Shown here: positions 1 to 64,000 of the stretch, piece after piece
How positions within the stretch are numbered: position 1 is the first letter of the stretch
Layout of the letters: every line of letters starts with the position of its first letter
Assembly (NCBI RefSeq): GCF_003205515.1
Contig: NZ_KZ826484.1
Location: 124,001 to 188,000 of the forward strand
Reading direction: 5' to 3'
DNA: 64,000 nucleotides
Origin: Litorivita pollutaquae
GTDB lineage: Bacteria > Pseudomonadota > Alphaproteobacteria > Rhodobacterales > Rhodobacteraceae
Made by a program: the position numbers and the translations under genes
The notes under the pieces: model-generated
Database searches by the model: none
What the model was told of the DNA's origin: nothing
The model's input: only the letters and a program-made list of their open reading frames with translations

Positions 1-132
1 TTTCCGGTCAGGGCGCGGGATTTGATGCCAGACCTGCAAGGCGCGGCATTGGGCGCGCGTTTGGCGGAGCTTGAAACGCGGTGGATCGCATCAGGGTTTT
101 CGCTCTCTCGTGCGGCGTTGCTGGGCGCTTAG
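1..132 (+). CDS. CCA tRNA nucleotidyltransferase, C-terminal fragment
   Basis: Only the last 43 codons lie in the window; the reading frame is open from base 1 and stops at TAG 130-132. The tail reads DLMPDLQGAALGARLAELE and then RWIASGF, which matches the C-terminal end of alphaproteobacterial CCA-adding enzymes as I remember it. That enzyme adds or repairs the 3' CCA of tRNA. The stop lies 39 bp before the start of the RNA methyltransferase downstream, so the two may be cotranscribed. The assignment rests on a short tail; the catalytic domain is outside the window. Confidence 0.6.
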   Translation, partial: FPVRARDLMPDLQGAALGARLAELETRWIASGFSLSRAALLGA

Positions 133-170
133 GGCTTTCGCGGCACGGGTTTGCGCGCTATGCGGAGCGG

Positions 171-1388
171 ATGAGCGAATATAAAATCCAACGATTGGGC
201 CATCAAGGTGATGGCATTGCCGCCGGCCCCTTGTTTGCGCCCCTGACCCTCCCGGGGGAGGTGGTCACAGGGACGGCAGTCGGCACGCGGTTGACTGATA
301 TGCGTATTGTCACGCCGTCGGCGGACCGTGTTGCGGCACCGTGCCGGCATTTCAAATCCTGCGGTGGATGCCAGTTGCAGCACGCCAGCGATGAATTCGT
401 TGCTCAGTGGAAGGTTGACGTGGTGCGCCGCGCCTTGGAGGCACAGGGATTGGAAGCCGAATTCCGCCCGATCAAAACCTCGCCGCCGCAAAGCCGCCGG
501 CGCGCTGGATTTTCGGTGAAACGCACCAAAAAGGGCGCGATGGCGGGATTTCATGCGCGGGCTTCCGGTCTTGTGATCGAGATCCCGGATTGCAAACTGT
601 TGCACCCTGATGTGATGGCGATGCGTCCCGCTGCCGAGGCTTTGGCGGTGCTGGGCGGATCGCGCAAGGGCGAGATGACGGTGATGGTCACGCGCTCGGT
701 GGATGGGGCGGATATTGCGGTCACGGGCGGTAAGCCGGTTGATGATGTCTTGCGGACTGGCTTACCCGCGATTGCCGAGCAATATGATTTGGCACGGCTG
801 ACATGGGACGATGAAACGATCGCCACCCGTCGTCCGCCGCGTCAGGCCTTTGGTCGCGCGTTGGTCGTGCCGCCCGCAGGTGCATTTTTACAGGCGACAG
901 ATGCCGGCGAGGCGGCGTTGGTGCAGGCGGTGCGCGAAATCGTTGGGGATGCCGCGCAGGTGGTCGACCTGTTTGCCGGATGCGGCACCTTTGCCTTACC
1001 ATTGGCGGAAGGTGCCGAGGTGCACGCAGTTGAGGGCGATGCAGCGATGGTCGCGGCTTTGGATCGCGGGTGGCGCGGTGCGCAGGCGCTCAAGAAAGTC
1101 AGCCATGAGGCGCGCGATTTGTTCCGCCGTCCGTTGATGCCGGACGAGTTGAAAAAATTTGACGTGGCGGTGATTGATCCGCCGCGCGCCGGTGCCGAGG
1201 CGCAGGTGGCTGAATTATGCGCCGCAACGGTGCCGCGTATCGCATTCGTATCCTGTAATCCGGTCAGTTTCGCCCGTGATGCCAAGGCCTTGATTGATGC
1301 GGGATATGTCATGGAATGGGTGCAGGTGATCGACCAGTTCCGCTGGTCTGCGCATGTGGAGCTTGTGGCGGCCTTTCGCCGGGCGTGA
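171..1388 (+). CDS. TrmA/RumA-family SAM-dependent RNA (uracil-5-)methyltransferase
   Basis: A 405-residue class I RNA methyltransferase that forms 5-methyluridine in rRNA or tRNA. A short N-terminal TRAM-like region is followed by cysteines C58, C64, C67 and C141, the expected four ligands of the family Fe-S cluster. The SAM motif VDLFAGCGTF lies near 265-274, IDPPRAG near 335-341, and the nucleophilic cysteine is C362 in SCNP. E398 near the end fits the general base. I chose ATG 171 because the peptide MSEYKIQRLGHQGDGIA is the conserved family start; an in-frame upstream start at 81 would overlap the preceding gene. RlmD-like 23S rRNA activity is likely, but the target base cannot be read from sequence. 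Confidence 0.88.
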   Translation: MSEYKIQRLGHQGDGIAAGPLFAPLTLPGEVVTGTAVGTRLTDMRIVTPSADRVAAPCRHFKSCGGCQLQHASDEFVAQWKVDVVRRALEAQGLEAEFRPIKTSPPQSRRRAGFSVKRTKKGAMAGFHARASGLVIEIPDCKLLHPDVMAMRPAAEALAVLGGSRKGEMTVMVTRSVDGADIAVTGGKPVDDVLRTGLPAIAEQYDLARLTWDDETIATRRPPRQAFGRALVVPPAGAFLQATDAGEAALVQAVREIVGDAAQVVDLFAGCGTFALPLAEGAEVHAVEGDAAMVAALDRGWRGAQALKKVSHEARDLFRRPLMPDELKKFDVAVIDPPRAGAEAQVAELCAATVPRIAFVSCNPVSFARDAKALIDAGYVMEWVQVIDQFRWSAHVELVAAFRRA

Positions 1389-1494
1389 AAAACCTTGCTG
1401 CGTGGCTGCGGCTCGGGCTTTGCGAATTCCGCAGGGTTTGCTATGAGCGGGTCAAAACAACAGCGTTGATTTTCGATGCGAGCGGGCAAACATC

Positions 1495-1995
1495 ATGGCA
1501 ATTTTTCGGGCATTCTTTCTTTTGGTTGCGCTTTTCGGACTGGCCTCTTGCGGCGGGCTGCGCGGCTACAATGGTCCCGAGGTGACGCAGGTTTTAGTCT
1601 ATAAACAGAACCGGACGATGTATCTGCTGCATCACGGTGAGGTGTTGAAGAAATATGATATCGGGCTTGGGTTCGCACCGGATGGCCATAAGGCTCAAGA
1701 AGGCGACGGGCGCACGCCGGAGGGCGATTACCTGATCGACCGGCGTAATCCAAACAGCGAGTTTCACCTGTCTGTCGGGATCAATTACCCCAATGCCACC
1801 GATATTGCGCGGGCTGAAGCGCGCGGCGTTTCCCCCGGCGGCGACATATTTATTCACGGGCAACCGAACCGTGCCAAGGGCAATAAATTGCCGCGCGCTG
1901 ATTGGACCGCAGGGTGTATTTCCGTGCGCAACCGCGAGATCGAGCAAATCTATGCGATGGTCAATGATGGCACGCCGATCCGGATTTACCCCTGA
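1495..1995 (+). CDS. L,D-transpeptidase (YkuD) lipoprotein
   Basis: A 166-residue protein starting with a lipoprotein signal: hydrophobic residues 4-17 and lipobox LASC with C19 as the lipidated cysteine. The YkuD catalytic domain covers roughly 32-165, with H121 in FIHGQPN and nucleophile C141 in TAGCISVRN. Such enzymes form 3-3 peptidoglycan cross-links or attach proteins to the wall, acting in the periplasm. It is convergent with the CAP lipoprotein gene and ends 48 bp before a strong hairpin terminator. A second L,D-transpeptidase, exported by Tat, is encoded just downstream. Confidence 0.9.
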   Translation: MAIFRAFFLLVALFGLASCGGLRGYNGPEVTQVLVYKQNRTMYLLHHGEVLKKYDIGLGFAPDGHKAQEGDGRTPEGDYLIDRRNPNSEFHLSVGINYPNATDIARAEARGVSPGGDIFIHGQPNRAKGNKLPRADWTAGCISVRNREIEQIYAMVNDGTPIRIYP

Positions 1996-2043
1996 CAGCT
2001 GAATACCTGATGTATGCATGCCTTGCATAGCGCCCGAATGAAA

Positions 2044-2075
2044 ACGGCCGCCTCGAAAGGCGGCCGTTGTTTTTC
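2044..2075 (+). terminator. Rho-independent terminator between convergent genes
   Basis: A perfect 10-bp GC-rich stem (2044-2053 with 2058-2067) around the tetraloop CGAA, followed by TGTTTTT. It serves the L,D-transpeptidase gene on the plus strand. The A-run before the stem could also let it work for the convergent CAP gene. Confidence 0.85.
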
Positions 2076-2089
2076 TGCTGTGCTGCGGG

Positions 2090-2599
2090 TTAATCGCCCA
2101 TGATTAATGTCCACCAGATTTTGCCATTGCTTTCCTGATGCCATGCAAAACCCATATTGACCGCGCGTTTGTCGAGAACCACGTCGCGGGTATCGGGTTG
2201 CTCCATCCAAGCGCCAAGTGTTTCGACTTCGGTCTCGTAGGTTTCCGAGATATTCTCGCCGAGCATCGTGCCAGTATATCCGACGCGGCGCACCCGGTCG
2301 ATTGGCGAAGAGCCATCAGAGCCGAAATGCCACGGACGGTTCTGGATCGACATATCGCGCGAATGGGTGGCGGCGGCGGCGGTCAGCTGTGGGTCAAGCG
2401 TAACCGGCTGCGCGCCAGAGGCGCTGCGCAGGGCATTGACCGAATCAAGCATGCGATACTGCATCTTGGCTTCGCCGGTGTTCGGGATGCGATAAAGACG
2501 CGGTAGGGGTTTGCCATCGGGGCCGAGGGTCGGCTCGCTCGGCGTACAGGCCGCAAGGCTCAGCGCAGAGATGAGGGCAATTGCAATGGGTCGGATCAT
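2090..2599 (-). CDS. CAP/SCP-domain lipoprotein
   Basis: A 169-residue protein with a lipoprotein signal (SLAAC, C18) followed by a CAP (cysteine-rich secretory/PR-1-like) domain over about residues 45-167. Family signatures visible are H79 in THSRDM, H91, and the LGENISE stretch at 113-119. Bacterial CAP proteins are extracytoplasmic and their molecular role is mostly unknown. The start at 2599 is preceded by a good Shine-Dalgarno (AGGTGAG) and begins the signal peptide; a longer in-frame extension has no signal and is less likely. It is divergent from the Tat-exported L,D-transpeptidase. Confidence 0.87.
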   Translation of the reverse strand: MIRPIAIALISALSLAACTPSEPTLGPDGKPLPRLYRIPNTGEAKMQYRMLDSVNALRSASGAQPVTLDPQLTAAAATHSRDMSIQNRPWHFGSDGSSPIDRVRRVGYTGTMLGENISETYETEVETLGAWMEQPDTRDVVLDKRAVNMGFAWHQESNGKIWWTLIMGD

Positions 2600-2764
2600 A
2601 GGGCTCACCTGAATCTTGTGTTCACCAGCCTTATCCTGCGCGCCGTTGCGTTTCAAACCCACATGCGCGTGAGAATGCGAGTTAACAGTTGTTTGATTTG
2701 CGACTGCGGCTTTCGCGCCATATATCAGGAGGCAATTGAAAGCGTCCGGTCCGGAGATCACGTT

Positions 2765-3382
2765 ATGAATACCAATAAACCATCCAGCCGCCGCGCCTTT
2801 TTGGCGGGTGGTGCTGCATTTTTGGGCACGCCGGCCCTTGTCGGGCGTGCTTTTGCACAAACCACCGACGTGAACGGCGATGATACCGTCGAGCTAGAGC
2901 ATGATGTCACCGAGGTTGTACGCCGCAATATTTCCAGCTTCCGTTCGCTGGACTGGCGGCCGTATTTCTCGAATTTGAAGAATGGCGCGGTTTTGGTCGA
3001 TATTACGTCGCGGGCCTTGCATTATTGGTCCGAGGACGAAAGCATCTATAAGCTTTACCCGTCCAGCGTGCCGCTATCCGATGATTTGACCCGCCTTGGC
3101 CGCACTTCGGTGATCAAAAAGGTCGAAGGCCCAAGCTGGCGCCCGACGCCGTCCATGATCAAGCGCAATCCAGAATGGCCGCCGTATGTCGGGCCGGGGC
3201 CGGACAATCCGCTTGGTACGCATGCGCTTTATCTCAGCTGGACATACTACCGGATTCACGGCACGCATGACACGCGCAAAATCGGGCGTCGGTCGTCCAA
3301 TGGCTGTATCGGGCTTTATAACGAGCATATTGCCGAGCTTTTCGGCCTGACCAAGGTCGGCACCCAAGTGTTGCTTATTTGA
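2765..3382 (+). CDS. Tat-exported L,D-transpeptidase (YkuD family)
   Basis: A 205-residue protein with a twin-arginine signal (S-R-R-A-F-L, R9-R10) and a likely cleavage after AFA near residue 31. The YkuD domain spans about 70-205, with H165 in RIHGTHDT and nucleophile C181 in SNGCIGL. The usual Arg after GCI is Gly here. It probably forms 3-3 cross-links in periplasmic peptidoglycan. I chose ATG 2765 because it opens directly on the Tat signal. It sits 165 bp from the divergent CAP lipoprotein gene. Confidence 0.88.
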   Translation: MNTNKPSSRRAFLAGGAAFLGTPALVGRAFAQTTDVNGDDTVELEHDVTEVVRRNISSFRSLDWRPYFSNLKNGAVLVDITSRALHYWSEDESIYKLYPSSVPLSDDLTRLGRTSVIKKVEGPSWRPTPSMIKRNPEWPPYVGPGPDNPLGTHALYLSWTYYRIHGTHDTRKIGRRSSNGCIGLYNEHIAELFGLTKVGTQVLLI

Positions 3383-3531
3383 CAAACTTCCGTTGAGTCG
3401 GCAGGTTAGAAATAATCTAGTGTTTGCAATCAAGAATGTTTGATGGTTAGAAAACGCTACGAGGTTTAGTCTTGGGGCCTGTCCGTGTCATGTTTGGCCG
3501 GTATGCAGGCGAATATCTGGAGAACACTACT

Positions 3532-3717
3532 ATGAAAAAGATCGCACTCGCCGCCGCTTTCGCTGCTGCTGCAACCACCGCTTCGGCAGGCAACATGGCA
3601 GAGCCCATGATGGACGCGCCGGTTATCGTTGAAGAAACTGCTTCCTCCTCGGCTTCGGGCATCTTGATCCCGCTGCTGGTTCTGGCAGTTGTCGCAGCGG
3701 CCGTTGCAAACGACTAA
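3532..3717 (+). CDS. Small exported single-span membrane protein
   Basis: A 61-residue protein of unknown function. It has an alanine-rich Sec signal (residues 1-19, cleavage near ASA-G), a short acidic linker with two methionine pairs, and a C-terminal hydrophobic segment (about 43-58) ending in AND. The Shine-Dalgarno TGGAGA lies 7 bp before the ATG. A strong terminator follows 26 bp after the stop, so it is probably a monocistronic, well-expressed gene. Similar short proteins next to hemH are familiar from Rhodobacteraceae, but I know of no assigned role. Confidence 0.7.
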   Translation: MKKIALAAAFAAAATTASAGNMAEPMMDAPVIVEETASSSASGILIPLLVLAVVAAAVAND

Positions 3718-3742
3718 GAATTGGCCCTTCAGGGCAGATTCG

Positions 3743-3775
3743 AAAGGCGGAGGGTTTTCCCTCCGCCTTTTGCGT
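3743..3775 (+). terminator. Rho-independent terminator of the 61-residue protein gene
   Basis: A perfect 12-bp stem (3743-3754 with 3759-3770) around a TTTT loop; the T-run closes the stem and continues as TGCGTTTT. Confidence 0.85.
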
Positions 3776-3833
3776 TTTATGGCCGGATGACAGCGCCGGT
3801 TTTTTGCACCCCGTCAGGGGTGCCCAATATAGA

Positions 3834-3868
3834 AAAAGCGCCGCAGCTCCTTGAAGCGCGGCGCTTTT
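3834..3868 (-). terminator. Rho-independent terminator of hemH
   Basis: An 11-bp inverted repeat (3834-3844 with 3858-3868). Read on the minus strand it gives a GC-rich stem followed by a run of T, 25 bp past the hemH stop. Confidence 0.8.
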
Positions 3869-3892
3869 CTCATGGTTTCGAGCAGATGAGCG

Positions 3893-4957
3893 TTACGCCA
3901 ACCAGCCTGCCAGGTTTTCTTCGATAACACCGCAGAGGGCGCGAATATGCCCCGGATCATCGTTGAGGCAGGGAATATAGAGAAACTCCTCACCGCCTGC
4001 ATGTACGAAGCTCTCGCGAATTTCTTCGTTGATCTCTTCGAGCGTTTCGATGCAATCGGCGGCAAAGGCCGGGGCAATGACGGCGATGTTCTTTTTACCC
4101 TCTTCCTTGGCCAAACGCGCGACTTCCTTGACGGTATAGGGTTTGAGCCACTCTTCTGGGCCAAACACCGATTGGAAGGTTGTGGTGATTTGTGTCTCGT
4201 CCCATCCCAGCCGTTCACGCAAGAGGCGCGTGGTTTTCTGGCATTTGCAATGATAGGGATCGCCTTGCGTCAAATAGCGTTCCGGCATGCCGTGGTAGGA
4301 GACAACCAAGAGGTCCGGCTTTTTCGTGGCTGTTTCATAGGCACGTTCGACAGATGCGGCCAGAGCATCGATATAGTCGGGGTTTTCGAAGTATTCGGGC
4401 ACCGTGCGTGCCGCCGGCTGTGCCGTTTGCTTCATCAGCGCGCGGAAAAATTCATCGTTTGCGGTGGCGGTCGTGGCCCCCGCGCATTGCGGATAAAGCG
4501 GGAAAAACAGGATTTTGGTGCATCCGGCTTTGACCATTTCGTCGACTTTGGATTTGGTCGACGGGTTGCCGTAGCGCATGGCGAAATCCACCATGACCTG
4601 ATCGCCGTAGCGCGTATGCAATTCGGTGCGGATCGCGGCCGTTTGATCCCGCGTGATGGTCAACAGCGGGCTTTCATTTTTTTCCGTGTTCCAAATGGAT
4701 CTGTAGGCGGCACCTGATGTAAAGGGCCGCTTGCTCAAGATGATCAGTTGAAGCAGCGGTTGCCATTTCCATTTGGGGTAATCAATGACCCGTTGGTCGG
4801 ACAAAAATTCGTTTAGGTACCGGCGCATCGACCAGTAATCTGTACCGTCTGGGGTGCCGAGGTTGGCGATAATCACGCCGACTTTGGCTGCAGGCACCTT
4901 CGGATGGTCCTTTGGCGCATGAGCGGGGCAGGTGGCGTGGATGGATGCATCCGGCAT
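3893..4957 (-). CDS. hemH: Ferrochelatase
   Basis: A 354-residue class I ferrochelatase, which inserts ferrous iron into protoporphyrin IX as the last step of protoheme synthesis. The catalytic histidine is H222 in SYHGMPERY and the second active-site acid is E304 in DCIETLEEI, at the expected spacing. The N-terminal signature VGVIIANLGTPDG is present. Roughly the first 20 residues are a His/Pro/Ala-rich extension of low conservation, so the true start could lie slightly further in. The gene is monocistronic, ending at its own terminator. Confidence 0.95.
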   Translation of the reverse strand: MPDASIHATCPAHAPKDHPKVPAAKVGVIIANLGTPDGTDYWSMRRYLNEFLSDQRVIDYPKWKWQPLLQLIILSKRPFTSGAAYRSIWNTEKNESPLLTITRDQTAAIRTELHTRYGDQVMVDFAMRYGNPSTKSKVDEMVKAGCTKILFFPLYPQCAGATTATANDEFFRALMKQTAQPAARTVPEYFENPDYIDALAASVERAYETATKKPDLLVVSYHGMPERYLTQGDPYHCKCQKTTRLLRERLGWDETQITTTFQSVFGPEEWLKPYTVKEVARLAKEEGKKNIAVIAPAFAADCIETLEEINEEIRESFVHAGGEEFLYIPCLNDDPGHIRALCGVIEENLAGWLA

Positions 4958-5065
4958 CGGGCTCTCCTCGTGGGTGGCGGTAACGGCATACAGGTTTCAC
5001 CGGACATAGTGGAAACGCCCGATGGTTCAACATTTTTCACCGCAGGTGCGTCGATCTATGCAGCG

Positions 5066-5929
5066 CTAAAGGGGTGTGAGCGGCGTTTCATCGGTTCCCA
5101 AGGCATCGGCAAGGCGTTGCGAAGCGGATCCCGGGCGCAGGGGTTTTTGTTGGCTGTCGTCCGGGGCCCATCCGGTGAGTACGGTCAATTCGAACGTGGC
5201 TTTGATTCGTTTGGTTTGGGCGGCAGCTATGGTGTTTACGGCACCCGTAGCATCCTCTGCGGCGAAATGCTGTGCATAGATTTCTGCCGCGCGGGTGAAA
5301 ACGGCGCGCCGTGTCGGGCGGCGCAATCGGGACGTCAGCGCGTTATTTTCCCCCATTGCCCGCAGATCATGCATCAAATGCAGCGCCGATTTATACGTCA
5401 CAGTGAGCGGCACGCTATCTGCGACCGGCAGCGCAAAACCGGCCCGTTGCAACAATCCGCCAAGATCGCGAATTTCCCCCATCGGGGCGACGCGCGGGCT
5501 TAGCCCGCCGGTCACCTCGCTTTCGGCCTGCGCCAGAGCCGCACGCAATTCTGACAGGGTTTGGCCGCCGAAAAACACCGCGAGGAATAGCCCGTCAGGG
5601 CGCAGGGCGCGGCGCGCTTGCACCAATTGCCCGACCGGATCATCGGACCAATGCAGCGCCATCGCATGCACCACCAGATCATGCGCTTGCGGGGCGAGGT
5701 TCAAAGCGTCTTCATCGGCGACGATTTGTGCAGTGTCAAAATTTTGTCGCCAAAATCCGTCATGACCGGTGACAAGGGCCATGTCGGTAAAGGTTCTGTT
5801 AACCATCGCGAGTCGATCATTAATCTCCTCTGCGGCGGATTCGTGCAGGAAGCTGGCGAATCCCTTTGCGGCGCGCGTGCGGTTGCGCAAGAGGGCGGTC
5901 CGGTCGGTGAGAGATGGGTTTTGCGTCAT
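5066..5929 (-). CDS. BioC/NDUFAF5-like methyltransferase with degenerate SAM motif
   Basis: A 287-residue protein of the methyltransferase group that includes mitochondrial NDUFAF5 and resembles BioC. The C-terminal half is typical: LVVHAMALHWSDDPVGQL followed by LRPDGLFLAVFFGGQTLSEL, the latter a hallmark of this alphaproteobacterial group. SAM motif I, expected as DxGxGxG, is not recognisable; the region reads MALVTGHDGFW. It may bind SAM weakly or act on an unusual partner. The start at 5929 was chosen for conservation; an alternative ATG at 5941 would overlap the comF ribosome-binding region. It is divergent from comF. Confidence 0.75.
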   Translation of the reverse strand: MTQNPSLTDRTALLRNRTRAAKGFASFLHESAAEEINDRLAMVNRTFTDMALVTGHDGFWRQNFDTAQIVADEDALNLAPQAHDLVVHAMALHWSDDPVGQLVQARRALRPDGLFLAVFFGGQTLSELRAALAQAESEVTGGLSPRVAPMGEIRDLGGLLQRAGFALPVADSVPLTVTYKSALHLMHDLRAMGENNALTSRLRRPTRRAVFTRAAEIYAQHFAAEDATGAVNTIAAAQTKRIKATFELTVLTGWAPDDSQQKPLRPGSASQRLADALGTDETPLTPL

Positions 5930-5953
5930 GGCGCGAACCATAGGAGGGGGAGC

Positions 5954-6685
5954 ATGGGAATTCAAACGGCATTGCGTGTTGTTTACCCGCCACGGTGCCT
6001 CAGTTGCGGCGATGCGGTCGAAAGCGATTTCGGCCTATGTGGTCCCTGTTGGCGCGACACGCCTTTTATCATTGACCCGTGCTGTGATGCCTGCGGCGCG
6101 CCCTTGCCCGAAGGGCTGGGGGATGTATCCGGTGCGGTGATGAAATGCGACGCCTGCCTTGATCATCCGCGCCCGTGGGTGCGGGGGCGGGCGGCGCTTT
6201 TATACGAAGGCAAAGGCCGCGATTTGGTTTTGGCGCTCAAACATGGGGACCGGCATGAAATCGTCCGGCCGGCGGCGAAATGGATGGCGCGGCGCGCGCA
6301 TTTCTTGTTGGCCCCGCAGATATTGGTTGCGCCGATCCCGTTGCATTGGACGCGGATGCTCAAACGGCGGTTCAATCAATCGGCGCTGCTGGCCGAAGCT
6401 TTGGCACATGAATTGGGTCTCGCTTATTGCCCCGACCTGTTGCAACGCCCGACCCGTACCGCGCAACTCAAAGGCATGGATCACGCTGCGCGGTTTCAGG
6501 AATTGGAAGGCGCCATCACCGTTCATCCCAAGCGGCGCCACCGAATAGCGGGACGGTCGGTGCTATTGGTGGATGATGTCTTGACCTCTGGCGCGACGCT
6601 TCACGCAGCAACACAGGTTTGTTTACAAGCTGGTGCCAAAGATGTGCGCATCGCGGCCCTCGCACGCGTTGCAAAAGAGGCCTAA
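5954..6685 (+). CDS. comF: ComF family phosphoribosyltransferase-like protein
   Basis: A 243-residue ComF-family protein. The N-terminal zinc-finger region carries cysteine pairs CLSC, CGPC, CDAC and CDAC within residues 15-68. The C-terminal phosphoribosyltransferase fold contains the PRPP loop LLVDDVLTSGATL near residue 205. ComF proteins take part in DNA uptake or single-strand DNA processing in some bacteria; in alphaproteobacteria the role is not settled. A strong AGGAGGGG precedes ATG 5954. Glutaredoxin follows after 34 bp, so cotranscription is likely. Confidence 0.88.
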   Translation: MGIQTALRVVYPPRCLSCGDAVESDFGLCGPCWRDTPFIIDPCCDACGAPLPEGLGDVSGAVMKCDACLDHPRPWVRGRAALLYEGKGRDLVLALKHGDRHEIVRPAAKWMARRAHFLLAPQILVAPIPLHWTRMLKRRFNQSALLAEALAHELGLAYCPDLLQRPTRTAQLKGMDHAARFQELEGAITVHPKRRHRIAGRSVLLVDDVLTSGATLHAATQVCLQAGAKDVRIAALARVAKEA

Positions 6686-6719
6686 ATCTCCGACAACGAA
6701 ACAAAACCGGAGAAACGCG

Positions 6720-6977
6720 ATGAACCCTGTCTTGATATACACCACGTCGACATGTGGCTTTTGCCACGCGGCGAAACGCCTTTTGAAAGAAAAAGACGTC
6801 AACTTTCAAGAGGTTGATGTGACAGCCGACCCATCACGGCGCGCCGAAATGACGCAAAAGGCCAATGGCGGGCGCACCGTGCCGCAGATTTTCATCGGGG
6901 ATACCCATGTCGGCGGCTGTGATGATCTTTATGCCATGGAAAACGCGGGTAAGCTCGACGCGCTTTTGGCGGGTTAG
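6720..6977 (+). CDS. grxC: Glutaredoxin 3
   Basis: An 85-residue dithiol glutaredoxin. The active site is C12-G-F-C15, a variant of CPYC, followed by the cis-proline motif TVPQIFIG and the glutathione-binding GGCDDL. It reduces protein disulfides and glutathionylated proteins in the cytoplasm. The start at 6720 is preceded by CCGGAGAAA. The nitrilase gene begins 3 bp after its stop, so the two are translationally close. Confidence 0.93.
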   Translation: MNPVLIYTTSTCGFCHAAKRLLKEKDVNFQEVDVTADPSRRAEMTQKANGGRTVPQIFIGDTHVGGCDDLYAMENAGKLDALLAG

Positions 6978-6980
6978 GCG

Positions 6981-7811
6981 ATGAAAACCGCGCTGTTGCA
7001 GATCACGTCGTCGGATGATCCCGCGCATAACCTTGCGATGATGCGGGCCATGCTGCGCGAGGCGGCGGAGCATGGCGCGGGTTTTGCTTTGTTGCCAGAG
7101 GTGTGCAATTGCCTCTCGACCTCTCGTAGCCATCAAAATGCGGTGCTGCAGCGCGAGGAAGAGGATTTGGTTCTCGCGGGCTTGTGTGACACGGCGCGGG
7201 CGCTGGGTATTTGGGTGCTGATCGGATCTTTGGGGTTAAAGACCGGCGATGCAGGCGGGCGGTTTGCCAACCGGTCGTTTGTGGTCGATCCCGATGGCGC
7301 GGTAAAAGCCCGCTATGACAAACTGCATATGTTTGATGTGCAGGTCAGCGAGACAGAGACCTTTCGCGAAAGCGACGGTTACCGTCCGGGAACACATGCA
7401 CAAATCTGCGAAACGCCCTTCGGTGTGCTGGGCCTGTCGATCTGTTACGATATTCGCTTTGCCTATCTGTACCGCGCCTTGGCCAAGGCGGGCGCGCAGA
7501 TATTGACCGTTCCGGCGGCGTTTTCGCCCGTAACCGGCGCGGCACATTGGGAGCCATTGCTGCGCGCCCGCGCGATCGAGACGGGGAGTTATGTTTTGGC
7601 CCCCGCGCAGGTCGGCGCGCATGATATCAGCCGTGGTAAACCCCGCAGCACCTACGGGCATTCCATGGTGGTGGCACCGTGGGGCGAGGTTTTGCTCGAT
7701 ATGGGAACTGAAACGGGCATCGGGTATGTCGATTTGGACCTTGATGCCGTGACCAAGGCGCGGGCACGAGTGCCGGCCTTGACCCATGATCAGGGCTTTC
7801 GCGGGCCTTGA
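6981..7811 (+). CDS. Nitrilase-superfamily amidase (Nit1/deaminated glutathione amidase-like)
   Basis: A 276-residue carbon-nitrogen hydrolase with the full catalytic triad: E40 in LLPEV, K114 in RYDKLHMFD and C155 in SICYDIRF. The pattern matches Nit1/YbeM-type amidases that hydrolyse deaminated glutathione, a metabolite-repair reaction, which would suit its position right after glutaredoxin. Other omega-amidase substrates are possible. It begins 3 bp after grxC. Confidence 0.85.
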   Translation: MKTALLQITSSDDPAHNLAMMRAMLREAAEHGAGFALLPEVCNCLSTSRSHQNAVLQREEEDLVLAGLCDTARALGIWVLIGSLGLKTGDAGGRFANRSFVVDPDGAVKARYDKLHMFDVQVSETETFRESDGYRPGTHAQICETPFGVLGLSICYDIRFAYLYRALAKAGAQILTVPAAFSPVTGAAHWEPLLRARAIETGSYVLAPAQVGAHDISRGKPRSTYGHSMVVAPWGEVLLDMGTETGIGYVDLDLDAVTKARARVPALTHDQGFRGP

Positions 7812-7845
7812 CGCATGGCGCGCGGGCGTTAAAGCAGTAAGTGTT

Positions 7846-8283
7846 ATGAATGCTACCGCAAATAATGCTCTCGCTGTTGCCTTGTTCAGCGAAATCCTGA
7901 CCGCCGATCAATTGGTGCGCAATCGGCTCAGCCGTGTCTTGCCCAAGGGGATGGAGATCTCGCATTTTTCGGTGCTCAACCATCTGGCGCATGCGGGGGC
8001 GGAACGCAGCCCCGCGCAATTGGCCAAGACATTTCATGTCACCCGAGGCGCTATGACAAATACGCTGCGCAAACTGGAATGGGCGGGCTATGTGCATATT
8101 CGCCCTGATTGGGACGATGCGCGGCGTAAAATGGTCGCCATCAGCCCCGCAGGACGTCAGGCGCGCGAGGCGGCGCTTGCGGCGATTTCACCGATGATCA
8201 CGGATTTGGTCCATGATCTGGGCGGTGAAAAAGTGCGGGCGGTGCTGCCGATTTTGCGCGATCTGCGGGCCAAGCTTGAATAG
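7846..8283 (+). CDS. MarR family transcriptional regulator
   Basis: A 145-residue MarR-type winged-helix protein. The recognition region reads QLAKTFHVTRGAMTNTLRKLE, followed by the wing with D-D-A-R-R-K, both typical. It is probably a dimeric repressor of unknown ligand. The ATG at 7846 was chosen because an earlier in-frame start would overlap the nitrilase gene and has no conserved sequence. It ends 2 bp before the convergent ubiG stop. Confidence 0.85.
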   Translation: MNATANNALAVALFSEILTADQLVRNRLSRVLPKGMEISHFSVLNHLAHAGAERSPAQLAKTFHVTRGAMTNTLRKLEWAGYVHIRPDWDDARRKMVAISPAGRQAREAALAAISPMITDLVHDLGGEKVRAVLPILRDLRAKLE

Positions 8284-8285
8284 GG

Positions 8286-9035
8286 TTAAGACGTCGGCTT
8301 GAGGCTGGCGGTGACGTAATTGACGCTCAAATCGCGGTCCGACAGGGACCATTTCCATGAGATCGGGTTGAACACGAATCCCTTGCGGTCCACCGGTTTC
8401 AATCCGGCAGTCTCGATCAATTTATAAAGCTCGTCCGGCGTGATGAATTTGCTCCACTCATGGGTGCCTTTGGGCAGCCAGCGCATGATCACTTCGGCAC
8501 CGACGATGGCGACGGCGAAACTTTTGGGATTGCGGTTGATGGTCGAGCAAATCATCAACCCGCCGGGTTTGAGCAACATCCGGCAGGCGGTGGTATAGGC
8601 CTGCGGGTCGGAGACATGTTCGACCACTTCCATATTCAGCACCACATCGAATTCTTCGCCGTCATCGGCCAAGGATTCGGCGGTGACATTGCGATAGTCG
8701 ATAGTGAGGCCAGAGGATTCGGCGTGGACTTGCGCGACGGGGATGTTGCCTGCGGCCGCATCGGCGCCAACGACTGTCGCGCCAAGGCGGGCCATAGGTT
8801 CGCTGAGCAATCCGCCGCCGCATCCGATATCCAAAATGCGCAGTCCCTCAAACGGGCGGGCCGTCTCCAGATCGCGACCAAACTCGGCGGCGATTTGCGC
8901 CGTGATATAATCCAACCGGCAGGGGTTGAGCATATGAAGCGGCTTGAACTTGCCGTTCGGATCCCACCATTCGGCGGCCATGGCTTCGAATTTTGCGACT
9001 TCGGCGGGATCGACGGTGTTTTGGGCGGTTTGCAT
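8286..9035 (-). CDS. ubiG: Ubiquinone biosynthesis O-methyltransferase UbiG
   Basis: A 249-residue class I methyltransferase. SAM motif I is [10 protein letters not shown], and [10 protein letters not shown] is the UbiG post-I signature. It performs both O-methylations in ubiquinone synthesis at the inner membrane. The start at 9035 follows AGGGAGAG at good spacing; an upstream in-frame ATG at 9065 is less likely. It is divergent from the proline iminopeptidase gene. Confidence 0.94.
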
Positions 9036-9110
9036 TTTGCTCTCCCTGTGATCTTCTGGGGTCATCGCAGGCGCTGGTGCGTCAAGCTTAGGGCTCTATA
9101 TAGGACAGTC

Positions 9111-10103
9111 ATGGACAGAATCTCAGGCCAAAAGAGCGCAGTGCAGTATTTATATCCACCGATCGAGCCGTTTGATCAACGGATGCTGGATGTGGGCGAT
9201 GGACATAGCATTTATGTCGAGCAATCGGGCAACCCCGACGGGCGGCCTGTTGTTGTGCTTCATGGCGGTCCGGGCGGCGGATGCAGCCCCGCGATGCGGC
9301 GGTATTTCGATCCCGAAGTTTATCGGGTGATTTTGTTTGATCAACGTGGCTGCGGGCGCTCAAAACCCTATGCCAGCGTGACCGACAACACGACGTGGCA
9401 TCTGGTCCGCGATATCGAGATGATTCGCGCCGCGCTGGGCATTGATGCCTGGGTGGTTTTTGGCGGCAGTTGGGGCGCGACGCTCTCGCTTATCTATGCG
9501 CAAACCCATCCCGAACGGGCGCAACATCTGGTGCTGCGCGGCGTGTTCACGATGACGCAGGCCGAATTGGATTGGTTTTACGGCGGCGGCGCAGGGCAGT
9601 TTTGGCCCGACACATGGGACCGGTTTTGCGCACCCATTCCCGAGGATGAGCGCGGCGATATGATCGCCGCCTATCACAAGCGGCTCTTTAGCGGTGATCG
9701 CGCCGAAGAGGTCAAATTCGGCAAGACATGGGCGGCGTGGGAAAACGCGCTCGCGACGGTGAACTCCACCGGTTACAGCGGCGAGGGTGCCGGTGAATAT
9801 GCCCGCGCCTTCAGCCGTTTGGAAAATCATTATTTCACCCATGCCGGATGGCTTGAGGAAGACGGGCATATCATGAACCGGATGAGCCGTATTTCGCATA
9901 TTCCGGCACATATTGTGCAAGGGCGGTATGATATGATCTGTCCGCCTGTGACGGCTTACCGGTTGGCAGAAGTATGGCCGGGCGCGGAATTGCGCATGGT
10001 TCCGGTTGCGGGACATGCGTTGTCAGAGGTCGGGATTTCCGCAGAATTGGTGCGAATCATGGATCGGATGGCCTTGTCCGGTGGTCCGAAAGTGGCGGGA
10101 TAA
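9111..10103 (+). CDS. pip: Proline iminopeptidase
   Basis: A 330-residue alpha/beta hydrolase that removes N-terminal proline from peptides. The oxyanion motif HGGPGGGCSP lies at 51-60, the nucleophile S120 in GGSWGA, the acid D274 in GRYDMICP and the histidine H302 in VAGHAL. The length is close to the bacterial type (about 315-325). A large upstream open frame is the shadow of antisense ubiG; ATG 9111 starts the conserved N-terminus. The methyltransferase gene begins 4 bp after the stop. Confidence 0.92.
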   Translation: MDRISGQKSAVQYLYPPIEPFDQRMLDVGDGHSIYVEQSGNPDGRPVVVLHGGPGGGCSPAMRRYFDPEVYRVILFDQRGCGRSKPYASVTDNTTWHLVRDIEMIRAALGIDAWVVFGGSWGATLSLIYAQTHPERAQHLVLRGVFTMTQAELDWFYGGGAGQFWPDTWDRFCAPIPEDERGDMIAAYHKRLFSGDRAEEVKFGKTWAAWENALATVNSTGYSGEGAGEYARAFSRLENHYFTHAGWLEEDGHIMNRMSRISHIPAHIVQGRYDMICPPVTAYRLAEVWPGAELRMVPVAGHALSEVGISAELVRIMDRMALSGGPKVAG

Positions 10104-10107
10104 GTCG

Positions 10108-10746
10108 ATGGCGGGTAAGGGCAGCGGGTTTTGGAACTGGATGGCACCGCGATATGCGCGCGCCAAGATCCGTGATGAAGCTTCCTATCAACGCAAGCTG
10201 GACGAAACGCGCGCGGTGCTGAATGACGGGATGCGGGTGCTTGAGATCGGCTGCGGCACCGGCACCACGGCGGTCGCGCATGCGCCCTTTGTGCGTTCGA
10301 TCCTCGGGATTGATTACTCCGACAAGATGGTCGAGATCGCGCGGGGCCGTGCCGCGGATGCCGGTGTCGAGAATGCGCGTTTCGAAGTGGGTAGCATTGG
10401 CGCGCTCAACGCCGGACCGGCAAGTTACGAGGCGGTTTTGGCGATGAATATCTTGCATCTCTTGCCGGACTACGCGCAGGCGATCGAGACGGCCTATAAG
10501 GTGCTCCCGCCGGGGGGCTATTTTATTTCCTCCACCGCCTGCATCGGGCGCGGGTTCATGCCGATCAAAATCCTGCTCACGGTTTTGTCGCGTTTGGGGA
10601 TTTTTCCCAAGGTGCAATATTTGTCGCAAGACGAGCTTTTGGGCGAAATGCGCCGAACGGGATTCGAGGTGATCACTTCATGGAAGCCCCCGTCAAGGAT
10701 GGCCGCGACATTCGTCATCGCGCGCCGCCCCTCTGCCGCCTATTGA
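10108..10746 (+). CDS. Class I SAM-dependent methyltransferase
   Basis: A 212-residue methyltransferase with motif I VLEIGCGTGTT (44-54), motif II near the I-D-Y-S acidic strand end, and LPPGGYFISST as the post-motif. It resembles UbiE/small-molecule methyltransferases, but I cannot name the substrate. It is coupled to pip by a 4-bp gap and is followed by a terminator 142 bp on. Confidence 0.82.
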   Translation: MAGKGSGFWNWMAPRYARAKIRDEASYQRKLDETRAVLNDGMRVLEIGCGTGTTAVAHAPFVRSILGIDYSDKMVEIARGRAADAGVENARFEVGSIGALNAGPASYEAVLAMNILHLLPDYAQAIETAYKVLPPGGYFISSTACIGRGFMPIKILLTVLSRLGIFPKVQYLSQDELLGEMRRTGFEVITSWKPPSRMAATFVIARRPSAAY

Positions 10747-10887
10747 ACCGCGCCGGGGCCATGGCACCGCGCATGGCGCGGTCTGCCGTGGGGCACTCTG
10801 ACAAAAGCCTTGCACATGGGGCATCATCGGCATATATCGCTTGCAACAGCGGCGCCGAGAGACTTCGAGGCACCACCGAGAACGATC

Positions 10888-10911
10888 AACGGGCCGCGCG
10901 CCCGTTTTTTT
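10888..10911 (+). terminator. Rho-independent terminator upstream of rimP
   Basis: A 7-bp stem (10888-10894 with 10900-10906) with a 5-nt loop and an uninterrupted T-run. It closes the pip-methyltransferase unit. The 265 bp between 10747 and 11012 hold no gene that I can support; the rimP operon promoter should lie in the last 100 bp. Confidence 0.8.
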
Positions 10912-11012
10912 GTGCTTGCTTCACCGACCGGCGTTCAAGCCGGATCGAACGAGACGATAGATTGACATGACGTCCCATGTGGGGCGCAACCGATAGGACC
11001 AGCAGGGCCGAT

Positions 11013-11612
11013 ATGAGCAACGACCTGATTGCCAAAGCAGCGATGGACCGGCGACTTGCCGAGATCATTACCCCCGTCATCGAGGACATGGGGTATGAAT
11101 TGGTGCGCGTGCGCTTGATGAGCGGCAAGACCAATATTTTGCAGATCATGGCCGACAAACCCGAAGGTGGTATCGAGGTCGATGATTGCGCGAAAATCTC
11201 GACGGCGCTGGGCGCGGTTCTGGATGTTGAAGACCCGATCAGCGACGAATACGCGCTTGAAGTCTCCAGCCCCGGCATTGACCGCCCGCTGACGCGGCTC
11301 AAAGATTTTGATATGTTCGAAGGTTATGAGGCCAAAATCGAGACCGGCGAATTGATCGACGGACGCCGCCGTTTCAAGGGCGTTCTGGCAGGGATCGAAG
11401 GCAACGAGGTTTTGATCAACCTTGAAGAGGGCAAGGAAACCGTGACCGTGGGGTTGCAGTTTGATTGGCTGAGCGATGCGAAATTGGTTTTGACCGATGA
11501 GTTGATCAAAGAGATGCTGCGCCAGCGCAAGGCGGCGGGCGTATTGAATGAAGACGGTTTTGACGAGATCGAGACCGATGCCGACACTGAAACCGATTTA
11601 AACGAAGAGTAA
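11013..11612 (+). CDS. rimP: Ribosome maturation factor RimP
   Basis: A 199-residue RimP, required for maturation of the 30S subunit. Family signatures include [23 protein letters not shown] and the strongly conserved [12 protein letters not shown]. The C-terminal 40 residues are acidic and poorly conserved. It is the first gene of the conserved rimP-nusA-ylxR-infB operon; nusA starts 36 bp after its stop. Confidence 0.96.
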
Positions 11613-11648
11613 CGCCGCCACGGCGCATGTTCCGAGGAGAACCTGAGA

Positions 11649-13289
11649 ATGGCAATTACATCTGCAAACCAGCTTGAGCTGCTGCAAACAGCCGAAGCGG
11701 TTGCCCGCGAAAAGATGATCGACCCCGGTTTGGTGGTTGAGGCGATGGAAGAGAGCCTCGCCCGCGCGGCCAAGAGCCGTTACGGCTCGGAGATGGATAT
11801 TCGTGTTGATATCGACCGCAAGACCGGCCGCGCGACATTCACCCGCGTGCGCACTGTGGTTGAAGATGAGGAATTGGAAAACTACCAATCCGAATTGACC
11901 GTTGAGCAGGCCAAGCAGTATCTTGAAAACCCTGTTGTTGGTGACACTTACGTTGAAGAAGTGCCGCCCGTCGAAATGGGCCGGATCGCGGCGCAATCGG
12001 CCAAGCAGGTGATCTTGCAAAAGGTGCGCGAAGCCGAACGTGATCGCCAGTTCGAAGAATTCAAAGATCGTGCCGGCACCATCATCAACGGTGTGGTCAA
12101 ACGTGAAGAATACGGCAACGTTATCGTCGATGTGGGTCGCGGCGAAGGCATCTTGCGCCGCAATGAAAAAATCGGCCGCGAAGCTTATCGCCCGAATGAT
12201 CGCGTGCGGTGCTACATCAAGGACGTGCGCCGCGAGGCCCGCGGCCCGCAGATTTTCCTGTCGCGTACGGCGCCGGAATTCATGGCCGAATTGTTCAAAA
12301 TGGAAGTGCCGGAAATCTATGACGGCATTATCGAAATCAAGGCCGTGGCCCGTGATCCCGGATCGCGCGCGAAGATCGCGGTGATTTCCTACGACAGCGG
12401 CATTGATCCCGTGGGCGCATGTGTTGGTATGCGCGGCAGCCGGGTGCAGGCGGTCGTCAACGAGCTTCAGGGCGAGAAAATCGACATCATTCCGTGGAAC
12501 GAAGATCAACCGACCTTCCTTGTGAACGCATTGCAACCCGCCGAAGTGACCAAAGTGGTTCTCGACGAGGAAGCGGAACGTATCGAGGTTGTCGTCCCGG
12601 ACGAGCAGCTGTCGCTCGCCATTGGTCGCCGGGGTCAAAACGTGCGTCTGGCATCGCAATTGACCGGGCTTGATATCGACATCATGACCGAGGCCGAAGA
12701 ATCCGAACGTCGCCAGAAAGAATTCGAAATCCGCACCAAGCTGTTTATGGATGCTTTGGACGTGGATGAGTTTTTTGCGCAGCTTCTTGTATCTGAAGGC
12801 TTCACCAACCTCGAAGAGGTCGGGTATGTCGAATTGGACGAATTGTTGGTCATTGACGGTGTGGATGAAGACACGGCGCAGGAACTGCAAACCCGTGCGC
12901 GTGAAACGCTTGAGGCTGCTGCCAAGGCGGCGCTTGCCCATGCGCGCGAGTTGGGCGCCGAAGACAGCCTTATTGAATTTGAAGGCCTGACCCCCCAAAT
13001 GGTCGAAGTGCTGGCCGAAGACGGGGTGAAGACCCTCGAAGATTTCGCCACATGTGCGGATTGGGAATTGGCCGGCGGTTGGACTACCGACGGCGGCGAA
13101 CGCATCAAAGACGATGGTTTGCTGGAAAAATTCGATGTCAGCCTCGAAGAGGCACAGAACATGGTCATGACCGCGCGCGTTATGCTGGGCTGGGTGGATC
13201 CGGCCGAGTTGGAAGCTGCCAAAGCCGAAGCCAGTGAGGCGGGCGAAGGTGAAGGTGATGACACCGCGACCGAGGAGGCCGAGGCCTAA
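11649..13289 (+). CDS. nusA: Transcription termination/antitermination factor NusA
   Basis: A 546-residue NusA. In order it has the N-terminal RNA polymerase-binding domain, an S1 domain (about 133-200), two KH domains with IGRRGQNVRLAS near 326-337, two helix-hairpin-helix acidic repeats (about 360-510) and an acidic tail rich in Glu and Ala. It modulates pausing, intrinsic termination and antitermination. A strong GAGGAG precedes ATG 11649. The length and the two C-terminal repeats fit the proteobacterial type. Confidence 0.97.
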   Translation: MAITSANQLELLQTAEAVAREKMIDPGLVVEAMEESLARAAKSRYGSEMDIRVDIDRKTGRATFTRVRTVVEDEELENYQSELTVEQAKQYLENPVVGDTYVEEVPPVEMGRIAAQSAKQVILQKVREAERDRQFEEFKDRAGTIINGVVKREEYGNVIVDVGRGEGILRRNEKIGREAYRPNDRVRCYIKDVRREARGPQIFLSRTAPEFMAELFKMEVPEIYDGIIEIKAVARDPGSRAKIAVISYDSGIDPVGACVGMRGSRVQAVVNELQGEKIDIIPWNEDQPTFLVNALQPAEVTKVVLDEEAERIEVVVPDEQLSLAIGRRGQNVRLASQLTGLDIDIMTEAEESERRQKEFEIRTKLFMDALDVDEFFAQLLVSEGFTNLEEVGYVELDELLVIDGVDEDTAQELQTRARETLEAAAKAALAHARELGAEDSLIEFEGLTPQMVEVLAEDGVKTLEDFATCADWELAGGWTTDGGERIKDDGLLEKFDVSLEEAQNMVMTARVMLGWVDPAELEAAKAEASEAGEGEGDDTATEEAEA

Positions 13290-13312
13290 GGGTCTCGGGA
13301 CTGGAGCCACGC

Positions 13313-13936
13313 ATGGGTCGAGCCGGTGTAGATAAATCCCGCGAAGACGGGCCAGAGCGGAAGTGTATTGCCACGGGCGATACCCATCCTACCTCTGACA
13401 TGATCCGTTTTGTTGTCGGGCCGGACGGGCAGATCGTTGCGGATGTCATGGGTAAATTGCCCGGACGCGGGATTTGGGTTCTGGCGACCCGTGATGCGCT
13501 GGAGGTCGCGGTGGGCAAAGGTCTTTTTGCGCGCGCTGCCAAACAGGCGGTCACTGTGCCGGAGGACCTTATCGTGACGCTCGAAGCGCAATTGGCGCGG
13601 CGGGTGATTGACCTTGTGAGTTTGGCCCGTAAGGGGGGACGCGCAGTGTCGGGATATGAAAAGGTGAAAGACTGGCTCTATAAAGACGATGCCAAAGTGC
13701 TTTTGCAGGCCTCTGACGGGTCCGAGCGCGGCAAGTCAAAACTGAGCACGCCCGAGGGCGGAAAATTCATTGGATGGCTGACAGCGGATGAGCTGGGTCA
13801 GGCATTCGGGCGCGAAACCACAATCCACGCCGCACTGGGCTATGGAGGTTTGGCGCAACGTGTTGTAGAGGAAGCGGCAAGGCTGAAAGGCCTGCGCGTT
13901 TCGGACGGCGGGAAGGCTCGCCGGAAAGGGAAGTAG
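13313..13936 (+). CDS. YlxR/L7Ae-like nucleic-acid-binding fusion protein
   Basis: A 207-residue protein in which a YlxR domain (R-K-C-I-A-T-G, about 1-90) is fused to an L7Ae-like fold (about 100-180, with [15 protein letters not shown]). The two are separate proteins in Firmicutes and fused in many alphaproteobacteria. YlxR-type proteins bind RNA or DNA, and the operon position suggests a role near RNA polymerase or the ribosome. The basic C-terminus ends in KARRKGK. infB starts 5 bp after the stop. Confidence 0.88.
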
Positions 13937-13941
13937 ACCAC

Positions 13942-16431
13942 ATGAGCGACGACAACGACGGCAAAAAGACTTTGGGAGTCCGTGGTGGCCCCCGCGCGGG
14001 CAACGTGAAGCAAAGCTTCAGCCACGGCCGGACCAAAAACGTCGTGGTGGAAACCAAACGCAAGCGCGTTGTGGTGCCGAAGCCCGGTGCTTCGAAACCT
14101 GGTGCCACTGGCAATCCTGCGCTTGGAGATCCCTCCAAACGTCCCGCAGGGATCACCGACGCCGAGATGGAGCGCCGTTTGAAGGCGTTGCAGGCTGCGA
14201 AAGCCCGCGAGGCAGAAGATGCCGCGAAACGCGAAGCCGATGAAAAGGCCCGCGACGCAGAGCGTCAACGCCGCCGCGATGAAGCGGAAGCCAAAGAGCG
14301 CGAAGAGCGCGAGCGCGAAGCCGCGCTGAAGGCCAAAGCCGAGGAAGAAGCGCGCGCCAAACGTGCCGCCGAAGATGCGGCCAAGGCCGCTGCCGAAGCT
14401 GCTGCGAACCCGCCTGCGGGCGAGCCCGCCGCGCCGCGCGCGCAGCGCACTGCGCCTCCGGCCGGGGGTGCTCCGGCGCGCCGTCCTGAAAAAGAAGATC
14501 GCCAAAACCGCGGCAAAGCTCGCGATGATGGCCGCCGTTCGGGCAAATTGACCTTGAACCAGGCCCTGCGTGGCGGTGAAGGCGGGCGTCCGAAATCCAT
14601 GGCGGCAATGAAGCGCAAGCAAGAGCGCGCGCGTCAAAAAGCAATGGGCACGCAAGAGCGCGAAAAGGTCGTGCGCGACGTGCAATTGCCCGAAGCCATC
14701 GTGGTGTCGGAATTGGCAAACCGTATGGCAGAACGTGTCGCGGATGTTGTCAAAGCCTTGATGAACAACGGTATGATGGTGACGCAGAACCAAACCATTG
14801 ATGCCGATACTGCGGAATTGATCATCGAAGAGTTCGGCCACAAGGTCGTGCGCGTGTCAGATTCGGATGTTGAAGACGTCATCAATATCATCGAAGACAA
14901 GGACGAAGACCTGCAATCGCGCCCACCGGTCATTACGATCATGGGTCACGTTGACCATGGTAAGACGTCGCTCTTGGACGCTATTCGGAACGCGAAAGTG
15001 GTGTCCGGCGAAGCCGGTGGCATCACGCAGCACATCGGTGCCTATCAGGTGAAAACCGAAGGTGGCGCGCTCTTGAGTTTCCTCGATACGCCGGGCCACG
15101 CGGCCTTTACCTCGATGCGGTCACGCGGTGCGCAGGTCACCGATATCGTGGTTCTGGTTGTTGCGGCGGATGATTCGGTAATGCCGCAAACGATCGAAGC
15201 CATCAACCACGCCAAGGCGGCGAATGTGCCGATGATCGTGGCGATCAACAAATGTGACAAACCCGAAGCGGATCCGATGAAGGTGCGCACCGAGTTGTTG
15301 CAACATGAGGTGATCGTCGAAGCCATGTCCGGCGAAGTGCAGGATGTCGAGGTTTCGGCCCATACCGGCCAAGGTTTGGATCAACTGCTCGAAGCGATCG
15401 CGCTTCAAGCTGAAATTCTCGAACTTAAAGCCAATCCAAATCGCGCCGCACAGGGCGCGGTGATCGAGGCGCAATTGGACGTGGGCCGCGGACCTGTCGC
15501 GACGGTTCTGGTGCAAAACGGCACCCTGCGCCAAGGCGACATTTTCGTTGTTGGCGAGCAATACGGTAAGGTCCGCGCGCTTATCAACGACAAGGGCGAG
15601 CGCGTGCAAGAGGCCGGCCCATCGGTTCCGGTCGAGGTTCTCGGTCTCAACGGCACACCGGAAGCCGGCGATGTGTTGAACGTCACCACCACCGAGGCGC
15701 AGGCGCGCGAGATTGCAGAATACCGTGAGAAAGCCGCGAAAGATAAACGCGCGGCGGTCGGGGCGGCAACGACGCTTGAACAATTGATGAGCAAGGCAAA
15801 AGAAGACCAGAACGTTTCTGAGTTGCCGATCCTCCTCAAAGCCGACGTGCAAGGGTCCGCCGAAGCCATCGTGCAAGCGATGGAAAAAATCGGTAACGAC
15901 GAGGTTCGGGTGCGGGTTCTGCATTCAGGCGTTGGTGCGATCACGGAAAGCGACATTGGTCTGGCGGAAGCCTCCGGCGCGCCGGTCTTCGGCTTTAACG
16001 TGCGGGCCAATGCGCCTGCGCGCAACAGTGCCAACCAAAAGGGTGTCGAGATCCGCTATTACTCGGTGATCTATGACCTTGTGGATGACGTGAAAGCAGC
16101 GGCCTCGGGCCTGCTCAGCGCGGAAATTCGCGAGCACTTCATCGGCTATGCGCAGATCAAAGAGGTCTTCAAAGTCACGGGTGTTGGCAAGGTTGCCGGT
16201 TGTATCGTCACCGAAGGCGTTGCGCGCCGTTCCGCCGGCGTGCGGCTCTTGCGTGATGATGTGGTGATCCATGAGGGCACGCTGAAAACGCTGAAACGCT
16301 TCAAGGATGAGGTCAAAGAAGTCCTCTCCGGTCAAGAATGCGGTATGGCTTTCGAGAACTACGACGACATTCGTCCCAACGATGTTATCGAGATTTTCGA
16401 GCGCGAAGAGGTGACGCGGACCCTGAGCTAA
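13942..16431 (+). CDS. infB: Translation initiation factor IF-2
   Basis: An 829-residue IF-2, the GTPase that places initiator tRNA on the 30S subunit and promotes subunit joining. The N-terminal 240 residues are a low-complexity Ala/Glu/Lys/Arg-rich linker. The G domain has G1 GHVDHGKT (335-342), G3 DTPGH (near 383) and G4 NKCD (436-439). The C-terminal fMet-tRNA-binding domains complete the protein. It is the last gene of the operon and ends just before a strong terminator. Confidence 0.97.
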
Positions 16432-16469
16432 GGGTCACGCCCCATTTGGGGGCGCGCAACAAGATACGG

Positions 16470-16505
16470 AAAAAGGGGCTTGGCAAAATTGCCGAGCCCC
16501 TTTTT
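16470..16505 (+). terminator. Rho-independent terminator of the rimP-infB operon
   Basis: A 12-bp stem (16475-16486 with 16489-16500) with one G-U pair, flanked by an A-run and a T-run, 38 bp past infB. Confidence 0.88.
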
Positions 16506-16657
16506 CTTTCCCACTTTAATTGTTGGGGCGACAATGATGGGCGCTGCCAGTCCGATCAAGGCCACTTCGCCAACGTGGGAAGCTCGTAGTCACTGTTAAA
16601 TGCTGGGCGCAGATTGTGCCCGAACCATGTAGTATGAGTGGTGTCGTAAGTTGCGGC

Positions 16658-16792
16658 TCAGGCCGCGTCGGACACGGGCTTTCCGGTAAAGGTTTTGTCG
16701 CCGACACGGACTTCGACTTTGCCGTTCGGAAGGGCGCGAACAAAGGTTCCCTGAACGGATATATAGCTGCCCATAACGATAGTGCGTAGCAT
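16658..16792 (-). CDS. 44-residue conserved-looking microprotein
   Basis: A 44-codon frame encoding a compact, beta-rich peptide: MGSYISVQGTFVRALPNGK followed by VEVRVGDKTFTGKPVSDAA. GGGGAG sits 6 bp upstream of ATG 16792, and a second in-frame ATG at 16774 would give 38 residues. The peptide has no signal or membrane segment. I recall near-identical short proteins near infB in other Rhodobacteraceae, sometimes mislabelled as translation factors; this should be checked. The clean ribosome-binding site and absence of a competing gene support it. Function unknown. Confidence 0.65.
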   Translation of the reverse strand: MLRTIVMGSYISVQGTFVRALPNGKVEVRVGDKTFTGKPVSDAA

Positions 16793-16995
16793 TTCGATTC
16801 TCCCCAATTACGAAATGTAGTGGTTAAAGTCCCGAGTCAAATTGTCCCCAACTCAGCATCGTGGTTAATGTTGTTACAAATTTGAGAAACAATATGAAGT
16901 ATTATATTTGCAAAAAATGCAGAAATATTGTGCAAATCCCCATTTTCGTGGAAAATATCGGGCATATTCTATTGCATTTGGAAACAGTGGCAGGG

Positions 16996-17394
16996 CTAAA
17001 GCCAATCTCTGAGGATTGCAATCAGAGGTATATCGGCCGGTGGCATCGGGTAATCGCGCAGGTTCTGAGGCGCGACCCATTTCAGAGTTTGCCCTTCGCG
17101 TGGCTGCGGAATGCCCTCCCATTTGCGGCAGGCATACAGCGGCATCAGCAGATGGAAGTTTTCGTAGCTATGCGAGGCAAAGGTCAGCGGTGCGAGGCAG
17201 GAATTCCAGGTTTCGATGCCCAATTCCTCGTGCAATTCGCGCACCAAGGCGGATTCGGGGGTTTCCTCGGGTTCAACTTTGCCACCGGGGAATTCCCAAA
17301 GGCCGGCCATGGTTTTTCCTGCGGGGCGTTGAGCGAGCAGAACACGCCCGTCGCTGTCGATTAGGGCGACAGCAGACACCAGAAGCACGGTCAT
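16996..17394 (-). CDS. mutT: 8-oxo-dGTP diphosphatase MutT
   Basis: A 132-residue Nudix hydrolase with the complete box starting GGKVEPEE and ending RELHEELG (about 37-59). It removes oxidised dGTP from the nucleotide pool. W33 and F35 just before the box, and a length of about 130, fit MutT itself rather than a generic Nudix enzyme. The start overlaps the argJ stop by ATGA, showing translational coupling; this sets the start at 17394. Confidence 0.92.
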   Translation of the reverse strand: MTVLLVSAVALIDSDGRVLLAQRPAGKTMAGLWEFPGGKVEPEETPESALVRELHEELGIETWNSCLAPLTFASHSYENFHLLMPLYACRKWEGIPQPREGQTLKWVAPQNLRDYPMPPADIPLIAILRDWL

Positions 17395-18617
17395 GAGCGG
17401 TAATCGGCATTGATGTCGATATAGCCGTGGGTCAAATCGCAGGTCCAAACCGTTGCCGTGCCAGAGCCAAGCCCAATGTCGACGCCAATTTTGATGTTCT
17501 CGCCTTTCATATGGGCGGCGGCATCGGCCTCATCATAATCAGGGTGCACCCAACCGTTTTCGGCGACGCGGACGTTGCCAAAGCTGATGCCCAGCAAATC
17601 GCGGTCAGCGGCCGCGCCGGATTTGCCAACCGCCATGACGATGCGGCCCCAATTGGGATCTTCGCCTGCAATGGCGGTTTTGACCAAGGGGGAATTGGCA
17701 ATCGAAAGCGCATGGGTGCGGGCATCGGCATCATTGGCCGCGCCGGAAACGGTGATTTCGACGAACTTGGTCGCGCCTTCGCCGTCGCGGATCACTTGAT
17801 GTGCAAGATCAAGCATGACGTCATGCATGGCCGTGGCAAAATCCGCATTGCCGGTCACATCGATGCCCGAGGCCCCCGTTGCGCAGGCGATTAATGTGTC
17901 CGAGGTCGATGTGTCGCTGTCGACGGTGATGCAGTTGAAGGTGTTTTGGGTATGGGCCGAGATCAGCGATTGGAGCGCCGGTCGCGCGATCTTTGCATCC
18001 GTGAAGATATAGACCAGCATCGTCGCCATATCCGGTGCGATCATACCGGAACCTTTGGCAATCCCTGCAATTTTGACCGTTTGGCCATCGACGGTCACCT
18101 GCGCTGATGCGCCTTTGGGGAAGGTGTCCGTGGTCATGATGGCGCGGGCGGCGGGTTCAATCGTGTCTGCTGCGAGACCCTCTTTCAATTCCGCCAGTTT
18201 TGCGGTGATCCGTGTGTCGGGCAGAACTTCGCCGATCACCCCTGTGGAAGAGGAAAACACCCGCGCTTCGGGCAGGCCCAGTGTGTCGGCTACGGCGGTT
18301 ACTACCGCCTTGGCGGCCTTGGCGCCGTTGGTGCCGGTAAAGGCGTTGGCATTGCCGGAATTGACGATGATCGCCGCGCCGCTGCTGGCGTCGCCGCCGA
18401 TCTTTTCTTGGCAATCAAGCACCGCCGCCGAACGCGTACTTGAGCGGGTGAAGGTGCCGGCAATCGCGGTCCCGGGGATTAATTCTGCCAACATCACATC
18501 GGTGCGTCCGGCGTAGCGCACCCCAGCTTGGGTCGTGGCAAAGCGCACCCCGTCGATCACCGGCAAATCGGGAAACCGCGTGGGGGCCAGAGGGGATTGT
18601 GTGGTGATCTTGGCCAT
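17391..18617 (-). CDS. argJ: Bifunctional glutamate N-acetyltransferase/amino-acid acetyltransferase ArgJ
   Basis: A 408-residue ArgJ, which transfers the acetyl group from N-acetylornithine to glutamate in arginine synthesis. The precursor cleaves itself at A198-T199 in the motif APDMATMLVYI, and T199 becomes the N-terminal nucleophile of the beta chain. GSGMIAP just upstream is the family oxyanion region. The gene lies 1 bp after the ppiC-type gene and overlaps mutT by 4 bp. Confidence 0.96.
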   Translation of the reverse strand: MAKITTQSPLAPTRFPDLPVIDGVRFATTQAGVRYAGRTDVMLAELIPGTAIAGTFTRSSTRSAAVLDCQEKIGGDASSGAAIIVNSGNANAFTGTNGAKAAKAVVTAVADTLGLPEARVFSSSTGVIGEVLPDTRITAKLAELKEGLAADTIEPAARAIMTTDTFPKGASAQVTVDGQTVKIAGIAKGSGMIAPDMATMLVYIFTDAKIARPALQSLISAHTQNTFNCITVDSDTSTSDTLIACATGASGIDVTGNADFATAMHDVMLDLAHQVIRDGEGATKFVEITVSGAANDADARTHALSIANSPLVKTAIAGEDPNWGRIVMAVGKSGAAADRDLLGISFGNVRVAENGWVHPDYDEADAAAHMKGENIKIGVDIGLGSGTATVWTCDLTHGYIDINADYRS

Positions 18618-18618
18618 A

Positions 18619-19497
18619 TCAGCGGTCCATGAGGTCCGGCTTGCTCAAGACGGCAGGATCAATTTCTGTCTCGGCGCTGCGGTCAATTTCCGCCTCGTTG
18701 GTCAATTCTGCAATGCGGGCTTCGACAACCTCTTTGCGGATTGTGTCTTCCAGCTCGGCGCGCACGGTTTCAAGGCTGGGTGCATCGGCAAAACGTTTTT
18801 CATTCAACAAGATCACATGCCAACCAAATTGTGTTTCGACCGGTCCAGAAACATCGCCTTCGCTGAGGTTTGTCACCGCATCTTCGAACGGTTTGACCAT
18901 CATACCGGCGCCGAACCATCCCAAAGATCCGCCGTTCGGGCCAGAGGGGCCGGTCGATTTTTCTTTGGCGAGGGCGGCGAAATCGGCCCCGGCCTCGATT
19001 TCTTCGATCAAGGCTTTGGCGGCCTCTTCGGTTTCGACGAGAATGTGCGAGGCATTGTATTCGGGTGCTGGATCGGCGCTGCCGTAAACTTCGTCATAGG
19101 CGGCTTTGATGTCGTCTTCGGTGGCGGCTCCGGCCAACAGGCCGTTAATCACCTCGGAGGCAAGGAGCGAACGTTTCTGGTTTTCAAGCACGATGCCGAC
19201 ATATTTCGGCACAGGCCCGTCGAAGGATTGCGACAACACGGTTTGCTGGACCAATTGGTCTAGGATTCCGGTGAACAGAACGTCATCGGGCAATTGTTTG
19301 TATTGTTCGGGCAGGCTTGACCGCGCGACGACCATTTGGCCCAATGTGATGTCTTCGCCGTTGATGGTGGCAACAACGGTATCGGCGTTGGGCTCTTCGG
19401 CCCGAACAGGCGCGCCCCACGCCAATGTGATGGCAAGAGTGGACGCGAGCGCAGCGCCAAGAAGCGTGCGAGGGGCAAGACTGAGGGTTCGGTGCAT
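18619..19497 (-). CDS. Periplasmic parvulin-type peptidyl-prolyl isomerase
   Basis: A 292-residue exported foldase. It has a Sec signal (about 1-34, ending VRA-EE), a SurA/PrsA-like N-terminal helical region, and a parvulin rotamase domain (about 130-245) with NASHILVETEEAA, GGSLGWFG and the FGWHVI signature. It likely assists outer-membrane or periplasmic protein folding. It heads the ppiC-argJ-mutT unit and is divergent from secA, with 179 bp between the two starts. Confidence 0.9.
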   Translation of the reverse strand: MHRTLSLAPRTLLGAALASTLAITLAWGAPVRAEEPNADTVVATINGEDITLGQMVVARSSLPEQYKQLPDDVLFTGILDQLVQQTVLSQSFDGPVPKYVGIVLENQKRSLLASEVINGLLAGAATEDDIKAAYDEVYGSADPAPEYNASHILVETEEAAKALIEEIEAGADFAALAKEKSTGPSGPNGGSLGWFGAGMMVKPFEDAVTNLSEGDVSGPVETQFGWHVILLNEKRFADAPSLETVRAELEDTIRKEVVEARIAELTNEAEIDRSAETEIDPAVLSKPDLMDR

Positions 19498-19676
19498 CGT
19501 TTGGTCCTTCAAGAGAGGCGCCAAGGCCGCGCGGCGTTGACACGGGTTTAGTGGCCCCTTACATCGCCTTGTGAACAAGGCCAAGAGCGCTGTTTGCACC
19601 CGTTGTAGGGCGCGGCGCGAAACGGGGCAAGCACCCAAGAGGCCACAATATCGTCAACGACCGGAACGGATAGAGA

Positions 19677-22379
19677 ATGCTGGGACTCGGAACACTCGCC
19701 AAAAAGGTTTTCGGGACACCGAATGATCGTAAAATAAAGGCGACGCGCCCGATTGTTGAGAAGATCAACGCGCTCGAGCCCGAGTTTGAAAAACTTTCCG
19801 ATGAGGGCATCATCGCCAAAACCGCCGAGTTTTCGGAGCGGGCCAAGAACGGTGAGAGCCTTGACGCGCTTTTGCCGGAAGCGTTTGCCAATTGTCGTGA
19901 GGCGGCGCGCCGTGCCTTGGGGCTTAGGGCGTTTGACACGCAATTGATGGGCGGGATCTTCCTGCATCAAGGTAATATTTCCGAGATGAAGACCGGCGAG
20001 GGTAAAACCCTTGTGGCGACCTTCCCCTCCTACCTCAATGCGCTGACGGGCAAGGGCGTGCATATCGTCACGGTCAACGATTACCTTGCCAAACGTGACG
20101 CCGAATGGATGAGCAAAGTTTATGGGGCATTGGGTCTGACCACGGGGGTTGTTTATCCCGGCCAGCCCGAGACCGAAAAACAAGCCGCCTATGGCGCCGA
20201 TGTCACCTATGCGACGAATAACGAGCTTGGCTTCGATTATCTGCGCGACAATATGAAGGCCGAACTTTCGCAAATGTTCCAACGCGGGCATAATTTTGCG
20301 GTGGTGGATGAGGTCGACAGCATCCTGATTGACGAGGCACGCACGCCTTTGATCATTTCCGGCCCGTCCGAGGACCGTTCGGAGCTTTATAAAACCATCG
20401 ATACCGTGATCCCCGAATTGACGGATGAGCATTATACGATCGATGAAAAAACCCGTTCGGTGACCTATACCGAAGAGGGCAATGATTTCCTCGAAAACCT
20501 GCTGTTGTCGCGCGGGCTTCTCGAAGAAGGCACGACGCTTTATGATGCGGAAAACACCACCGTGGTGCACCACGTCAACCAAGCCTTGCGCGCGCACAAG
20601 CTGTTCAACAAAGACAAAGATTACATCGTGCGCGGCCAGGATGTGGTGTTGATTGATGAATTCACCGGACGGATGATGGCCGGACGCCGGTTGTCCGAAG
20701 GATTGCATCAGGCAATCGAAGCCAAAGAAGGCGTGACGATTCAACCGGAAAACACCACATTGGCGCAGGTGACCTTCCAAAACTATTTCCGTCTTTACGA
20801 TACCCTGTCGGGCATGACCGGCACGGCGGTCACCGAGGCCGAAGAATTTGCGGAAATCTACGGGCTTGGCGTGGTCGAAGTGCCGACCAACCGTCCGATC
20901 CAACGGGTCGATGAAGACGATGCCGTCTATCGCACCGCGCGCGAAAAATATGCGGCCATCGTCGAGACGATCAAAGAGGCGACCGCAAAGGGGCAACCGA
21001 TCCTCGTTGGCACCACGTCGATTGAGAAATCCGAGGCCCTGTCGCAGATGCTGGATACGGCGGGCATCAAACATGACGTGCTCAACGCCCGTCAGCACGA
21101 ACGTGAAGCGCAGATCGTGGCCGATGCGGGTAAATTCGGCGCAGTGACGATTGCCACCAACATGGCCGGTCGCGGGACCGACATTCAACTTGGCGGCAAC
21201 GTCGAGATGAAGGTTCTTGAAGCCCTTGAAGCCGATCCCGAGGCGGATCCCGATACCGTGCGTCGCCGGATCGAAGCCGAACACGCCGAAGAAAAACAAC
21301 GGGTTCTGGATGCGGGGGGACTGTTTGTTTTGGCCACCGAACGCCACGAAAGCCGCCGTATCGATAACCAATTGCGAGGTCGCTCCGGCCGTCAGGGTGA
21401 TCCGGGGCGCTCGTCGTTCTTCCTTTCGCTCGAAGACGATTTGATGCGGATTTTCGGCTCTGAGCGGTTGGAAAAAGTGCTGTCATCGTTGGGCATGAAA
21501 GAGGGCGAGGCGATTGTGCACCCTTGGGTGAATAAGTCGTTGGAACGGGCGCAGGCCAAGGTTGAAGGCCGCAACTTTGACATTCGTAAACAGCTTTTGA
21601 AATTCGATGATGTGATGAACGAGCAGCGTAAAGTTATCTTTGCGCAACGTCTCGACATCATGAAAGCTGAAGACCTGTCGGAGATCACCGAGGATATGCG
21701 CGAGCAGGTCATTGACGATATGGTCGATGAGTTCATGCCGCCGAAAACCTATGCGGATCAGTGGAATGTCGAGGGGCTTTATGCCGCCGTGATCGAGCGG
21801 CTCAACCTTGATCTGCCGGTGATCGAATGGGCCGCCGAAGAAGGCGTCGATGACGAAGAAATCGCGGAGCGTCTGGAAAAGGCCACAGCCGAGCAGATGG
21901 CGCAAAAGGCCGAGCGTTTTGGGCCGGAAAACATGCGCCAGATCGAAAAGCAGATCTTGTTGCAAACCATTGACGGTAAATGGCGCGAGCATCTGTTGAC
22001 GTTGGAACACCTGCGCTCTGTGGTGAATTTCCGTGCCTACGCGCAACGGGACCCGCTCAACGAATATAAAAACGAAGCCTTCCAATTGTTTGAAAGCATG
22101 CTCGACAGTTTGCGCGAGGATGTGACCCAACGCTTGTCGCGGGTTGAACCGATGAGCGAAGAGCAGCAACAGCAGATGTTGGCGCAGATCGCCCAGCAGC
22201 AGGCCCAACTGCAAGGTGCGGCGGATGCAGCGCAGGCCGCAGCGGACGCGCCCGAAGGGGCCGCATTAGAAGGTTTCGACGAAAGCGATCCCGCGACATG
22301 GGGTAACCCCGCGCGCAATGATTTGTGTCCGTGCGGGTCCGGTAAAAAGTTCAAACATTGCCACGGTAAACTGCTTTAG
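19677..22379 (+). CDS. secA: Preprotein translocase ATPase SecA
   Basis: A 900-residue SecA motor. Walker A is MKTGEGKT (near 104-111), Walker B lies in [15 protein letters not shown] (near 210-224), and the second ATPase domain has [13 protein letters not shown]. The C-terminal zinc-binding tail [13 protein letters not shown] (C884, C886, C895, H896) binds SecB and the ribosome. A glutamine-rich linker precedes it. SecA drives protein export through SecYEG. Confidence 0.98.
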
Positions 22380-22399
22380 AATTTTGACTTTTAAGCAAG

Positions 22400-22431
22400 C
22401 AGGCCACGATGCAGGGGTGCGTCGTGGCCTG
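22400..22431 (+). terminator. Likely terminator after secA
   Basis: A perfect 10-bp stem (22400-22409 with 22422-22431) with a 12-nt loop, 20 bp past the secA stop. The following TTCG is not a proper T-run, so it may be weak or an RNA 3' end stabiliser. Confidence 0.5.
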
Positions 22432-22482
22432 TTCGCGTTCGTTGACGACCCTGCGGGGCCACTCACTCGGACATGCGATTCG

Positions 22483-22497
22483 TTAATTTTGCCTTAA
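22483..22497. promoter_or_regulatory. CtrA-like box TTAA-N7-TTAA
   Basis: Two TTAA half-sites (22483-22486 and 22494-22497) separated by exactly 7 bases match the core of the alphaproteobacterial CtrA consensus. The box is 112 bp upstream of the gene at 22610 in otherwise GC-rich DNA. The sequence match is direct; CtrA control is inferred. Confidence 0.5.
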
Positions 22498-22609
22498 TTT
22501 TGTCGGAATGACTCCCCGCGCATGCCATATGCAGACCGCTTTTTGCGCCCACATTGGGCCTTGTTAAGAGTGAGCTCATGGTAAGAGTGGCCTTGTGGAG
22601 GGCGAAACG

Positions 22610-23635
22610 ATGAATGTGAAACGCTATGGAATAGTCGGGGGTACATTTGCCGCCGCTTTGGGAATCGGGTTTGTTATGCAGCATGGCAGCGATCCGGCCC
22701 CGCGCGGCGTCCCGCAGATTGTCGCGCAATCTATGATCCCGAAAGGCCCTGCACCACGCACGCAAATGCTTGATATCGAAGGGATAACCCTCACGTCGGC
22801 GCTTTCTTCGACTCCCCAAGAGGCGGCGAATGTGGCGCAGGTAAAGCCCGCGCAAGGCACAATGGAATTGCCATCGATGCCTCAGTTGCGGCATGCGGCA
22901 TTGCGTGATGCGCCTGTGGGGGAATTGCCGAAGGACGAGCCAGCCCCGAGCTTTGGTTGCGAAGTCGCTATGACCGTTGAGCCGACGGCGGCGGCGATGG
23001 TCGAGTTGAACCTTGATGCGCCTTGCCTTGGGAATGCGCGGCTGACCATTCACCACAGCGGCTTGATGATCACGCAGGTAACGTCGGAAGACGGCAAATT
23101 GTCGGTGACGGTGCCTGCCTTGGCCGAGGATGCGGTGTTTATCGCCGCGTTCGCCAGCGGCGAAGGCGCGGTGGCCAATACCGACGTGTCTTCACTGGCC
23201 TTTTATGACCGTGTGGCCGTGCAGTGGAAAGGCGCCAGCGGATTGCAAGTCCATGCCCGCGAATATGGCGCAGACTATGACAGCGAAGGCCACGTTTGGG
23301 CGGAGCAAGCGCGCGATATGGCGGCGGCGGCACGTGGTGTTGGCGGGTTCATTACGCGTTTGGGCGATAGCGCAGCAGCCGAACCCTTGATGGCAGAAAT
23401 CTACACGTTCCCAACCGGCACGGCCTTGCTCGAAGGGGATGTGGCGCTCAGCGTCGAAGCCGAAGTGACGGATTTGAATTGCGGGCGCGTGGTCGATGCG
23501 CAGACCCTGCAATCCGGTCGCGGCACGTCATTGAAGGTGCATGATCTGAGCCTGGAAATGCCGTCCTGCGATGCTGTGGGTGATTTTGTGGTGATGCGTG
23601 GCCTGCTCAATGATGTGACCGTGGCACGCAACTGA
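22610..23635 (+). CDS. Hypothetical membrane-anchored periplasmic protein
   Basis: A 341-residue protein with a hydrophobic N-terminal segment (about 6-26) and no clear cleavage site, so probably a signal anchor facing the periplasm. The rest is Ala/Glu-rich with a beta-like C-terminal half and cysteines that could pair (FGCEV, APCLG, LNCGR, PSCDA). I recall homologues in Rhodobacteraceae being labelled translocase, apparently only because they neighbour secA; I see no translocase domain. Shine-Dalgarno GGAGGG precedes ATG 22610. A CtrA-like box lies upstream. Confidence 0.72.
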   Translation: MNVKRYGIVGGTFAAALGIGFVMQHGSDPAPRGVPQIVAQSMIPKGPAPRTQMLDIEGITLTSALSSTPQEAANVAQVKPAQGTMELPSMPQLRHAALRDAPVGELPKDEPAPSFGCEVAMTVEPTAAAMVELNLDAPCLGNARLTIHHSGLMITQVTSEDGKLSVTVPALAEDAVFIAAFASGEGAVANTDVSSLAFYDRVAVQWKGASGLQVHAREYGADYDSEGHVWAEQARDMAAAARGVGGFITRLGDSAAAEPLMAEIYTFPTGTALLEGDVALSVEAEVTDLNCGRVVDAQTLQSGRGTSLKVHDLSLEMPSCDAVGDFVVMRGLLNDVTVARN

Positions 23636-23663
23636 TCCGCTTTTGCCTTCGGGCGGCCTTTGT

Positions 23664-23700
23664 AAAAACGCGCGGCCCTTTGGGGACCGCGCGTTGTCGT
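23664..23700. terminator. Hairpin terminator between convergent genes
   Basis: A 9-bp stem (23667-23675 with 23687-23695), flanked by A5 on the left and TTGTCGTTT on the right, in the 85-bp gap between two convergent genes; probably bidirectional. Confidence 0.65.
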
Positions 23701-23720
23701 TTCCGTATCCGACTGGCGGA

Positions 23721-24896
23721 TTAGAGCCGCTCGATGGCCAGGGCGATACCTTGCCCGCCGCCGATGCACATGGTGATCAAGGCTTTGCTGCCGCCGATAC
23801 GCTCCAATTCATAGAGTGCCTTCACCGTGATCAACGCGCCGGTCGCACCGACAGGGTGGCCGAGAGCAATCGCGCCGCCGTTGGGGTTGACCTTGGCAGG
23901 ATCCAATCCGAGCGCCCGGTTCACGGCCACGGCCTGTGCGGCAAATGCTTCGTTGCTTTCGATCACGTCGAAATCAGAAACGCTCATGCCGGTGCGCTTC
24001 AGGAGGCTTTCAATCGCGGGGATCGGACCGAGGCCCATCACTTCCGGGCGCACGCCCGAATGGGCATATCCAATAATCCGCGCCAGAGGTTTCAGACCTG
24101 CCTTTTCGGCGGCCTCCGCACGGGCAAGCACCAGAGCCCCCGCACCATCATTGATGCCCGAGGCGTTGCCCGCAGTCACAGTCCCGTCTTTTTTGAAAGC
24201 AGGACGGAGCCCCGCGAGTGCCTCGGCGGTGGTGGCTTTGGGGTGTTCGTCGACCGCAAAAGCAACCGTTTCGCGCTTAACCTTAACCTCGACAGGGACG
24301 ATTTGCGATTCGAAGTGACCGGCGGCAATGGCGGCTGCCGCGCGCTTCTGGCTTTCCAGCGCAAAGGCGTCTTGATCTTCACGGCTGACATTGTGTTCGT
24401 CAGAGACATTTTCGGCCGTGACGCCCATATGCCCGCTGCCAAAGGGGCAGTTCAGGGTGCCGAGCAGCATGTCGCGCGTGCGAACGTCGCCCATTTTCGC
24501 GCCCCAACGTTGGTCTTCCACGATATAGGGCGCGCGGCTCATGCTTTCGGCGCCGCCTGCAAGGCCAAAATCGGCGTCCCCCATGAACAGCGATTGGTAG
24601 ACCGAGACAATCGCCTGCGCGCCGGAGCCGCACAACCGGTTGACGTTCATCGCGGGGGTGGTGTTCGGAATACCCGCTTCGATTGCGGAGACGCGGCTGA
24701 CATACATATCGCGCGGTTCGGTGTTGATGACATTGCCGAAAACCACATGGCCGATCTGGTCGCCCTCGACACCAGCGCGTTCCAATGCGGCGCGGGCGAC
24801 TGTGGCGCCCAAAGTGGTGGTCGGTGTGCCAGCGAGCGAGCCGCCGAAGGTTCCGATTGCGGTGCGTGCTCCGGACAAAATGACGATATCTGACAT
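23721..24896 (-). CDS. Acetyl-CoA C-acetyltransferase (thiolase)
   Basis: A 391-residue biosynthetic-type thiolase. C89 in NRLCGSGAQA is the acylated nucleophile, H347 in ALGHPVGATG and C377 in MCIGGGQG complete the active site. It condenses two acetyl-CoA or cleaves acetoacetyl-CoA, feeding polyhydroxybutyrate or the ethylmalonyl-CoA pathway. No phaB or phaC lies beside it, so the pathway cannot be fixed from context. It is divergent from the beta-helix protein gene. Confidence 0.93.
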   Translation of the reverse strand: MSDIVILSGARTAIGTFGGSLAGTPTTTLGATVARAALERAGVEGDQIGHVVFGNVINTEPRDMYVSRVSAIEAGIPNTTPAMNVNRLCGSGAQAIVSVYQSLFMGDADFGLAGGAESMSRAPYIVEDQRWGAKMGDVRTRDMLLGTLNCPFGSGHMGVTAENVSDEHNVSREDQDAFALESQKRAAAAIAAGHFESQIVPVEVKVKRETVAFAVDEHPKATTAEALAGLRPAFKKDGTVTAGNASGINDGAGALVLARAEAAEKAGLKPLARIIGYAHSGVRPEVMGLGPIPAIESLLKRTGMSVSDFDVIESNEAFAAQAVAVNRALGLDPAKVNPNGGAIALGHPVGATGALITVKALYELERIGGSKALITMCIGGGQGIALAIERL

Positions 24897-25036
24897 GATG
24901 GATCTTTCCCTTAATTCCAGTTGGCCGCATTATGCAGAATTGGCTGCGCTTTGTCACAAAAACCTGCCGTCATATCCCTTGAAAACCGGCGCAAAGATCT
25001 TTGCATTGCCGCGTGGGTCATGGCAGTCTCTTGTGC

Positions 25037-26617
25037 ATGACATTGGACGCGTTTCATCCGCTTTTGCCCGCCGAGGAACAGCTATTGGCTGAATGCGAAG
25101 GGTCGGAACGGATCACAGTCGGCACCGGTGAGTGCCCCGTGGACGGGGATGAATTAGACACTCTTTCGGCGGAAATACGTGCGGACGTATTGCGCCTTTT
25201 GATGTTGGGGCGTCTTGGGAAGACGCTCTTGCCGGAAAAAGGGTTGCGCTTGCGGGGCGCTTTCATCAGCGGCGTTCTCGACCTTCAGGGCGCGGTTTTA
25301 CCTTATGATCTCAGCTTCACGGACTGCCGTCTGTCGCATCCCATCGAAATGGTGAATGCGCGGGTACGCGGGTTGTATTTTTCAGGCTGCGTTCTGGTGG
25401 GGTTATCGGCGGACAATGCGCATTTCGATGGGTCGCTTTTCTTGCGCGGGGAGAGCGTCGTGAATGGTGACATATCCCTGTCGGGGGTGCGGATCGAAGG
25501 AGACATGCAGTTTTGCGGGTGTACCCTGCACACGCCGGGACAGGATGCGATTTTTGCGCCGTCGTTGCAGATTGATGGCTCTTTGTTTTTGGGCAACTAC
25601 CCCTATTCCAACGATGAGACGACGCTCGAGGCAGACGGGGCGTTGTTCCTGTCCTCTGCCGAGATCGCCAATGATGTTTTTATTACCAATTGCGCTGTGG
25701 CACCGCGGCAGGATCTACCGATTGACCAGATATTTTCATCCAGCGAGGAGCATGGTGCGGATATCGCAATATCATTTGCGCGGGCGCGGATTGGCGGGAT
25801 TCTCTATTTCAAGGACAACCAAATCGCGCGCGGCACAGTCAGCCTTGCCGGGGCAAGCGCGGGCCGGCTGCGGGACGAACCCGCAGGACCGGGGGCAACT
25901 TACCGCATTCGGCTTGACGGGTTTACCTACGATGATTTTTCGCGGCATTCGGAAACCGGATTGGTTGCGCGGCTCGAATGGTTGGAGCGGCGGCCTCGCG
26001 ATACGCCCTTTACCGCGCAGCCCTATGAGCATCTGGCGCGGGTGTTGATGCATATGGGGCACCGCACGGATGCGCGAACGGTTTTGATGCGCAAGGAGCA
26101 AATCATTCGCCGCGAAGATCGCCGTATTCTACGGCAACAGGGTCGAAGTATGCGCTTTGGCCTCGCGGTTTGCGGTGATGCGGTGATGCGGTTCGCGGTG
26201 GGATACGGGTATCGTCCGGGGCGGGTTTTGGCGCTGGCTTTGGCGATGATTTTCTCGCTGGGTGTGTTTTTCCACTACACATGGAAAGCCGGAGACATGA
26301 CGCCAAATGCGGCGCCGATCCTGATATCCAAGGATTGGATCGCGGCAACGCGCAGCCATCCGGATAATCCGGGCGCCTATTGGTCGCAGGTTGGCCAAGC
26401 GGGGCAGGATTGGGAAACTTTCCAAGCCTTTGCCTATGCTGCCGATCTGGTGATCCCGATTGTATCGCTCGGCCAGGAGGATGCATGGGCGCCCTCGACA
26501 TCGCGGTCCGATTTGGGGCGTTTGGCGTGGTGGATCCGCTGGTTTGCAAAGGCACTCGGGTGGATCATAACGGCGCTTGGCGCGGCGGCGGTGACCGGCG
26601 CAGTTCGGCAGGATTAG
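25037..26617 (+). CDS. Beta-helix repeat protein with C-terminal membrane segments
   Basis: A 526-residue protein of unknown function. Residues about 70-270 are a regular ladder of short beta repeats (for example LRLRGAFISGVLDLQGAVLP), resembling pentapeptide/bactofilin-like right-handed solenoids. A charged helical part follows (about 300-385, with R-R-E-D-R-R), then a hydrophobic segment (about 396-415) and another at about 500-520. I recall this architecture being labelled membrane-associated oxidoreductase in databases, but I see no cofactor motif. ATG 25037 was chosen over an upstream alternative start. Its stop overlaps the stop of the convergent phosphoesterase gene. Confidence 0.75.
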   Translation: MTLDAFHPLLPAEEQLLAECEGSERITVGTGECPVDGDELDTLSAEIRADVLRLLMLGRLGKTLLPEKGLRLRGAFISGVLDLQGAVLPYDLSFTDCRLSHPIEMVNARVRGLYFSGCVLVGLSADNAHFDGSLFLRGESVVNGDISLSGVRIEGDMQFCGCTLHTPGQDAIFAPSLQIDGSLFLGNYPYSNDETTLEADGALFLSSAEIANDVFITNCAVAPRQDLPIDQIFSSSEEHGADIAISFARARIGGILYFKDNQIARGTVSLAGASAGRLRDEPAGPGATYRIRLDGFTYDDFSRHSETGLVARLEWLERRPRDTPFTAQPYEHLARVLMHMGHRTDARTVLMRKEQIIRREDRRILRQQGRSMRFGLAVCGDAVMRFAVGYGYRPGRVLALALAMIFSLGVFFHYTWKAGDMTPNAAPILISKDWIAATRSHPDNPGAYWSQVGQAGQDWETFQAFAYAADLVIPIVSLGQEDAWAPSTSRSDLGRLAWWIRWFAKALGWIITALGAAAVTGAVRQD

Positions 26618-27348
26618 AGACGGTTTTCGGGGCGCAACGCGCGCCGACCGTTGTCTTCGAGTACCCAGCATTGCGTGCCTTCGAACACCGCTGCGGTCAG
26701 CGGGCGGCCATACCCCGCGCCGCTGTCCAGATCGACGCGATTGCCGAAATGCGTCGGGGTTTCAAGCGCGGTGTGCCCATGCACGACAAGCCACGGATGC
26801 GGGCCGGTATGGGCGAAAAACGGATCACGTATCCACATCAAGTCTTCGGGCTTTTGATCGTGCAGCGCCACCTCGGGGCGAATGCCGCCATGCACGAACA
26901 AAAGTTCGGGAGTTTCGTGCCAATAGGGCAGCGTTGAGAGCCAATCAACATGGCTGCGTGGCACGGCGGCCACCGCTTCGTCGCGTTGCGGGTGGGCCTC
27001 GTTTGCGGCGACGCCATAGGAGGCCAATGTTTCGGCCCCGCCAATCCGTGGGTGCAACCAAGACAGGCGCGATTTGATCATTGGTGACATCATCGGCCCA
27101 CCGGAGAGGAAATCGAGAAAAAGCTGATCATGGTTGCCGCGCACAACCGTCCAATTTCGACCCTGTTCCTGCCCAAGGCGCAGCAATTCAATGACGCTTC
27201 GACTGCCTGGTCCGCGGTCCACGAGATCGCCGAGGAACACGATATTCGCATTGGGGCCACCATCGGCATCGATGCGCTGCAACGCCGTGTGAAGCATGTC
27301 GATCTGTCCGTGAATATCGCCGATGGCATAGATGGGGCGGTCGGTCAT
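26614..27348 (-). CDS. Serine/threonine-type metallophosphoesterase
   Basis: A 244-residue calcineurin-like phosphoesterase. It shows the PPP-type signature in order: GDIHG, GDLVDRGPGS and RGNHD, then a C-terminal H-G-H-T motif. The closest known types are bacterial PrpA/PrpB phosphatases or ApaH-like hydrolases. Substrate could be phosphoprotein or dinucleoside polyphosphate. The start at 27348 gives MTDRPIYAIGDIHGQ, the usual N-terminus. The stop codon overlaps that of the convergent upstream gene by 4 bp. Confidence 0.88.
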   Translation of the reverse strand: MTDRPIYAIGDIHGQIDMLHTALQRIDADGGPNANIVFLGDLVDRGPGSRSVIELLRLGQEQGRNWTVVRGNHDQLFLDFLSGGPMMSPMIKSRLSWLHPRIGGAETLASYGVAANEAHPQRDEAVAAVPRSHVDWLSTLPYWHETPELLFVHGGIRPEVALHDQKPEDLMWIRDPFFAHTGPHPWLVVHGHTALETPTHFGNRVDLDSGAGYGRPLTAAVFEGTQCWVLEDNGRRALRPENRL

Positions 27349-27427
27349 GGCAGGCTCTTTCGTGGTAAAACGCACTGCGCCGCCCCCGTTCGAAACAGGA
27401 GCGGCGCCAATTTTTACTAAAGCCGTT

Positions 27428-29020
27428 TTAGACGTCGAAGGATAGCGGCTTGATCTGTTTGAACAGGTTGGTCGCTTGCAATGCCTCGACAACCTTGGGA
27501 TCCACCACACCGTCCACATAGAGCAAAGCAATTGCTTCGCCGCCGGTCACGGCGCGGCCAAGGGTAAAGTTGGCGATGTTGACTTCGTGTTCGCCCAAAA
27601 TCCGGCCCAAGGCACCGATGATGCCGGGAACGTCATCGTTGGTGGTGTAGAGCATGTGCTCGCCCACTTCGGCGTCGATGTTGATGCCTTTGATCTGGAT
27701 GAAGCGCGGTTTGCCATCCGAGAACACCGTGCCTGCGATGGACCGCGCGCGCTTGGCGGTTTTGATGTCGACTTTGATATATCCGTCGAACACGCCTGCG
27801 GCATCTTGGGTGGTCTTCGAGATCTGCACGCCGCGCTCTTTGGCGATCACGGGGGCAGAGACCATGTTCACGTCGGGGTTCGACGCTTGCATGATGCCTG
27901 CAATCGCGGCGCATTCGAGGGCCGAGAGGTTCATTTCGGAGGCGACGCCATCATAGGTGATATTGACCTCTTCGATCGGCTCGTCGGTCAATTGACCGAT
28001 GAAAGAACCGAGGTGTTCGGCCAATTTGACCCATGGGCCCATGACTTTGGCTTCTTCGGCGGTGATCGACGGGGTGTTAAGCGCATTGGATACGGCGCCG
28101 GTCAGCAGGTAATCGGCCATTTGCTCGGCAACTTGCAGGGCGACGTTCTCTTGGGCTTCGGTCGTTGCCGCGCCAAGGTGCGGGGTGCAGACCACATTCG
28201 GCAGACCGAACAGCGGGTTTTCTGTGGCGGGTTCTTGCGAGAACACATCAAACGCTGCGCCGGCAACATGGCCAGATTTCAGCTGCTCGGCGAGAGCGAC
28301 CTCATCAACCAAACCGCCGCGGGCACAGTTGATGATCCGCACGCCTTTTTTGGTTTTGGCGAGGTTCTCGGCGGAGAGAATGTTGCGGGTGCTATCGGTC
28401 AATGGGACGTGCAGCGTGATGAAATCGGCGCGTTTGAGAAGCTCGTCGAGCTCGACCTTTTCAACACCCATTTTGTCGGCTTTTTCTTCACCAAGATAGG
28501 GGTCAAATGCCACGACTTTCATTTTCAATCCGCGCGCACGGTCGCAGACGATACCGCCGATGTTGCCCGCGCCGATGACGCCAAGGGTTTTACCCGTCAA
28601 TTCGACGCCCATGAATTTCGACTTTTCCCATTTACCCGCATGGGTCGAAGCAGAGGCTTCGGGGATTTGGCGCGCCACGGCGAACATCATCGCAATCGCG
28701 TGTTCGGCGGTGGTGATCATGTTGCCGAACGGCGTGTTCATTACGATCACGCCCTTTTTCGATGCCGCCTCTTTGTCGACGTTGTCGGTGCCGATGCCGG
28801 CGCGGCCGATGACTTTGAGGTTGTCGGCCTTTTCGATCAAAGCGGCGGTGGCTTTGGTCGCGGACCGGATGGCGAGACCGTCATAGTTGCCGATCACTTC
28901 GGCAAGCTTTTCTTTGTCTTTGCCAAGTGTGGGTTCAAAATCGACGTCGATGCCGCGGTCGCGGAAAATCTGAACGGCGGCTTCGGAAAGGCTGTCGGAA
29001 ATAAGGACTTTGGGTGCCAT
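27428..29020 (-). CDS. serA: D-3-phosphoglycerate dehydrogenase
   Basis: A 530-residue long-type SerA, the first enzyme of serine synthesis. The NAD fold carries GVIGAGNIGG; catalytic Arg is in NCARGGLVDE and His in CTPHLGAAT. An allosteric substrate-binding domain follows (about 310-450) and a C-terminal ACT domain (about 455-530) for serine feedback. Shine-Dalgarno AGGAG precedes the start. It lies 95 bp after serC and is probably cotranscribed with it. Confidence 0.96.
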   Translation of the reverse strand: MAPKVLISDSLSEAAVQIFRDRGIDVDFEPTLGKDKEKLAEVIGNYDGLAIRSATKATAALIEKADNLKVIGRAGIGTDNVDKEAASKKGVIVMNTPFGNMITTAEHAIAMMFAVARQIPEASASTHAGKWEKSKFMGVELTGKTLGVIGAGNIGGIVCDRARGLKMKVVAFDPYLGEEKADKMGVEKVELDELLKRADFITLHVPLTDSTRNILSAENLAKTKKGVRIINCARGGLVDEVALAEQLKSGHVAGAAFDVFSQEPATENPLFGLPNVVCTPHLGAATTEAQENVALQVAEQMADYLLTGAVSNALNTPSITAEEAKVMGPWVKLAEHLGSFIGQLTDEPIEEVNITYDGVASEMNLSALECAAIAGIMQASNPDVNMVSAPVIAKERGVQISKTTQDAAGVFDGYIKVDIKTAKRARSIAGTVFSDGKPRFIQIKGINIDAEVGEHMLYTTNDDVPGIIGALGRILGEHEVNIANFTLGRAVTGGEAIALLYVDGVVDPKVVEALQATNLFKQIKPLSFDV

Positions 29021-29115
29021 GGGATAAGGCTCCTGTGTTTTGTGCCTGCGCGGATCGCGCAAAATATGGGGGAGGCGGCGCGCCGGAACGCACCGCAAAT
29101 AGAGACGATTAAGCC

Positions 29116-30258
29116 TTACAGAGCCGCGATCTCGGTCTCGAAGGCATATTCGAGCCATGGCAGCATTGCCTCGATATCCGAGGTTTCAACCGTGCCACCG
29201 CACCAGATACGCAGACCCGCAGGCGCATCGCGATACGCGCCGATGTCGAGGGCAACGCCTTCGGCTTCCATGCGTTTGGCAACGGCTTTGGCAAAGGTCG
29301 CGCCATCGGTGATGCGATCATCGGTGAATTTGAGGCACACCGAGGTGTTCGAAGCGGTCGCCGGATCATTGGCCAGATTGGCGATCCAGGGCTTGGCCGC
29401 GCAAAATGCGTGGATCGCACCCGCGTTGGCATCGGCACGGGCGATGAGGCCCTTGAGGCCGCCGATGGATTTCGACCATTCGAGTGCCTGAAGGTAATCC
29501 TCCACTGCGAGCATCGAAGGCGTGTTGATGGTTTCGCCGCGGAAGATACCGTCGATCAATTTTCCGCCTTTGGTCATGCGGAAGATTTTCGGCAGAGGCC
29601 ATGCGGGGGTATATGTTTCAAGCCGTTCAACCGCGCGGGGGCTGAGGATGATCATGCCATGGGCCGCTTCGCCGCCGAGAACCTTCTGCCAAGAGAAGGT
29701 CGTCACGTCGAGTTTGTCCCAAGGCAGGTCCATCGCGAAAGCCGCTGAAGTGGCGTCGCAGATGGTCAGGCCTTCGCGGTCTGCGGGGATCGCATCGCCG
29801 TTCGGGACGCGCACGCCCGATGTGGTGCCGTTCCATGTGAACACAACGTCGGTGTTGAAGTCGAGCGAGGCCAGATCAACGATATCGCCATAGTCGGCGG
29901 TTTTGACTTCGGCGTCGATTTTAAGCTGCTTGACCACATCGGTGACCCAACCGGCGCCAAAGCTTTCCCATGCGACCATGGTGGCTTTGCGTGCGCCGAG
30001 CAATGACCACATGGCCATTTCCATCGCGCCGGTGTCGGACGCGGGCACGATGCCGATTTTGTAGCCTTCGGGGATGCCGAGGATCTCGCGGGTGTTTTCG
30101 ATCGCGTCTTTCAACTTGGCCTTGCCAATAGCTGCGCGGTGCGAACGGCCCAAGGCAGCGTCCGACAGGCGATCCAGTGTAAATACGGGGGGTTTGGCAC
30201 AGGGGCCGGACGAAAAACGCGGGTTTGCCGGACGCGTGGCCGGAGCGGTAATAGCCAT
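29116..30258 (-). CDS. serC: Phosphoserine aminotransferase
   Basis: A 380-residue PLP enzyme converting 3-phosphohydroxypyruvate to phosphoserine. The Schiff-base lysine is K192 in [10 protein letters not shown], and [14 protein letters not shown] is the alphaproteobacterial SerC type. The N-terminus [11 protein letters not shown] is typical. With serA downstream and serB divergent, the locus covers all three steps of serine synthesis. A structured leader may lie upstream. Confidence 0.95.
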
Positions 30259-30330
30259 TTCTGGTATCCTTACAGATAAATGCCTCTCGTTGGGGAGAGG
30301 TGTCCCGCAGCCGGACATAAGCGCGAATAT
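30259..30330 (-). promoter_or_regulatory. Possible structured serC leader
   Basis: Immediately upstream of serC the minus strand has a 6-bp stem with a 6-nt loop (30283-30288 with 30295-30300) just before the ribosome-binding AAGGA, and a weaker GTCC/GGAC pairing further 5' (30302-30305 with 30312-30315). A conserved serC RNA motif has been described upstream of serC in alphaproteobacteria; this leader is in the right place, but I cannot check its consensus. Confidence 0.3.
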
Positions 30331-30461
30331 ATAATCGGGCAATGCCCAAAGTGACGCAGATTGAAGATAAAGCGCCGCAGTGCTCCCTCTGGTCATGGTG
30401 GGCGCGGCGCGGTATGAGGCGGCAAAAGCGGCTCTAACCGCGCGAAAACCGGAGATTTGCC

Positions 30462-31340
30462 ATGTATATCGCCACGCTTGTGACCAATCCTGCGGCCCCT
30501 GCGCTTGACCGTGCGATGGTCGAAAACCTACGCAACGCATGGGGCGGGGGCGATGCCATTTGGCTTGCGGTGGGCGAAGCGGCGGAATTCGCCATGCAGG
30601 ATATGCCGGCGAATCGGTGGGACGTTTGGGCCGATTTACAGGCCGCTGGCGTTGATTTGATCGTGCAACCTGCAGACGGACGCACCAAGAAGATGCTGCT
30701 GGCCGATATGGATAGCACGATGATCCAACAAGAATGCATCGACGAATTGGCCGATGTGGCCGGCGTTGGGGAACGGGTCAAAGAGATCACCGCCAAGGCG
30801 ATGAATGGCGAATTGGATTTCGAAGGCGCGTTGAAGGAACGGGTGGCTTTGCTGGCTGGCCTGCCCGAAAGCGTGATTGCCGAAGTGATCGAGGACCGCA
30901 TTACTTTCATGCCCGGGGGCAAGGCCTTGCTTGCCACGATGAAGGCCCATGGCGCCTATTGCGCGTTGGTTTCGGGGGGCTTCACGGCCTTTACCGGTCA
31001 TGTGGCGGCGGCTTTGGGTTTTGACGAGAACCGCGCCAATACATTGAACGTCGAGGATGGCACGTTGACCGGCACCGTGGGCATGCCAATCCTTGGCCGC
31101 GAAGCCAAGGTGCAGGCGCTCAAAGAGATTTCCGCGCGGCTTGGTATTGGCCATGATGACGTCATGGCCGTGGGTGACGGGGCGAATGATCTGGGTATGC
31201 TCGGCATCGCGGGCAGCGGCGTTGCGCTTCACGCCAAGCCGTCCGTTGCGGCGCAATGCGATATCCGCATCAACCACGGCGATTTGACCGCGCTGTTATA
31301 TATTCAAGGCTATGCCAAGACAGAGTTTGCGGCGGGTTAG
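30462..31340 (+). CDS. serB: Phosphoserine phosphatase
   Basis: A 292-residue HAD-family SerB that releases serine from phosphoserine. The nucleophile loop is D82-M-D84-S-T; SGGFT carries the motif II serine, K lies in GREAKVQ and the last acids in GDGANDLGM. The N-terminal 75 residues are a divergent ACT-like region. CCGGAGA precedes ATG 30462. It is divergent from serC, so the two promoters share about 200 bp. Confidence 0.95.
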
Positions 31341-31380
31341 AGCCTGTTTGCGCCCCATCGCGTGATCGGGCGCAAAGGCT
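31341..31380. terminator. Hairpin between convergent serB and ribH
   Basis: A perfect 9-bp inverted repeat (31347-31355 with 31368-31376), extended by AGCC/GGCT (31341-31344 with 31377-31380). No T-run follows on the plus strand, so it is either a weak terminator or an RNA-end stabiliser. Confidence 0.45.
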
Positions 31381-31387
31381 GTATCGC

Positions 31388-31837
31388 TTAGGCTGCGACG
31401 CTCGGCGCGTTCATTTTGGCACGGGCCTCGCCAATCATCAAAGCGGCGCGCGCGGCCTCGCGGCCCTTCTCGACGAAATGCGCGGTGTAGATGGCTTTGT
31501 GATGCTCGGTCTCTTGGAAATGATGCGGAGTGAGCGAGACCGACAGGACGGGTACGCCGCTGTCCAGGGATGCGCGCATCAACCCGTCCACCACGGCGGC
31601 GGCGACGAAATCATGGCGGTAGATCCCCCCATCCACGACCAATGCGGCGGCGGCCACGGCCGCGTATTTTCCGGTTTCTGCCAAATCGCGCGCCAAAAGC
31701 GGCATCTCGAAGGCGCCGGGGACATCGAAAACGTCGATTTGCGCCATTGGGATCAGTTCGGCGAATCCGGTCAAGGCCTGATCGACGATATCGGCATGCC
31801 AATTGGCTTTGATAAATGCGTAGCGGGTGTGTGTCAT
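31388..31837 (-). CDS. ribH: 6,7-dimethyl-8-ribityllumazine synthase, RibH2 type
   Basis: A 149-residue lumazine synthase, the penultimate step of riboflavin synthesis. Signatures are FDVPGAFEMPLLA and SVSLTPHHFQ. The paired His and the lack of the usual longer N-terminus fit the type II enzyme known from Brucella RibH2. Shine-Dalgarno GAGAGGAAA precedes the start. An FMN riboswitch lies 77 bp upstream on the same strand, so the gene is under flavin feedback. No other rib gene is adjacent; a housekeeping ribH copy may exist elsewhere. Confidence 0.92.
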   Translation of the reverse strand: MTHTRYAFIKANWHADIVDQALTGFAELIPMAQIDVFDVPGAFEMPLLARDLAETGKYAAVAAAALVVDGGIYRHDFVAAAVVDGLMRASLDSGVPVLSVSLTPHHFQETEHHKAIYTAHFVEKGREAARAALMIGEARAKMNAPSVAA

Positions 31838-31914
31838 TTGCGTTTCCTCTCTTAGCGTTACACATCACCCAGAGCGAAAGACGACCGTTGAAGCACCGGT
31901 AAAGGCGCGTCAAT

Positions 31915-32072
31915 TGTCGTTCTCTTCCATCCGGACTATGACCGTCGGCTCTGGAATCGCACCAGATCTGCTGACCCTTTGCTCCAATGACTTGGTTGCA
32001 AAGGCGCTCGCGGGCTTACGCTTTCGCGCTTACCGCCGGTGGGGAATTGCACCCCGCCCTGAGAACCGGCCC
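31915..32072 (-). ncRNA. FMN riboswitch (RFN element)
   Basis: The minus strand carries the characteristic RFN blocks in order: GGGGTGCAATTCCCCACC, then GGCGGTAAG, then AGGGTCAGCAGATC, TGGTGCGATTCCAGAGCC, GACGGTCATAGTCCGGATG and finally GAAGAGAACGAC. The outer ends can pair to close the multi-stem junction. It lies directly upstream of ribH. In the 77 nt between aptamer and start I see no clear terminator, so control is more likely on translation initiation; that is inference. Confidence 0.95.
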
Positions 32073-32180
32073 AGTTTGGCAAGGCGCGACAGGTTTGGCA
32101 AGAGGGCGGCGCACTCAAATATGCGGGGTGCCGCACAGTAGATGTGCGCGGCACGTGCCGGTCCCCCCGTCATACCTGTC

Positions 32181-33212
32181 TCACGCAAGCGCCGCCGCAG
32201 GGCGCAAAATACCGGTTTCAATGCCGCGCCAATTGCGGATCGGCGCATTCATCCGTTTGCGCGTGGCGGGATGGTTCGCATCGAGCACGCCCAATTTGAC
32301 GAGGATCGCAGCAATCGCGCATTCGGCGCCGCGTGTGGACCCGTCCACGACCTTGAGTGCGACGCCCAATCCTTTTTCGGGGAGGATGGCCACGTAATAG
32401 GCTTCGGCGCCGGTTTTAATCGCCACGCGGCCGTCCATCGCGCGCATGAGCTCGGTGCAGGCACGGCCTTCGCCCGCGACCAATTCGGGATAGGCACAGA
32501 TCGCATCCCGCAGCCGTGCAGCAGCGTTTTGCCGTGTGTTAGAGCCTGTTTTTGCGCCTGCAAAATAGGCCATGGCGCGGGCCATACCGTGGACGGTGGT
32601 TGCGTGATTGGGGGCCGAGCAGCCGTCGATCGCATAGCCGTAGCTGTCCGCGCCGGTGAGGTCTTCGAAGGCCTCAAGCGCCGCCTTTTGCACGGGGTGA
32701 TCGGCCTCGACATATTCACTGCCGCCACCAAGATGAGCGTTCAGCGTCAAGAATCCCGCATGTTTTCCAGAGCAGTTGTTGTGCAACTGGCAAGCGCTTT
32801 CGCCCGCGCGGATCAGGCGTTCGGCCTCGGGAACATCGGCGGCCGGTTGCACGCCGCAGCGCAGGTCACTTTCGGATTTTCCCAGATGCTCCAGCCACGC
32901 GGCCACGCGGCTGGTGTGGATCGCCGCACCTTGGTGCGAGGCGCAGGCTAGGGCCAATTGCGCATCGGTCAATCCCGCCGCATCCGCCGCGCCGCTCTCG
33001 ATCAAGGGCAAACCTTGGAGCATCTTCGACGACGACCGCGGCAAGACCACCGCATGCGGATCGCCCCATGCCATGACGATCTCGCCTTGCGTGTCGCACA
33101 CCACCGCATGACCCATATGCACGCTTTCCAAAAACGGCCCGCGCCAGATTTCGGCAAAGGGGACCGGCGCACCGGCGGGCGCGGCGTTTGTCAGAGTCTC
33201 TGGCTGTGTCAT
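32181..33212 (-). CDS. L-asparaginase, class 3 (Rhizobium etli type)
   Basis: A 343-residue member of the asparaginase II family found in rhizobia, a fold related to serine beta-lactamases rather than to E. coli AnsB. Conserved segments are SSSKMLQGLPLIES (serine and lysine of the active site) and NNCSGKHAGFL. It would hydrolyse asparagine to aspartate and ammonium in the cytoplasm. The start at 33212 was chosen for conservation. It is divergent from the IalB-like gene. Confidence 0.85.
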   Translation of the reverse strand: MTQPETLTNAAPAGAPVPFAEIWRGPFLESVHMGHAVVCDTQGEIVMAWGDPHAVVLPRSSSKMLQGLPLIESGAADAAGLTDAQLALACASHQGAAIHTSRVAAWLEHLGKSESDLRCGVQPAADVPEAERLIRAGESACQLHNNCSGKHAGFLTLNAHLGGGSEYVEADHPVQKAALEAFEDLTGADSYGYAIDGCSAPNHATTVHGMARAMAYFAGAKTGSNTRQNAAARLRDAICAYPELVAGEGRACTELMRAMDGRVAIKTGAEAYYVAILPEKGLGVALKVVDGSTRGAECAIAAILVKLGVLDANHPATRKRMNAPIRNWRGIETGILRPAAALA

Positions 33213-33387
33213 CGGGTGCTCCTGCTCACTTCTGTGCGAAAATCCGCCAATTGGTCTTTCGTCAGTGGCGAATTTCAGTGTAATATAGCAATGTCGAGAC
33301 GAAAACGTCATGACGCTCTTTAAAAAGCCGTTTTAAGGCTGGGCGCAGATGACATTGAGGCAAAGAGACAGCTGGAGGCTGCAAGAC

Positions 33388-33924
33388 ATGGTATCACGTA
33401 TCGCAACGGGTTTAATGCGCGTTGGATTCATCGGGGCGGTATTGGCAGCAAGTCCCGCATTGGCGCAACAAGCAAGCACCAATCAGGTGGCTGCGAAAAC
33501 CGCGTGGAGCGTTTTCGAAGAGGCCAATCCGAAAGAATGTTGGGCGGTGTCGGCTCCGGCCGAAACCGTAAACACCAAAGATGGCCGTGTCGTTGCCGTA
33601 ACGCGCAGCGAGATTTTGTTGATGACGTTCTATCGCCCGAGTGCGGGTGTGAACGGGCAAGTGACCTTCACCGGCGGTTATCCGTTTGCCAGCGGATCCA
33701 CGGTGAATATGACCATCGGCGGATCGCAGTTCGAATTGTTCACCGAAGGCGAATGGGCATGGCCTGCCTCTGCGTCCGATGACAGCAAGATCATCGCGGC
33801 GATGAAGCGCGGGGCGACGGCGGTTTTGACCGGGCGGTCCGGTCGTGGCACCCAAACCAAAGACGAATTCTCGCTCTCCGGCTATACGGCGGCGTTGGAA
33901 GAGGCCGAAAAGCGTTGTAAGTAA
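33388..33924 (+). CDS. Invasion-associated locus B (IalB)-like secreted protein
   Basis: A 178-residue exported protein with a Sec signal (about 1-27, ASPALA-QQ). The mature part has the IalB-family pattern: W-S-V-F then PKECWAVS, MTFYRP, and GSTVNMTIGGSQFELF with a W-A-W-P segment. Two cysteines (in ECWA and at the C-terminus, KRCK) may form a disulfide. Members are common in free-living alphaproteobacteria, where their role is unknown. CTGGAGG precedes ATG 33388. Confidence 0.82.
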   Translation: MVSRIATGLMRVGFIGAVLAASPALAQQASTNQVAAKTAWSVFEEANPKECWAVSAPAETVNTKDGRVVAVTRSEILLMTFYRPSAGVNGQVTFTGGYPFASGSTVNMTIGGSQFELFTEGEWAWPASASDDSKIIAAMKRGATAVLTGRSGRGTQTKDEFSLSGYTAALEEAEKRCK

Positions 33925-33943
33925 GCGCATGGCTACAGATTTG

Positions 33944-33983
33944 CGCCTCGCGGCCCCGTGATGGGGCGGCGGGGCGTTTTCTT
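33944..33983 (+). terminator. Rho-independent terminator after the IalB-like gene
   Basis: An 8-bp outer stem (33944-33951 with 33969-33976) enclosing an inner GCCCC/GGGGC hairpin, followed by TTTTCTTT. Confidence 0.8.
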
Positions 33984-34039
33984 TGGCAAAAGCTCTGCGA
34001 ATCCTGTAAAGCCGCAGAAATCCCAAAAGGAATAGATCC

Positions 34040-35221
34040 ATGACGGCCACGGCTCCGATCACGCAAGACGTTCACACGATCCCGCGCAAACTGCCCGAGG
34101 GTCCGGTGAACCTTGTCGGTATGACCCGCGCGGCAATGCGCGATGCTTTGATCGGCGCGGGCGTGACCGAGAAGCAGGCCAAGATGCGGGTCGGGCAGAT
34201 CTGGCAATGGATTTACCAATGGGGCGTGCGCGATTTCGCGTCGATGACCAACCTGTCGAAAACCCTACGCGCCGATTTGGCCGAACGGTTCGTGATCGAG
34301 ATCCCCGAAGTCGTCTCGAAACAAGTGTCCGAGGATGGCACGCGCAAATATCTGGTGCGGATCGCAGGCGGTCACGAGGTCGAGGTGGTTTATATCCCCG
34401 AAGAAGGTCGTGGCACGCTTTGCGTCTCAAGCCAAGTCGGTTGCACGTTGACCTGTTCCTTTTGCCATACGGGCACGCAAAAATTGGTGCGCAACCTGAC
34501 CGCCGGCGAGATCGCCGGACAGGTGATGATGGCGCGCGATGATTTGGGCGAATGGCCCGAGCCGGGCACCCGCAACGTCGAAGAGGAAAAGCGTTTGCTT
34601 TCGAACATCGTCCTGATGGGCATGGGCGAACCTTTGTATAATTTCGAAAACGTGCGCGACGCGATGAACATCGTCATGGACCCCGAAGGCATTTGCCTGT
34701 CGCGGCGCCGGATCACTTTGTCGACCTCTGGTGTGGTGCCGGAGATCGCACGCACGGCGCAAGAAATCGGGTGCCTTTTGGCGGTGTCGTTCCACGCCAC
34801 GACCGACCCCGTGCGCGATACATTGGTGCCCATCAACAAGCGGTGGAATATCGAGACGCTTTTGGACGCTTTGCGCGCCTATCCGAAGGTGTCCAATTCC
34901 GAACGGATCACCTTTGAATATGTCATGCTCGACGGGATCAACGACAGCGACGAAGACGCCCGCCGTTTGGTCAAATTGATCGAAGGCATTCCGGCCAAAA
35001 TCAACCTGATCCCTTTCAATGAATGGCCCGGCGCGCCTTATAAGCGCAGCTCGAACAATCGCATCCGCGCTTTTGCCGATATCGTGCATAATGCGGGCTA
35101 TTCCAGCCCCGTGCGCCGTCCGCGCGGCGAGGACATCATGGCCGCCTGTGGGCAATTGAAATCCGCGACGGAACGCGCCCGCAAAAGCCGCAAGCAGATC
35201 GAAGCCGACGCGGGGATGTAA
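34040..35221 (+). CDS. rlmN: Dual-specificity RNA methyltransferase RlmN
   Basis: A 393-residue radical-SAM methyltransferase that forms 2-methyladenosine in 23S rRNA and some tRNAs. The iron-sulfur cysteines are C135, C139 and C142 in GCTLTCSFC. The methyl-carrying C370 sits in MAACGQL near the end, and C128 in LCVSSQVG is also conserved. [13 protein letters not shown] and STSGVVPEI are family signatures. Confidence 0.96.
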
Positions 35222-35269
35222 CCCCCGCTCATGCCGAATGCTGTCTCTGTTCCGGCTTGAAACGCGGAC

Positions 35270-36118
35270 CTATCGACCGGAGGGGGCGCTGCGTGTCTTG
35301 CCTTTGCCCTCCCAGGTGTCCATTGCTTCGATGGCCTCTTCGGCGGTTTCGACAAACCGGAACAATTCAAGGTCGCTGCGCGCGATGGTGCCGGCGTCGG
35401 CCAAAGCCTCCCAATTGATGATCCCCTCCCAAAAGGCACGACCGAACAATAAGAACGGCACGCGTTTCATGCGGCCGGTTTGGATCAAGGTCAGAGCTTC
35501 GAACATCTCGTCCAATGTGCCGAACCCACCGGGAAAGGCGCAAATCGCTTCGGCGCGCATCAAAAAATGCATTTTGCGAATGGCGAAATAGTGGAAATTG
35601 AAGCATAGGCCGGGGGTGACATATTCGTTCGGAGCTTGCTCGTGCGGCAGCACGATGTTGAGGCCGATAGAATGTCCGCCGGCGTCCATCGCGCCACGGT
35701 TTCCCGCCTCCATCACGCCGGGTCCACCGCCGGTGGCGATGACATGTCGACGCCCGCCCGTGGCGTTTGAGCGTTCGGTCATCATCCGCGCGAAACGCTG
35801 CGCTTCGGTATAAAAGCTCGAAAGGTTGCCAAGGGTTTCGGTCTTGGCCGTGTCTTTGTTTTCGGGCGTCGGGATGCGCGCGCCGCCAAAGAGCACGATG
35901 GTGGTTTCGATCCCGGCCTCGTCCAACAGCATTTGCGGTTTGAGCAATTCCAGTTGCAACCGCACGGGGCGTAATTCATCACGGCACAGGAATTCATCAT
36001 CGGCAAAGGCCAGCCGGTAGGATGGTGCGCGGGTTTGTGGCGTGTCCGGCACTTCGCGGGCGGTGGAAATATCGGCGTGGGCGTCTCGAAATGCGGTGGG
36101 GGGATGGTCTTCGGTCAT
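35270..36118 (-). CDS. LOG/TIGR00730-family Rossmann-fold protein
   Basis: A 282-residue member of the LONELY GUY-related family. The signature [12 protein letters not shown] and the nucleotide-binding [16 protein letters not shown] are both present. Many relatives are nucleotide 5'-monophosphate phosphoribohydrolases that release cytokinin-type bases or other purines. This longer form (about 280 rather than 190) has an extra N-terminal region of 80 residues, as in the alphaproteobacterial subgroup. It is divergent from dapD. Confidence 0.85.
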
Positions 36119-36282
36119 CTGCTCTCTCTTCGGCGCGCGCGCCGGTTATGTATCAAGGTTGCGCTAGAGGTATCGCGTCTGTGGCGGGTTTGCCAGACGC
36201 CAAAGCGGTTGAGGAATTGCGCCGCTTGGCGCTTGGCTCTATAGCCGTTGCGAATGAAATTGATTTGAAACGGAGACGCCCC

Positions 36283-37110
36283 ATGTCCAACGCTCAATTG
36301 GAAACTGCCATCGAAGCCGCGTGGGACGCGCGCGACACCATCACATCCGCCACCACGGGCGAAACCCGCGATGCGATTGAAGACACATTGGCCGCGCTGG
36401 ACAGTGGCAAGCTGCGCGTGGCGGAAAAACAATCCGACGGGTCGTGGCATGTGAACCAATGGGCCAAAAAGGCCGTGCTCTTGGGGTTCCGCATCAAGGA
36501 TATGGAAGAGCAATCCGGTGGCCCGCAGGGCTCCGGTTGGTGGGATAAGGTCGACAGCAAATTCAAAGGCTGGGGCGAAGCCGAATGGAAAACCGCAGGT
36601 TTCCGCGCCGTGCCCAATTGCGTCGTGCGCAAATCCGCCTTTATCGCGCCCGGTGTGGTGTTGATGCCGTCTTTCGTGAATCTCGGCGCCTATGTTGATG
36701 AGGGCGCGATGGTCGACACATGGGCCACGGTTGGCTCTTGCGCACAGATCGGCAAAAACGTGCATTTGTCCGGCGGCGTTGGCATTGGCGGCGTGTTGGA
36801 ACCGATGCAGGCCGGCCCGACCATCATCGAAGACAACTGCTTTATTGGCGCGCGCTCTGAGGTGGTCGAAGGCTGTATCGTGCGCGAAGGATCGGTTTTG
36901 GGCATGGGCGTGTTCATCGGCCAGTCGACCAAAATCCTCGACCGCGACACCGGCGAAGTATTCTACGGCGAAGTGCCCGCAGGATCGGTGGTTGTGGCCG
37001 GCTCCATGCCGTCGAAGAACGGTGTGCACCTCTATTGTGCCGTGATCGTGAAGCGCGTGGATGCCAAAACCCGCTCGAAAACCTCGATCAACGAGCTGCT
37101 GCGCGACTGA
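36283..37110 (+). CDS. dapD: 2,3,4,5-tetrahydropyridine-2,6-dicarboxylate N-succinyltransferase
   Basis: A 275-residue left-handed beta-helix transferase of the succinylase branch of lysine/diaminopimelate synthesis. The hexapeptide repeat region (about 105-235) includes [20 protein letters not shown] and GARSEVVEG. The N-terminal helical domain has [25 protein letters not shown] precedes ATG 36283. dapF, a later step of the same pathway, is encoded 12 kb away in this window. Confidence 0.96.
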
Positions 37111-37128
37111 TCTTTGTGGGGTTTAAAA

Positions 37129-37157
37129 TAAGGGGCTGGCCGAGGGCAAGCCCCTTA
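37129..37157 (+). terminator. Possible terminator of dapD
   Basis: A 9-bp perfect stem (37129-37137 with 37149-37157) 18 bp after the dapD stop. It lacks a T-run, so function as an intrinsic terminator is uncertain. Confidence 0.4.
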
Positions 37158-37164
37158 CCTCATG

Positions 37165-37342
37165 TGTTGAAGACCCACGCATGACCCCCTGTGCAACACG
37201 AATTTAGACGGACGAATGTCCTCGCAGAAATCTGCGGGGACGGTTGCGTCGTCCGGAAGGTCGGCTGAACGGACAAAGCTTCCTTCCATAACACGTGGGT
37301 CAATGTTTAGTTGAGCGAACCGTTAAACAAACGGTGTTTTTT
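37165..37342 (+). ncRNA. Structured RNA candidate (6S-like fold) with intrinsic terminator
   Basis: In the 405-bp gap after dapD the plus strand folds as a long irregular rod. An 8-bp closing stem (37172-37179 with 37294-37301) encloses a large internal bubble, a 7-bp stem (37209-37215 with 37249-37255) and a 10-bp terminal hairpin (37218-37227 with 37232-37241) with loop AAAT. A side hairpin forms within the 3' bubble strand (37255-37260 with 37282-37287). Eighteen bases later stands a terminator. Closing stem, central bubble and terminal stem are the architecture of 6S RNA, and the size (about 150-175 nt) agrees. I cannot confirm the consensus or the exact 5' end. Confidence 0.5.
37319..37342 (+). 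terminator. Rho-independent terminator of the RNA candidate
   Basis: A 6-bp stem (37319-37324 with 37330-37335) with a 5-nt loop, followed by G and six T. No protein gene ends nearby on this strand except dapD 210 bp upstream, which is why I attach it to the RNA candidate. Confidence 0.7.
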
Positions 37343-37515
37343 GGAAGGCCGTGCAGCCGCCAATCTTTTAGCCAAGACGAAGGCGGCGGCCAGCCGCTTG
37401 CCGGGCCAAAATCGCTATTCTTGGTGTAGCGCTAACAAATTACATTTCTTGCTCGCGTTACACGCCACGTTAGCCCCGAAGGAGCGGAGGCCCGCTCTCG
37501 GGAGGGGCTGGGGTG
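37343..37515. other. Gene-free stretch with a long imperfect hairpin
   Basis: No coding frame is supported here. A GC-rich imperfect palindrome occupies about 37472-37508: outer AGCCCC/GGGGCT and inner GAGCGG/CCGCTC. It has no T-run on either strand, so it is not an ordinary terminator. It may mark the end of the minus-strand gene that follows or the edge of an acquired segment. Confidence 0.4.
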
Positions 37516-37866
37516 CTAGCGCGAACGGTTCACCACTTCTGAAATCATGTGGAAGACCTCAGAAGCCGCTTGTTCAGCCTGGTTGACTTCGAGATTGCTG
37601 AACGAGATCAAACAGGCGCTGACGTTGCGTTTTGCACCTTTACTTGAGTGGTTATTGAAGATTTCGATTGCTTTGGAGACGATCTCTTCGCGGTTATCCT
37701 TCAGAATGTTATCGACCGGTTTATCGAATGAAATGTAATCGAAATCTACGTCTGCCTTGGTCCTCCTGCGCTTGCAGATGACATAAGGCTCTTGGGCCTT
37801 TTTGCACTCTTCATAGTGCTTATTGATGCTGTCGATATCGTCTTTTTTGACAGACAGGTGTCCCAT
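37516..37866 (-). CDS. Hypothetical protein, AT-richer than its neighbours
   Basis: A 116-residue protein I do not recognise. It is charged and Lys-rich at the start (MGHLSVKKDDIDSINKHYEE), has a C-K-x8-C-K pair (ECKKAQEPYVICK), a likely beta strand DVDFDYISFD, and a helical C-terminus. There is no signal or membrane segment, so it is probably cytoplasmic. AGGGG lies just upstream of the ATG, and a 30-bp tandem repeat lies 46 bp upstream of the start. The codon use (many AAA, GAT, TTT) differs from surrounding genes, suggesting acquisition. It could act with the gene at 38035. Confidence 0.55.
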   Translation of the reverse strand: MGHLSVKKDDIDSINKHYEECKKAQEPYVICKRRRTKADVDFDYISFDKPVDNILKDNREEIVSKAIEIFNNHSSKGAKRNVSACLISFSNLEVNQAEQAASEVFHMISEVVNRSR

Positions 37867-37911
37867 TTAAACCCCTAACTTTTCATGCTTCTTGAAAAAA
37901 TGATCGCACCA

Positions 37912-37970
37912 TTAAACCGTGGGATCAAACACCTAACTATCTTAAACCGTGGGATTAAACACCTGATTAT
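37912..37970. repeat. Two-copy 30-bp tandem direct repeat
   Basis: The copies 37912-37940 and 37942-37970 share TTAAACCGTGGGAT, then AAACACCT, with only three differences (C/T, A/G, C/T) in 29 positions and one extra base between them. A partial third match (TTTAAACCCCTAACT) lies at 37866-37880, just at the start of the minus-strand gene. The position suggests operator copies upstream of that gene, or an iteron-like remnant. Confidence 0.75.
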
Positions 37971-38034
37971 TTGTCTAACTAGGAAGTCTGCACTTCGATA
38001 ACGAGGAAGGCAACTAAGTCCGTTCAGCTGACCT

Positions 38035-38598
38035 TCACGATTGTTCAATTCGTTCTGAGAATTCTGCTAGCCGATCACAAAAGAGACGCTCTTCGTCCAA
38101 CTTTTTAGCCAACTTTACTTCTTGCTTTAAGTTTTCGAACGGGTACGAATATCCCAAAATTCCAGACGGCCACTCGTGATCACAATAGGTAAAATCTTGT
38201 AATAGGGCTTCCAACAATGCCTGCCGGTACTTTTGTGAAGTTGGAACTGCAAAATACGCAGTTTTCAGAAGCTCTACACGAGAGACAAATTCAATTCCGT
38301 CAAGGCGTCCCATGTAGTTTAGGAGGTTTTGGTAGCTCATGCCCATAAGAAAACAGCACTCTGGGTCCCTACGTTTGTATCCGTCGAGCAAGACGGGGAA
38401 GGCGATGAGGTCATAGATTTCATGTCTAACGCTCGATGCTCCATTTCTATCGACCGTTAGCAAGTTTGCATACGTCCATGCCTGCTTGTCCGCAAACGAT
38501 GACAGCGATTCTACAAAACGTAAGATAGATTTTCGCGCTTCAGCGCGAAGGCCGAGGCGTGCATATCTGATATATTCCTGATAATAACCTAGGGCCAT
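38035..38598 (-). CDS. Hypothetical helical protein, AT-richer than its neighbours
   Basis: A 187-residue protein I do not recognise. It appears almost all alpha-helical, opening with MALGYYQEYIRYARLGLRAE, with repeated aromatic/leucine spacing reminiscent of TPR- or HEAT-like solenoids, and a charged C-terminal helix (KLAKKLDEERLFCDRL). There is no signal peptide or catalytic motif that I can see. It lies 168 bp upstream of the 116-residue gene on the same strand, and both are AT-richer than the flanks. I find no clear Shine-Dalgarno, so the start is uncertain. Confidence 0.5.
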   Translation of the reverse strand: MALGYYQEYIRYARLGLRAEARKSILRFVESLSSFADKQAWTYANLLTVDRNGASSVRHEIYDLIAFPVLLDGYKRRDPECCFLMGMSYQNLLNYMGRLDGIEFVSRVELLKTAYFAVPTSQKYRQALLEALLQDFTYCDHEWPSGILGYSYPFENLKQEVKLAKKLDEERLFCDRLAEFSERIEQS

Positions 38599-38856
38599 AG
38601 GTTACCATCCGTTGCGACAGTCTGTTAGCAAGTCCTACAAATCTCTACAAGTTGGGTTGTGATACCGCTGCCAGACTGAGACGCGTATTTGCGCAGCCAG
38701 CCGATTATGAAGTCCACGACCATCACGGGGACCCGCATGGTGAACAGAATGCGTCGGAGCATCAGATAGAGAAAAGCCCCACAAGAATACCCCGCGAGGG
38801 TGTTGGTTGGCGCAAATGCCGCACTACTTTGTCAGGTTATGGCTCGATAGAGATGT

Positions 38857-39252
38857 TCATGCGCGCTTTACCGGCTTTTCCCCCACCGCGCCGCCCGCCG
38901 CTTTCCACCCGGAAAACCCGTCGGTGATGTGGCTGACGTTTGTTAATCCCATCTCTTGTGCGGCGCGGGCCGATAGGGCAGAGCGCCAACCAGAGGCGCA
39001 ATAGAAGATGAAATGATCGCCAGTCTGAAATTGCGGTTTGGCATAGGGGCTTTCGGGATCGATCCAGAATTCCAACATCCCGCGCGGGCAATGAAATGCA
39101 CCGGGGATCATGCCCTCACGCTCCAGTTCACGCGGGTCGCGCAGATCGACAAAGGTGACGCCTTGCGCCCCGTGGCGCGCCATCACTTCGGCGGCAGGGG
39201 CATGGGCGACAATCTCGTTGGCCTCAGCCACCATATCCTTGATCCGCTTCAT
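38857..39252 (-). CDS. Rhodanese-like sulfurtransferase
   Basis: A 131-residue single rhodanese domain. The catalytic cysteine is in FYCASGWRSA, with the CH2A-like VDLRDPRE and CH2B-like GFSGWKAAGG motifs. It likely carries persulfide sulfur in the cytoplasm; a donor role in sulfur transfer or detoxification cannot be told apart. The start at 39252 follows AAAGGAGCG. It is divergent from the 122-residue gene, 66 bp apart. Confidence 0.88.
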   Translation of the reverse strand: MKRIKDMVAEANEIVAHAPAAEVMARHGAQGVTFVDLRDPRELEREGMIPGAFHCPRGMLEFWIDPESPYAKPQFQTGDHFIFYCASGWRSALSARAAQEMGLTNVSHITDGFSGWKAAGGAVGEKPVKRA

Positions 39253-39318
39253 CTTGCGCTCCTTTGCTTGACTTCGTGCCTGCGCTCGCGCACCAAGCGG
39301 CCAGCGGAGGATCCTAAT

Positions 39319-39687
39319 ATGGTCGACGAAAAACCCAAAAAGCGCAATCGCCAACAGGTCTATACTTTGCTGGTCGAGATTGGCCGCAAGGACGGCGACG
39401 GGCTGCCCGAAGGGGCGACTGGCGCGGCGTTGATGGTCTATGCCTCTGGCATCGACGAGGCCGAAGCTGTGCGCGAAACCGTTGCGATCCTTAAGCAAGC
39501 CGATACCGCGCCGCTGGATGTGACCGGATATGGCACGTTGGATGAGCGGCTCGCGGAAGGTCACGATATCTCCGACGAAGAGCGCGCCTTGATGGGCCGT
39601 GCTTTGGCGGAAAATTCGGTGATCGTGGCACAGATGACGCCGTTTTTTGAGGATACCCCGCGTGCCGAAGGTGGCGCGTTGCATTGA
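39319..39687 (+). CDS. Hypothetical cytoplasmic protein
   Basis: A 122-residue acidic protein without signal or membrane segment. The basic start MVDEKPKKRNRQQVYTLLVE leads to ALMVYASGIDEAEAVRETVA, then a stretch around VTGYGTLDERLAEG. GCGGAGGATCC before ATG 39319 is a good ribosome-binding site. I do not recognise the family, though such short proteins beside a rhodanese gene seem familiar in Rhodobacteraceae. Function unknown. Confidence 0.68.
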   Translation: MVDEKPKKRNRQQVYTLLVEIGRKDGDGLPEGATGAALMVYASGIDEAEAVRETVAILKQADTAPLDVTGYGTLDERLAEGHDISDEERALMGRALAENSVIVAQMTPFFEDTPRAEGGALH

Positions 39688-39727
39688 GATCGCAGCTACG
39701 ATCGCAATAGAATCAAGGACGAAGCGC

Positions 39728-39744
39728 CGGCACAGATGACGCAA
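39728..39744 (+). promoter_or_regulatory. Possible sigma-54 promoter upstream of the nirB leader
   Basis: CGGCAC-N7-GCAAG has the required GG-N10-GC spacing (GG 39729-39730, GC 39741-39742) and a perfect GGCAC -24 element; the -12 element reads ACGCA instead of TTGCA. An alternative sigma-70 -10 hexamer TATAAT lies at 39804-39809 but without a convincing -35. Confidence 0.35.
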
Positions 39745-39932
39745 GGACAGCCTCGCCCGTTATATTGTGCTTAGAATTTGGTGAGGGCCACACCACATCC
39801 GCCTATAATTTAATCAAACTTGGCTTGGCCGCGTTTTGCCGATGCTGCAGTGCAACAAAGGTGTTGCGGCATGGTGGAAGCTGCCTAATGCTGATTTTAA
39901 CGGGGCCGGTTGGCAGACGCCAATGCCCCTCG

Positions 39933-39998
39933 ATACCGCAATGGCGCGGTATATTTCCGAATACATGCCCCTGATGGGCCTTGCAGCAACGGCGCTGC
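39933..39998 (+). promoter_or_regulatory. ANTAR-type dual-hairpin leader of nirBD
   Basis: Two hairpins with 6-nt loops stand in tandem in the 438-bp gap before nirB. P1 has a 7-bp stem (39933-39939 with 39946-39952) and loop AATGGC. P2 has a stem of at least 5 bp (39983-39987 with 39994-39998) and loop AACGGC. Both loops carry A at position 1 and G at position 4, the signature of RNAs bound by ANTAR-domain antiterminators such as NasT. A third hairpin follows at 40008-40023 but without a T-run, so the terminator part is not proven. Nitrate/nitrite-responsive antitermination is the inference. Confidence 0.6.
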
Positions 39999-40125
39999 GA
40001 TTTCGCTGACCGCATTCGCGGTTCGGGAGACCGTAAGTTGTGCCCAATTGCACCCCACGTCTTCCATTTGATTTCGCTGCTGCGCCGGAGAGGTCCGGTT
40101 TGCACCCCCGACCCCGGAGATTGAA

Positions 40126-42582
40126 ATGACCCAAGAAAAACAACGCCTTGTGATCGTCGGTAACGGCATGGCCCCTGGCCGGATGCTCGAAGAATTGTTT
40201 GATCGCGCGCCCGATGTGTACGATGTGACGATTTTTAACGCCGAGCCGCGCGTGAATTATGACCGGATCATGCTTTCGCCGGTTCTGTCGGGCGAGAAGA
40301 CCTTTGAAGACATCGTGATTCATGACGATGCCTGGTATGCGGAGCGCGGCGTCACCCTGCATCGCGGCGAGAAGGTCGCCAAGATCGACCGCGCGGCCAA
40401 GATGGTGACCTCCGAGGGCGGGCTTGCCGCGTCTTACGACAAACTTGTGATCGCAACGGGGTCTTCGCCCTTTATCATTCCGGTGCCGGGGCACCAGTTG
40501 CCCGGCGTTCTGGCCTACCGCGATCTCGATGATGTGGACGGGATGCTGGGCGCCTGCGCCAAGGGCGGACGCGCGGTGGTCATCGGCGGTGGTTTGTTGG
40601 GTTTGGAGGCCGCAGCGGGCCTCAAGGCGCAGGGCATGGACGTGACGGTGTTGCACCTGATGCCAACCCTGATGGAGCGTCAATTGGATGCGGCGGCGGG
40701 CTATCTTTTGCAACGTGAATTGGAAAGCCGCGGCATTGATGTGCGTTGCGGTGCCAACACCAAAGCGATCCACGGCGAAACCTGCGTCGAAGCGGTCGAA
40801 TTGGAAGACGGCACGATGATTGATGCCTCTTTGGTGGTCATGGCCGTGGGCATCCGCCCAAGCGCCGATTTGGCCAAAGAGGCGGGGCTTGAGATCGGGC
40901 GCGGGATCGTGACCGATGCGACGCTGCGCACCTCCGACCCTGACGTGTTTTCCGTCGGTGAATGCACCGAGGTTGATGGCCGGGTTTATGGGCTTGTTGC
41001 GCCGCTCTACACCATGGCAAAGGTCGCGGCCGAGCATTTGACCGGCCCCTCCGAGGCTGCATTCAAACATGCCGAGACCCCGACCAAATTGAAGGTCACG
41101 GGAATCAATCTTTATTCCGTCGGCGAATTTGGCGACGCTGAAGGCACCGAAGACGTGGTTTTGCGCGATGCGATGCGCGGCACATACAAGCGTGTGATTC
41201 TCAAGGATAACAAGGTGATCGGCGCGGTGCTATACGGCGATGTGGCCGATGGCATGTGGTATAACGAGATGCTGAAATCCGGCGAGGATGTCTCGGAATT
41301 CCGCGACACGCTGATCTTTGGCCAAGCCTATCAAGGCGGCGGCGGGGCGGACCCCTTGGCGATTGTCGCCAATCTGGCCGATGATGCGGAAATCTGCGGT
41401 TGTAACGGGATTTGCAAAGGCGACATCGTCAATGCGATCACGGAAAAGGGTTTGGCTTCGTTGGATGGCGTGCGCGCTCATACCAAGGCGTCGGCCTCTT
41501 GCGGGACGTGCACGGGATTGGTCGAAGACCTGATGACCCTGACGCTCGGCGATGATTTTGCGGCGGGGGCTCCGGCGGGCATGTGCGGATGCACCACCCA
41601 TAGCCACGGCGATGTGCGCCGGTTGATCAAAGCCAAAGAATTGAAATCCATCCCCGAAGTAATCCAGGAATTGGAATGGACAACGCCGGAAGGCTGCGCC
41701 AAATGCCGCCCTGCGCTAAACTACTATCTGGTTAGCGATTGGCCCGGTGAATATGTCGATGACATGCAGTCGCGGTTCATCAACGAGCGCGTGCATGCGA
41801 ACATCCAAAAAGACGGCACCTATAGCGTTGTGCCGCGGATGTTCGGCGGCATCACCACGCCGGATGAATTGCGCGCCATTGCCGATGTGGCCGATAAATT
41901 CGAAATTCCCACGGTCAAAGTCACCGGCGGTCAACGGATCGATTTGCTCGGCGTGAAGAAAGAAGACTTGATCCCGGTTTGGGATGACCTGAACAAAGCC
42001 GGGATGATTTCCGGCGCGGCTTACGCCAAGGGTCTGCGCACGGTGAAAACCTGCGTCGGGTCGGATTGGTGCCGGTTCGGGACGCAAGACAGCACCGGTT
42101 TGGGCATCAAGCTTGAACAACTGTTGTGGGGCGCTTGGTCGCCTGCAAAACTCAAACTGGCGGTGTCCGGTTGCCCGCGCAATTGCTCGGAAAGCACCTG
42201 CAAGGACATTGGTATCATCTGCGTCGATAGCGGGTATGAGATCCTGTATGGCGGCGCGGCGGGGCTGCACATCCAAGGCACGACCATGCTCGGCAAAGTG
42301 CCCACAGAACAGGATGTTTTGGAAACCGTTGGCGCGCTTACGCAATATTACCGCGAGACCGGGTATTACCTTGAACGGATCTACAAATGGGCCGACCGGA
42401 TCGGATATGATCACATTAAATCAGTGATTTACGACGATCTGGAACAGCGCGCAGCCTATTTTGACCGCTTCATTTTCTCGCAAAAATTCGCACAAATCGA
42501 CCCATGGGCCGAACGGGTGGCCGGCGCCGAAGCGCATGAATTTGCCCCCCTGGCCGATCTGACGCTGGAGGCAGCAGAATGA
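40126..42582 (+). CDS. nirB: Assimilatory nitrite reductase [NAD(P)H], large subunit
   Basis: An 818-residue NirB that reduces nitrite to ammonium. It has an N-terminal FAD/NAD(P)H domain (RLVIVGNGMAPG; VVIGGGLLGLE), two BFD-like [2Fe-2S] segments (CGCNGICKGD with CGTCTG near 425-465, then MCGC with CAKC), and the sulfite/nitrite reductase ferredoxin-like and siroheme domains. The 4Fe-4S/siroheme cysteines are C643 and C649 in CVGSDWC and C683 and C687 in CPRNC. CCGGAGA precedes the ATG. nirD overlaps its end by 4 bp. Confidence 0.97.
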   Translation: MTQEKQRLVIVGNGMAPGRMLEELFDRAPDVYDVTIFNAEPRVNYDRIMLSPVLSGEKTFEDIVIHDDAWYAERGVTLHRGEKVAKIDRAAKMVTSEGGLAASYDKLVIATGSSPFIIPVPGHQLPGVLAYRDLDDVDGMLGACAKGGRAVVIGGGLLGLEAAAGLKAQGMDVTVLHLMPTLMERQLDAAAGYLLQRELESRGIDVRCGANTKAIHGETCVEAVELEDGTMIDASLVVMAVGIRPSADLAKEAGLEIGRGIVTDATLRTSDPDVFSVGECTEVDGRVYGLVAPLYTMAKVAAEHLTGPSEAAFKHAETPTKLKVTGINLYSVGEFGDAEGTEDVVLRDAMRGTYKRVILKDNKVIGAVLYGDVADGMWYNEMLKSGEDVSEFRDTLIFGQAYQGGGGADPLAIVANLADDAEICGCNGICKGDIVNAITEKGLASLDGVRAHTKASASCGTCTGLVEDLMTLTLGDDFAAGAPAGMCGCTTHSHGDVRRLIKAKELKSIPEVIQELEWTTPEGCAKCRPALNYYLVSDWPGEYVDDMQSRFINERVHANIQKDGTYSVVPRMFGGITTPDELRAIADVADKFEIPTVKVTGGQRIDLLGVKKEDLIPVWDDLNKAGMISGAAYAKGLRTVKTCVGSDWCRFGTQDSTGLGIKLEQLLWGAWSPAKLKLAVSGCPRNCSESTCKDIGIICVDSGYEILYGGAAGLHIQGTTMLGKVPTEQDVLETVGALTQYYRETGYYLERIYKWADRIGYDHIKSVIYDDLEQRAAYFDRFIFSQKFAQIDPWAERVAGAEAHEFAPLADLTLEAAE

Positions 42583-42911
42583 ACATCCAAGTATCCGCAG
42601 ACGCCGTGCAATGGACTCTTGTCGGGGCCGTGACCGACATTCCGCGCCAAGGTGCACGCTGCGTTAAACGCGGCGATATGACTGTCGCCGTGTTTCGCAC
42701 ATCGGACGACCGCGTGTTCGCGCTCGAAGACAAATGCCCGCATAAGAACGGGCCGCTCAGTCAGGGGATCGTGCATGACGGATGCGTTACATGCCCCCTG
42801 CACAATTGGGTGATCTCGCTGGAAACCGGCTCAGCCCAAGGTGCCGATGAAGGGCAGACCGCCAGCTTTCCCGTCAAAGTCGAAGACGGCCGCATCTATC
42901 TCTCTCTTTAG
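42579..42911 (+). CDS. nirD: Nitrite reductase small subunit NirD (Rieske type)
   Basis: A 110-residue NirD with intact Rieske [2Fe-2S] ligands: C-P-H in DKCPHKNGPLS and C-P-L-H in VTCPLHNW. Some NirD proteins, such as that of E. coli, lack these ligands; here the cluster should be present. It partners NirB. The ATGA overlap with nirB shows translational coupling. Confidence 0.93.
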   Translation: MNIQVSADAVQWTLVGAVTDIPRQGARCVKRGDMTVAVFRTSDDRVFALEDKCPHKNGPLSQGIVHDGCVTCPLHNWVISLETGSAQGADEGQTASFPVKVEDGRIYLSL

Positions 42912-42951
42912 CAGAGCGCCCGAAAGGGCACAGTGAAGAAAGGCAATACAC

Positions 42952-43791
42952 ATGTCCTATATCCAACCTGCCGAGTTCGCATCGAAAATGGTCGATGCCG
43001 GAGAATCCAAGATTTTCATGGCCACCAAGGATACGCTGATCCGCGCCTATATGGCCGGTGCGATCCTTGCATTGGCGGCTGCATTTGCGGTGACCATCGC
43101 GGTGAACACCGGCAACTTTCTTGTGGCGTCCCTGTTGTTCCCTGTCGGGTTCTGCACGCTTTATCTTTTGGGGTTTGACCTGCTGACCGGTGTGTTCACG
43201 CTTGCACCCTTGGCGGTGATCGCCAAACGTCCGGGGTGCACTTGGCCCGGTGTCTTCCGCAATTGGGGGTTGGTATTCGTTGGTAACTTTGCCGGTGCCT
43301 TGACCACGGCGGTGATGATGGCGATCATTTTCACCATGGGCTTTAGCCAAGAACCAAACGCCGTGGGGCAAAGGATCGGACAGATCGGCGAAGCGCGCAC
43401 CTTGGGTTATGCCGAAGCGGGCGGCGCGGGGATGTTGACGGTTTTTGTGCGGGCTGTGATGTGCAACTGGATGGTGTCAACCGGCGTTGTCGCGGCGATG
43501 ATGTCATCGTCGGTGTCGGGCAAGATCATGGCCATGTGGATGCCGATCATTGTCTTCTTCTACCTCGGGTTTGAACATTCGATCGTCAATATGTTCCTCT
43601 TCCCCTCGGGCATCATGCTGGGCGGTGAATTCACATGGGTCGACTATTTCGCCTATAATGAAATCCCTGTTGTTTTGGGCAATCTCGTGGGCGGCCTGAC
43701 CTTTGTTGGCGGCATGATCTACGCCACCCATTTCAAGGAATCCCCTAAGCGTAAGCCGATCAAGGACGCCTCGACCGTCGCAGCCGAGTAA
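42952..43791 (+). CDS. Formate/nitrite transporter family channel (NirC-like)
   Basis: A 279-residue FNT-family pentameric channel with six membrane segments. Hallmarks are GFDLLTGVF, the second half-helix RAVMCNWMV, and the central histidine in GFEHSIVNM. In this context it should move nitrite across the inner membrane, importing the NirBD substrate. It follows nirD by 40 bp and ends at a terminator, so nirB-nirD-fnt is one unit. Confidence 0.94.
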   Translation: MSYIQPAEFASKMVDAGESKIFMATKDTLIRAYMAGAILALAAAFAVTIAVNTGNFLVASLLFPVGFCTLYLLGFDLLTGVFTLAPLAVIAKRPGCTWPGVFRNWGLVFVGNFAGALTTAVMMAIIFTMGFSQEPNAVGQRIGQIGEARTLGYAEAGGAGMLTVFVRAVMCNWMVSTGVVAAMMSSSVSGKIMAMWMPIIVFFYLGFEHSIVNMFLFPSGIMLGGEFTWVDYFAYNEIPVVLGNLVGGLTFVGGMIYATHFKESPKRKPIKDASTVAAE

Positions 43792-43800
43792 ATCATGAAG

Positions 43801-43838
43801 AAGGCCCGGCCATGGGTTTGGTCGGGCCTTGTTTGTTT
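43801..43838 (+). terminator. Rho-independent terminator after the FNT channel gene
   Basis: A 12-bp stem with one G-U pair (43801-43812 with 43819-43830) and a 6-nt loop, followed by GTTTGTTT, just after the FNT stop. Any transcription of the kinase gene must read through it or start after it. Confidence 0.8.
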
Positions 43839-43863
43839 GAATTTCGTTTGATCAGGACGCCCA

Positions 43864-45633
43864 ATGCCCGAGGATGCCGTGACGATCTCGCCGACCGCGA
43901 CCGCCTTGCAGGGGGACAAACCATCCGGCTTGCAGTTGAGCATTGGACAATTTTCGAGCGCGGGCGTTAAAGCCGAAAACCAAGATGTCTTAGGGGCGAC
44001 CATTCCCCACGGCACGGCGCTGACCCTCAAGGGGGCGGCCTTTGCCATTGCGGATGGGATCAGTTCCAGCCGTGTCAGCCGCGAAGCCGCCGAAGTCGCG
44101 GTACAGGGGGTGATGGGGGATTATTATTGCACCTCCGACGCTTGGTCTGTGAAAACCGCCGCCACGCAGGTGATCAGTGCCAGCAATGCGTGGCTACATG
44201 CGCAAAACCGCCGCGCCCATCTTGAAGAGATCGACCACGGGCGGGTTTGCACGCTGTCGGCTCTTATTTTGAAAAACCATACCGCGCATCTGTTCCACAT
44301 TGGTGACAGCCGGATTGCACGTTTAGCCGGAAGATCGTTGGAACCTTTGACCGAACCCCATCGCGTGGTGATCTCGCCCGGGCAAAGTTACCTCGGGCGC
44401 GCGATGGGCGCTGAAGCACGGGTCGAAATCGACTACCGCGACTTGCCGTTGGCCTTGGGCGATGTGTTTGTGATGACCACCGATGGGGTGCATGAACATC
44501 TCACAGACAAAGATATCGCGGCATTTCTGGCCGCGCAGGGGGATCTTGATCTTGTCGCGCGCCGGATTGGCGAGGCGGCTTTGAGCGCCGGAAGCGATGA
44601 CAATCTGACGGTACAGATCATCCGCGTTGACGGATTGCCCGAACGCGATGCGGGGGTTTTGGAGGGGGCGGATCAATTGCCAATTCCGCCTTTGCCCATG
44701 GATGGCGATGTGATCGACGGGTTTCGTATTTTGCGCCCGATCCACAGCAACGCGCGCAGCCATATCTACCTTGCTGTCGCCCCCGGCGGCGATCAGGTGG
44801 CGTTGAAAATTCCGTCGATGGATTTGCGCGAGGATCCGCAATATCTGCGCCGTTTCGTCATGGAGGAATGGATCGCCCGGCGAATAGACAGCCCGCATGT
44901 CTTGCGCGCCGCCCCGGCGCCAGAGACGCGCAGCGCGCTTTATGTGGTGACGGAATATGTCGAAGGTCAGACCCTTCGCCAATGGATGACGGATCATCCT
45001 GAACCGGATTTAGAGCGGGTGCGCGATATCCTGGAGCAGGTGGTGCGCGGTCTGCGGGCCTTTCATCGTCGCGAGATGTTGCATCAGGATTTGCGCCCCG
45101 AGAATATCATGATCGACACTGCCGGCACGGTGCGGATCATTGATTTCGGGTCAACTTATGTCTCTGGCGTGCAAGAGGCGATGCTTGATCCAGACACGGC
45201 GATTTTGGGAACAATGCAATATACCGCGCCGGAATATTTTGCCGGCGAGCCCGTGAATTGGCGCGCGGATTTGTTTTCGCTCGGGGTGATCGGATACGAG
45301 ATGCTGACAGGGCGTCTGCCCTATGGGCGCGATGTGTCCAAAGTGCGCGCGCGGCGCGATCAAATGCGGCTCAAATACGCGTCGGCGCGCGGCGGGGAGC
45401 GGCCCGTGCCCTATTGGATAGATGCCGCATTGCGCCGTGCGGTGCATCCCGATCCGATGCGGCGCTATCCGGTTTTGTCGGAGTTTATCGCCGATCTGCG
45501 CCGCCCCGGCGATGCCGCCCGCGCCGAACGTCATGTGCCGTTGGCGGAACGCGATCCGGTGCGATTTTGGAAAACTCTATCGGGGCTTTTGGCGATTTTG
45601 TCATTGGCTCTGGGATTGCAACTTTTGAAATGA
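43864..45633 (+). CDS. Fused PP2C phosphatase / Ser-Thr kinase, C-terminally membrane-anchored
   Basis: A 589-residue protein combining two opposing activities. Residues about 25-255 are a PP2C phosphatase with metal acids D41 (AENQD), D64 (AIADG), D207 (TTDG) and D245 (SDDN), plus HIGDSRIARL. Residues about 285-550 form a protein kinase with K315 (VALKI), H-Q-D at 407-409 (DLRPEN) and D427 (DFG). The glycine-rich loop is degenerate and the HRD Arg is Gln. A single hydrophobic tail (about 570-588) anchors it with the enzymes in the cytoplasm. Lying between the nitrite channel and cyanase, it probably controls nitrogen uptake or assimilation. Similar fusions occur near nir/nas genes elsewhere. 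Confidence 0.9.
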   Translation: MPEDAVTISPTATALQGDKPSGLQLSIGQFSSAGVKAENQDVLGATIPHGTALTLKGAAFAIADGISSSRVSREAAEVAVQGVMGDYYCTSDAWSVKTAATQVISASNAWLHAQNRRAHLEEIDHGRVCTLSALILKNHTAHLFHIGDSRIARLAGRSLEPLTEPHRVVISPGQSYLGRAMGAEARVEIDYRDLPLALGDVFVMTTDGVHEHLTDKDIAAFLAAQGDLDLVARRIGEAALSAGSDDNLTVQIIRVDGLPERDAGVLEGADQLPIPPLPMDGDVIDGFRILRPIHSNARSHIYLAVAPGGDQVALKIPSMDLREDPQYLRRFVMEEWIARRIDSPHVLRAAPAPETRSALYVVTEYVEGQTLRQWMTDHPEPDLERVRDILEQVVRGLRAFHRREMLHQDLRPENIMIDTAGTVRIIDFGSTYVSGVQEAMLDPDTAILGTMQYTAPEYFAGEPVNWRADLFSLGVIGYEMLTGRLPYGRDVSKVRARRDQMRLKYASARGGERPVPYWIDAALRRAVHPDPMRRYPVLSEFIADLRRPGDAARAERHVPLAERDPVRFWKTLSGLLAILSLALGLQLLK

Positions 45634-45700
45634 CCCTGACGAAAAGAGAGACCAACAAGGCCCGAAAAGAGGCCGAATTTGCCAATAGAAAGGAAAAAAC

Positions 45701-46150
45701 ATGGATGTATTGACCCGCGAGGATGTGACTGCCTTGATCATTTCCGCCAAGAAACAGGCCGGATTGACATGGGAGGGGATCGCCGAAACCATCGGCATGT
45801 CGCCGGTTTGGACCCATTCGGCGGCTATGGGGATGAACGCGATGCCGGCCGATAAGGCCGCTGCATTGGTCGCGGCGCTTGGTTTGCCACAAGAGGCGCA
45901 GGGGCTTCTTGAAGACAGCCCGACAAAGGTTTGGGAGCAAACCGTGCCGACCGATCCGTGTATTTACCGGCTCTATGAAATCGTGGGTGTTTACGGCCCG
46001 ACGATCAAAGCCTTGATCCATGAGAAATTTGGCGATGGCATCATGTCCGCCATTGATTTTGACATGCAGCTGACGCGCGTGGAACATCCCAAAGGTGACC
46101 GCGTCAAAATTGAAATGTCCGGCAAATACCTTGGCTACAACAGCTGGTAA
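45701..46150 (+). CDS. cynS: Cyanate hydratase (cyanase)
   Basis: A 149-residue cyanase that converts cyanate and bicarbonate to ammonium and carbon dioxide. The catalytic residues R90, E93 and S116 have exactly the E. coli spacing (R96, E99, S122), within IYRLYEIVGVYG and GDGIMSAIDFD. The N-terminal helix-turn-helix-like domain is present. No cynA-type transporter lies beside it; its position after nirBD fits a shared nitrogen-scavenging regulon. AAAGGAAA precedes the start. Confidence 0.95.
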   Translation: MDVLTREDVTALIISAKKQAGLTWEGIAETIGMSPVWTHSAAMGMNAMPADKAAALVAALGLPQEAQGLLEDSPTKVWEQTVPTDPCIYRLYEIVGVYGPTIKALIHEKFGDGIMSAIDFDMQLTRVEHPKGDRVKIEMSGKYLGYNSW

Positions 46151-46248
46151 CCGCATCCGTGCTTATCCTCTTCGCACGGTTTGTCCGTTCGCTGCGACCA
46201 TTTCAGTTTCTGGTCGCGGCGGGCGGGCTTTGATTGTATCGAAGGGGG

Positions 46249-47367
46249 ATGAACACATCTGATCCCTTTGAAATTTTCCTCGCCTGCGCTCCTGGTTTGG
46301 AGACTGCATTATTGGCTGAAGTGCGCGCCAAGGGCTTTGCCAATCCGGTGGCCACGGGCGGTGGCGTGACGATTGAGGGCCATTGGCCGGATGTCTGGCG
46401 CGCCAATCTGGAATTGCGGGGGGCAGGGCGGGTTTTAGCGCGGTTCGGCAGTTTCATGGCCTTTCATTTGGCGCAACTCGACAAACGCAGCCGTAAGTTT
46501 GATTGGGGTGCGGTGTTGCGCCCCGATGTGCCGGTGCGGGTCGAGGTGACGACCTCAAAAAAGTCAAAAATCTATCATGCAGGTGCGGCGGTGCAGCGGA
46601 TCGAAAAGGCGCTTGTCGAAAGCTTCGCTGCGACGCTTGCCGCCGATGCGCCGGTGTGCGTCAAAGTGCGGATTGACGACAATAAAGTGCAGTTTAGTGT
46701 CGATACCTCCGGTGAAAGCCTGCACAAACGCGGTCATAAACCGGCGGTGAACAAAGCCCCGATGCGCGAAACTTTGGCGGCCTTGATGTTATCGGAATGT
46801 GGGTATGACGGGTCCGAGCCGGTCTATGATCCGATGTGCGGATCCGGCACATTTGTGTTGGAGGCCGCCGAGAAGGCGCTTGGCCTCGATCCGGGGCGAA
46901 CGCGGCATTTTGCGTTCGAACAACTGGCGACATTTGATCCGCAGATCTGGTCCCAGATGCGGAGCAGTTCAGGCGTGTTAGAGACGGATCTACGGTTTTA
47001 CGGTTCGGATCGTGACGCCGGTGCGGTGCGGATGAGCACGGCCAATGCCGAAGCGGCAGGGGTGGGCGGGATCACGTCATTCGAGGTCAAACCGGTTAGC
47101 GATATCGCCCCGCCCGAAGGGCCAAAGGGCCTTGTGATCGTCAACCCGCCCTACGGGGCGCGGATTGGCAACAAAAAGCTGCTCTTCGGGGTTTACGGCG
47201 CCTTGGGCAAGGTCTTGATGGAACGGTTTTCGGGATGGCGGGTCGGTATTGTCACCAATGAGGCCGGATTGGCCCGCGCCACGGCCCTGCCCTTCTTGCC
47301 TGTTGGCGCACCGATTGCTCATGGCGGGCTAAAGGTGCGGCTGTATCGCACCAATCCGTTGCCCTAA
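46249..47367 (+). CDS. THUMP-domain RNA methyltransferase (RlmL/YcbY N-like)
   Basis: A 372-residue class I RNA methyltransferase with an N-terminal THUMP domain (about 40-160) and a Rossmann domain with DPMCGSGTFVLEA and NPPYGARIG. The N-P-P-Y motif indicates N-methylation of a base; the RlmL type forms m2G in 23S rRNA. The start is uncertain: ATG 46249 has AGGGGG almost touching it, and TTG 46234 is an in-frame alternative. The stop overlaps that of the convergent PaiB-like gene by 4 bp. Confidence 0.85.
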   Translation: MNTSDPFEIFLACAPGLETALLAEVRAKGFANPVATGGGVTIEGHWPDVWRANLELRGAGRVLARFGSFMAFHLAQLDKRSRKFDWGAVLRPDVPVRVEVTTSKKSKIYHAGAAVQRIEKALVESFAATLAADAPVCVKVRIDDNKVQFSVDTSGESLHKRGHKPAVNKAPMRETLAALMLSECGYDGSEPVYDPMCGSGTFVLEAAEKALGLDPGRTRHFAFEQLATFDPQIWSQMRSSSGVLETDLRFYGSDRDAGAVRMSTANAEAAGVGGITSFEVKPVSDIAPPEGPKGLVIVNPPYGARIGNKKLLFGVYGALGKVLMERFSGWRVGIVTNEAGLARATALPFLPVGAPIAHGGLKVRLYRTNPLP

Positions 47368-48005
47368 GGCGCGCCCCGCACAGGCGGGCAACGCATCATC
47401 GCGGAGACGAGGCGCGGCTCACTTCCAAATCCAAAGCCGTCCATTTGCTTTGACGCGGCAATACGTGCCGATTCCGGCTTGTTTTGACCCAGCTTCCAAG
47501 TGCCATCAATCGCCGTGACCGCCATGCGCACCGGCACGACTTGGCGCAGCATTTTCGCGGTGATCTCTTCAGGCATCTTATCCATCGTCCAGGGCGTTTT
47601 AGGCAGGAGTAGAGCCTCATTCTTCGCGGAGATCCGATCCAGTATTCCGGAAATTTCTTCCTGTTCCACCAATTCCAATGTGCCGGTCACATGCACGGCG
47701 ACATAGTTCCATGTGGGCACTTGGTCGTCGAGCTCATACCAATCGGGCGAGACATAGCTATGCGGACCAAGCACGGCGATAGATGCGGGCAAGGGGCCGG
47801 ATTTCAACGCGCGGGCAATGGCGTTCGAGCGGATGAGATGCATTTCAGCCGACGTGCCATCTTCGGCCAGAATAAAAGGTATATGCGCCAGAACCGGAGG
47901 CGCGCCAGCGGGGCCGTTCACACAAAGCATGCCAAATCCCGTGCTGCGGGCAAAGTCGATGTTCTGCGTCCTGGTGGCTCCGCGGAAAATGGGATTGGGA
48001 TACAT
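47364..48005 (-). CDS. PaiB-like FMN-binding protein
   Basis: A 213-residue PaiB/FMN-binding split-barrel protein. Conserved blocks are MYPNPIFR at the start, DQVPTWNYVAVHV and KLGQNKP. In Bacillus PaiB is called a negative regulator, but many homologues are probably flavin-dependent enzymes; there is no DNA-binding motif here. The start at 48005 is the conserved MYxP. Confidence 0.82.
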   Translation of the reverse strand: MYPNPIFRGATRTQNIDFARSTGFGMLCVNGPAGAPPVLAHIPFILAEDGTSAEMHLIRSNAIARALKSGPLPASIAVLGPHSYVSPDWYELDDQVPTWNYVAVHVTGTLELVEQEEISGILDRISAKNEALLLPKTPWTMDKMPEEITAKMLRQVVPVRMAVTAIDGTWKLGQNKPESARIAASKQMDGFGFGSEPRLVSAMMRCPPVRGAP

Positions 48006-48068
48006 AGGGTCGCTCCGTTGGTTGCGGCCGGCCCTTGCGCGCCTGCGCATGCGGAGGGTGCCAGCAGT

Positions 48069-49340
48069 TTATGCGGTCAGTTGGCCGGCGCGGGTTCCGG
48101 TGATCGTTGCGGTGACGATCTGCCCCTCGGGTTGGGGCACATCGAAATGCACCTCGGTGAATTGTTCGGTGCGTCCCATATGTGGGTTTTCCATGAGAAT
48201 CTGGTGGCTCTTGCCGATCTGGTCTGCGAGGTGACGCGCCACGCGCGCATCCCCGGCCGCCCGTAGGCGCGCTGCACGCTCTTTAATCGCGCGGCCATCC
48301 ACGGCGGGCATACGCGCGGCGGGGGTGCCTTGGCGCGGCGAATAGGGGAAGACATGCAGCCACGTCAATTCGCAATCCTCGACCAGCCGCAGGGAATTTT
48401 CGAACATGGCTTCGGTTTCGGTTGGAAAGCCCGCGATAATGTCGGCCCCAAAGGTCATGTCAGGGCGCAGGCGGATCGCTTCTTTCGCAAAGCGGATGGC
48501 ATCATCGCGCAAATGGCGGCGCTTCATCCGTTTGAGGATCATGTCGTCGCCGTGTTGCAGGCTCAAATGCAGATGCGGCATGAGACGCGGTTCGGTGGCA
48601 ATCGCCTGCATCAGGTTTTCATCGACCTCGATGCTGTCGATCGACGAGATCCGCAAGCGCGGCAGATCGGGCACCAATTTGAGAATGCGCATCACCAGAT
48701 CGCCGAGCTTCGGCGCGGCGGGCAGGTCGCCCCCCCAAGAGGTCAAATCAACACCGGTGAGCACGACCTCGTTGAACCCCTTGTCCACCAAACGTTTGAT
48801 TTGATCGACCACAACCCCCGCAGGGACAGAGCGCGAATTGCCACGGCCGTAAGGAATGATGCAGAAGGTGCAGCGGTGATCACAGCCGTTTTGCACCTGC
48901 ACATAGGCGCGGCTGCGGGTGCCGAACCCGTCGATCAAATGGCCGGCTGTTTCGGTGACGGACATGATGTCATCGACCGCGACACGTTCGGTTTCACCGA
49001 TGAAATCGGGACCGGATTGGGCGGCAAGGCGGGACCATGTGTTTGCCTGCATCTTTTCGGTATTGCCGATCACGCGGTCCACTTCGGTCATGGCGGCGAA
49101 GGTTTCCGGTTCGGTTTGCGCGGCGCATCCGGTGACGATGATTTGCGCCTCGGGGTTGCCGCGGCGCAGCTTGCGGATTTCCTGGCGGGCCTTGCGCACG
49201 GCTTCGGCGGTGACGGCGCAGGTGTTGACCACAACCGCGCCCTCCATGCCCGCCTGTGCGGCGAGATCTTTCATGGCTTCGGTTTCATAGGCGTTAAGCC
49301 GACATCCGAGCGTGGTAAATTTGGGCGGGCTATGCATCAT
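48069..49340 (-). CDS. mtaB: tRNA (t6A37) methylthiotransferase MtaB
   Basis: A 423-residue radical-SAM methylthiotransferase that makes ms2t6A at position 37 of tRNA. The N-terminal UPF0004 domain has cysteines in TLGCRLN, VNTCAVT and GCAAQ; the radical-SAM cluster is C-x3-C-x2-C in GCDHRCTFC; a TRAM domain ends the protein. The start at 49340 overlaps the dapF stop by ATGA, which settles it. Confidence 0.93.
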
Positions 49341-50170
49341 AGTGAGGCAAGAAACTGTGCGGTGAACGTGCCGTTTGCGACATGCATCGTTGCGCCGGTC
49401 ATCCAAACCCCATCCTCACGCCAGTCAATTTCAAGGCTGCCGCCGTCAAGTTCAATCAAAACGCGCCGCCCTGTCAGCCCGCGCCGCGCGGCGGCAACGG
49501 CCGTGGCGCATGACGACGAGCCAGAGGCCATGGTGATGCCCACGCCCCTTTCCCACACCCGCATACGCAGGTGGTCAGGTCCAATGATCGAGGCAACTTG
49601 CACGTTCGTGCGTTCAGGGTAGAGCGGATGATGCTCGTAGCGCGGTCCGAACTCTTCGAGCGGTATCCGTCCGGCATCTTCAACGAAAAACGTGCAATGG
49701 GGGTTGCCCATGCCCGTGGCGGTCGGCGCGCCTTCGATGGGCAATTCCAGCGTATCCATGTCCTCGGCCAAGGGAATCTCGTCCCATGCCAATTGAGGCG
49801 CCCCCATATTCACCGAGGTGAGGCCATTTCCGGCATCGACGGCATAGAGATCGCCGCGCTCGGTGGTCAGGTGCAGAGTGCTTTTGTCACTCTCGTCCAT
49901 AAGATACCGCGCGATGCAACGGGTGGCATTGCCGCAAGCGCCCGAGCGCGATCCATCGGAATTATAGAACACCAGATGCGCATCGGCGGTCGGGGCGGTT
50001 TCGATCACGGCCAATTGGTCGAATCCGATTCCCGTGTGACGATGCCCGACGGCCCGCACCAATGCTTCCGTAACGTCATAGACGTGCGTGCGGGAATCAA
50101 TGACAACAAAGTCGTTTCCCAGCCCGTGCATCTTCATAAAGGGCATATCGATATGGTTTTGAGCGCTCAT
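49337..50170 (-). CDS. dapF: Diaminopimelate epimerase, second catalytic Cys replaced by Ser
   Basis: A 277-residue DapF that should convert LL- to meso-diaminopimelate for lysine and peptidoglycan. The first catalytic cysteine is present (C79 in GACGNATRC). The second motif, normally ERGxGET-x-ACGTGACA, reads [16 protein letters not shown], so the active-site Cys is Ser and the Glu before Thr is Ile; only the later, non-catalytic Cys remains. The codon for that Ser is TCT, so a misread is unlikely. It is either a naturally Ser-based epimerase or a diverged relative. The start at 50170 leads directly to the conserved MHGLGNDF. mtaB overlaps its stop. Confidence 0.85.
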
Positions 50171-50277
50171 GAGACCGCATATAGACCCGCCGGATTGATG
50201 AATCCAGCCAAGCGATGACAAATCTTGGTTTTTCGGGGTTGACCCTGCCCGCCGGTGTTTCTAGAAGCGCCTCCAGT

Positions 50278-50353
50278 GGGCCTGTAGCTCAGTTGGTAGA
50301 GCAACTGACTTTTAATCAGTAGGTCTCCGGTTCGAACCCGGACGGGCTCACCA
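50278..50353 (+). tRNA. tRNA-Lys (TTT)
   Basis: A 76-nt cloverleaf: D-arm GCTCAGTTGGTAGAGC, anticodon stem-loop CTGACTTTTAATCAG with anticodon TTT, T-arm CCGGTTCGAACCCGG, and encoded CCA at 50351-50353. The acceptor pairs GGGCCTG with CGGGCTC, including wobble pairs at positions 2 and 6. Confidence 0.96.
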
Positions 50354-50614
50354 CTCATAACAATGTGACGAATGACGATTGATCGTTCTAGTGGTTACCT
50401 TATTGCCAGAGAGCGCAAAAATAAATTTGGAATATCAGCCAATGCTGCGCGTCTAGACGCGGTTTGCGAGATATTCGGAATGCTAACCGCACGCATTCGC
50501 GTGGCTAGTGAAAGATATAGGCCCCCAAAAAATAGAAGATCATAATCTTTTTGGCGTCGCAGTGTTGGACCCTGAATGATAACTGGTGTGTGATGTGAAG
50601 AATGGGATGTGAGC

Positions 50615-51109
50615 ATGATAGTTGCTGAAAATGGGGTAATTGAAAACTTCCAGGTTATCGCGTGTATCGTATCTTTTTCTCTCTTTGTCTGGGGGGCAAA
50701 AGTTCAGTTCGGAAAAAACAACTTAGATTGGGCGGCGGTGTCGCTCTTCTTCAGTTTGATTCCGTTCGTTGGCGCAGGACGCGAGTTAAGCTTCGGTGCG
50801 GTTCTTAGTCTTCATGGAACGGGTTTGCTTTACACGAAGTATTTTCTATCAGTGGTTTTAGTATTAATGCTGTCGCTGTCTTTGATACTTTTGGTTGTGG
50901 CCGCCCGTAGGAAAAAACTGCACTGGAGGCAGGCACTATCGGGACATGTGTTTTTGGTTTTTGCGATTTTGAGTATTATAATTGCGCAGATGTTCGAAAA
51001 AGGTCAGTTGGGTTTTCCAAAGAATCAAATCCTCGAAGAGCTAATGGAACTCTTGGCGTATTTGCTTTTGGTGTACCTATCTTTCTATCGGCTTAAATCC
51101 ACGAGATAG
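50615..51109 (+). CDS. AT-rich multi-span membrane protein of unknown function
   Basis: A 164-residue protein with four predicted membrane segments (about 10-26, 38-55, 70-93 and 105-125) and a fifth shorter one near 140-155. The acidic start (IVAENGVIEN) and the GRELSFG motif after the second segment recall a family of small membrane proteins with an E-D-G start and an E-E-I-S-W-G-type motif, of unknown role. GTG 50609 is an alternative start. The coding sequence is distinctly AT-rich compared with the surroundings and lies 260 bp past tRNA-Lys, a common landing site for foreign DNA. Confidence 0.62.
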   Translation: MIVAENGVIENFQVIACIVSFSLFVWGAKVQFGKNNLDWAAVSLFFSLIPFVGAGRELSFGAVLSLHGTGLLYTKYFLSVVLVLMLSLSLILLVVAARRKKLHWRQALSGHVFLVFAILSIIIAQMFEKGQLGFPKNQILEELMELLAYLLLVYLSFYRLKSTR

Positions 51110-51590
51110 GGACTATCATGCGGAGGTGGCTCTTCCACACGCCTGCGAGCCTTGCGGGATAGATGGCAGAACAGAAAATAGCCTCTTCCCATCACCCTCT
51201 TGACGCGTTCTGGCCGTTGGACACACGGTCAACCTTTACGCATGGTGGATGTGAGTTTCCTTTGAAATCCTTGGCCTCTTTGTGCTCCCGCCTCGGGTGA
51301 CGCAGGTTATTTCAATGGAGCTTCACGCCGTTCGCCGGTCGTGTGAACACGGCATCGGCAATGGGATTTCGATGAAAAATTTGATCACGACGGCAGGCAT
51401 GGCGATCTTCATGCATGCATGTGTTAAAGGCATTTTGTCCTGCGCCCGGCGGTTCGCAAATTCCCGTTTGAGGCGTGAGGGGGAACCTTCGACCACGACT
51501 TGTTTTTCACCGGTTACATTTCCCTACGCCGCCGTCTAAGCGCGGCGCTTGCCATGGCCAGCGGCCAGCCGATGTTTGCGGGTAGGGGGG
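51110..51590. other. 480-bp stretch without a supported gene
   Basis: I see no convincing coding frame, RNA or strong terminator. A plus-strand frame at 51282-51539 has no ribosome-binding site and a composition unlike a protein. I also find no second copy of the tRNA-Lys 3' end here that would mark an attachment site. It may be decayed sequence. Confidence 0.5.
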
Positions 51591-52295
51591 TTAGATGACG
51601 CGGATAACGTCTTTGCCGACCGATAACATATACCCGCGTCGGGCGATGTTTTTGACTAAAAGCTCACTGACCATTTGATTGCCCAATGTGTCACGCAGCC
51701 GTTTGATCCGCGTTGCGCCTGCGGCTTCTTCGCAATCTGTCGCGGCGCGTCCGGAGATCACACCTTCGATTTCCGCGCCGGTCATGACGTCGTCATCCAT
51801 GCGCGCCTCTGCCAGAACGCTTAAGGTTTCCATCGCGGCGGCGGTCAGCTTGAACCCCATATTGTTGAGGTAGACAGTGTTTTCCTCGCGGCTGATCAAC
51901 AAAGACGACACCTGAATGCCGGCGCGTTCAATTTGTGCCATGCGGCGATTCATCGTCACCAACATCACCAAAAATACCAATGCCGCGACCAATAATGCGG
52001 CGGCAAATAGCATCAGCACGAAGATCACCGTGCGATAGCCCGCCAATGTGTCGGAAAACGCCGTGCCCGATTGGGCGAGAATCTCAAGCAACTTGATCTC
52101 GGCCTGTGCGGTTAAATCGGCGTTCTCGACAAACAACTGCTCGACTCGAGCGTTGAAGGCATTGGCGCTGGGCAGGGCGGCAAAGAGCACGGCGGCGGCG
52201 GCGGTCAACGCCAGAACAATCGCCGTGATGCCACCATAGATGATGCGGCTTCCCGAACGCCGCACGTCAGAAGCGGAGGTAGTACGGTCCGGCAT
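51591..52295 (-). CDS. Membrane-anchored winged-helix regulator
   Basis: A 234-residue protein with two hydrophobic segments (about 18-40 and 90-115), separated by a periplasmic loop of about 50 residues, and a cytoplasmic C-terminal domain. That domain (about 145-232) resembles an OmpR/ToxR winged helix: LTAAAMETLSVLAEA, then TRIKRLRDTLG, then ARRGYMLS. Unlike ToxR, the DNA-binding part is C-terminal. It probably senses a periplasmic or membrane signal. The start at 52295 lies inside the 3' end of the upstream gene (29-bp overlap), so the two are cotranslated. Confidence 0.72.
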   Translation of the reverse strand: MPDRTTSASDVRRSGSRIIYGGITAIVLALTAAAAVLFAALPSANAFNARVEQLFVENADLTAQAEIKLLEILAQSGTAFSDTLAGYRTVIFVLMLFAAALLVAALVFLVMLVTMNRRMAQIERAGIQVSSLLISREENTVYLNNMGFKLTAAAMETLSVLAEARMDDDVMTGAEIEGVISGRAATDCEEAAGATRIKRLRDTLGNQMVSELLVKNIARRGYMLSVGKDVIRVI

Positions 52296-52599
52296 TGGCC
52301 TTCCTTTTCTCGAGGTCTGTGGCATCAAACACCGACAGGATGGTGAGCAAGGTCCAACCGTTTTGGCCCAACCGTGCGGCAACTTCTTGCGTGGCAGATT
52401 CTTTGGAGCACGCGCCGCGCAGCGCCATGACGCCGTAATGTAACTTCAAGGGCGATTCTTGCTTGGCCTTATAGTCGGCATAACATTCTGCGGCCCGCGC
52501 GGGCGCGGCGGTCAGACTTAAGCCAAGCCAAGCAGCACCGGCCAGAAGGGCAAGGCGCGATGCCGCTTTGCGGTGGGGAAAATATCTATGTGTCATCAT
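52267..52599 (-). CDS. Small exported protein, Rhodobacteraceae type
   Basis: A 110-residue protein with a Sec signal (about 1-36, APARA-AE) and a compact mature domain starting ECYADYKAKQ, with a conserved-looking KLHYGVMAL and a QNGWTLLTILSV strand. Two cysteines (mature residue 2 and in RGACSKES) probably pair. I recall relatives in Rhodobacteraceae with no assigned function. Its end overlaps the membrane regulator gene, so it may be the sensor partner of that regulator; that is speculation from gene order. Confidence 0.68.
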   Translation of the reverse strand: MMTHRYFPHRKAASRLALLAGAAWLGLSLTAAPARAAECYADYKAKQESPLKLHYGVMALRGACSKESATQEVAARLGQNGWTLLTILSVFDATDLEKRKANAGPYYLRF

Positions 52600-52775
52600 G
52601 CGGGGCACTTTGCGCGCCGCCGCAGTGATATTCAATAACCAAGGGAAAATTGGCCGGATGGACGACGTTGATATCCGATAACAACCCGGCGTTATTGCCT
52701 GTCTTTACCCGCCGCGCCCATCGTTGGTCATCATCGACCCCAGTGCATGACGCACCAACATGGAAAGGACACCCT

Positions 52776-53114
52776 ATGTCCCGCAAATTCATCTCTGGCA
52801 TTCTTGCCGCTTCCATTGCCATTTCGGCCCTGTCTGCCGTTCCTGCCCGCGCCAATGAGCGTGATGCGGCGCGGGTTGTCGCCGGGCTTACCGCCTTGTT
52901 TATTCTTGGCAAGGCGATTGAAAATGGCCGCCGTGACAAAGCCACCGTGACCCGTCACCCGGGCCCTTCGCGGGCCGAGATCCTGCGCCGGCAGCGCGAA
53001 CAAGAGCGCGCCCGGGCGCGTGCCCGTGAACGTGACCGGCAGCATGGTCATGGCGCATGGCGCGATCACGATCATCACGCCCGCAAAACCCAGCCGCGTA
53101 GACATATTCGCTAA
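52776..53114 (+). CDS. Basic, His/Arg-rich exported protein
   Basis: A 112-residue protein with a Sec signal (about 1-26, VPARA-NE), a short conserved part (RDAARVVAGLTALFILGKAI) and a long tail of Arg, Glu, His and Gln ending DHDHHARKTQPRRHIR. The tail could bind metal, nucleic acid or the wall. ATGGAAAGGACACCCT before ATG 52776 provides a ribosome-binding site. I know no function; similar short proteins occur in related genomes. Confidence 0.65.
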   Translation: MSRKFISGILAASIAISALSAVPARANERDAARVVAGLTALFILGKAIENGRRDKATVTRHPGPSRAEILRRQREQERARARARERDRQHGHGAWRDHDHHARKTQPRRHIR

Positions 53115-53302
53115 GGTGGCCTGTCCCTGTGGTTGGGTGCCGTGACAGTTGCCGGGGTATATATCCGGTGATCGGGATGGCCCGCCGCCGAGCAGAGCAC
53201 ATATAACGTGCCGGCGGGCGGGAGAGGCGGCTTTGACGGGCTGCCTCTCCCCTTGCGATATGCGCCCTTGCCAATGTGGGCATGCTGCGCTTTGACAGGG
53301 GG
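53115..53302. other. Intergenic region with two consecutive hairpins
   Basis: Two perfect 8-bp GC-rich inverted repeats stand side by side before rnhB: 53180-53187 with 53212-53219, and 53221-53228 with 53243-53250. Neither is followed by a proper T-run. They could be an attenuator or a protected RNA end. Confidence 0.45.
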
Positions 53303-53957
53303 ATGAACACGCAGCCCAAAACCGCCCCCGATTATTCGTTTGAAACCCTTGCACAAGAGAACGGCCATTTGATCGTTGCCGGTGTGGACGAGGTCGGGCG
53401 CGGTCCTTTGGCCGGTCCTGTCACGGCCGCCGCGGTGGTCCTCGACCCTGCTGATATCCCCGAGGGTCTCAACGATTCCAAGAAACTATCGGCCAAACGT
53501 CGCGAGGCATTATATGCGCAGATTATGGCGGGGGCCGAGGTTTCAATCGCCCACGCATCCGTCGAAGAGATCGACGACATGAATATCCTGCGGGCCTCGC
53601 ATTTGGCGATGGAGCGGGCCGTGGCCGGATTGCTGCGCCGCCCCGATCATTTGCTGATTGACGGAAATATGATCCCGCGCGGTCTCACGGCGGAGGGATA
53701 TTCCACCGAGGCGATCATCAAGGGCGATGCCCGTTCTGTGTCGATTTCGGCGGCCTCAATCATGGCCAAAATAAGGCGCGACCGCATCATGTGGGATTTA
53801 GCGCAACAGTTCCCCGGTTATGGGTGGGACACCAACGCCGGATACCCATCAAAAAGTCACAGGTTGGCGCTCCAGAAATTAGGGGTAACCCCACACCATA
53901 GACGTTCGTTCAAACCGGTCCACAACATCTTGTATCAATCAAAAAAACTAAGTGACT

Positions 53958-53959
<2 letters not shown>
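53303..53959 (+). CDS. rnhB: Ribonuclease HII
   Basis: A 218-residue RNase HII that cuts RNA in RNA-DNA hybrids and single ribonucleotides. The catalytic acids are the D and E of [12 protein letters not shown], the D of LLIDGN and the D in [21 protein letters not shown] is also typical. Start alternatives exist at 53282 (ATG) and 53276 (GTG); at 53303 AGGGGG almost touches the ATG. The stop is 90 bp before the chosen ccrM start. Confidence 0.94.
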
Positions 53960-55153
<1,194 letters not shown>

Positions 55154-55238
55154 CCCCGCCGCGCGCATCCCCCAGTTTTATCGGAGTTGTTCTTGGGAAC
55201 ACCGCCGGTGCTTGCGGCTTGGGTCGCGGCACCTACTT

Positions 55239-55266
55239 GCCTCGCCTTTATTGGCGGGGCTTTTTT
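55239..55266 (+). terminator. Rho-independent terminator of ccrM
   Basis: An 8-bp stem with one G-U pair (55239-55246 with 55253-55260), loop TTTATT and a run of six T, 86 bp after the ccrM stop. Confidence 0.85.
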
Positions 55267-55274
55267 GCCTGTAG

Positions 55275-56405
55275 CTATGTCGTGCCGTGATCGCCGGTTT
55301 TATAAGGCTGCCAATCTGCAATCTCGGGGTAATGCTGTTTGCGCCACGCCCGCACGCGCGGGTTCATCTGGCGACGCCACAGCGGCGGGACCATCGCAAT
55401 CGATGCCATCAGCGGATAGCCGAAGGGCAATTGCGGTGCGGCGTCCGCCGCGTAATTTTGCAGCAAGGGAAACCGTCGGTCGGGTTTGTAATGGTGATCC
55501 GAATGACGTTGCAAATTGATCAAAAGCCAATTGGACGCCCGATGCGCCGCGTTCCATGAATGATGCGGTTTCACGTGTTCGAATTTACCACCGCCGAGAT
55601 ATTCGCGCGTTAAACCATAGTGCTCGACATAGTTCGTTAGCTCCAGTTGCCAGACTGCCGAAAACGCCTGCCAAAGGAACAACAAAAGCCCGATCCAACC
55701 GCCCAGAACAACTGCGATGGCAAGCATGGCCAGTTGCAGGCCGGCATAGAGCCAGAAAGGATTGCGCCGGTTCGTCGGGCCACGACCCAGACGGGCGAGC
55801 ATCGCAACCTCTGCGGCCCACGCCGATTTCGGACAGGCACGCAAGACCCGCCAAAAGAACCGGTGGAACCCTTCATTATAGCGTGCGGTCACCGTATCAC
55901 GGGGCGTGGCGACATGGATGTGATGCACCAGCAAATGCTCGGACCGGAAATGTGAATAAAGCACCATGGCCAGCAACAAATCCCCAAGTCGCCGCTCCAG
56001 CCTGTTTTTCTGATGCAGCAATTCGTGGCTATAGACGATGCCGATCGAGCCGGAGATCACGCCGACCCCAAAGAACAGAACGATCATTTCTAGCGCGTTC
56101 AAATGATCGCTATGCGCGACATAATAGATCAAACCGAACACGGTCACGAACTGCACCGGAAACCAGATCATCGTGATCGCGCGATACCAAAACAGATCTT
56201 CGGTTTTGGTTTGCGGATCTGCGTTTTCAAGGTTCAGCCCGGTCAGCGCATCCAAAAGTGTGAACAACCACCAACCCGACAGCGGCAACAACAGCACCGT
56301 CCATCCGCCAAAGATCGCGCCAACCCACGCCAGAGGCACCAGACCGAGCGACAGCCAGAACGGCGCAGCATTGCGAAAACGACGAAGAGTGGCGGCCGGG
56401 ATCAT
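55275..56405 (-). CDS. alkB: Alkane 1-monooxygenase (AlkB family)
   Basis: A 376-residue integral-membrane di-iron hydroxylase that oxidises the terminal carbon of medium-chain alkanes. The histidine boxes are intact: HELLHQ, EHLLVHH, NYVEHYGL and LQRHSDHH. Several membrane segments precede and separate them. No rubredoxin, rubredoxin reductase or alkane regulator lies beside it, so the electron donor must be encoded elsewhere. It ends next to the ccrM terminator and starts 38 bp after the mutY stop. Confidence 0.92.
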   Translation of the reverse strand: MIPAATLRRFRNAAPFWLSLGLVPLAWVGAIFGGWTVLLLPLSGWWLFTLLDALTGLNLENADPQTKTEDLFWYRAITMIWFPVQFVTVFGLIYYVAHSDHLNALEMIVLFFGVGVISGSIGIVYSHELLHQKNRLERRLGDLLLAMVLYSHFRSEHLLVHHIHVATPRDTVTARYNEGFHRFFWRVLRACPKSAWAAEVAMLARLGRGPTNRRNPFWLYAGLQLAMLAIAVVLGGWIGLLLFLWQAFSAVWQLELTNYVEHYGLTREYLGGGKFEHVKPHHSWNAAHRASNWLLINLQRHSDHHYKPDRRFPLLQNYAADAAPQLPFGYPLMASIAMVPPLWRRQMNPRVRAWRKQHYPEIADWQPYKTGDHGTT

Positions 56406-56443
56406 CGGGTCTGTCCATACATCACGATAGAGTCAGGGCAGTG

Positions 56444-57514
56444 TCACTCTTTGCGGGCCCCAAGTGCAAGATCAAATGCCTTACGCATCACCGTCGGCAG
56501 ATCAGAGGCGCGAAACGCATGCGGGGCGATGAATTGCATCTCGTCGGGCGCCTGCGCCATCGGCAGATCCGCGACCCTCACCGCAAGGCGTAGATGAAAA
56601 TGCGTAAACGTATGGCGGGCTTCTTCAGATAAGGCGCGCCAATCGGCCTTGATGGGCGGAGCTTCGATAAATTCATCGCCCCAAACGGCCCCAGGCCATC
56701 CGAGCATCCCACCCAAAAGCCCCGTATCGGGGCGACGTTCCATCAAATAGGCGCCGTCACTGCGCCGTCCAATATAGACCACACCAAGCCTCAGGGGTTT
56801 GGGTTTTTTCGGGGTTTTCTTTGGCAGTTGCGCCGCCGTGCCCCGCGCCCGCGCCGCGCAGGGGCCACGCCATGGGCATATGCCGCAGGCCGGAGATTTT
56901 GGCGTGCAAATTGTCGCGCCCAAATCCATCACCGCCTGGGCGTAATCGCCGCAGCGCTCCGGCGGGGTCAGTGCCGCAGCGCGTGCCATCAATTCGGGTT
57001 TCGCAGCGGGCAGGGGGGTGTGAATATCATAAAGCCGTGCCATCACGCGTTCGACATTGCCGTCCAACACCGTTTCATGCCGATCAAAGGCAATCGCAGA
57101 GAGGGCAGAAGCGGTATAGGGGCCGATGCCCGGCAGTTTCAAAAGCGCGGCATGATCGGATGGAAAGCGCCCCGCGTGCTCGGCCGTCACCACGCGGGCG
57201 CATTTGAGCAAATTGCGCGCACGCGCGTAATATCCAAGCCCCGCCCATTCCCCCATCACATCACCGTCTTCGGCAGCGGCCAAATCTTCCACGCGCGGCC
57301 ACCGTGCGGTGAAACGGGCGAAATAATCTTTGACGGCCGCGACGGTGGTTTGTTGCAGCATCACTTCGGACATCCAGATCAAGTAGGGATCGGGGCGCAC
57401 CCCGTCGCGCGATTGTGCGGGCGGCACGCGCCAAGGCAAATCGCGCGCATGCACATCATACCAAGCCAGTAACCCATCGCTGAGCTTCTCATGATTGACG
57501 CTGCTTTCTATCAT
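56444..57514 (-). CDS. mutY: A/G-specific adenine glycosylase MutY
   Basis: A 356-residue MutY, which removes A mispaired with 8-oxoG. The catalytic Glu is in SEVMLQQTTV, the helix-hairpin-helix is LPGIGPYTASA with Asp in MDLGATIC, and the 4Fe-4S cysteines are C-x6-C-x2-C-x5-C. A Nudix-like 8-oxoG recognition domain occupies the C-terminal third. MutT is also encoded in this window, so two parts of the oxidised-guanine system are present. It is divergent from the DciA-like gene. Confidence 0.96.
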   Translation of the reverse strand: MIESSVNHEKLSDGLLAWYDVHARDLPWRVPPAQSRDGVRPDPYLIWMSEVMLQQTTVAAVKDYFARFTARWPRVEDLAAAEDGDVMGEWAGLGYYARARNLLKCARVVTAEHAGRFPSDHAALLKLPGIGPYTASALSAIAFDRHETVLDGNVERVMARLYDIHTPLPAAKPELMARAAALTPPERCGDYAQAVMDLGATICTPKSPACGICPWRGPCAARARGTAAQLPKKTPKKPKPLRLGVVYIGRRSDGAYLMERRPDTGLLGGMLGWPGAVWGDEFIEAPPIKADWRALSEEARHTFTHFHLRLAVRVADLPMAQAPDEMQFIAPHAFRASDLPTVMRKAFDLALGARKE

Positions 57515-57604
57515 CTCACGTAATCTTTATGCCTCTGCCGCGTTTCGGGGCTGTTTTGCGGCGCCGCTGCCACTAGAATAGCGTTCACACATAGGATTCA
57601 AGTC

Positions 57605-58117
57605 ATGGCCGACCGGCGCAAACCGACCACACGAGGCTTCGCACAGACCTCTAGCCTCTTGCAGGACCGGATCCGCAAGGCGGGCGAGACGCGCGGATTC
57701 GCGGTGACGCGGCTTTTGACCCATTGGCCCGAAATCGTCGGGGACGACATCGCCGCCATCGCGCGGCCCGTGGATGTCAAATATGGCCGCAGTGGATTTG
57801 GCGCAACGCTCAGCCTTTTGACCACCGGCCCCCATGCGCCGATGCTGGAAATGCAAAAAGAGCAGATCCGTGCCAAGGTCAACGGTGTTTATGGCTACAA
57901 TGCGATCTCGCGCCTGCGGATCACCCAAACCGCGCCGACGGGATTTGCCGAAGGCCAAGCCGAATTCACCTATCGCCCGAAACCCAAACCCAAACCGGAG
58001 CCGAAACCCGAGGTTGTCGCCGAGGCGCAGAGCCTCGCCGCGCCGGTGGGTGACGACAAATTGCGCTTCGCGCTTGAAGCACTGGGCCGGAATATCTTAT
58101 CCAAGACGAAACGCTAG
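57605..58117 (+). CDS. DUF721/DciA-like protein
   Basis: A 170-residue protein with a DciA-type domain (about 15-110): an N-terminal helix, WPEIVGDDIAAIARP and a KH-like fold. DciA homologues load the replicative helicase where no DnaC exists; alphaproteobacterial members are less studied. A low-complexity linker of alternating Lys and Pro (about 125-135) separates a short C-terminal helix. It precedes dsbA by 13 bp. Confidence 0.78.
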   Translation: MADRRKPTTRGFAQTSSLLQDRIRKAGETRGFAVTRLLTHWPEIVGDDIAAIARPVDVKYGRSGFGATLSLLTTGPHAPMLEMQKEQIRAKVNGVYGYNAISRLRITQTAPTGFAEGQAEFTYRPKPKPKPEPKPEVVAEAQSLAAPVGDDKLRFALEALGRNILSKTKR

Positions 58118-58130
58118 AAAGGGTTTGTTG

Positions 58131-58811
58131 ATGAACCGTAGAACGATGATGGTCGGGGCCGCAAGTGCGGCAATTGTGGCAGGTTTGGGAGGCTGGATCG
58201 GCTTCGCGGGCCGCGGTGCGGGCACGCCACCGAACCCGCTTGGCGCGGCCAATGCAGCCGATGACACCGCCGAGATTGACACCTCCGGCATCAAGGAAAT
58301 GACCCTGGGCGATCCGAATGCGCCAATCACCGTGATTGAATACGCCAGCTTCACCTGTCCGCATTGCGCCAGCTTCCACGAAGACGTGCTCAAGCCGTTC
58401 AAAGCCGAATATGTCGATACGGGCAAAGTCTACTTCATTTATCGTGATGTCTATTTCGACCGCTTCGGCCTTTGGGCTTCGATGCTGGCGCGCTGTGGTG
58501 ATGGCATGCGCTTCTTTGGCGTTGCCGATCTTTTGTATGCGCAACAAAAACAATGGCTCGGCGGTGGTGATCCGGTGTCGATCGCCAATGCTCTGCGCAA
58601 GATCGGGGCGATTGCAGGGTTGGACGAAGACACCGTGACCCAATGTCTTGAGGATGGAGACAAGGCGCAGGCCTTGGTCGCATGGTATCAAAAGAACGGC
58701 ACGGCTGACGATATCACCGGCACGCCGACCTTGATCATTGATGGCGAGAAACAGGCCAATATGAGCTACGGTGAACTCAAGACTTTGATCGACAGCAAGT
58801 TGAGCGATTGA
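58131..58811 (+). CDS. Periplasmic thiol-disulfide oxidoreductase DsbA
   Basis: A 226-residue DsbA-family protein. It starts with a Tat-like or Sec signal (MNRRTMMVG then a hydrophobic stretch), then a thioredoxin fold with active site C-P-H-C in ASFTCPHCASF, and cis-proline in ITGTPTLII. It introduces disulfides into exported proteins. It ends at TGA overlapping the ATG of the CoA transferase by one base. Confidence 0.91.
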   Translation: MNRRTMMVGAASAAIVAGLGGWIGFAGRGAGTPPNPLGAANAADDTAEIDTSGIKEMTLGDPNAPITVIEYASFTCPHCASFHEDVLKPFKAEYVDTGKVYFIYRDVYFDRFGLWASMLARCGDGMRFFGVADLLYAQQKQWLGGGDPVSIANALRKIGAIAGLDEDTVTQCLEDGDKAQALVAWYQKNGTADDITGTPTLIIDGEKQANMSYGELKTLIDSKLSD

Positions 58812-59938
58812 TGCCTAACGCAATGCCTGCGCCATTGGCTGGCGTCAAAGTCATCGAATTGGCCCGCATTCTGGCGGGTCCATGGGCGGGGCAAACCCTT
58901 GCCGATCTGGGCGCGGAGGTCATCAAGATCGAATCCCCTCACGGCGACGATACCCGCTATTGGGGGCCGCCCTTTGTGGAACGCGATGGCGACAAAAGCG
59001 CCGCCTATTTTCACGGCTGCAATCGCGGTAAAACCGGCGTGACGATTGATATCTCGACCCCCGAAGGTCAAGCGCAGGTGCGTGAATTGATCCAGGACGC
59101 CGATATCCTGATCGAGAACTTCAAGGTCGGCGGATTGGCCAAATACGGTCTTGATTACGCCAGCCTGAGCGCGGTGAATCCTGCGCTGATCTATTGCTCG
59201 ATCACCGGCTTTGGCCAAACCGGCCCCTACGCCCACCGCGCCGGATATGATTATATCATTCAGGGCATGTCGGGTTTGATGTCGATCACCGGAGAGCCGG
59301 ATGGCGCGCCGCAACGGGCGGGTATCGCGGTCACCGACTTGTTTACCGGTGTCTATTCGAGCACGGCAATCCTCGCAGCCCTGCACCAACGCGGCAACAG
59401 CGGACAGGGGCAACACATCGATATGTCGCTGCTCGATACGGCGGTTTCGGTGACGGCCAATCAGGCGATGAATTACCTGACCACCGGCACCCCTCCGGGG
59501 CGGACGGGGAATTACCACCCCAATTTGACACCCTATCAGACATTCGAAGTCAGCGATGGATACATCATCATTGCCACCGGAAATGATTCGCAATATCAAC
59601 GGCTTTGTCGTATTTTGGGGCTGCCTGAAATGGCCGAGGCACCGGAGTATCTGATCAATCAGGACCGTGTTGCGAATCGCGAGGAGATGATCCGCCGGTT
59701 GTCCGAGGCCTGCCTTGGATTCACCCGCGACGCATTGTTGGCCGCATGTGAGGCCGAAGGTGTTCCGGCCGGACCGATCAACCAGATGGACGACGTGTTT
59801 GCCGATCCACATGTCAAAGCCCGCGGGATGCAAATTGAGCTCGACGGCATTCCCGGCGTGCGCTCGCCGTTCCGCTTTTCCGGTGCGGATCTGGTGCTGA
59901 ACCGGCCAAGTCCGAAATTGGGCGAAGGCAACGGTTAA
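58811..59938 (+). CDS. CaiB/BaiF family CoA transferase
   Basis: A 375-residue family III CoA transferase. Typical segments are LARILAGPWAGQTLADLGA, YCSITGFGQTGPYA and the nucleophile Asp in HIDMSLLD. It moves CoA between two carboxylates; the substrates are unknown, since no pathway gene is next to it. The start at 58811 overlaps the dsbA stop by one base (TGATG). A repeat-like motif follows 55 bp after the stop. Confidence 0.88.
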   Translation: MPNAMPAPLAGVKVIELARILAGPWAGQTLADLGAEVIKIESPHGDDTRYWGPPFVERDGDKSAAYFHGCNRGKTGVTIDISTPEGQAQVRELIQDADILIENFKVGGLAKYGLDYASLSAVNPALIYCSITGFGQTGPYAHRAGYDYIIQGMSGLMSITGEPDGAPQRAGIAVTDLFTGVYSSTAILAALHQRGNSGQGQHIDMSLLDTAVSVTANQAMNYLTTGTPPGRTGNYHPNLTPYQTFEVSDGYIIIATGNDSQYQRLCRILGLPEMAEAPEYLINQDRVANREEMIRRLSEACLGFTRDALLAACEAEGVPAGPINQMDDVFADPHVKARGMQIELDGIPGVRSPFRFSGADLVLNRPSPKLGEGNG

Positions 59939-59992
59939 AGAACGCGGCGCGCCGAAAAGAGCTGGAAGAACGGGCCGCGCCTATCGCGCGGC

Positions 59993-60030
59993 TCGGAGCC
60001 TCCGGCGGGGATATTTATGGAAAGTGGAAA
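59993..60030. repeat. REP-like Rhodobacteraceae intergenic motif
   Basis: TCGGAGCCTCCGGCGGGG followed by ATATTTATGGAAA: a 5-bp palindrome (CGGAG-C-CTCCG, 59994-60004), a GC block and an AT tail. I recall similar GCCTCCGGCGGGG-ATATTT motifs scattered between genes in Rhodobacteraceae genomes. Only one copy is in this window. Confidence 0.45.
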
Positions 60031-60105
60031 GCGCGGCCCGAACAGGTGGGGCCGCCGTCTCACGGGGCGGGCGTATCGTTGGGGTGTAGTGCTCGCGCCT
60101 AGGGT

Positions 60106-61101
60106 TTAGGGCAGGATCCTGTCCAATGCCGCATCGAGCGCCGATGTGTCGGGAATGTCGAGCCGCACGGGCAGGGTGAGCACCTTTTGCCGGAAGCTGG
60201 CGGGCAGGCGCACCGCGTCTTTTTCGGTGGTGACCATCTGTGCGCCAAGCGCCTTTGCCTCGGCCTCGAGGCGCGCCATCAATGCTGGCGTCAGCGGTTG
60301 GTGATCGTCCAAAGCTTCGCTGCGCAGCAGGGTCGCGCCAAGGCCGCGCAGAGTCGCGAAAAACTTCTCTGGATGGGCGATACCGGCAAAGGCCAAGACC
60401 TCGGTATCTTGCCAATCCAATCCCATTTCCAAAGGCCGCACCGCGCCGGTGACATGCGGTATGGGGATCGCGCCGCGCCATGTTGCGGCAAAGGTTTCTT
60501 GCGGGGCGGATTCCCCCAGTGACAGCAGCAGATCGGCGCGCGGTAATCCGTCGCTCACCCTCTCGCGGAGGGGTCCGGCCGGCAGGCATCGGCCATTGCC
60601 AAAGCCTTTGGTCGCATCCACGACGACGATCGACAGGTCTTTGTGCAGTTGCGGATTTTGGAAACCGTCGTCGAGAAGGATTACATCCGCCCCCGCTTCG
60701 GCAGCGGCGCGCGCGCCCGCTGCACGGTCCTTTGCGACCCATGTGGGCGCGAAGGCGGCGAGCAATAGCGGCTCGTCACCGGTTTGATCGGCCTTATGGG
60801 TGATGGGATCGACGCGGGCGGGACCGGTGAGCGATCCGCCATACCCGCGCGACACCACATGCGGCGCCAGCCCGCGCGCTTGCAGATGGGCGATGAGAAA
60901 AATCGCGGTCGGGGTCTTGCCGGTGCCGCCCGCATTGATATTGCCGACGCAGATCACCGGAACCTTAGCCCGGGCGCCCGCATCCGCCGCGACCCTGCGC
61001 CGTGTCAGCGCGCCATAGATCCACCCGAGCGGCGCCAGCAGGCGGGTTTGCCATGCCGGTTGGTCGGGCGGGCGATACCAAAACAGCGGTGCGCGCATCA
61101 T
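60106..61101 (-). CDS. lpxK: Tetraacyldisaccharide 4'-kinase
   Basis: A 331-residue LpxK that phosphorylates the lipid A precursor at the inner membrane. The N-terminus has a membrane-associated helix ([15 protein letters not shown]), then the P-loop [12 protein letters not shown] and [13 protein letters not shown]. The start at 61101 (ATGATG) overlaps the stop of the upstream Kdo transferase gene by 4 bp, as is common for waaA-lpxK pairs. Confidence 0.95.
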
Positions 61102-62315
61102 CCGGCCTCCATCAAATCGAGCGTGTCTTGCACCAGATCGAGCACCTGATCAGTCACTTCCGCGCCTTCGGTGGCCACCCCCCACGCGGCAGCCGCCATG
61201 GAGGCGGTTTGATCCGGTGCCATTAACCGGCCAAGAGCCGCGGCGAGAGTTTCGGCATCTCTCACGATCCGCGCGGCCCCTTGGGCGGCAAAGCGTGAAT
61301 AAGCGCCCAGATAGCGACCGATATTCGGACCATAAAGCACCGCAGAGCCAAGCGCGGCGGGCTCGTATGGGTCGCGCCCGCCAGCCCCGCCCACCAAGGA
61401 ACTCGCCATAAAGGTAATGGGCGCGAGGCGATACCAAAGCCCCATTTCACCGCGCGTGTCGGCCAGAAGGATTTGCGTGGTTTCGGTCGGCCCCTCGCCC
61501 TCGGACCACACCGAGACGCGCCAGCCGTCGGCGCGCAGCCGGCGCAGCATCTCCGGCCCGTCGCTTTCGTCATCGGGGACGAGGATCATCAAGAAACGCG
61601 GCGCATAGCGCGAGGCGCGCCGGTGCGCATTGGTCACCACCTCCAGCTCTTCCACTTGGACCATCGCGGCGAGCCAAACCGGACGCCCGGTGAGATCCTG
61701 TGCCATGTCCTCGCGTTCGGTTTCGTTACACGGCAGGGCAGTGCCGCCCTGTTGGAGTGGGCCGGACACTTCGATCTCTTCGGCCGCCACGCCCAACTTG
61801 CGTAAGCGCTGCGCAGCATTGGCATTGGTGGCGAAATAGGCGCTGAACAGCTCCAACAGCCCGCGACTCATGTCAGGCAGCCAGCGCCAGCGGGCCTCTT
61901 CAAACCCGCTTTCTTCGGCATCCAGAAGGATCATGGGAATGTCTTCTTCGGCGGTTTGGGTGACCAAAGCCGGGCGTAGATATCCGCCGGTCCAGAGGCA
62001 CAGGTCGGGCTGCCAATGGGACAAGAAATGCTCCACGTGGTCCACGTATTCCGGGGGCACCTGTTGCCATATCATCCCGTCACGCAAATGATCCGGCGCC
62101 GGGATACCATCCGATGTGGTCAACAACAGCGCCAGATCGGGCCGTTGCAGCTGTAGCCGGTGGAGCAATTGCATAAGGGCGGCAGCTTTTTCAAGGCTTG
62201 TCGCATGGCCCCAGATCAATTCGCCGCTGGGCCGCGGCACAGTGATCGGTTCGGGCCGCTGCGGCGCGCGCGCGGCAAGCGCCATATAGGCCTTGAGGCT
62301 GAGCGAACGCGCCAT
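61098..62315 (-). CDS. Kdo transferase-like glycosyltransferase (WaaA family, divergent)
   Basis: A 405-residue GT30-type transferase that would add Kdo to lipid A. The C-terminal half has typical [25 protein letters not shown] and NIGRYL. The N-terminal motif usually written SVGE reads HATSLEKA: the catalytic Glu position seems kept but the surrounding residues differ. It is coupled to lpxK by a 4-bp overlap. The start at 62315 gives [16 protein letters not shown], the usual membrane-proximal helix. A second, canonical waaA may exist elsewhere. Confidence 0.83.
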
Positions 62316-62323
62316 AGAGGAAT

Positions 62324-62566
62324 TTAGCCGACAGGTTCGGTGGACGACGTTTCGATTTCCTCGTCGTGCAACCGATGAATATGCGCCAGAAAATACCGCA
62401 TATGGGCATTGTCCACGGTGCGCTGCGCGTTTGATTTCCAAGCGTCATAGGCCGAGGCGTAATCGGGGAACATGCCGACGATATGGATGTCTTTGACGTC
62501 CTTGAATGTGGTGCCCGAAGGGTCAACCAATTCACCGCCGAAAACGAGGTGGAGCCGCTGTGTCAT
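62324..62566 (-). CDS. DUF4170 family protein
   Basis: An 80-residue protein of the DUF4170 family, starting MTQRLHLVFGGELVDP and containing IHIVGMFPDYASAYDAWKS and HRLHDE. It often sits between cysQ and waaA in alphaproteobacteria, as here, so a link to lipopolysaccharide synthesis is plausible but unproven. It starts at 62566 and ends 8 bp before the Kdo transferase start. Confidence 0.8.
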   Translation of the reverse strand: MTQRLHLVFGGELVDPSGTTFKDVKDIHIVGMFPDYASAYDAWKSNAQRTVDNAHMRYFLAHIHRLHDEEIETSSTEPVG

Positions 62567-62683
62567 AGGGAAAATCCTTTTGGGTGCGTGCGGGGCGCAG
62601 GGTATCTCACCGCGCGCCAGCGTCAAGGTGACGATCGGCGCGACAGTAAGGCCGATGACATGAAGCCGGTGAGGTTACGGCGT

Positions 62684-63472
62684 TTATTCGGGCAACTGGG
62701 GGGCCAATGCGTCAACCAACGCGCTGTGGATATTCGGACCGGCCGACACCACACCGTTCAAAAGCGGGCGGGCATTGTTGAACAACAATGGCGTGCCGGT
62801 GCGGTCCGAGGTCCGCGCGCCTGCCTCGCGGCCAATCAAGTCGCCGGCTGCGATGTCCCATTCCCAACTGCCGCGCAGGGTCAGCATCGCGTCGAACCGC
62901 CCCTGCGCCACAAGGCTCATGCGAAAGGCCAGCGAGGGCCGGTAATGGCGGCTTAAATCCGGCACACCGTCGCGCCAATTGCTGCCGTCATAGCTGGGCT
63001 TGGCGGCCAAAACCCGTGCCCCCGGGAGGTCGCGGCGCGCCGAGGCGGTCAGGCGCTCGCCATTGAGTGTCGCGCCTTGGCCCTTGGCGGCCAAATACAT
63101 CCGGTCGAGCACCGGCAAATAGACGGCGGCGGCGATCACCTCTCCGCGTTCGGCGATGGCAAGGGCATGCGCCCATGTGTCGTCGCCTTTCATAAAGCTG
63201 CGGGTGCCGTCGATGGGATCAACGATAAATACCCGTTCAGCGTGCATGCGCTCTTCGTCGTCTTCGCATTCTTCTGACAGCCACCCGTAGTCGGCGCGTG
63301 CGGCGCGCAGATCGGATTTCAGCATTGCATTGACCGCCAGATCGGCTTCGGTCACCGGCCCTGCGCCATCAGGTTTGTCCCATGACTGCGCCGCCCCGCC
63401 GGTATAGCGCATGGCGATTTTACCGGCCGCCCGCGCGGCCTCTTCGAGAAGTTGCAGGTCAGTCTCCGGCAA
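62684..63472 (-). CDS. cysQ: 3'(2'),5'-bisphosphate nucleotidase CysQ
   Basis: A 262-residue inositol monophosphatase-fold enzyme that hydrolyses 3'-phosphoadenosine 5'-phosphate. The metal-binding motifs are DPIDGTRSF and WEWDIAAGD, with the acidic LSEEC upstream. The start is TTG 63472, supported by AAGGG 7 bp upstream and by the conserved DLQLLEEAARAAG; it overlaps the end of pmbA by 14 bp. No in-frame ATG fits a complete N-terminus. Confidence 0.92.
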   Translation of the reverse strand: MPETDLQLLEEAARAAGKIAMRYTGGAAQSWDKPDGAGPVTEADLAVNAMLKSDLRAARADYGWLSEECEDDEERMHAERVFIVDPIDGTRSFMKGDDTWAHALAIAERGEVIAAAVYLPVLDRMYLAAKGQGATLNGERLTASARRDLPGARVLAAKPSYDGSNWRDGVPDLSRHYRPSLAFRMSLVAQGRFDAMLTLRGSWEWDIAAGDLIGREAGARTSDRTGTPLLFNNARPLLNGVVSAGPNIHSALVDALAPQLPE

Positions 63473-64000
63473 GGGTCATCCCTTCGACCAAGAGCGACGG
63501 CACCACGGTCGACAGATATCCGCGCGCGTCATTGGCGGGGATCAGTTTGCGCAGCATATCGCGCAGGTTGCCCGCGATGGTGCATTCGTTGACGGGATAG
63601 GCAATTTCGCCATTTTCGACCCAAAACCCCGCCGCGCCGCGCGAATAATCGCCGGTATTGGGGTTGATCGTTGCGCCGATCATCGAGGTGACCAAAAGGC
63701 CGGTGCCCATGTCGCGGATCAAATCCGCACGGCTGGCTTTGCCCTGTGTGAGGGCAATATTATAGGTGCCCGGATGCGGCGGGGCGCTTGGGCCGCGCAT
63801 GGCGTTTCCGGTCGGGGCCATGTCCAATTTGCGCGCGGTGGCCAGATCCAGCGTCCATCCCATCAGCACGCCGTCTTTGACCACGGCGCGTTTGGCGGTG
63901 GGCAGACCTTCGGCGTCAAACGGGCGCGATGCGCGGATGCCGGCGCGGTGCGGGTCTTCGATCACCGATAGGCCTTCGGGCAAAACCTGCGCGCCCAGAT
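63459..64000 (-). CDS. pmbA: Metalloprotease PmbA/TldE, C-terminal fragment
   Basis: The C-terminal 180 residues of a TldD/PmbA-family protein; the start lies beyond the window. Signatures include SRPFDAEGLPT, MGTGLLVTSMIG, NPNTGDYSRGAAGFWVENGE and the last strand around GMTLAGD. No HExxH is seen in the visible part, consistent with TldE/PmbA rather than TldD. The pair processes peptides such as microcins and antitoxins in enterobacteria. It overlaps cysQ by 14 bp. Confidence 0.9.
   Translation of the reverse strand, partial: LGAQVLPEGLSVIEDPHRAGIRASRPFDAEGLPTAKRAVVKDGVLMGWTLDLATARKLDMAPTGNAMRGPSAPPHPGTYNIALTQGKASRADLIRDMGTGLLVTSMIGATINPNTGDYSRGAAGFWVENGEIAYPVNECTIAGNLRDMLRKLIPANDARGYLSTVVPSLLVEGMTLAGD

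Follow-up and report, generated by a model that had tools for sequence, protein, structure and literature searches.

A putative ANTAR-target leader RNA, probably acting through its second hairpin, precedes nirB, an FNT channel gene and cynS in a member of the Rhodobacteraceae

Sequence comparison gives good support for the conclusion that the 438-nt leader of nirB in the 64-kb stretch of DNA analysed here (the window) is a target RNA for an ANTAR protein of the NasT type. The leader occupies positions 39688..40125 of the + strand, between a small ORF that ends at 39687 and the nirB start at 40126, and it contains two hairpins, P1 and P2. We consider it probable that this leader is read by the NasT protein of the same genome, and that it controls nirB, nirD, an FNT channel gene, a PP2C/kinase fusion gene and cynS by way of P2. 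In the proposed mechanism, nitrate or nitrite would cause NasS to release NasT, the released NasT would hold P1 and P2, formation of P2 would prevent its 3' strand from pairing with sequence downstream, and expression of the five genes would follow. We infer the single transcript, the binding of NasT, the signal and the output, the last of which does not resemble a standard intrinsic terminator. An earlier note on this DNA had proposed a NasT-type target, and none of the results that it named as contrary to that reading was found: the stems covary, A and G are conserved at the first and fourth loop positions (A1 and G4), and ANTAR and NasS-like genes are present in the genome. The NasT-target reading is therefore supported.

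P1 (ataccgc-AATGGC-gcggtat, 39933..39952, loop at 39940-39945) and P2 (ttgcagc-AACGGC-gctgcga, 39981..40000, loop at 39988-39993), both on the + strand, were each identified by motif scan, folding and covariation. Both stems measure 7 bp, with one G-U pair in P2, in agreement with the stems of 7 and at least 5 bp described previously, as is the leader length of 438; the gap between the hairpins is 28 nt, not the 30 nt given previously. We scanned for paired hairpins 0-60 nt apart whose 6-nt loops carry A1 and G4 and whose stems have at least 5 bp, 3 or more of them G-C. P1-P2 was the sole such pair on the + strand of the window, the - strand had none, and dinucleotide-shuffled leaders gave 0/5000. 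Scan, shuffles and relatives thus confirm the tandem A1/G4 hairpins with loops AATGGC and AACGGC on which the earlier note was based. The RNAfold centroid contains P1 and P2 and, between them, a small GCCC/GGGC hairpin (39967..39979, +); roughly 10 of the 13 nirB leaders described below appear by eye to have a hairpin in the P1-P2 linker. Predicted folds also contain a hairpin P3 (GACCGC-AUUC-GCGGUU, 40008..40023, +), with no U-run on its 3' side. The folding energy of the 93-nt hairpin stretch is ordinary (z -0.40), and the evidence for the hairpins is therefore their conservation rather than their energy. No Rfam family reached threshold in the leader, and a lax search returned two chance-level matches, both on the opposite strand. 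Elsewhere in the window, Rfam places an FMN riboswitch (31915-32070) and a serC leader (30259-30310) on the minus strand, and there is a tRNA at 50278-50350. The small ORF directly 5' of the leader (39319-39687) has no Pfam or NCBIfam match.

We looked for relatives of the leader by way of NirB. Among the best 80 loci examined from a longer list in a search of genome contigs, six (L005-L010) encode a NirB of at least 78% identity, and the other 74 do not exceed 72%. Of 394 genomes searched from the window's family, Rhodobacteraceae, eight, the window's own counted, encode a NirB that matches at E <= 1e-180 with 73% identity or more. The nirB leader of G042 is identical to that of L010, and the resulting nirB-clade set has 13 distinct leaders, the window's among them. 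All 13 contain the P1-P2 pair, which was recognised in eight by the motif script and in L009, L088, L117, L118 and L119 by eye; P1 of L118 has one mismatch. Upstream of the 74 distant nirB loci (L011-L084), a motif pair was found within 700 nt, or less at contig ends, only at L080, where the loops are unlike. Changes on both sides occur at 5/10 predicted pairs among the 13 nirB leaders. Leaders found before other genes, described below, enlarged the set to 25 (13 nirB, 7 + 2 + 2 FNT and 1 cynS); the statistics on P2 and P1 competition, start access and U counts that are given for 21 leaders are earlier ones, for the leaders then known. Over the 25 leaders, changes on both sides occur at 6/10 stem pairs, well above slid registers, and there are 24 double-change cells against a shuffled mean of 4.4, with 0/500 shuffles reaching 24. 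The covariation of the stems that had been proposed as a check was thus found. A1 and G4 are invariant in both loops of 25/25 leaders, which were partly picked via the same motif. The same partial selection inflates the proportion of paired cells (99.2%), so the double changes are the better evidence.

Five genes follow the leader on the + strand: nirB, for the nitrite reductase large subunit (40126..42582; TIGR02374, 890 bits); nirD, for the Rieske-type small subunit (42579..42911; TIGR02378); the gene for an FNT (formate/nitrite) channel (42952..43791; PF01226, below NCBIfam cut-offs); a PP2C phosphatase/Ser-Thr kinase fusion (43864..45633; PF13672 and PF00069); and cynS, for cyanase (45701..46150; PF02560, TIGR00673). 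The target unit of nirB, nirD and FNT that had been named previously holds as to its genes and is larger than was stated, since it also includes the PP2C/kinase fusion and the cyanase. In a tblastn map, the same gene order was seen in L005-L008, L160 and L161; within the sequence covered, L010 is without cynS and L009 without the last three genes. The fusion, which may regulate the FNT channel, sits between the channel and cyanase genes. The FNT-kinase pair recurs: many genomes of the window's family have it, as do genomes from two other families of the class.

The same leader occurs before other genes of this unit. We built a covariance model, R1, from the 13 nirB leaders and ran it on the 394 family genomes. 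At E <= 1e-6, R1 recovered 7/8 source genomes and gave nine further matches, of which seven precede FNT (G306, G330, G225, G230, G188, G202 and G130), one precedes cynS (G039, contig 34) and one is an orphan (G214; L158 4930-5003, minus strand) with no module gene near, perhaps a remnant after gene loss. The seven FNT units are without nirBD of the window's kind within the 6-7 kb covered; the kinase fusion is present in 7/7 and cynS in 6/7. On 250 genomes of the same class, R1 had two matches beyond the window's family (E <= 2e-4), each preceding FNT-kinase genes, and a motif scan added two further FNT leaders, in G039 and G292. G039 (L205, L157) has separate leaders before nirB, FNT and cynS. 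Weak R1 matches (L135-L149) were judged by eye only. We also surveyed the 28 genomes with an FNT of the window's type at E <= 1e-85. The P1-P2 pair precedes the operon in 16/28; in G127 and G344, P2 is good but P1 is poor. In 9/28 the FNT gene lies behind a more distant nirB (62-67%) whose start is beyond the sequence covered, and in G187 there is no pair within 600 nt; R1 scored at most 13.2 bits at these ten remaining loci. The leader behind nasS in the window's own genome is missed by R1 (9.0 bits, E 0.9), indicating that R1 is not a general ANTAR model and that further NasT leaders may exist unseen.

A candidate reader is encoded in the same genome. One ANTAR protein scores above the cut-off (79.5 bits, in an ORF of up to 208 aa), and its gene is followed by genes for a NasS-like PF13379 protein, transporters, a short FAD oxidoreductase and a molybdopterin oxidoreductase that resembles nitrate reductases. 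The ANTAR/NasS-like pair therefore lies in a nitrate operon unlinked to the nirB leader, which bears out the expectation that nasT and nasS would be found elsewhere in the genome. We infer the names NasT and NasS from domains and neighbours; no NCBIfam model matched the ANTAR protein at 1e-10, and its closest solved relatives include NasR (4akk) and AmiR (1qo0). ANTAR genes are present in 15/15 leader genomes versus 185/394 in the family sample (p 8.7e-6, with genomes treated as independent of kinship). In G499, from another family, nasT-like (51% identity) and nasS-like (43% over 226 residues) genes are divergent beside the leader-FNT-kinase unit, and in G016 a divergent nasT starts about 0.2 kb from the leader.

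We modelled competition for P2 by comparing folds with P2 forced and P2 blocked, against shuffles. Combined by Fisher's method with related leaders taken as independent, the effect was significant for 21 leaders at 95 nt (1.9e-5) and at 150 nt (4.7e-5), and for 25 leaders at 75 nt (2.2e-4). At 75 nt, p was below 0.1 in 8/25 leaders and above 0.8 in 4/25 (G306, G230, G330 and the FNT leader of G039). The P1 control gave a Fisher value of 0.13 at 95 nt, where four leaders were below 0.1, and of 0.995 at 75 nt. The modelling thus supports downstream competition for P2 across the leader family; in the window alone it was not significant (p 0.53, 0.069 and 0.287 at 75, 95 and 150 nt, respectively). 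The G+C-rich sequence makes pairing cheap, which counts against such competition. With a limit of 120 nt, the best competing strand ends 47-64 nt past the P2 loop in 14/21 leaders; the window has its best competitor at +100 and a weaker one at +57. The candidate proximal anti-P2 strand of the window (40027..40044, +; MFE of -2.3 kcal/mol, best of 40 end points) is predicted, when P2 is blocked, to pair with 39991-40004, giving a compound hairpin that carries P3 at the tip. The candidate distal strand, GCGCCG (40082..40087, +), would pair with CGGCGC at 39990-39995 (-5.0 kcal/mol at 101 nt), and it is the best of many end points, with a duplex p of 0.10 and a 150-nt ensemble p of 0.287. We did not accept duplex tests of the P2 arm as proof, because their Fisher value (3e-4) was only somewhat better than that of the P1 control (7e-3).

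The sequence TGACAGAAATCGCCGC, or one close to it, occurs 56-71 nt past the P2 loop in L007, L087, L117 and L153, and is complementary to the 3' arm of P1 and the linker. This anti-P1 element is strong in L007, L087 and G230 (p 0.020, 0.042 and 0.006, respectively), and L117 shares the layout (p 0.216). A general anti-P1 element was rejected, the P1 Fisher value being 0.13 at 95 nt.

In a textbook attenuator, the anti-P2 hairpin would be an intrinsic terminator whose formation NasT prevents, as in leaders behind nasS. We therefore compared the two kinds of leader. The nasS-linked set (L085 and L190-L202), from the same genomes as the leaders above, consists of 14 nas loci; the analysis covers 12 of them and leaves out L193 and L195, in which no P2 could be recognised. 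The gene after the leader is nrtA-like in 11/12, with L202 the remaining one. L085 also encodes, at 7664-8914 and beside a nitrate reductase gene, a short NirB-like protein consisting of the FAD/NAD part only. In the 12 nasS-linked leaders the competing strand ends 45-67 nt past the P2 loop, much as in the 14/21 leaders above, which speaks for the textbook arrangement, as do tails with 5 U in 10 nt in L119 and G130, a run of 4 U in L007, and U7 after a distant candidate strand in G202. By contrast, the 10 nt after the competing strand contain 5-9 U in the 12 nasS-linked leaders and 0-5 U in the 21 nirB, FNT and cynS leaders (Mann-Whitney p 3e-6), and 4 or more consecutive U lie within 12 nt in 11/12 of the former (the exception is L197) and 1/21 of the latter (L007). 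Around the window leader (39400-40400) there are 0 terminator-like sites, consistent with the earlier remark that a T-run terminator after P2 is not obvious. These differences indicate that the receptor is common to both kinds of leader and that the terminator, as a rule, is not. The antitermination proposed previously, in the sense of an intrinsic terminator, is hence not supported in the window, and we consider the textbook arrangement unlikely there.

A translational switch, in which loss of P2 hides the ribosome-binding site and NasT binding frees it, fits a few short leaders. In L005, L008 and L009 the P2 loop is 62-67 nt from the start, and the competing strand is the ribosome-binding site itself; blocking P2 raised the cost of opening the start region by 6.2, 8.1 and 6.3 kcal/mol, respectively (p 0.010, 0.003 and 0.003 against full shuffles). 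L118 showed an increase of 3.4 kcal/mol (p 0.080, or 0.013 with the last 20 nt fixed). However, this short-leader class was spotted by eye before testing, and with the last 20 nt fixed the p values were 0.49 for L005, 0.027 for L008 and 0.037 for L009. An earlier test, on the unpaired probability of the Shine-Dalgarno sequence, was negative in 14/14 leaders tested (best p 0.10, in L009), with L010 and L118 strongly opposite, and the 107-nt cynS leader of G039 showed no effect on start access. In the window, the opening cost changed by -0.9 kcal/mol (p 0.80) and predicted access to the Shine-Dalgarno-like GGAG of nirB (40116..40119, +) was unchanged by P2, so we regard a translational switch there as improbable. 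A translational model for all leaders was rejected because the start-access tests fit only three short leaders. The unpaired-probability test gave no support to a switch of five segments that inspection by eye of the window, L118 and L010 had suggested (P2 arm, anti-P2, hairpin, anti-Shine-Dalgarno), and this model was also rejected.

That the hairpins are a chance or DNA-level element unrelated to ANTAR would agree with their ordinary folding energy and the lack of an Rfam match, but it is very hard to reconcile with the covariation, the invariant A1 and G4 and the co-occurrence with ANTAR genes, and we give it almost no weight.

For the preferred reading, a NasT-target leader acting through P2, attenuation by Rho or another factor would be favoured in long leaders such as the window's, and capture of the ribosome-binding site in the three short nirB leaders. 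A search of the 300 nt before P1 in 21 leaders, with one published pattern for NtrC and one for sigma-54, gave no match. Judged by its sequence, the window leader is a member of the ANTAR-target class with predicted binding, and a variant of the nas-type attenuator, since the terminator feature of the latter is absent. More tentatively, such leaders may constitute a second class of NasT target without an intrinsic terminator, in which one receptor serves several outputs and nitrate or nitrite also governs cyanate breakdown and the channel. Behind nasS the output would be a U-run terminator; short nirB leaders would use the ribosome-binding site, with translation activated by the ANTAR protein, and long leaders a factor-dependent stop. 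Control by nitrate or nitrite would reach a membrane channel with its own phosphatase/kinase. A nitrate-controlled RNA switch would in that case extend from nitrate and nitrite genes to cyanase and the FNT channel.

ANTAR targets are known as dual hairpins with hexanucleotide loops carrying A1 and G4 (PMC3369931, PMC8164766), and the genes known to have NasT leaders include nas and nos (PMC5424462, PMC6759348). A link between NasT and cyanase was not found in the literature searched, mostly open-access papers and partly at the level of titles. In Bradyrhizobium, narK is reported to be up in a nasT mutant (PMC6759348), and a leader with NasT-type hairpins therefore need not be NasT-activated. 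The nasA leader of Paracoccus denitrificans likewise has NasT, the sensor NasS and hairpins before nitrate/nitrite assimilation genes (PMC3795266, PMC5424462); in Paracoccus, nitrate or nitrite splits NasS-NasT, and NasT binds the nasA leader (PMC3795266). That leader lies between nasTS and nasA, whereas the window leader is not linked to nasTS, stands before nirBD-FNT-kinase-cynS and shows no U-rich terminator. The leaders behind nasS share with the window leader the A1/G4 hairpin loops and a predicted strand downstream that could pair with P2, and differ in the U-run after the competing strand, present in 11/12 of them and generally absent from leaders of the window's type. The contrast within one genome, between a nasS-linked leader with a terminator and a nirB leader without, lets one ask whether ANTAR proteins act beyond intrinsic antitermination. 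For Pseudomonas aeruginosa, a title indicates antitermination within the nirBD operon, there nirBD-PA1779-cobA (Romeo et al. 2012, cited in PMC6759348). Translational ANTAR RNAs of actinobacteria also have dual A1/G4 stem loops and involve the ribosome-binding site, which is often inside the dual stem, and binding represses in mycobacteria (PMC8164766). In the three short leaders, NasT binding would instead free the site; any action of these leaders on translation would be activation by ANTAR rather than repression.
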